Virus record (IMG/VR): IMGVR_UViG_3300007775_000026
Location: 1 to 21,511 of that record
Direction: 5' to 3' (one strand)
Origin: a virus
Length of the DNA: 21,511 nucleotides
Numbering within the stretch: position 1 is the first letter of the stretch; every line of letters begins with the position of its first letter. The translations under genes and the position numbers were made by a program. Below are positions 1-21,511 of the stretch, piece after piece. Below the pieces are notes generated by a model, which did no database searches, was not told the DNA's origin, and saw only the letters and a program-made list of their open reading frames with translations.

Positions 1-36
1 AACGCCGGAAACATCGAACGGGGCCAGCATGAGTGA
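1..36 (+). CDS. C-terminal tail of an upstream gene (partial)
   Basis: The first frame is open from base 1 to a TGA at 34-36 and encodes only eleven residues, ending GQHE. It overlaps the start of the next gene by eight bases (ATGAGTGA), a junction typical of translationally coupled phage genes, which is the main reason to believe it is a real gene end. Nothing can be said about its product from so little sequence. Confidence 0.4.
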   Translation, partial: NAGNIERGQHE

Positions 37-235
37 TTTGAGAAAAGCGGCAGACTTGCTTGAGCAGTCAGCAGCGCCTTTTGATGAAGCATGCTCAATC
101 ATCAGAAGTCTAGCTAACAAGCAGGAGCCTGTTGGATACCTGAGTGATGAAGAAATTAGAGATATATATCTTGCATCCGATTTGACCATGCATGGATTCG
201 CACGCGCAATCATCAAGCGAATGAAGGATGAGTGA
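29..235 (+). CDS. Small hypothetical protein, EPVGYL type (68 aa)
   Basis: A 68-residue, mostly helical soluble protein. The first half resembles the short phage proteins made of a helical stretch followed by an 'EPVAxL/EPVAWM' motif, seen here as QEPVGYL near residues 32-38. Such proteins are frequent in non-structural regions of proteobacterial phages and have no known role. The start ATG overlaps the preceding stop and has only a weak purine-rich ribosome site, so translation is probably coupled. The stop is one base from the next ATG (TGATATG). The assignment to that informal family is from memory of the pattern; the open frame itself is clear. Confidence 0.65.
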   Translation: MSDLRKAADLLEQSAAPFDEACSIIRSLANKQEPVGYLSDEEIRDIYLASDLTMHGFARAIIKRMKDE

Positions 236-236
236 T

Positions 237-362
237 ATGACACCGGAAACAGCCCTGCAATGCTACAACGTAGCCTGGCACATCCTTGTAACATGCTTAT
301 TGTTGCAGGTAATGCTTGCTTGCTCGGTTATGATTGCGAGGGATAAAGGCGCATCAGATTAG
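237..362 (+). CDS. Small single-pass membrane protein (41 aa)
   Basis: A short frame starting one base after the preceding stop (TGATATG) and ending at TAG 360-362. It encodes 41 residues with one strongly hydrophobic segment at about residues 12-34 (rich in Leu, Val, Ala, Met and Cys), followed by a short RDKGASD tail. The composition suits one transmembrane helix. The same TGATATG junction recurs in this genome at 4904-4910 and 21311-21317, before genes I regard as real. Function is unknown; it could be a small lysis or membrane-associated peptide. No homologue is recognised. Confidence 0.5.
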   Translation: MTPETALQCYNVAWHILVTCLLLQVMLACSVMIARDKGASD

Positions 363-364
363 CA

Positions 365-397
365 CTTGCCATCCTGATACCATAAGTGCATGATACG
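365..397 (+). promoter_or_regulatory. Candidate promoter P1 (weaker copy)
   Basis: TTGCCA at 366-371 is followed by a 17-base spacer and CATGAT at 389-394. This gives five of six matches to the sigma70 -35 box and four of six to the -10 box. It is an imperfect copy of the stronger element 99 bases downstream: both contain CTTGCCATC and end in ATACG at the same relative positions. It lies just after the stop of the 41-residue gene. Confidence 0.4.
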
Positions 398-400
398 CAT

Positions 401-453
401 GCCAGCGGGCGTTGAGCGTTCCTATCCTCCTCCCTCCCGCTCCGTTCGCTGGC
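401..453 (+). repeat. Inverted repeat around a pyrimidine-rich tract
   Basis: GCCAGCG at 401-407 and CGCTGGC at 447-453 are perfect complements. Inside lie alternative pairings (AGCGGG 404-409 with CCCGCT 436-441; GAGCG 414-418 with CGCTC 438-442) and a nearly pure pyrimidine tract at 419-438. There is no T-run after the outer stem, so it is not a normal intrinsic terminator. It sits between the two promoter-like modules and would be in the leader of a transcript from the upstream one. It could be a leader structure or an operator. Confidence 0.4.
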
Positions 454-463
454 AACAGTTCCC

Positions 464-496
464 CTTGCCATCATCATTTCATTGTAGTATCATACG
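464..496 (+). promoter_or_regulatory. Sigma70-type promoter P2 for the packaging operon
   Basis: TTGCCA at 465-470, an ideal 17-base spacer, and TATCAT at 488-493 give five of six matches in each box. Transcription would start near 500 and run into the 77-residue gene, whose AAGGAGG ribosome site is at 513-519. It lies in the longest non-coding stretch of the window (363-526), where a late-operon promoter is expected. It shares a GTATCATAC core with the region before the portal gene. Confidence 0.65.
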
Positions 497-526
497 AGCC
501 TTAATGTATCCCAAGGAGGCTCACTC

Positions 527-760
527 ATGGCTACCGCTGACGCAATTCAAACTCAACTAGGCGATCATAACGTCGCCTACATTTCCAAATCAACCACAAT
601 CGACGGAACATACGACATGCACTATGTAAACGGCGGCCCTGGATATAACGGGAAAGCCTGCTGGTGCAGAACCACATCAGCGCAAACAGCAGCTCAGCAA
701 GCAACGGAGATTACAACTGCGCTGGCTACCGCTGGGCCTGTTGATCCTAATCTGGCGTGA
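527..760 (+). CDS. Hypothetical protein, first gene after promoter P2 (77 aa)
   Basis: A 77-residue soluble protein rich in Thr and Ala, preceded by a perfect AAGGAGG ribosome site seven bases before the ATG. The middle (about residues 20-50) has aromatic and Gly residues and a CWCR motif. The end is an Ala/Thr-rich helix closing with PVDPNLA. I recognise no family. Being promoter-proximal with an excellent ribosome site, it should be made in quantity; a small virion or accessory protein is possible, but nothing in the sequence decides this. Confidence 0.65.
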   Translation: MATADAIQTQLGDHNVAYISKSTTIDGTYDMHYVNGGPGYNGKACWCRTTSAQTAAQQATEITTALATAGPVDPNLA

Positions 761-779
761 TATTAAGACGGAGGAGTAA

Positions 780-1031
780 ATGAGCGAATCAGACACTTAT
801 TCTATGGCCGATGTTTATGATGCTTGCGAAGGAGTAGAATCAATTAGTATATGTGGCAGAGATTTCCTTGCTATGGATGATGATACTTTCTATTACGCAG
901 CAAAGAAAATACCACTAGGCTGTAGGATTGCGCATTACGCAACAGATAAAGAAGGAATTGAAAATTATATCCTTCCCGACGATTCTGCAATATGCAGAAG
1001 GGCAGATGTAGAGGCTTACAATGCTAAATGA
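780..1031 (+). CDS. Hypothetical acidic protein, AT-rich gene (83 aa)
   Basis: An 83-residue acidic protein with many Asp, Tyr and Cys residues. A clear GGAGG ribosome site precedes the ATG. By hand count the gene is about 40% GC, lower than most neighbours, so it may be a recent addition. Its stop codon is the first three bases of a perfect 15-base palindrome at 1029-1043. No family is recognised. The position before the terminase genes is usual for small accessory genes. Confidence 0.6.
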   Translation: MSESDTYSMADVYDACEGVESISICGRDFLAMDDDTFYYAAKKIPLGCRIAHYATDKEGIENYILPDDSAICRRADVEAYNAK

Positions 1032-1043
1032 TAATGATTATCA
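1029..1043. promoter_or_regulatory. Perfect 7-1-7 palindrome matching the Fur box
   Basis: TGATAATGATTATCA is a perfect 7-1-7 inverted repeat identical to the published 7-1-7 form of the Fur-binding site (TGATAATnATTATCA). It overlaps the stop codon of the 83-residue gene and ends 22 bases before the small-terminase ATG. A weak -10-like TATCAA (1039-1044) overlaps it, with a poor -35 (CTTACA 1015-1020). The sequence match is certain; binding by Fur is inference. Confidence 0.5.
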
Positions 1044-1065
1044 ATATCTAAAGTAGAGGATGTAG

Positions 1066-1320
1066 ATGGCTATTGGAAAGAAGACAGGAGGACGCAAGAA
1101 GGGGACGCCTAACAAGCTGTCCTCAACGGTGAAGGATAACGTTATCACTGTGTTCGAGAAGCTTGGCGGAGTCGATCACATGGCTGAATGGGCAAAAGAG
1201 AATCCCGGCCACTTCTACAACATCTATTCAAAGATTCTGCCTATGCAGGTAACAGGAGAAGACGGAGGGCCACTGAATGTCATCATCCAGCGATTTGGAG
1301 AAACTAAAGAAAGCTCTTGA
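1066..1320 (+). CDS. Putative terminase small subunit (84 aa)
   Basis: An 84-residue basic protein immediately before the large terminase. It has an N-terminal GGRKKGTPNKL motif (about residues 8-18), then a helical region with VFEKLGGVDHMAEWAKENP (30-48), FYNIYSKILPMQV (50-62), and a GPLNVIIQRF ending. This pattern is common in small phage proteins next to TerL that are annotated as small terminase or DNA-binding packaging proteins. Its role would be recognition of the packaging site in phage DNA. It is shorter than many TerS proteins, so the call rests on motif and position. The ribosome site is GAGGA upstream of the ATG. A second frame begins inside its 3' end. Confidence 0.6.
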   Translation: MAIGKKTGGRKKGTPNKLSSTVKDNVITVFEKLGGVDHMAEWAKENPGHFYNIYSKILPMQVTGEDGGPLNVIIQRFGETKESS

Positions 1321-1423
1321 GGATATAGCTTCACTTCCAGAGGATTCAACATCATCCATTGCAATGAGGGGAATAGCTATCGGTACGTTGAAGGAATATG
1401 CCAGAAATCATCCTGCCGAATAA
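1277..1423 (+). CDS. Overlapped small hypothetical protein (48 aa)
   Basis: A 48-residue frame that begins inside the small-terminase gene (44 bases of overlap) and ends 26 bases inside the large-terminase gene, so it bridges an otherwise untranslated gap. It has a good ribosome site, GGAGGG, seven bases before its ATG. The predicted product is helical: charged at first (DLEKLKKALEDIASLPED), then IAMRGIAIGTLKEYA. The large-terminase ATG is the only in-frame start available and its AAGGA is too close (two bases). Translation of this small frame would deliver ribosomes to it, which supports it being real. No homologue is recognised. Confidence 0.55.
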   Translation: MSSSSDLEKLKKALEDIASLPEDSTSSIAMRGIAIGTLKEYARNHPAE

Positions 1424-2774
1424 CTGGACGCCTAGAGAAGACCAGTTGCCAGTATGGAGGTATTTAGAGGCTGGCGGAAAGCATGCAGAAGTTGTGGCAC
1501 ATAGGCGCTGGGGAAAAGATGACGTCTGCCTACACAGGGCTGGCATAGCGGCGTTTGAACGACCTGCTGGCTATTGGCACATGCTTCCAGAGTATTCACA
1601 GGCTAGAAAGGCGATTTGGGACGCTATCAATCCAAGGACAGGCAAGAAGCGCATTGACGAGGCTTTTCCTGTTGAGTTGAGAAAGACCACTCGCAACCAG
1701 GAGATGATGATCGAGTTTGTGAACGGCTCGACATGGCAAGTGGTTGGTTCTGATTCATTTAATTCGCTGGTAGGAACAACTCCAGCTGGCATAACGTATT
1801 CAGAATGGGCGTTGGCTAATCCTGCTGCAAGGGCTTATCTAAGGCCGATCATCGCAGAGAACAACGGCTGGCAGGTATTCATTACCACATCACGAGGCAG
1901 AAACCACGCTTACAAGACGCTCAAAGCGGCACAGGACGATCCTAAAGCATTTGCGCAGGTAATAGACGCAACGCAGTCGCCAGTATTCACAGCAGAGCAA
2001 TTAGCGGCTGAGAAGGCATCATACATAGCTGAGTTCGGCCTTGAATACGGAACGGCAATGTTTGAACAGGAATATATGTGTTCATTCGATGCTGCGAACA
2101 TGGGTGCTATTCTAGCTCCTGCTATTGGCCGTGCTGAGAAAGCAGGACGCATTGGCAAGCATGTCGAGTATGATCCAGATGGTTCTGGTATTCATGTGTC
2201 TGTCGATATTGGCCGGAGAGACACGGCTGTATTCTGGTTCTGGCAGCCTTGTATAGGTGGCTACTCTATACTCAAGTGCATATCAGGCTGGGGCATTGAT
2301 GCGGAAGAATGGTGTCAGAAGGTCAATGAAGCATTAGGCGACTGGAAACTTGACAGGATTTGGCTACCGCATGACGCAAGGGCAAAGACATTCGCCGCCA
2401 AACACTCAGCTGTTGAGATATTCCTGGAGAAGTTCGGCGTCGGTAAGGTGGAGATCGTTCCGAGGTCTAGCATATCTGACAGGGTAAACGCAGGCCGCCA
2501 GCTTATCGAGCGATGCCAGTTCTCCAATGAATGTGATGATGGACTTGAGGCGTTAAGGGCTTGGCATTACAAGTGGAATGACGATAATAAAACGATGAGC
2601 CGAGATCCTGAGCATGACTGGTCTTCCCACTTTGGTGATGCATTCACGGAAGGCTGCAAGGTTATGCAACTGCACAAGCCTGTATCAGTGCCGGACAAGA
2701 CTCCGTTTTATGAGGTACAGCCTACGCTTAACGACCTATGGAGCGAGACTCCAGAAAAGAGCAAATGGATTTGA
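1398..2774 (+). CDS. terL: Terminase large subunit
   Basis: The 458-residue ATPase-nuclease motor that threads DNA into the procapsid through the portal and cuts concatemers. Visible motifs: the Walker A variant HRRWGKDD (residues 35-42), Walker B with catalytic Glu in ITYSEWA (132-138, E136), motif III TTS (163-165), and an RNase H-like nuclease with Asp at SVDIGRRD (D270), PHDA (D326) and HFGDAF (D414). The length is typical for this short TerL class. The ATG is the only possible start, because TGA lies three codons upstream in frame. Ribosome-site spacing is too short, so coupling to the overlapping 48-residue gene is likely. Walker B reads YSEW, where a DE pair is more usual. Confidence 0.95.
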   Translation: MPEIILPNNWTPREDQLPVWRYLEAGGKHAEVVAHRRWGKDDVCLHRAGIAAFERPAGYWHMLPEYSQARKAIWDAINPRTGKKRIDEAFPVELRKTTRNQEMMIEFVNGSTWQVVGSDSFNSLVGTTPAGITYSEWALANPAARAYLRPIIAENNGWQVFITTSRGRNHAYKTLKAAQDDPKAFAQVIDATQSPVFTAEQLAAEKASYIAEFGLEYGTAMFEQEYMCSFDAANMGAILAPAIGRAEKAGRIGKHVEYDPDGSGIHVSVDIGRRDTAVFWFWQPCIGGYSILKCISGWGIDAEEWCQKVNEALGDWKLDRIWLPHDARAKTFAAKHSAVEIFLEKFGVGKVEIVPRSSISDRVNAGRQLIERCQFSNECDDGLEALRAWHYKWNDDNKTMSRDPEHDWSSHFGDAFTEGCKVMQLHKPVSVPDKTPFYEVQPTLNDLWSETPEKSKWI

Positions 2775-2804
2775 CTTGACGACACACGTTCCTTGTATCA
2801 TACT
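2771..2804 (+). promoter_or_regulatory. Candidate promoter before the portal gene
   Basis: TTGACG at 2776-2781, a 17-base spacer and CATACT at 2799-2804 match sigma70 boxes in five and four of six positions. An overlapping TATCAT (2796-2801) sits 19 bases from TTGACT (2771-2776). The core GTATCATAC is shared with promoter P2. It would begin a transcript about 50 bases before the portal ATG. Confidence 0.4.
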
Positions 2805-2860
2805 ACGCAAGATTGCATCCTCGACAGGCTGCTTCCTAAAATTCACTCAAGAGGGAATCA

Positions 2861-4906
2861 ATGGATAATACGCCTGTCACCGAAGAAGAAAAACCACAAT
2901 CAGCCCAATACTGGCATGATGAGCTGCAACGCTATCATAAAGAGTTCAAGACATGGGAAGCGAGAAGTGAGAAGGTCACTAAACGCTATCGCGATGAGCG
3001 TGGCGATGACAGGCTAAAGGGCGAGAAGCGTTACAATATACTGTGGTCTAATGTTCAGACGCTTCATCCGGCAATCTTTTCCAAAGTACCCAAGTCAAAT
3101 GTAACCCGCAGATATTCAGACAACGATCCGGTTGGCCGCACTGCTTCGACCATCCTTGAGCGTTGCCTTGAGTATGAGATTGAGCAGTATGGTGATTATT
3201 ACAACTCAGTGAACCATGCCGTCTTGGACAGGCTATTGTCTGGCCGTGGCGTCTGCTGGATTCGCTATGAGCCTGAGTTTGAGCAGATGGAAGTTCCAGG
3301 TAATGAAGAGCCTAACGAGCTGATGATTACCGAAGATGCGGAATATGAGCCTGAGACGGTTGATGTTATATCCCATGAATGCTCTCCGGTTGATTATGTG
3401 TTCTGGAAAGATTACGCACAAAGCCCAGCCCGTACAGAAGAAGAAGTCACATGGAAAGCACGCAGGGCATATCTGAACGAGGAAGAAGGCGTTGATCGGT
3501 TCGGCAAAGCGTTCAAGCTAGTCCCGAAGAAGAACATCGCCACATCAGAAGAATCCACCGAAGACAACCACATGAAGAAGAAGGCTGCCGTTTGGGAGAT
3601 ATGGAACAAGGCCACAGGTAAGGTCGTATGGGTTGCCGAGGGGCATCCGGAAGTCTTGGACGAAAGGGACGACCCATTACAGTTGGAAGATTTTTTCCCA
3701 TGCCCTAAACCATTGTTTGCCACCATGACGAACGATTGCCTAATCCCGATTCCTGACTATTGCCTATACCAGAACCAAGCCGATGAAATGGACGACCTGT
3801 CAGACAGGATTTACCGCTTACAGGAAGCCATGAAGCTTGTCGGCTGCTATGACGCAGGCGCTCCAGAGCTGGAGAAGATCCTTAAATCTAATGACAACAC
3901 GCTGGTTCCTGTCAAGAACTGGAGTCAGTTTGTAGAAGGTGGCGGATTACAGGGCGGCATCCAGTTCGTTCCGATTGATATGGTTGCCAAGGTATTGATG
4001 GAGCTTTACAAAGCCCGTGAATCGGTCAAGCAGATGATTTACGAGATTACAGGCATATCAGACATCATCCGAGGCGCTTCAATGGCCTCAGAGACAGCCA
4101 CAGCGCAGCAGATCAAGTCTCAGTTCGCATCACTTCGCCTTAATGACATGCGTGAGGACGTAGAGCATTTCTGCCGCGATATTCTCCGTATTAAAGCTGA
4201 GATCATCTGCACCAAGTACCAGCCTGAGACAATCTTGAAGATTTCCGGCATTGAGAACACCAACGACAAGGTATATGCAGAGCAGGCTATCGAGATGCTC
4301 AAGAACGAACCCCTGAGAAACTACCGCATTGAGATTGAGACAGACTCATTGGTCAAGCCAGACCAGACAGCCGAACAGCAGAATCGGGTTATGTTCTTGC
4401 AGACTGCCGGTCAATTCCTGCAAAGTGCCATCCAGGTTGGGCAGATGCAACCCGCAATGGTTCCGTTGCTTGGTGAGATGCTGATGTTCGGAATCAGGGG
4501 ATTCAAGACGGCGCGTCCATTGGAAGCGGCATTTGAGCAGTTCCTTGCAGAGCAGGAGAAAGGCGGCCCGAACGCTCAACAGCAAGCCCAGCAGCAGGAA
4601 ATGCAGGCACGCCAGCAGGCTGAGAAAGAGAAGATGGACATTGAGAAGTTCAATTCCGAAGTCGCAGCATACGCAGCACAGACGGCAAGGATGAAGGCTC
4701 AGATAGAGGCACAGCAACAGGCCAATAGCGACAGCAAGAAGCTGGAGATTGAAGCATATAATGCAGAATCCAACCGCATGAAGGTTGACGCAGAACATGC
4801 CGATATAGCGGCAATGGCAGAAAAGCACGCACATGAATCGTTACAGCGCCATCTGGCCGATATAGAAGGTGCCCTGTTCGCCGAAGATGAAGGCATGGTT
4901 GGTTGA
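2861..4906 (+). CDS. Portal protein, P22-like family (681 aa)
   Basis: The dodecameric ring at the capsid vertex through which DNA enters and leaves. The N-terminal part (about residues 55-130) carries the pattern [21 protein letters not shown] then DPVGRTAS, characteristic of P22-like portals of podoviruses. A mixed alpha/beta core follows. From about residue 550 the chain is Gln-rich and helical, with runs such as AQQQAQQQ and heptad-like helices to the C-terminus. This resembles the long helical 'barrel' that projects into the capsid in P22-type portals. The 681-residue length suits that class. The ribosome site GAGGG precedes the ATG, and a promoter candidate lies upstream. Its stop is one base from the next ATG (TGATATG). 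Confidence 0.88.
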
Positions 4907-4907
4907 T

Positions 4908-5570
4908 ATGGCGGAGATCACCAAACAGGACGCAGTTGATAGAACTCGGCAATGGGCTAGATTGAATGGAATCAATCCATCCCAAGCCACGGAATCACAG
5001 AAGGCTATGATGAAGGCTCACCTATTCCGTGAACACGGAGGCTCAATCGTCGATGCTGTAAGGTCAGATGTTGGAACTATTGGCAAGTTTATGGGGGGGC
5101 AGACAACTCCTTCGCAGGCTGCTGCGCCGCAAATATCAGTAGGCTCGACAGCAATGACTGGCCGCAGCCTCGCGCCTAACGCAATGCCAACCAGCAACAA
5201 TCTCGGAGCAAGCCAACCAGCAGCTGTGGCTGCCCCACTAAAAGCAACGCCGATGATAGGCGTTACATCAGACATTAAGCCAGTAGAAGCAGGAAACATA
5301 GATATATACAACAGGCCCAAAGTAAAAAATAAGGACGGTTCTATTAGCACAGTCAGGTCTTTATCTTTTGGAGATGAGAACGGGTTTGAGATTCTTGTTC
5401 CAACGGTCAGCGACGATGGAAGGATAATGAGCAATAAAGAAGCTATAGAAACATATTACAAGACAGGAAGGCATCTTGGGAAGTTTAAGACTCCCGATGA
5501 AGCAACAAGCTATGCCAAATCTCTACATAATCAGCAAGAGAGATACTATCTTAACGGGCAGACTGAGTAA
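4908..5570 (+). CDS. Two-domain protein with a mobile phage-virion domain (220 aa)
   Basis: I start it at ATG 4908 (TGATATG coupling with the portal stop); in-frame ATGs upstream would overlap the portal gene. Residues 1-60 form a helical charged domain, 62-125 a low-complexity Ala/Ser/Thr/Pro linker, and 129-220 a compact domain with [39 protein letters not shown] and YAKSLHNQQ. That last domain matches, from memory, a domain found attached to many phage virion proteins and usually of unknown role. By hand count GC falls from about 52% in the first part to about 40% over the C-terminal domain, which suggests domain shuffling. A G7 run lies at 5093-5099. A minor virion protein is likely; the exact function is unknown. 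Confidence 0.75.
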
Positions 5571-5583
5571 ACAGGAGTTTTGA

Positions 5584-5850
5584 ATGGATGAATTGACCCC
5601 ACCTTGGAGGCAGGAAGGCTATCAGCAGCAGATGGCTCCACAGCCTTTGCCACAACCTCAGCCACAGCAGCCTAATCCGCAAGTATTCGAGGCTATATCC
5701 GCTTTGATGAACAAGCTTGGCGAGATTACATTCACACAGCAGCAGAATAACGAGATGGCCGCTCAGATTCTCCAGAAGATCAACAAGCCAAAGTCGGTGA
5801 AGGTTGAGCGCGATGATGAAGGCTACGTCAAGAGGATGGTTGAAGAATGA
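5584..5850 (+). CDS. Small Pro/Gln-rich hypothetical protein (88 aa)
   Basis: An 88-residue protein with a good AGGAG ribosome site. Residues 1-33 are disordered and rich in Pro and Gln (QPLPQPQPQQP). Residues 34-67 form one amphipathic helix, and the end (KSVKVERDDEGYVKRMVEE) resembles the short basic/acidic tails of small phage proteins near the portal. It overlaps the next gene by four bases (ATGA). It may be a minor structural or assembly partner of the portal; nothing more specific is visible. Confidence 0.65.
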   Translation: MDELTPPWRQEGYQQQMAPQPLPQPQPQQPNPQVFEAISALMNKLGEITFTQQQNNEMAAQILQKINKPKSVKVERDDEGYVKRMVEE

Positions 5851-7625
5851 CTATTTTAGTAGCTGACAGAGTACAGGAAGCAACAGAGACTTCCGGCACA
5901 GGAACCTATGACCTTGGCGGCACGCTAAACGGCTTCCAGACGTTCGTTGCAGGCATTGGAACGGGAAACCAGTGCTACTACGCCATCACGGATGATATTG
6001 ATTGGGAAGTAGGTTACGGAACTGTTACAGACGCCGCTACTGATACACTGTCAAGGGACGCAATCCTGGCAAGCTCAAATAGTGGCTTGCCAGTCGATTG
6101 GGGTACAGGCCAGAAGTTCATCTGGTGCGATTCACCAGCCGCGATATTCAGCACGTTCGCTGCATTGTCCGGTAGTTCAGCACAGGACTTCGCAACCAAG
6201 GCTTTGTCTGTCACTGGAAATATCACGGTAACAGGCACGGTTGACGGCAGGGACATAGCGGCAGACGGAACTACTCTTGATGGTGCGGTACTAAACGCAG
6301 ACACCTCAACCGCTGCCATGAGCTTTGTCATTGATGAAGACACTATGGCGTCTGATAGCAACACAAAAGTACCTACACAGCAGAGCGTGAAGGCTTATGT
6401 TGATAGCTCAGTATCGGCATCTATATCCGAAATAGCTGAACCTACCGCGCATCTTCCACTTATCCGCACTCTTGATGTCGTAAAGGGAAGCGGTACTGTG
6501 ACATTCGCCAGAGCCGTTGCCTGCTATGGGTGGAACAGGAACACAGGTTTGCTTGATTCGATAGGCTCAGGAACAGAACGCTATAACCGCGACAGTGACG
6601 GGAAATGGAAGCTATTAGTTGAAGAAACAAGCGCCAATGCCGTATCGGCTACAAACTGGCGCACCGCCGCGATGTGGACTGCCGTAGCGAGTGCGACCAT
6701 CACCGCGAACCAGACTGGAATCGACGGCGGCAGCAATAAAGCCTGCACGATTGAAGACACCAGCGCCGCAGCCAACCAGTATGCGCGTAAATCCATCGCT
6801 CATTCTGCCGACACACAGAAAAAACCGTGGAAAGTTTATGTCCTGAAGGGTTCGGCAACCAATACATTCGTAAGGGTGCGTTCATATATCGGAGCAGTGT
6901 ACAAGAACATCCAGTTTAATTGTGATACTGGCGAAGTATCCACTGTAGTTGCAGATACGGGTCTTTATGTATCAAGCAAAGGCGATTGGTGGGAGGTCGG
7001 CGGATACGGCACAGGAAATGGATCAGCCACTACAGGTTATATTGATGTGTTTCCGGCATTCGCATCGACACTGGATTCCACGTCCCAAGATGTAACGGCT
7101 ATGGGGTCAGTTGTTGCTGACTGGCCGCAGTTGGAAGAAATAGACGTTGGTAAGCCGACAAGCCCTATGGCTGGCGGAGGCTCAAGGACAGCGGCAGACG
7201 CGGCATATATCACAAATGCTAATCTCCCGTATCTTCCAGACGGCGGAGCAATAATGTGTACGTCTTCATCGGCTGATGATGGTGCCGCTCATACCTACTT
7301 CTCAGCCATTAGCGGGACAGGCGACACGTACTTACAACGCGGAACTACCGGAGTGCTGGAAGGCAAGCTTGGAGGCGTAGCATTTACGTCCACATATACC
7401 CCTGATGAATCGGCGCACAAGTACACCCTAAAGACTGATGGAACGACGCATCTCGTATATGAGGACGCGACCCAGGTTCACTCTTTCACAGGCGCTCTAA
7501 CTATGCCGACAGGAAACCTGTACATTGGTTCATATAATGGCGCATCCAACTTTGCCAATGCCGGTGTCGGAAACCTGAAGATATTCGATTACGGCCTTTC
7601 CGCTAATGAGATAGCGACAGCATAA
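5847..7625 (+). CDS. Fibre or appendage protein with C-terminal lectin-like domain (592 aa)
   Basis: A beta-rich, modular, probably trimeric adhesin. Residues 1-105 (starting ILVADRVQEAT, with IDWEVGYGT and DTLSRDAILASSNSG) are a module often found at the N-terminus of phage fibres. Residues 120-190 hold collar-like repeats seen in tail fibres (GNITVTGTVDGRDIAADG; DEDTMASDSNTKVPTQQSVK). Residues 205-430 resemble the 'TFxRA...LLxEExxxN' beta-sandwich module common in phage adhesins. About 440-592 look like a LamG/concanavalin-A-type fold, ending in NLKIFDYGLSANEIA. It lies between portal and scaffold genes, not beside the tail-fibre gene, so a head or neck fibre is possible. Confidence 0.72.
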   Translation: MTILVADRVQEATETSGTGTYDLGGTLNGFQTFVAGIGTGNQCYYAITDDIDWEVGYGTVTDAATDTLSRDAILASSNSGLPVDWGTGQKFIWCDSPAAIFSTFAALSGSSAQDFATKALSVTGNITVTGTVDGRDIAADGTTLDGAVLNADTSTAAMSFVIDEDTMASDSNTKVPTQQSVKAYVDSSVSASISEIAEPTAHLPLIRTLDVVKGSGTVTFARAVACYGWNRNTGLLDSIGSGTERYNRDSDGKWKLLVEETSANAVSATNWRTAAMWTAVASATITANQTGIDGGSNKACTIEDTSAAANQYARKSIAHSADTQKKPWKVYVLKGSATNTFVRVRSYIGAVYKNIQFNCDTGEVSTVVADTGLYVSSKGDWWEVGGYGTGNGSATTGYIDVFPAFASTLDSTSQDVTAMGSVVADWPQLEEIDVGKPTSPMAGGGSRTAADAAYITNANLPYLPDGGAIMCTSSSADDGAAHTYFSAISGTGDTYLQRGTTGVLEGKLGGVAFTSTYTPDESAHKYTLKTDGTTHLVYEDATQVHSFTGALTMPTGNLYIGSYNGASNFANAGVGNLKIFDYGLSANEIATA

Positions 7626-7840
7626 TGCTCGGCTTCTCAGCAATATCCACACGCGCAATATCGGCTATCAAGGCCGCTGTTGCTGCTGGGCCTAGTGTAT
7701 TCGGATGGATACCCGAGCCTAAGAAGCGGAAAAAGAAGAAAGTGCCATCGGTCATGGATGCAGTTTCAGACGTTATCCGGCGCAGAGACATAATGAGAGA
7801 AGACGAAGAACTAATTATGTATTTCACAGAAAAATGGTAA
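7625..7840 (+). CDS. Small basic hypothetical protein (71 aa)
   Basis: A 71-residue protein overlapping the fibre gene by one base (TAATG). It begins MLGFSAISTRAISA, a type of start frequent in small phage proteins that follow appendage genes. A strongly basic cluster KKRKKKK (residues 33-39) follows, then an amphipathic charged helix. The basic patch could bind DNA or an acidic partner such as the scaffold, but that is speculation. No clear ribosome site is visible, so coupling to the upstream gene is likely. Confidence 0.6.
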   Translation: MLGFSAISTRAISAIKAAVAAGPSVFGWIPEPKKRKKKKVPSVMDAVSDVIRRRDIMREDEELIMYFTEKW

Positions 7841-7852
7841 AAGGAGATTAAC

Positions 7853-8110
7853 ATGAGCTTACCAACAGCAGACTTAGGAAACGCGACAGTGCTTACGGCC
7901 ACTGGCTCCATTGCACAGGCAAAGGGCATTAAAGGCATTCTATGCTCAACTACGACATCAGGAACAGTGGTTGTCACAAACACGGCAGGAACGGCCATCA
8001 CAGGCACTATAACGCCATCAGCAGGGTCTTATACCCCGATAAACGCTAACTGCGAAGGACTGACCATTACTATTGCGAACACGATCAACATTACCGTCAT
8101 TTGGGTGTGA
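7853..8110 (+). CDS. Small beta-rich virion-type protein (85 aa)
   Basis: An 85-residue protein of Thr/Ile/Val/Ala/Gly-rich beta strands with only one Lys pair and few charges, preceded by a very strong AAAAGGAGAT ribosome site. The composition and strong translation signal resemble small decoration or fibre-associated proteins, but no family is recognised. Its TGA (8108-8110) is one base before the GTG start of the next gene. Confidence 0.65.
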   Translation: MSLPTADLGNATVLTATGSIAQAKGIKGILCSTTTSGTVVVTNTAGTAITGTITPSAGSYTPINANCEGLTITIANTINITVIWV

Positions 8111-8111
8111 T

Positions 8112-8468
8112 GTGCCACTCTATGACTATTTGTGCGAAAAGTGCGACGAGAGGGTCGAGATATTCCTGACCCTTGCGAAGTGCGGAGAGCCGCAATACTG
8201 CGATGTATGCGACAACAAGTTAAAGAAGCTGATTTCGGCTACGGCTATCATCTCTGACATCCAGCCTTACAAGTCACACGTCACAGGAAAGATGATTAGC
8301 TCAAGGTCGGCGCATAAGGCTGAACTAAGAGAGCATGGTTTGGTGGAGGTGGGGAATGAAACCGAATATCTGTTTAAGAATGCAGATAACGTGAAGAAGG
8401 AGCGAGCCAGGAAAGACAAGGCTGAGCGACTTAACACGATAAAAGAAGTAGTAAACGCCAAACTATAG
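8112..8468 (+). CDS. FmdB-type zinc-ribbon protein (118 aa, GTG start)
   Basis: I choose the GTG at 8112, because the product then begins PLYDYLCEKC, the invariant start of FmdB/'CxxC_CxxC_SSSS' zinc ribbons; an earlier start would add residues inside the previous gene. Cys pairs at C8/C11 and C30/C33 can bind one zinc, and a third Cys is at 24. The second half is helical and highly charged (Lys/Glu/Arg). Small FmdB-like proteins occur in many phage head gene clusters just before the scaffold; their job is unproven, possibly regulation or an assembly factor. The TAG overlaps the AGGAG of the scaffold gene. Confidence 0.8.
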   Translation: MPLYDYLCEKCDERVEIFLTLAKCGEPQYCDVCDNKLKKLISATAIISDIQPYKSHVTGKMISSRSAHKAELREHGLVEVGNETEYLFKNADNVKKERARKDKAERLNTIKEVVNAKL

Positions 8469-8477
8469 GAGATACAC

Positions 8478-9485
8478 ATGGAAGCCCGTGAAGCACTGGA
8501 ACAAGCATTTGAAGAAGCGGAGACACGCGAAACTGATGCCGTAGTTGAGAAGACTCAGCCGGAGGAGGTCGCGGAAGCCGTAGAAGAATCCACAGAAGAA
8601 TCAGAAGAGGAATCCTCAGAAGAGGAATCCTCAGAAGATACAGAGGAAGAAACCAAGGAAGCACCGGAGGAAGAGAAGCCGGAAAAGGCCGAAGAGGCAG
8701 AAGAGTCCGAAGAACAGGAAGAAGTTGACGAAGCCCCAAGCTCATGGCGCAAGGAAGAAGCGGCCAAGTTCAATGAGCTGCCCAAGGACATTCGCGACTA
8801 TATCAAGGTGCGTGAAGATCAGATGCATCGTGGTCTGGATATGTACAAGGCAGATGCAAACAAGGCTCGCTCTATCGAGAAGGTATTCGAGCCATTTGAC
8901 GACTATCTGAAGCAGGTTGGAGCAACCAGAGAGCAGGCAGTAATGCACCTCTTACAGGCAGAGAAAAACCTAAGAACAAGCACGCCTGAGATGAGGCTTG
9001 CACACTTTCAAAAATTAGCATATGATTACGGAATTGACCCTGCTCAATTATCGGAGTTACCTCCGCTTGACCCGAGGGTCGCCCAACTTGAGAGCCAGCT
9101 TTCACAAGTGCAAATGGCTCAACTGCAACAAAATGCTCAACAGCATGATGATACAACATACGAAGAACTGGCAGCATTTGGCGCAAGCCATGAGTTTTTC
9201 GATGATGTACGAAATGACATGGCCGACCTGTTAGAAACGGGAAAGGCCGCTGACCTGGAATCAGCCTATACAAAGGCGTGCAGGTTAAATGACAACGTGT
9301 ATGAGCGTTTGCAGGAACGAACTAGACAGGAAGCATCCCGCACAACGATTCAGCAGAAAAAGCAGGCGGCAGAGAAAGCCAAGAGCGCAGCTGTATCAGT
9401 TAAGGGATCGCCAGCCGGACAGACTGAGGAAACCCCGAAAGACATACGAGCGGCACTGGAGGCGGCATTTGACGGCCTGCAATAA
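8478..9485 (+). CDS. Capsid scaffolding protein (335 aa)
   Basis: It guides coat-protein assembly into the procapsid and should be absent from mature virions. Residues 12-86 are an extremely acidic, low-complexity stretch (Glu/Ser/Ala/Pro). The centre (90-250) is helical with a Gln-rich coiled coil around 203-228, and the C-terminus is basic helical. Its place directly before the major capsid gene, its length and its charge pattern are classic for scaffolds. The N-terminal helix (REALEQAFEEA, 4-14) and the last residues (RAALEAAFDGL, 324-334) are similar, which may mean two coat-binding ends. The ribosome site is AGGAG. A 15-base tandem duplication lies in the acidic region. Confidence 0.82.
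   Translation: MEAREALEQAFEEAETRETDAVVEKTQPEEVAEAVEESTEESEEESSEEESSEDTEEETKEAPEEEKPEKAEEAEESEEQEEVDEAPSSWRKEEAAKFNELPKDIRDYIKVREDQMHRGLDMYKADANKARSIEKVFEPFDDYLKQVGATREQAVMHLLQAEKNLRTSTPEMRLAHFQKLAYDYGIDPAQLSELPPLDPRVAQLESQLSQVQMAQLQQNAQQHDDTTYEELAAFGASHEFFDDVRNDMADLLETGKAADLESAYTKACRLNDNVYERLQERTRQEASRTTIQQKKQAAEKAKSAAVSVKGSPAGQTEETPKDIRAALEAAFDGLQ
8602..8631 (+). repeat. Tandem 15-bp duplication in the scaffold gene
   Basis: Two identical adjacent copies of CAGAAGAGGAATCCT (8602-8616 and 8617-8631) are followed by a partial third (CAGAAGA). The unit is five codons long, so it adds Glu/Ser repeats to the acidic domain without shifting frame. This is a likely length-variable site. Confidence 0.75.
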
Positions 9486-9504
9486 CCTATAAAGGAGATT
9501 GCAA

Positions 9505-10500
9505 ATGGCATTCGCTAATACGTCTATTAGTGATATTATCGCGACTACTATTCAATCCCGAAGCAAGATGCTGGCTGATAACTTCACCAACAACAACCCG
9601 CTCCTGTTTCAGATGAATAAGTCCGGCAATATCAAGCCTTTCTCCGGGGGTAATGTTATCCTCGAAGAAATCGCTTACAATGACTCAAGCACTACCAATG
9701 CTGCAAGTTACTCCGGTTACGATACACTGGATATTACTCCGAACTCGCCTATTTCGGCAGCTCAGTTTAATATCAAGCAGTACGCAGCCGCAGTTACTAT
9801 CAGCGGATTGGAACAGCTTGAGAACGCAGGAAAAGAGAAGATGATTGACCTCTTAGAGGGTCGCATCGCAGTGGCAGAAGGCGAGTTGAAGAACAAGCTT
9901 GACACTGATCTTTATTCTGACGGAACCGGCAACGGCTCCAAGCAGCTTACAGGCCTTGCAGCCGCAGTTGCTTCCACCCCAACGTCAGGAACTTATGGCG
10001 GCATCAACCGCGCCACATGGTCATTCTGGCAGAACGTGTCTTATGACGCTACGACTGATGGCGGCGCTGCCGCTACTGCTTCAAACATCCAGAAGTATAT
10101 GGATGCTGTGGCTATTCAGTTGGTTCGCGGCAAAGACCGTCCTAACCTGATTGTTGCAGATGCCAATTACTACAGCCTCTACTTGCAGAGCTTGCAGGCC
10201 ATTCAGCGTGTTACGTCTGAAACTATGGCCGGTGCTGGCTTCACCTCACTGAAATATTTCGGTGTTGGTGGCAATGCAGACGTTGTACTTGGCGACGGTG
10301 TAGGCGGAAATCAGACCGCCAATACCATGTATTTCCTTAACACCAACTACCTGAAACTTCGCCCACATCGGAACCGCAACTTTGTTCCTATTGGTGGCGA
10401 CCGTCAGGCAGTCAACCAAGACGCTACTGTTAAGCTGATCGGCTGGGCTGGTAATTTGACCTGCTCCGCTCCTCGCTTGCAGGGTGTGTTGAAGGATTAA
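9505..10500 (+). CDS. Major capsid protein (331 aa)
   Basis: The shell-forming coat protein, probably with the HK97 fold. The start is ATG 9505, seven bases after AAAGGAG; a TTG two codons upstream is in frame but overlaps the spacing. It shows a coat-family pattern I know from podovirus-type phages: SISDIIATTIQSRS near the N-terminus, KPFSGGN (44-50), YSGYDTLDI (69-77), AAQFNIKQYAAAVTISGLEQLEN (85-107), LYSDGTGNGSKQ and GINRATWSFWQN. All eleven Arg codons are CGN; AGA/AGG, common in neighbouring genes, are absent, as expected for a very highly expressed gene. It is followed by the decoration-type gene. Confidence 0.92.
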   Translation: MAFANTSISDIIATTIQSRSKMLADNFTNNNPLLFQMNKSGNIKPFSGGNVILEEIAYNDSSTTNAASYSGYDTLDITPNSPISAAQFNIKQYAAAVTISGLEQLENAGKEKMIDLLEGRIAVAEGELKNKLDTDLYSDGTGNGSKQLTGLAAAVASTPTSGTYGGINRATWSFWQNVSYDATTDGGAAATASNIQKYMDAVAIQLVRGKDRPNLIVADANYYSLYLQSLQAIQRVTSETMAGAGFTSLKYFGVGGNADVVLGDGVGGNQTANTMYFLNTNYLKLRPHRNRNFVPIGGDRQAVNQDATVKLIGWAGNLTCSAPRLQGVLKD

Positions 10501-10512
10501 GGGGGTTATATC

Positions 10513-11010
10513 ATGGCATTTAAGATCACTGACCAACTCATTGGGGCGCAGGCAATCGCGTCCACATCCACCACTCAGAACCATCCTATTGGCACTATTG
10601 TTCGTGCCAAGGACGCAACATTGGGCGAAGGCGAGTTTATTTATCTGCTCGGCGTCGCATCCACTGCTGTTGGTTCTCTTGTCACCTTTAACTCCACGAC
10701 CGGCCAGACCACGCTTGCCGCTGTAGGTACTAATCACCCGCAGCCTATTGCAGTGGCTATGAGTGCTAACGTGGCTTCACAGTATGGCTGGTATCAGATT
10801 AGTGGCGTTGCTACTGCTCTGAAATCGTCCGCAGTATCCTTGGCAGCTGGTGTTGCCGTAGGCGTGCTGACTGTTGGCCGTGTTGCTGCTACTGGCTCCG
10901 GTAAGGAAATCCAGGGCGCTATTCTGGCCGCTGTTGCTTCGGCATCGGCATCCACGTTGACCGCTTCACTGGTGATTAACAGGCCCACTTTGCAGGGTCG
11001 CATAACTTAA
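10513..11010 (+). CDS. Head decoration-type structural protein (165 aa)
   Basis: A Gly/Ala/Ser/Thr-rich beta protein of 165 residues just after the coat gene, with a strong AAGGGGG ribosome site. The pattern GTIVRAKDATLGEGEFIYL (about 27-45), VGSLVTFN and AVAMSANVASQYGWYQISG (about 79-98), ending in a strand-rich tail, belongs to a phage family regularly found beside such coat proteins and thought to decorate or cement the shell. Direct proof of a decoration role is not in the sequence. A strong intrinsic terminator begins twelve bases after its stop, making it the last gene of the high-expression capsid block. Confidence 0.75.
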   Translation: MAFKITDQLIGAQAIASTSTTQNHPIGTIVRAKDATLGEGEFIYLLGVASTAVGSLVTFNSTTGQTTLAAVGTNHPQPIAVAMSANVASQYGWYQISGVATALKSSAVSLAAGVAVGVLTVGRVAATGSGKEIQGAILAAVASASASTLTASLVINRPTLQGRIT

Positions 11011-11021
11011 ACGCAAAAGAT

Positions 11022-11052
11022 GGAGGCTGGCTTCGGCTGGCCTCCTATTTTT
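11022..11052 (+). terminator. Intrinsic terminator after the capsid block
   Basis: A ten-pair stem (GGAGGCTGGC with GCTGGCCTCC, two G-T pairs) is closed by a C(TTCG)G tetraloop and followed by TATTTTT (11046-11052). This is a textbook Rho-independent terminator. It separates the abundant capsid proteins from low-copy enzymes and tail parts. Since no promoter is evident after it, downstream genes probably depend on readthrough. Confidence 0.85.
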
Positions 11053-11057
11053 GGAGG
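11041..11057 (+). promoter_or_regulatory. Possible ribosome-site-sequestering alternative hairpin
   Basis: The 3' arm of the terminator, CCTCC (11041-11045), is exactly complementary to the GGAGG ribosome site (11053-11057) of the next gene, with a seven-base loop. This hairpin and the terminator cannot form together. A ribosome finishing the decoration gene (stop 11008-11010) would cover part of the 5' arm and could favour the second structure. The pairing is seen; the switch is inference. Confidence 0.4.
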
Positions 11058-11061
11058 ATTA

Positions 11062-12411
11062 ATGTTCCACTCACAAATCAGGCATAAAAACGCGGCTGCA
11101 TCGGCAGATCTGATTATTCCGCTAAATATCACATGCAACACCCCGGACGAGGTTCTTTTTGCAAACATCGAAGCAAACTCACGCTTGCCAAAGGAATGGG
11201 TAAAGGTAGAGGAGGCACATGACACGCCTGCCATTATGGTTGGCGGTGGTGCTTCTGTAATTGACTACATAGCAGAGATCAAGGAAAGGCAGGACAAGGG
11301 AGCCAAGATATTCTCAATGAATGGCACTGCGTCATTTCTTGCTGATGCTGGAATCTTTGCCGATTATCAGGTAATTGTTGATGCGAGGGAAGAAACGCAG
11401 AATCTTATCGGGCCAGCCTTTGAGTATTTGTTCGCATCTCAGGTGCATCCATCACTGTTCGAGGAAGAGCCAGACGCTCGGCTATGGCATTTGGAGTGCG
11501 GAGGTATAGAAGACCATTTCCCCGAGTATGAAGATGCCTATGCGCTTGTCCTAAGCTCTGCATCGGTAGGTAATTGCGCCCTATCTCTGGCGTATTGCCT
11601 TGGGTACAGGGATTTCCACATTTATGGCTATGATTCGTCTTTCAAGGATGATAAATCACACGCTTATTTCCAAGCAATGAACGTCGGTGAACCGTCCTGC
11701 ATGATGAACTACGGCGGCACTGAATATAAGGTGTCTTTAGCCATGAAGTGTCAGGCCGAGAAGTTTCCGCAGATTGCCAACTTGCTCAAGGCCAATGGAT
11801 GCACTGTCGAAGTGTATGGCGAAGGGCTATTGCAGGACATGTATCGTGGACTGAACTCAGGCGAATTGACCGAGAAAGACAAATACACCGCAATGTGGAA
11901 TTACGACGAATACAGGGGATGCGCTCCTGGAGAGTTTTGCGCTGATAAGTTCCTTGAAGTGGTGAAGCCGGACAGCTCAATCATCGACTTCGGCTGCGGA
12001 ACTGGAAGGGGTGCGCTTGCCATCCACAACGCTGGCCACGATGTTCTTTGCATCGACTTTGCATCGAACTGCCGTGATGAGGCCGCTGAGATTCTGCCGT
12101 TCATCGAATGGGATTTGACTCAGGTTATCCCCATTGGCGCTAAATATGGATATTGCACCGATGTTATGGAGCATATTCCGCCCGAAGATGTTGAGAAGGT
12201 TATCACGAACATAATGAACTCTGTTACAGAGGCGTTCTTTCAGATAAGCCTTGTCGATGACGTATGCGGAACCTTGATCGGGCATCCGTTGCATTTGTCT
12301 GTTCACCCATACTCATGGTGGATGGAGTTGTTCCCACAGATGGGCTATGCTATCATGTGGAGCGAGGATTGTGGCGCAACAGCCATGTTCCATATAAGGA
12401 GAAAAGGATGA
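11062..12411 (+). CDS. MptE-like (DUF115) and SAM-methyltransferase fusion (449 aa)
   Basis: I start it at ATG 11062, five bases after GGAGG; an in-frame ATG at 11020 lies before the terminator stem and has no ribosome site. Residues 55-262 resemble the MptE-like/DUF115 Rossmann domain: MVGGGASV (59-66), NGTASFLADAGI, YQVIVDAR (102-109) and GNCALSLAYCLGYRDFHIYGYD (170-191). Residues 268-449 are a class I SAM-dependent methyltransferase with motif I IIDFGCGTGRG (307-317), acidic D332 after strand 2, DVMEHIPPED (367-376) and a HPLHLSVHPYSWW ending found in phage methyltransferases. Substrate unknown: protein, sugar or small molecule. The next gene overlaps it by four bases. The fold calls are firm for the second half, moderate for the first. 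Confidence 0.8.
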   Translation: MFHSQIRHKNAAASADLIIPLNITCNTPDEVLFANIEANSRLPKEWVKVEEAHDTPAIMVGGGASVIDYIAEIKERQDKGAKIFSMNGTASFLADAGIFADYQVIVDAREETQNLIGPAFEYLFASQVHPSLFEEEPDARLWHLECGGIEDHFPEYEDAYALVLSSASVGNCALSLAYCLGYRDFHIYGYDSSFKDDKSHAYFQAMNVGEPSCMMNYGGTEYKVSLAMKCQAEKFPQIANLLKANGCTVEVYGEGLLQDMYRGLNSGELTEKDKYTAMWNYDEYRGCAPGEFCADKFLEVVKPDSSIIDFGCGTGRGALAIHNAGHDVLCIDFASNCRDEAAEILPFIEWDLTQVIPIGAKYGYCTDVMEHIPPEDVEKVITNIMNSVTEAFFQISLVDDVCGTLIGHPLHLSVHPYSWWMELFPQMGYAIMWSEDCGATAMFHIRRKG

Positions 12412-12950
12412 GCGATAACACTGTATATGTAGGGGAAAACAACGGCGGATATGCACTGAACAACGTAATGTTTTACGAGGATGAGATTCGCGATAATTTC
12501 AAATCGGAAAAACAGGGAAAGGAAGTTTTCATTACCAAGGAGATGATTGAGATTCGTACCCCTGGTGACACCAATAACGTGATTGTGCGCATTGCCACTG
12601 AACACGACAAGCAGGTATATGCGAATCAGTACATGGCTTACAAGGTGCAGCACGGGCAGGAGGTTGACGGCACGCCAATCGACGAAATGACCGATCTTGA
12701 TGCTCAGGCCAGAACCGCACTGAAACAGATCGGGTTTATAACTGTCGAGCAGCTGGCCAATGCTTCCGATGGCATTCTACAGCGGCACATGGGCGGCATG
12801 CGCTTTCGCAGGATGGCAGTTGATTTCCTCAAGAATCAAGGAACTGCTGCACAGGACGAGCAGGAAAAGCGAATCGCAGAGCTGGAAGAAAAGCTTGCTC
12901 AGCTTATAGCGCAACCGAAGCCACGCGGCAGGAAACCCAAGGAGGCTTAA
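12408..12950 (+). CDS. Conserved-type phage protein with C-terminal coiled coil (180 aa)
   Basis: The start is ATG 12408 (ATGA overlap, preceded by AAGGAG). The layout fits a small family found before head-tail adaptor genes: a beta N-terminus with EMIEIRTPGDTNNVIVR (about 45-61), a middle resembling 'F..Q(W/Y)..YK.G...GTP(I/L).E' (QYMAYKVQHGQEVDGTP, 74-90), a helix-hairpin-like ALKQIGFITVEQLANASD (104-121), then a coiled coil (EKRIAELEEKLAQLIAQ, 153-169) and a basic tail. Function is unknown; it may be a neck or minor head component. The family recognition is from memory. Confidence 0.72.
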   Translation: MSDNTVYVGENNGGYALNNVMFYEDEIRDNFKSEKQGKEVFITKEMIEIRTPGDTNNVIVRIATEHDKQVYANQYMAYKVQHGQEVDGTPIDEMTDLDAQARTALKQIGFITVEQLANASDGILQRHMGGMRFRRMAVDFLKNQGTAAQDEQEKRIAELEEKLAQLIAQPKPRGRKPKEA

Positions 12951-13856
12951 ATGTCAAATACGATGCTCCAGAATGTAGTGGAGGTTTGCCAAGAACTAGG
13001 GCTGAGTACGCCCAATGCGGTGGCGTCATCCTCTGACCAATTACTTGTCCAGATTATGGCTTTAATGAATCGGACAGGTGTTGAGTTGATGAAAGGATAC
13101 CCGTGGCAGGCACTTCAACTGGAGCATCGTTTCTATACCACGGTTGTTAGTGATACAGGAGACACGACAAGCGGCTCTGCTGTGGTTACGAACATTACCG
13201 ACACAAGCTCGCTTTCAACCAACTTCATGGTAAGCGGTACGGGAATACCGGATGATACGTTTATCTTGTCGGTTGATTCTGCCACTCAGGTAACGCTAAG
13301 CGCACAGGCATCGGCAGCCGGTACTGGAACGGCGCTGACGTTCACTCAGGTGCTTTATACGCTTCCTAGTGACTTTGACCGAATCGAGAGCGGAACTGAA
13401 TGGGACAAGTCATCGTCATGGCAGCTATTGGGCCCGAACGACCCGAAAGAATGGCAATATCAGAAGTCAGGATATATCTCAAGCGGGCCTAGAGTCCGTT
13501 TCCGCTTGCAGGGTGACAGGTTTTCCGTATTCCCAGCGCCTTCTACAGGATTGAGATACGGCTTTGAATATGTGTCTCAGAACTGGTGTACTGATTCGTC
13601 AGGAACCGGTCAGGCTAAGTTTGCCGCTGATACCGACCTGTCACTTATTCCAGATGAGTTATTAGTTTTAGGAACAAAGGCGAAGTTCAACCTTGCCAAG
13701 GGCTTCGATGCAACATCGACTATTATGGAGTACAAGACAGCGGTTAGAAACGCGCAGGCGAACGATAAAGGATCTGCTGACATTAACCTTGGCAGAAGCA
13801 AGGCGAAGTTCCTGATTGACTCAACCAATCTTCCTGATACCGGCTATGGCGCATGA
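12951..13856 (+). CDS. Head-to-tail adaptor protein with inserted beta domain (301 aa)
   Basis: It begins directly after the previous stop with AAGGAGG. Residues 1-60 are helical with a conserved-looking GVELMKGYPWQALQLEHRF. The chain resumes at about 135 with YTLPSDFDRIESGTEWD, a hallmark of podovirus adaptor or tail-tubular-A-like neck proteins that bind under the portal. It ends with a helical part (IPDELLVLGTKAKFNLAKG). Between them, about residues 66-132, sits a Thr/Ser/Gly-rich beta module (SGSAVVTNITDTSSL, FMVSGTGIPDDTFILSVD), of an Ig-like insertion type known in this family. The role is to join the portal to the tail hub. The next gene overlaps it by four bases. Confidence 0.75.
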   Translation: MSNTMLQNVVEVCQELGLSTPNAVASSSDQLLVQIMALMNRTGVELMKGYPWQALQLEHRFYTTVVSDTGDTTSGSAVVTNITDTSSLSTNFMVSGTGIPDDTFILSVDSATQVTLSAQASAAGTGTALTFTQVLYTLPSDFDRIESGTEWDKSSSWQLLGPNDPKEWQYQKSGYISSGPRVRFRLQGDRFSVFPAPSTGLRYGFEYVSQNWCTDSSGTGQAKFAADTDLSLIPDELLVLGTKAKFNLAKGFDATSTIMEYKTAVRNAQANDKGSADINLGRSKAKFLIDSTNLPDTGYGA

Positions 13857-15385
13857 GCGGTGTAGTTTCTGTAACGGCTCCGGTTGGAGGGCTTAACGCC
13901 AGAGATTCACTGGCGGAGATGAAGCCAACGGATGCGGTTATTCTGGATAACTGGTTTTGCCGCCCTGATAATGTCATAAGCAGAAAGGGCTATACTTCTC
14001 ATGTGACCGGCATTACCGGCGACGTTCAGACGCTTATGGACTACGATTCCCCAACCGGAACAGAGGCTCTGTGGGCTGTGGCAGACAATGGCGGAGCATG
14101 CTCGATTTATGATGTAACGACAGCAGGATCGGTTGGTGCGGCTGCTGTAACGGGACTAACAAGCGCACAATACAGGTATGTGAACTTCTCCAACTCTGGA
14201 GGGTCTTATGCGTATTATGTGAACGGTGCAGACGACCCTCTATTGTATGATGGTTCGACATTCACGGCTATTAACGGCGCATCATCTCCGGCAATTACCG
14301 GCGTTACCACGGCCAACCTTATAGACGTTGCAGTACACATGCGCAGGCTTTGGTTCGTCGAGAAAGACACCATGCTTGGCTGGTATCTTGCCGCTGACGC
14401 TATTTCCGGCGCTGCCACATCGTTCGATTTTGGCCCCCTATTCCGCTTGGGCGGTTCAATCCAAGCTATTACTTCATGGACTGTTGACGCAGGAATTGGC
14501 ATGGACGACCACTTTGTCGTGATGACAACCAACGGCGAGGTTGCCATTTACAAGGGAACTGACGTATCAAGTTCAACCACATGGGCGCTGGTTGGCGTTT
14601 ATCATGCAGGCCGACCTATTGGCAGGAATTGCTTTACAGAGGTTGGTGGCGATGTTGCTGTAGTTACAGAGGATGGAGTAATTCCACTAACTAAGCTTCT
14701 TATTTCCGGCAGGGTAGCGAACGCAGTCGCATTGACGGACAAGATCCGCGACAAGATCACCACTGATTCGGCAAGTTATTTTTCTAACTATGGCTGGAGC
14801 GCAACGCTATTTCCCGCTCAGAGCATGTTGATAGTGAACGTGCCTACTTCATCAACCACTTCTGTTCAGTACGCCATGAACACAATCAGCGGTGCATGGT
14901 CAAGGTTTACTGGACTCAACGCAAGATCATGGCATGTTGTGAATGGAAAGATATATTTCTCAGTATCAGGCGGCACAATCTACCAATTCTGGAATGGAAC
15001 AAATGACAACGGTAGCGAAATCACATGCGAGTGCTTAACTGCATTTAACAAGTTCGGTAGAGAGTCACAGTCCAAATTCATTAAGATGGCTCGCATCATC
15101 TTGGGGTACGATTCAGCGGTAGCATTGCAAGCAACTGTCAATGTTGACTTCGATCAGTCCGCGCCAGTTGGAAGCCCTACATTCGTGACGGTGACTACTG
15201 CCCTTTGGGATACGGCTAAATGGGACACTGACGTATGGGCTGGAAACGTTACCGTAAACAGGGATTGGCGAGGTCTATCCGGCATAGGATATTGGGCTTC
15301 TATTCACTTCAAGGCCATATCAGATGTTTCCAATATCGAGTTTTATGCAGTTGACTATCTCATGGATAAGGGCGGAGTTTTGTGA
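13853..15385 (+). CDS. P22 gp10-like tail hub / DNA-stabilisation protein (510 aa)
   Basis: A 510-residue, nearly all-beta protein. The N-terminus (TAPVGGLNARDSLAEMKPTDAVILDNWFCRP, then VISRKGY) matches phage hub proteins of the P22 gp10 type, which form a beta-propeller that closes the tail after packaging. Repeated Trp/Gly strands (ALWAVADNGG, HMRRLWFVEKD, HFVVMTTNGEVAIYKG, MNTISGAWSRF) fit propeller blades. It follows the adaptor gene with an ATGA overlap and no good ribosome site, so translation is coupled. The call rests on N-terminal pattern, fold type, length and gene order. Confidence 0.75.
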   Translation: MSGVVSVTAPVGGLNARDSLAEMKPTDAVILDNWFCRPDNVISRKGYTSHVTGITGDVQTLMDYDSPTGTEALWAVADNGGACSIYDVTTAGSVGAAAVTGLTSAQYRYVNFSNSGGSYAYYVNGADDPLLYDGSTFTAINGASSPAITGVTTANLIDVAVHMRRLWFVEKDTMLGWYLAADAISGAATSFDFGPLFRLGGSIQAITSWTVDAGIGMDDHFVVMTTNGEVAIYKGTDVSSSTTWALVGVYHAGRPIGRNCFTEVGGDVAVVTEDGVIPLTKLLISGRVANAVALTDKIRDKITTDSASYFSNYGWSATLFPAQSMLIVNVPTSSTTSVQYAMNTISGAWSRFTGLNARSWHVVNGKIYFSVSGGTIYQFWNGTNDNGSEITCECLTAFNKFGRESQSKFIKMARIILGYDSAVALQATVNVDFDQSAPVGSPTFVTVTTALWDTAKWDTDVWAGNVTVNRDWRGLSGIGYWASIHFKAISDVSNIEFYAVDYLMDKGGVL

Positions 15386-15813
15386 TTTCCTACACATCAG
15401 ACTATTCCGAGGTTGCGCCTTGGGTATGTGCAAGGGCTGGAGGAGAACCTGGAGTAGGAACCGGAATAGGAATGAAAAAAGATGGGGAAATGGTTGGTGG
15501 TGTGCTATATGACAACTTCAATGGAGCGTCAATTATGGCGCACATCGCACTAGATCATCCGGTAACTAAAAGACTCCTGTTTTTGATGTTTGATTACCCC
15601 TTTACACAGCTAAACGTAAATGCTATTATCATCGCAATATCTTCGGCGAATACTGCGGCAAACAGATTCGCTTCTAAATTAGGCTTCAAGCTTCAGGCGA
15701 CCTTGAAGAAATCAGCCCCCGATGGCGACTTGATTTTATATCAAATGCTTCGGGAAAATTGCAGATTTCTGGAGGTTCCCCATGGGAAAGCCATCGGCCC
15801 CGCCACCACCTGA
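15382..15813 (+). CDS. Phage GNAT-family N-acetyltransferase (143 aa, GTG start)
   Basis: It starts at GTG in a GTGA overlap with the hub gene. The sequence follows a phage-specific GNAT subfamily: GIGMKKDGEMVGGVLYDNFNGASIMAHIA (29-55), a catalytic-core helix LLFLMFDYPFTQLNVN (65-80), then SSANTAANRFASKLGFK (87-103), SAPDGDL (111-117) and YQMLREN. The classical acetyl-CoA loop (Q/RxxGxG/A) is not obvious, which is usual in this subgroup. It would move an acetyl group from acetyl-CoA to an amine; the target is unknown. GC is about 44% by hand count. The 3' end overlaps the next gene by 32 bases. Confidence 0.8.
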   Translation: MISYTSDYSEVAPWVCARAGGEPGVGTGIGMKKDGEMVGGVLYDNFNGASIMAHIALDHPVTKRLLFLMFDYPFTQLNVNAIIIAISSANTAANRFASKLGFKLQATLKKSAPDGDLILYQMLRENCRFLEVPHGKAIGPATT

Positions 15814-16798
15814 TTACGCAGGAGCGGCACAAGCAACAGCAGCAGGAAACCTAGACGCAGCACGCGCTACAGCGGCAGCCAATAGAGTAAATCAGATAAC
15901 CCCTCAAGGCACGTTAAATTATGACGTAACTGGCAAAGACCCTTTCGGCAATCCGACATGGACTGCCACGCAGACACTTGCGCCAGATCAGCAGAAACTA
16001 TTAGACCAGCAGACAGGATTGAGTCAGGGGCTATTAGGCACTGCTCAGACCGGCCTTGATTATGCTAACAAGACTCTAGCAAGTCCTGGTGTGGATATGT
16101 CCTCGCTGCCGCAGATGCCAATTAACGCGGGGCAGACGTATCAGGATGCAATGATGCAGCAGTTGAATCCTCAGATTGACCGACAGCAGCAGATGCTTGA
16201 TACGAAGTTAGCCAATCAGGGCATCACCCAAGGTTCAGAGGCGTGGAAGAACGCGCAGGATGATGCCGCAAGGTCTAGGAATAACCTGCTTGCTCAGGCT
16301 ACAACTCAGGGTATGGGTATGGGCTTGAATGCTCAGAATCAGGCGTTTACGCAGGCCGGATATAATCAGAACCTTCCAATCAACATCATCAATGCTTTGC
16401 GCTCTGGTACTCAGGTTGGAACTCCTAATTACGTGAATCCAGCGCAGCAAGCGCAAACAGCTGGCCCTGACCTATTGGGAGCCGCTAATGCCAATTATCA
16501 AGGCCAGATGCAGGGATATAACGCACAGCAGGCAGGAATGGGCAACATGATGAACGGGCTGTTTGGCCTTGGCTCTGCTGCAATAATGTCCGACCGCAGG
16601 CTCAAGAAGAATATCAAGCGTGTAGGAACACATATCCTTGGATTCGGCATTTACACATATGACTACATTTGGGGCGAGAAAGGCAAGGGCGTAATGGCTG
16701 ATGAGGTCAAACCTGTCGTTCCAGAAGCCGTTGTGAGGCATCCAAGCGGGTTCGACATGGTGAATTACAATATGATCGGAGGCGCATATGCCATATGA
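15782..16798 (+). CDS. Putative virion protein with compact S74-like self-cleaving C-terminus (338 aa)
   Basis: It has a GGAGG ribosome site six bases before the ATG. Residues 1-260 are Gln/Ala/Asn-rich and helical, beginning GKPSAPPPPDYAGAA, a start often seen in podovirus internal or neck proteins. Residues 269-338 carry MSDRRLKKNI...GFGIYTYDYIWG...GKGVMADEV, the signature of the Peptidase S74 (endosialidase-type intramolecular chaperone) family. The Ser-Lys dyad spacing SDRRLK (S270, K275) is intact, so autocleavage near A268-S270 is possible. The domain is short, about 70 residues. It is probably an internal or neck protein; the role is inferred from position before two more such genes. 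The next gene overlaps it by 11 bases. Confidence 0.7.
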   Translation: MGKPSAPPPPDYAGAAQATAAGNLDAARATAAANRVNQITPQGTLNYDVTGKDPFGNPTWTATQTLAPDQQKLLDQQTGLSQGLLGTAQTGLDYANKTLASPGVDMSSLPQMPINAGQTYQDAMMQQLNPQIDRQQQMLDTKLANQGITQGSEAWKNAQDDAARSRNNLLAQATTQGMGMGLNAQNQAFTQAGYNQNLPINIINALRSGTQVGTPNYVNPAQQAQTAGPDLLGAANANYQGQMQGYNAQQAGMGNMMNGLFGLGSAAIMSDRRLKKNIKRVGTHILGFGIYTYDYIWGEKGKGVMADEVKPVVPEAVVRHPSGFDMVNYNMIGGAYAI

Positions 16799-17804
16799 TC
16801 CGTCTCAGACGATTGGAATAGAACAGCAGAGGAAGCTAGCCGAAGCACTCAAACAGCAGTCCATGACGCCCATGAACGGTCAGATGGTTGGCAATACTTA
16901 CGTTGCACCATCTCCAGTGCAGGGGCTTGCAAGGCTTGCTCAGGCATATGTGTCAAAGAAGATAGGTAGCAAGGCTGACGAAACGGAAAAGGCTGCCAAG
17001 ATAGCCAAGAATAAAGCTTATGCCGAGGCGATGAAGACTGGAAACATTGATCCGTCGCAGGCCGCAATGATCGACCCTCAATTCGGCATGAGTGTATGGC
17101 AGATGAACCAGAACAAGCAGGCCAAGATTGAGGCAGCCAGACAAGCAGAATTGGCTCGCCAGCGTTTCTTGCAGGATCAGGAAGCATCGCGGATTCGTTC
17201 TGGCCTTGCCGTTAAGGGGCTTGAGCAAACTCCGCAGGGTGGTGTTAAATACATTCCAGGATCACCGGAAGAGCAGCAGCTTAAAACTAAGATGGCAGAC
17301 GCTAGAGATGTTGCACTAAAGGCGAAAGAAGATGCCAGAAGGGTTAAGATGAATGCTTTCAGGATTATCGGAGGCGGAACAAACCCAGAAACAGGCAAGC
17401 CATATCCTGAGCATCCTGGACTTGAGGCAGCAACGGGAACATCTGCATATTTCAACAAGCTTATGCCAGCCTCTACTGACATGGCTCAAGCCGCTAAGCG
17501 CATTACTGAAATCAAGGAGCAGATGCAGGCCGTTGGTAAGAATATGATGCCCGGACTTGGTTCTATGGCTGTGCAGGAATGGCCGAAGGTTGAGGCATTG
17601 ATTTCGCAGATTGACCCGACTGCCGATACTGCGATTGTGAAAGAGAAAATAAAGAACGCCATCACTGCGTTTGACAATTTCACCAAGCTTGCAGAGAAGA
17701 AATATGAGGGCGCATACTCTGGGCAATTCGGCCAATATCCGCAATTCAGATTAGACGGCGGAACACAAGGCGGCCAGAATAACGACCCGCTTGGCTTGCG
17801 ATGA
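16788..17804 (+). CDS. Putative internal / ejected virion protein (338 aa)
   Basis: A mostly helical 338-residue protein beginning inside the previous gene. Residues 45-60 (VQGLARLAQAYVSKKIGSKA) and the long charged helices at 62-140 and 165-200 suggest an elongated molecule. The C-terminal third (about 228-318, with AAKRITEIKEQMQ, WPKVEALISQID, AITAFDNFTKLAEKKYEG) resembles helical bundles of phage DNA-ejection proteins. No catalytic motif is visible. It lies between the S74-like gene and the 601-residue ejection candidate, a usual order for the three internal proteins of podoviruses. The next gene overlaps by four bases (ATGA). Confidence 0.62.
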   Translation: MPYDPSQTIGIEQQRKLAEALKQQSMTPMNGQMVGNTYVAPSPVQGLARLAQAYVSKKIGSKADETEKAAKIAKNKAYAEAMKTGNIDPSQAAMIDPQFGMSVWQMNQNKQAKIEAARQAELARQRFLQDQEASRIRSGLAVKGLEQTPQGGVKYIPGSPEEQQLKTKMADARDVALKAKEDARRVKMNAFRIIGGGTNPETGKPYPEHPGLEAATGTSAYFNKLMPASTDMAQAAKRITEIKEQMQAVGKNMMPGLGSMAVQEWPKVEALISQIDPTADTAIVKEKIKNAITAFDNFTKLAEKKYEGAYSGQFGQYPQFRLDGGTQGGQNNDPLGLR

Positions 17805-19606
17805 ACATTCAAGATATAAGGGCAAAGTACCCGCAATACTCCGATTTATCGGATAGCCAACTGCTGCAAGGGCTTCATAAGAAGTTCTATTCCGACATGC
17901 CTTTCGATCAGTTTTCGTCAAAGATTGAAGGAGTAAAAACACAGCCCACCGCAAAAGAGCAAAAGAGCGGGTTTTGGGATGATGTAAAGGGCGGGTTGGC
18001 TTCGGCTCCAATCAATCTATATCTTGGCGCAAAGCAAATGACTACAGGACTTTCTCCAGAGGAGGAGAAGATTGTAGAATATAACAGGGAAGCGGAAAAG
18101 AAGGCTCCTGTATCGTCTATCCTGTCAAACGTTGCAACGATGGCAATTCCTGGAGGCGTGGCTATGAAGGGAGCGCAGGCGGCAGGGCGCGGAGCTGGAT
18201 TGTTGGGCACTTTAGGGCGCGGCTTAGTCAATCCTGCAACAATGGCCGAGTCTGTTGCTGGTGGTGCTGCTTACATGGGAGCGCAACCAGTATTAGGCGA
18301 TGAAAGCAGGCTCCAGAATGCCGCTATGGGCGCGGCTGGCGGATCTCTTGGGTATGGTGCTGGTAAGGTGCTTGGAAGGACGCTAACAGGGGCTAAGGCG
18401 GCACTGGTTGACCCGTTCACCAAGAAAGGAACCGAAAGGATTGCAGGCGGTGCGCTTCGCAGAACATTGGGAGATAATGCGGCTGATGTTGCAAACAAGC
18501 TAAGGGGATATTCTCCTGCTACCGCTGGCGTGAACCCTACCACTGCCGAAGCATCTGGAAGCGGAGGCATGGCGGCTATGCAAAGGGCGGTGAATACCGT
18601 TGATCCAGAGGCTTTCGCAACAAGAGATGCTGAGAATCTGTCGGTTATGGCAAAAGCACTCAGGGGAATGGCCGGTGAGGTGGACATTCCAACAATGAAG
18701 GCATCCAGAAAGGCTGCTACAGAGGCTTTATATCGTGCAGCGGACGATAAGGTTATACCTCTTGATTCGGCTGCTAAGTCTCTATTCGACAGACCAACAA
18801 TGAAGGCCGCTCTAATGAAGGCAAGGCGCTTGGCTGCCGATGAAGGCGTTGATGTATCGTTCGACCCGAACAATCCTCAAATAACAGGAAAACTGCTGAA
18901 TTACACCAAGCAGGCGATAAGCGATTTGGAGAAGAACGCAAAGGGAAACAAGCAACGAATCGTCGGAGATTTGCGTCGCGATCTTATGTCGTGGGCCGAA
19001 AAGAACGTGCCGGAATATGCGCAAGCAACGAAGATTTACGCAGAAAGCAGCAAGCCTATCAATCAGGCACAGGTTGCAGACGCACTATATAATAAGGCTA
19101 TTCCTGCGCTGTCAGAAGGAACCGCTCCATCAACGGTGAGGGCAAGTTCTTATGCAGAGGCTTTGCGCAATTCTCCGTCGCTTGTTAAGGGAGCGACAGG
19201 CATGCGTCAGCCAATAGAGAACGTGCTAAGCCCTGAGCAGATGGCTATTGCACAAGGCATAAAGTCTGACATGGGTGCTAGGGCTGCTGCAATGTCGAGA
19301 GGCTCAGGATATGGGTCTGACACGGCTCAGAAATTGGCAATGCAGAACCTCATAGAATCGGCAGGGGCGGGTAAATTGACACAGCCAATCACAAGGACAG
19401 CAGGAAGGCTTCCGCTTATTGGTGGAGCTTATGATATGGCAGACGAGGCTATTCGAAAGCAATTAGCAGACGCAATGCTTGACCCTAAACTTGCGGCACA
19501 GCTTATCGAGAATGCGCCTGCGGCAAAAAGAGCTGCGCTTGTGAAGGCTTTGCAGAGTATTGGCGGCGTTTCCGGCATAGCGGCTCCTGCGGGGTTGATG
19601 CAATGA
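17801..19606 (+). CDS. Putative DNA-ejection (internal virion) protein with glycine-rich membrane region (601 aa)
   Basis: The N-terminus (DIRAKYPQYSDLSDSQLLQG, LHKKFYSDMPFDQF; residues 5-38) is a motif that opens many large phage ejection or internal proteins. Residues 104-205 are rich in Gly/Ala with glycine-zipper spacing (AGRGAGLLGTLGRGLV, AAMGAAGGSLGYGAG), suited to membrane insertion or a channel. The remaining 400 residues are helical and charged, ending with a bundle (LADAMLDPKLAAQLIENAP). It probably enters the host with the DNA and helps build a conduit through the envelope. No lysozyme or transglycosylase motif is visible. The ATGA start lacks a clear ribosome site, so it is coupled. 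Confidence 0.7.
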   Translation: MNIQDIRAKYPQYSDLSDSQLLQGLHKKFYSDMPFDQFSSKIEGVKTQPTAKEQKSGFWDDVKGGLASAPINLYLGAKQMTTGLSPEEEKIVEYNREAEKKAPVSSILSNVATMAIPGGVAMKGAQAAGRGAGLLGTLGRGLVNPATMAESVAGGAAYMGAQPVLGDESRLQNAAMGAAGGSLGYGAGKVLGRTLTGAKAALVDPFTKKGTERIAGGALRRTLGDNAADVANKLRGYSPATAGVNPTTAEASGSGGMAAMQRAVNTVDPEAFATRDAENLSVMAKALRGMAGEVDIPTMKASRKAATEALYRAADDKVIPLDSAAKSLFDRPTMKAALMKARRLAADEGVDVSFDPNNPQITGKLLNYTKQAISDLEKNAKGNKQRIVGDLRRDLMSWAEKNVPEYAQATKIYAESSKPINQAQVADALYNKAIPALSEGTAPSTVRASSYAEALRNSPSLVKGATGMRQPIENVLSPEQMAIAQGIKSDMGARAAAMSRGSGYGSDTAQKLAMQNLIESAGAGKLTQPITRTAGRLPLIGGAYDMADEAIRKQLADAMLDPKLAAQLIENAPAAKRAALVKALQSIGGVSGIAAPAGLMQ

Positions 19607-19740
19607 GCGCCTTGATGGCATTAGTGGTTAAGCCATTTGTTGTTTTTGCTGCATTGGTTTGCATGCGGTCGGTATCGCTTTTCGTTTATAAAAATATGCA
19701 CGATAGCAAGCTAAAGCGTTTGCTTCTCAAGGAGATATAA
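19603..19740 (+). CDS. Small single-pass membrane protein (45 aa)
   Basis: A 45-residue frame that starts in an ATGA overlap with the ejection gene and ends exactly one base before the tail-fibre ATG, thus filling the only gap here. Residues 4-30 are hydrophobic (ALMALVV, PFVVFAALVC) and the C-terminal tail is basic (KNMHDSKLKRLLLKEI), predicting a helix with the tail inside. The tail-fibre ribosome site lies within its last codons. It could be a lysis-related or membrane-docking peptide. No homologue is recognised. Confidence 0.55.
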   Translation: MSALMALVVKPFVVFAALVCMRSVSLFVYKNMHDSKLKRLLLKEI

Positions 19741-20985
19741 ATGGCACGTAACGGATCGGGAACATACTCACTGCCGAGTGGCAACCCTGTAGTAACAGGG
19801 GCAACCATATCAAGCACTGACCACAACAACACGATGAACGACATTGCAACGGCTTTGACTGCGAGCATTGCCAAGGACGGGCAGACCACCCCAACCGCTA
19901 ACCTGCCAATGGGGACATATAAGCACACTGGCGTGGCTAACGCATCGAACCTTACAGACTACGCAAGCGCAGACCAGGTAATGAACGGAAACCTTACGCT
20001 TCTAAGCTCTGTGTCGGGATCCGATACCATCACCGCTTCTGCTGCTATTACTCCGGCTGCGTATGAGGCTGGACAGAATTTCGTGTTTGTATCTGCTGGT
20101 GCGAATACTGGCGCGGCTACGCTGAATGTGTCGTCTCTTGGAGCCAAGGCGATTACCAAAAACGGAACCACAGCCCTTGCAGCCGGAGACATCCCTTCGG
20201 GAGCTGTTGCGCATGTTGTTTACGATGGCACGCAGTTTCAGCTTCTTAATATCTATGTAAACATGGCTTTGTACTCAACGCTTGCTGGTGCTAACGCATT
20301 CACAGGAGCCAATACGTTCGCTGCCGAGCAGACGTTCAATCATTTGGTCACAATGGAGAAAGGAGCAGACATCGCTTCAGCCACTACGGTTGACCTGACA
20401 GCCGCAACCGGCAATCTTGTCCACATTACCGGCACGACCACGACAACCGGCTTTACGATGAACACAGGTCAGCAGATGGAACTGGTAGCCGATGGAGCAT
20501 GGCCGCTTACCTATAACGCCACGACATGCAAGATAAACGGCGGGGCTGATTACACCTGCGCCGCTGGTGACAGGCTGTTCGTGTTCGACGATGGAACCGT
20601 AACCTATGTAAATGTCATAAAGCAGGACGGCACGGCTGTTGTTGCCACCTCTGGTCTGCCTTCACCTGATTTCACAAGCTCGCTGACTGCTCTAAGGACT
20701 GCAACAGGAGTTACTAGCATAGCGCACGGATTAGGGGCGGTGCCTACGTTGTTCACTGTTTATGCGGAGTGTATCGCTGCGGGCGGTGCTGATGGGTTTG
20801 CATTAGGAGATCGCATTCTGCTTAGCAACAACCAAGGAGGCGGAACTGACTTGACTACAAGTGCCGATACCACGAATATATATGTTGCCACACTTGGCGC
20901 TACGCAGGCTCTTGATATTGCAACTCCTGCATGGGTCACTCTAAGTGCGACGAACTGGTCTTATCGAGCATTGGCTTGGGCATAA
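19741..20985 (+). CDS. Tail fibre protein (414 aa)
   Basis: The probable receptor-binding fibre. Residues 1-65 (RNGSGTYSLPSGNPVVTGATISS, AKDGQTTPTANLPMGTYKHTGVA) are the standard virion-attachment module of many phage tail fibres. Residues 80-300 are Thr/Ala/Gly-rich repetitive beta structure (GANTGAATLNVSSLGAKAI, TNAFTGA-like collars, GFTMNTGQQMELVADGAWPL). The end (SIAHGLGAVPTLFTVYAEC, LSATNWSYRALAWA) matches small terminal knob domains of fibres. The ribosome site AAGGAGATATAA is very strong. No enzymatic (tailspike hydrolase) residues are evident. Confidence 0.85.
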   Translation: MARNGSGTYSLPSGNPVVTGATISSTDHNNTMNDIATALTASIAKDGQTTPTANLPMGTYKHTGVANASNLTDYASADQVMNGNLTLLSSVSGSDTITASAAITPAAYEAGQNFVFVSAGANTGAATLNVSSLGAKAITKNGTTALAAGDIPSGAVAHVVYDGTQFQLLNIYVNMALYSTLAGANAFTGANTFAAEQTFNHLVTMEKGADIASATTVDLTAATGNLVHITGTTTTTGFTMNTGQQMELVADGAWPLTYNATTCKINGGADYTCAAGDRLFVFDDGTVTYVNVIKQDGTAVVATSGLPSPDFTSSLTALRTATGVTSIAHGLGAVPTLFTVYAECIAAGGADGFALGDRILLSNNQGGGTDLTTSADTTNIYVATLGATQALDIATPAWVTLSATNWSYRALAWA

Positions 20986-20986
20986 C

Positions 20987-21313
20987 ATGTGCAACAAACC
21001 ACACTATGATGATCTAGCTGCGCAGATTGGGAAAAGCACGTCCTATTCCCACGATGCCAAAGTTACTGCCGAATCAACGCTTGTTATGGTGCGAACCATA
21101 GAAAAGCTGCTATATAAATGGCACGAGGAAGATGCGCTAGACCGTGTAAGCGTACACGCTCGGCTCAGGGTATTGGAAGGCAGGGACTCGCGCATAATGG
21201 GCGCAACAACCACTGCCGCTGTATTTGCTACATCTTTCATTTCCGGCATTGCGTGGTTTATTCACTACTGCTGGGGTTGGATCACAGGATTATTCAAACT
21301 GCACGGAGCATGA
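20987..21313 (+). CDS. Holin-like membrane protein (108 aa)
   Basis: I start it at ATG 20987, one base after the tail-fibre stop. Residues 1-68 are soluble and helical with a likely coiled coil (STLVMVRTIEKLLYKW, ARLRVLEGRD). Residues 72-103 are hydrophobic and aromatic (TTAAVFATSFISGIAWFI, YCWGWITGLF), giving one or two tightly packed membrane helices near the C-terminus. The layout resembles XhlA-like or small phage holins that permit endolysin release. The place between the tail fibre and a lysis-associated DUF5675 gene supports this, but holins share little sequence, so the call is tentative. Confidence 0.5.
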   Translation: MCNKPHYDDLAAQIGKSTSYSHDAKVTAESTLVMVRTIEKLLYKWHEEDALDRVSVHARLRVLEGRDSRIMGATTTAAVFATSFISGIAWFIHYCWGWITGLFKLHGA

Positions 21314-21314
21314 T

Positions 21315-21511
21315 ATGAAGCTACGCCTAGAACGATTCGAGTTCACCAACCGCTCAACCATCGGCAATCTATTCATTGGCGACAATAACGAAAGATTCTG
21401 TTACACGCTGGAAGACAGGGACAGGCTCAGTGAAGGCTTAGAGAAGGTCTATGGCGAGACGGCTATTCCATGCGGTGAATACCTAGTTACCATCACCTAT
21501 TCGCCACACTT
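21315..21511 (+). CDS. DUF5675 family protein, cut by the window end
   Basis: It starts at ATG 21315, one base after the holin-like stop (TGATATG), with GGAG upstream, and is still open at the last base after 65 codons. The visible part (TNRSTIGNLF, FCYTLEDRDR, KVYGETAIPCGEY, TITYSPHF) matches the start of DUF5675 phage proteins. These small proteins often sit in or beside lysis cassettes; their biochemical activity is not established in what I can recall. The reading of the family is firm, the role is not. Confidence 0.8.
   Translation, partial: MKLRLERFEFTNRSTIGNLFIGDNNERFCYTLEDRDRLSEGLEKVYGETAIPCGEYLVTITYSPH

Follow-up and report, generated by a model that had tools for sequence, protein, structure and literature searches.

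The gene at positions 11062–12411 of the window (the whole stretch of DNA analysed, a 21.5-kb viral contig, IMG/VR record IMGVR_UViG_3300007775_000026) encodes a DUF115 domain fused to a methyltransferase, and we lean towards reading it as a virion-glycosylation enzyme which travels, as a mobile cassette, alongside a particular type of head decoration protein: a sugar would be put on the decoration protein and then methylated. The fusion is inherited with the decoration protein across many different capsids, which points to phages that cover their particles with a methylated sugar. The fusion and its surroundings in the structural operon are as follows.

9499–10500, plus strand: major head protein of SU10/Mx8 type (phrog_9953, E 1.7e-105; SU10_MCP); backbone marker, uncoupled from the enzyme
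10513–11010, plus strand: head decoration/virion protein (phrog_29386 virion structural protein); proposed acceptor or partner
11022–11045, plus strand: terminator-like hairpin (UUCG loop, T tract; 10 pairs, 7 GC), between the decoration gene and the fusion
11053–11057, plus strand: GGAGG ribosome-binding site of the fusion, read from the sequence
11062–12411, plus strand: DUF115–methyltransferase fusion, 449 aa (DUF115 domain best read as Maf-like glycosyltransferase type, plus class I SAM methyltransferase)
12408–12950, plus strand: structural-operon gene after the fusion (phrog_20268), its ATG overlapping the fusion stop
12951–13856, plus strand: SU10-type adaptor/neck protein (PF24175, E 1.4e-7); second backbone marker

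The preliminary description had placed a DUF115–methyltransferase fusion inside the structural operon, and the open frame, the Pfam matches and the neighbouring genes bear out its coordinates, its fused nature and its placement. Pfam and PHROGs matches identify TerL, portal, a scaffold-like protein, the SU10-type major head protein and the decoration/virion protein 5' of the fusion. The ATG at 11062, with GGAGG upstream, is likely the start codon; the frame itself is open from 11020. At 12408 the start codon of the following structural-operon gene shares bases with the fusion stop (ATGA), so that translation of the fusion and of 12408–12950 is probably coupled. The hairpin at 11022–11045 lies directly 3' of the decoration gene, as if the capsid and decoration genes were expressed above those downstream. 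The major head protein is 48.5% identical to the Mx8 major virion protein and the decoration protein 52–55% identical, over 98 residues, to the Mx8/Mx9 virion protein; its Mx8 homologue is the major virion structural protein of Myxococcus phage Mx8.

Pfam assigns the first half of the fusion to the MptE-like family PF01973 (DUF115; E 4e-16; 59.7 bits, cut-off 34.6) and the second to Methyltransf_25 (E 1.8e-6; 29 bits, cut-off 27). The domains and motifs are:

11062–11850, plus strand: DUF115/PF01973 domain with N-terminal strands, residues 1–263 (Pfam core 11212–11649)
11242–11256, plus strand: nucleotide-site motif GGGAS, residues 61–65 (GGGPS in most relatives; S65 invariant in both domain orders)
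11863–12408, plus strand: SAM methyltransferase domain, residues 268–449 (Pfam; Z 17–19 to many class I methyltransferases)
11992–12012, plus strand: SAM motif I GCGTGRG, residues 311–317 (kept in relatives)
12154–12174, plus strand: signature CTDVMEH, residues 365–371 (invariant in both domain orders)

The methyltransferase half has the features of a class I SAM enzyme, namely a Rossmann-type fold, G-x-G-x-G within GCGTGRG (311–317) and the acidic D332 after strand 2. Residues invariant in relatives of the DUF115–methyltransferase order include G311-x-G313-x-G315, D332-F333, D351, YGYCTDVMEH (362–371) and LHL (410–412); loss of SAM-binding residues in relatives had been named as grounds for abandoning the assignment, and GCGTGRG, D332 and CTDVMEH are all retained. 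In the DUF115 half, S65, N87, D107, G181, G189, D191, S192, H200, Q204 and G255 are invariant across both domain orders. A PADLOC match to the anti-phage defence protein mad2 was rejected, since it is limited to the 46-residue SAM motif (E 7e-5) and does not extend to the whole protein.

An IMG/VR scan, by similarity sampling and not exhaustive, gathered 123 fusion relatives in viral contigs, 80 of which were kept (L001–L080). With 123 relatives, over 40 of which share its domain order and synteny, and with invariant residues at the SAM and DUF115 sites, the fusion is real far beyond chance. Relatives L001–L046 and L073 have the order DUF115–methyltransferase and lie between the decoration protein and the adaptor wherever flanks are present. 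The others (L047–L080 except L073) have the reversed order, in phages that have hardly any structural genes in common with the window; between the two orders, the methyltransferase is 47–50% and DUF115 about 30% identical. The two domains thus occur joined in no fewer than two fused arrangements. Reversed fusions too lie in structural modules, and 27 of 28 such loci have a phrog_644 protein no more than 900 bases downstream, mostly within 50 bases. In L051, phrog_644 proteins flank the fusion (3697–4125 and 5566–6024), and homologues follow minor tail genes in many mycobacteriophages, e.g. Estave1 gp21 and Courthouse gp39. Two reversed fusions among those sampled with Pfam carry long N-terminal extensions (L047:7413–9386 and L059:3370–5313), that of L059 being a dual-specificity phosphatase domain (E 2.6e-10), which gives phosphatase–methyltransferase–DUF115. 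A split version lies 3' of the major head gene in MW202621, as a methyltransferase gene followed by a DUF115-like gene (weak Pfam match, E 0.002), and Roseobacter phage CRP-9 has a lone methyltransferase 3' of its coat gene. An extra lone DUF115 gene stands immediately 3' of the DUF115–methyltransferase fusion at L110:4875–5702 and L124:4927–5694. No full-length fusion was found in 50,697 published phage records. A cellular origin was considered and rejected: 84,980 species genomes yielded a single full-length match, on a Rhodobacteraceae MAG contig (L082) that may itself be viral.

Scanning with the decoration protein retrieved 80 loci, of which 43 have the fusion after the decoration gene, 21 another DUF115 protein and 16 no DUF115 (3 of these end at a contig edge). 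The other DUF115 proteins of this slot carry Methyltransf_24 (7/17), FkbM (4/17) and a phrog_1962 glycosyltransferase domain (15/17; E down to 2e-35). The phrog_1962 domain has DLDTLI and HGxPRPH motifs, its profile matches Skp1 galactosyltransferase (E 1.1e-5) and glycogenin, and by these sequence matches we class it as GT8-like. One slot enzyme (L175) has an added GT2 domain, and in another (L189) the glycosyltransferase domain is C-terminal to DUF115. N87, D107, G181, G189, D191, S192 and the His of the fusion also occur in other enzymes of the slot. DUF115 is therefore the constant member, with glycosyltransferase and methyltransferase parts exchanged around it, the pattern to be expected of an enzyme that builds glycans. 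The methyltransferase half has an ordinary class I fold whose matches give no substrate information; clues to a sugar O-methyltransferase role come from partners only, i.e. the GT8, GT2 and FkbM domains of sister enzymes. The preliminary description had found the fusion unexpected between decoration and neck genes: the position was right, but the slot recurrently holds DUF115 enzymes and the fusion is no oddity there. In relatives lacking DUF115, HNH-like endonuclease genes lie 3' of the head gene (L184:5918–6496, L190:1686–2141 and L237:5894–6379), another mobile element of the same slot.

Presence of DUF115 is coupled to the decoration-protein lineage. In a sample selected by capsid, DUF115 occurs in 4/4 loci with this decoration protein and in 0/69 informative loci without it, and most of the loci lacking DUF115 have only about 260–500 bases between the head gene and the next gene. 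Added scans with decoration proteins of DUF115-lacking phages brought the comparison to 99 loci without and 105 with DUF115, some contigs being counted more than once; in 25 records of DUF115-lacking relatives, no PF01973 was found anywhere. The DUF115 label changes 20 times over a capsid tree with 116 rows. The strongly supported branches of this tree provide 15 independent pairs; decoration type (K104) and DUF115 switch together in an average of 14.7 of them, and never in opposite directions (p 6e-5). With one set of 69 phages used for all three trees, the number of DUF115 changes is 2 on the decoration tree, 12 on the capsid tree and 16 on the adaptor tree, within the limits of similarity-based sampling and quick trees. 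By these figures (2/12/16 changes; p 6e-5), a putative phage-coded glycosyltransferase is genetically tied to a virion protein.

An unlikely, if credible, alternative is that the enzyme is a late-operon moron modifying the host cell surface (an LPS or capsule sugar), for example excluding superinfecting phages. Phage glycosyltransferases often act so, phrog_1962 is classed under moron/host takeover in PHROGs, and DUF115 domains are known in bacterial surface and flagellar glycan systems. However, presence of DUF115 tracks the decoration protein and not the backbone, the translational overlap with a structural gene puts expression of the fusion late, and reversed fusions likewise adjoin a small structural-module protein. 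It had earlier been left open whether the sugar is put on the virion or on the host surface; the recurrence of DUF115 enzymes in the post-decoration slot makes the decoration protein the more likely target and the host surface the less likely one.

Residue K104 of the decoration protein would be a candidate acceptor. All 82 distinct decoration sequences paired with DUF115 have it, against 1 of the 67 that lack such a partner (the exception, L161, ends at a contig edge), but decorations with DUF115 form nearly one clade (2 changes on the decoration tree), so that the association is a single phylogenetic contrast, and we take this sequence pattern as a lead and not as proof. Contrasts at T/S63, S/T129 and T/S150 are weaker than at K104, and most Ser/Thr are not uniquely conserved in the decorations of this slot. 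Myxococcus phage Mx8, a podophage with the same order of major head, decoration and neck genes, differs in having no DUF115 anywhere and no K104 in its decoration protein. As the decoration protein is only inferred to be the acceptor, we also weighed a rather unlikely reading in which another virion component (major head protein, neck or fibre) is modified, or in which the methyltransferase acts directly on protein with DUF115 a mere binding module. The higher conservation of the methyltransferase across domain orders (47–50% vs about 30%) and the lone or split genes directly 3' of the major head gene would fit it. Yet what stays constant in the slot is DUF115, whereas the methyltransferase is in some enzymes replaced and in others missing, K104 persists in decorations paired with DUF115-only variants, and the capsid lineage is uncoupled from DUF115.

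Adjacency by itself favours co-transfer, and physical linkage of the neighbouring decoration and enzyme genes may account for part of the coupling. It is not the whole story, since the capsid gene, just 12 bp from the decoration gene, is uncoupled. That the gene is neutral or selfish cargo, moving with its neighbour by recombination into a permissive slot with no functional link, thus appears improbable: many relatives do lack DUF115, but the capsid gene is no farther from the decoration gene than the enzyme gene is and yet is not coupled to it (2 vs 12 changes), the architecture has been repeatedly rebuilt with DUF115 retained, and the active-site-like residues are invariant.

AlphaFold2 models were computed for the whole protein (with 39 relatives, pLDDT 89.7) and, because methyltransferases filled the whole-protein Foldseek list, for the DUF115 domain alone (with 55 relatives, pLDDT 93.5). 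Maf (5mu5) is the top fold match of the predicted domain (Z 20.9 over 219 residues at 3.4 Å, VIA-align) and ranks first in Foldseek (E 2.9e-8). Next in the VIA-align ranking is MptE of M. jannaschii (Z 14.5), followed by Cst-II (10.9), the sialyltransferases of mammals (about 9.5) and then thiamine pyrophosphokinase (8.6). The DUF115 profile run against PDB sequences ranks them alike, with Maf at E 1.1e-12, MptE at 0.003 and Cst-II at 0.6, the last near noise. The pfam01973 domain of Maf is reported to be similar to Cst-II, and a Clostridium Maf to accept CMP-Neu5Ac and Kdo (PMC11339370). Taking the fold ranking, the profile match, this reported likeness and the Clostridium donors together, the modelled DUF115 half is best read as a Maf-like glycosyltransferase. 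A match of residues 55–262 to an unrelated fold family had been named as a possible refutation; instead, residues 28–263 match the PF01973 fold of Maf.

The domain is Maf-like but not a Maf, because the N-terminal Rossmann-like and C-terminal helical domains are missing: the three-domain architecture is absent, and beyond PF01973 the 449-aa fusion has only its methyltransferase. With the Maf/PseD flagellin nonulosonic-acid glycosyltransferases (pfam01973; 5mu5) it shares the central fold, the GxGPS motif, an aligned G-x-D and His/Gln region, and a gene adjoining that of a proposed polymeric acceptor; it differs in its full SAM methyltransferase and in a neighbour that is a phage decoration protein, not flagellin. 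The GT42/GT29 sialyltransferases (Cst-II, ST8SiaIII) are alike in fold (Z 9–11), with a GxGPSL motif in Cst-II, but lack a methyltransferase, and their sequence match is weak (Cst-II, E 0.6). Archaeal MptE, a 6-hydroxymethylpterin diphosphokinase (8sd5), has the same PF01973 family (59.7 vs 34.6 bits) and overall fold (Z 14.5). Its DLDGD and VHAHGDN segments, of which we take DLD and HAHGDN to be MptE motifs, are absent from the phage protein, where VDARE and ASQVHPS align with them, and no pterin gene context was seen around the fusion. The pterin option raised in the preliminary description, taken here as a pterin diphosphokinase with a methyltransferase producing a methylated pterin or other small molecule, is therefore very improbable despite the Pfam family name and the MptE-like fold, and we rejected it on the fold ranking (Maf ahead by 6 Z units, and E 1.1e-12 vs 0.003), on the missing MptE segments (DLD and HAHGDN replaced by DAR and ASQVHP) and on slot partners that are glycosyltransferases. 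Its suggestion of a sugar made or attached and then methylated agrees with fold, domain partners and neighbourhood. Phage ‘MptE-like pterin kinases’ like the fusion are probably glycosyltransferases, and their annotation would need correcting.

For the fusion as a virion-glycosylation enzyme, we infer catalytic activity, acceptor, donor, step order and benefit as follows. The DUF115 half would act like the Maf catalytic domain, moving a sugar from a host-made activated donor, by analogy with Maf most likely a CMP-nonulosonic acid or CMP-Kdo, to the decoration protein encoded just upstream; the fused methyltransferase would then methylate the attached sugar, and the benefit would be a masked or altered particle surface. 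A host-made donor is proposed since the sampled phages lack donor genes: 20 records with DUF115, many of which may be incomplete, yielded neither NeuB nor a CMP-sugar synthetase (CTP_transf_3), and a phage-made donor was set aside on this basis. More tentatively, and with somewhat less than even confidence, we envisage a widespread modular cassette whose Maf-like transferase would begin the glycan on the decoration protein. The GT8/GT2 and methyltransferase domains fused to it, swapped freely and even placed in reverse order, would lengthen and cap that glycan. The cassette would move from one capsid backbone to another together with its decoration protein and so provide phages with exchangeable methylated sugar coats.

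Phage-particle glycosylation is known from few isolates. In PMC11256854, which cites Freeman et al. 2023, phage-coded virion glycosylation is reported for mycobacteriophages Che8, Rita and relatives, whose glycosyltransferases are likewise predicted to glycosylate virion proteins; those genes lie near the genome 3' end and the protein modified is the major capsid protein, whereas the window phage has a single fused gene in the head operon, following the decoration protein. Our literature search found no paper linking DUF115 or MptE-like proteins to phages. If the reading as a virion-glycosylation enzyme is true, decoration protein and DUF115 enzyme would form a recognisable, widespread gene pair predicting environmental phages with modified coats and offering a testable acceptor, and the compact glycosyltransferase–methyltransferase fusion may be of use in protein glycoengineering.

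Elsewhere in the window, a protein encoded at 5847–7625, between the portal and scaffold genes and distant from the tail genes, has a C-terminal concanavalin/laminin-G-like domain and tail-fibre matches. The virion protein at 15782–16798 has, in its C-terminal part, matches to distal subunits of tail fibres and to a chaperone region of Peptidase_S74 type. A GNAT/acyl-CoA acyltransferase gene (15382–15813, phrog_4470) lies amid the neck-region genes, and at the same place in most related phages, including those of Stenotrophomonas, Bradyrhizobium and Rhizobium; it possibly encodes a second virion-modifying enzyme.
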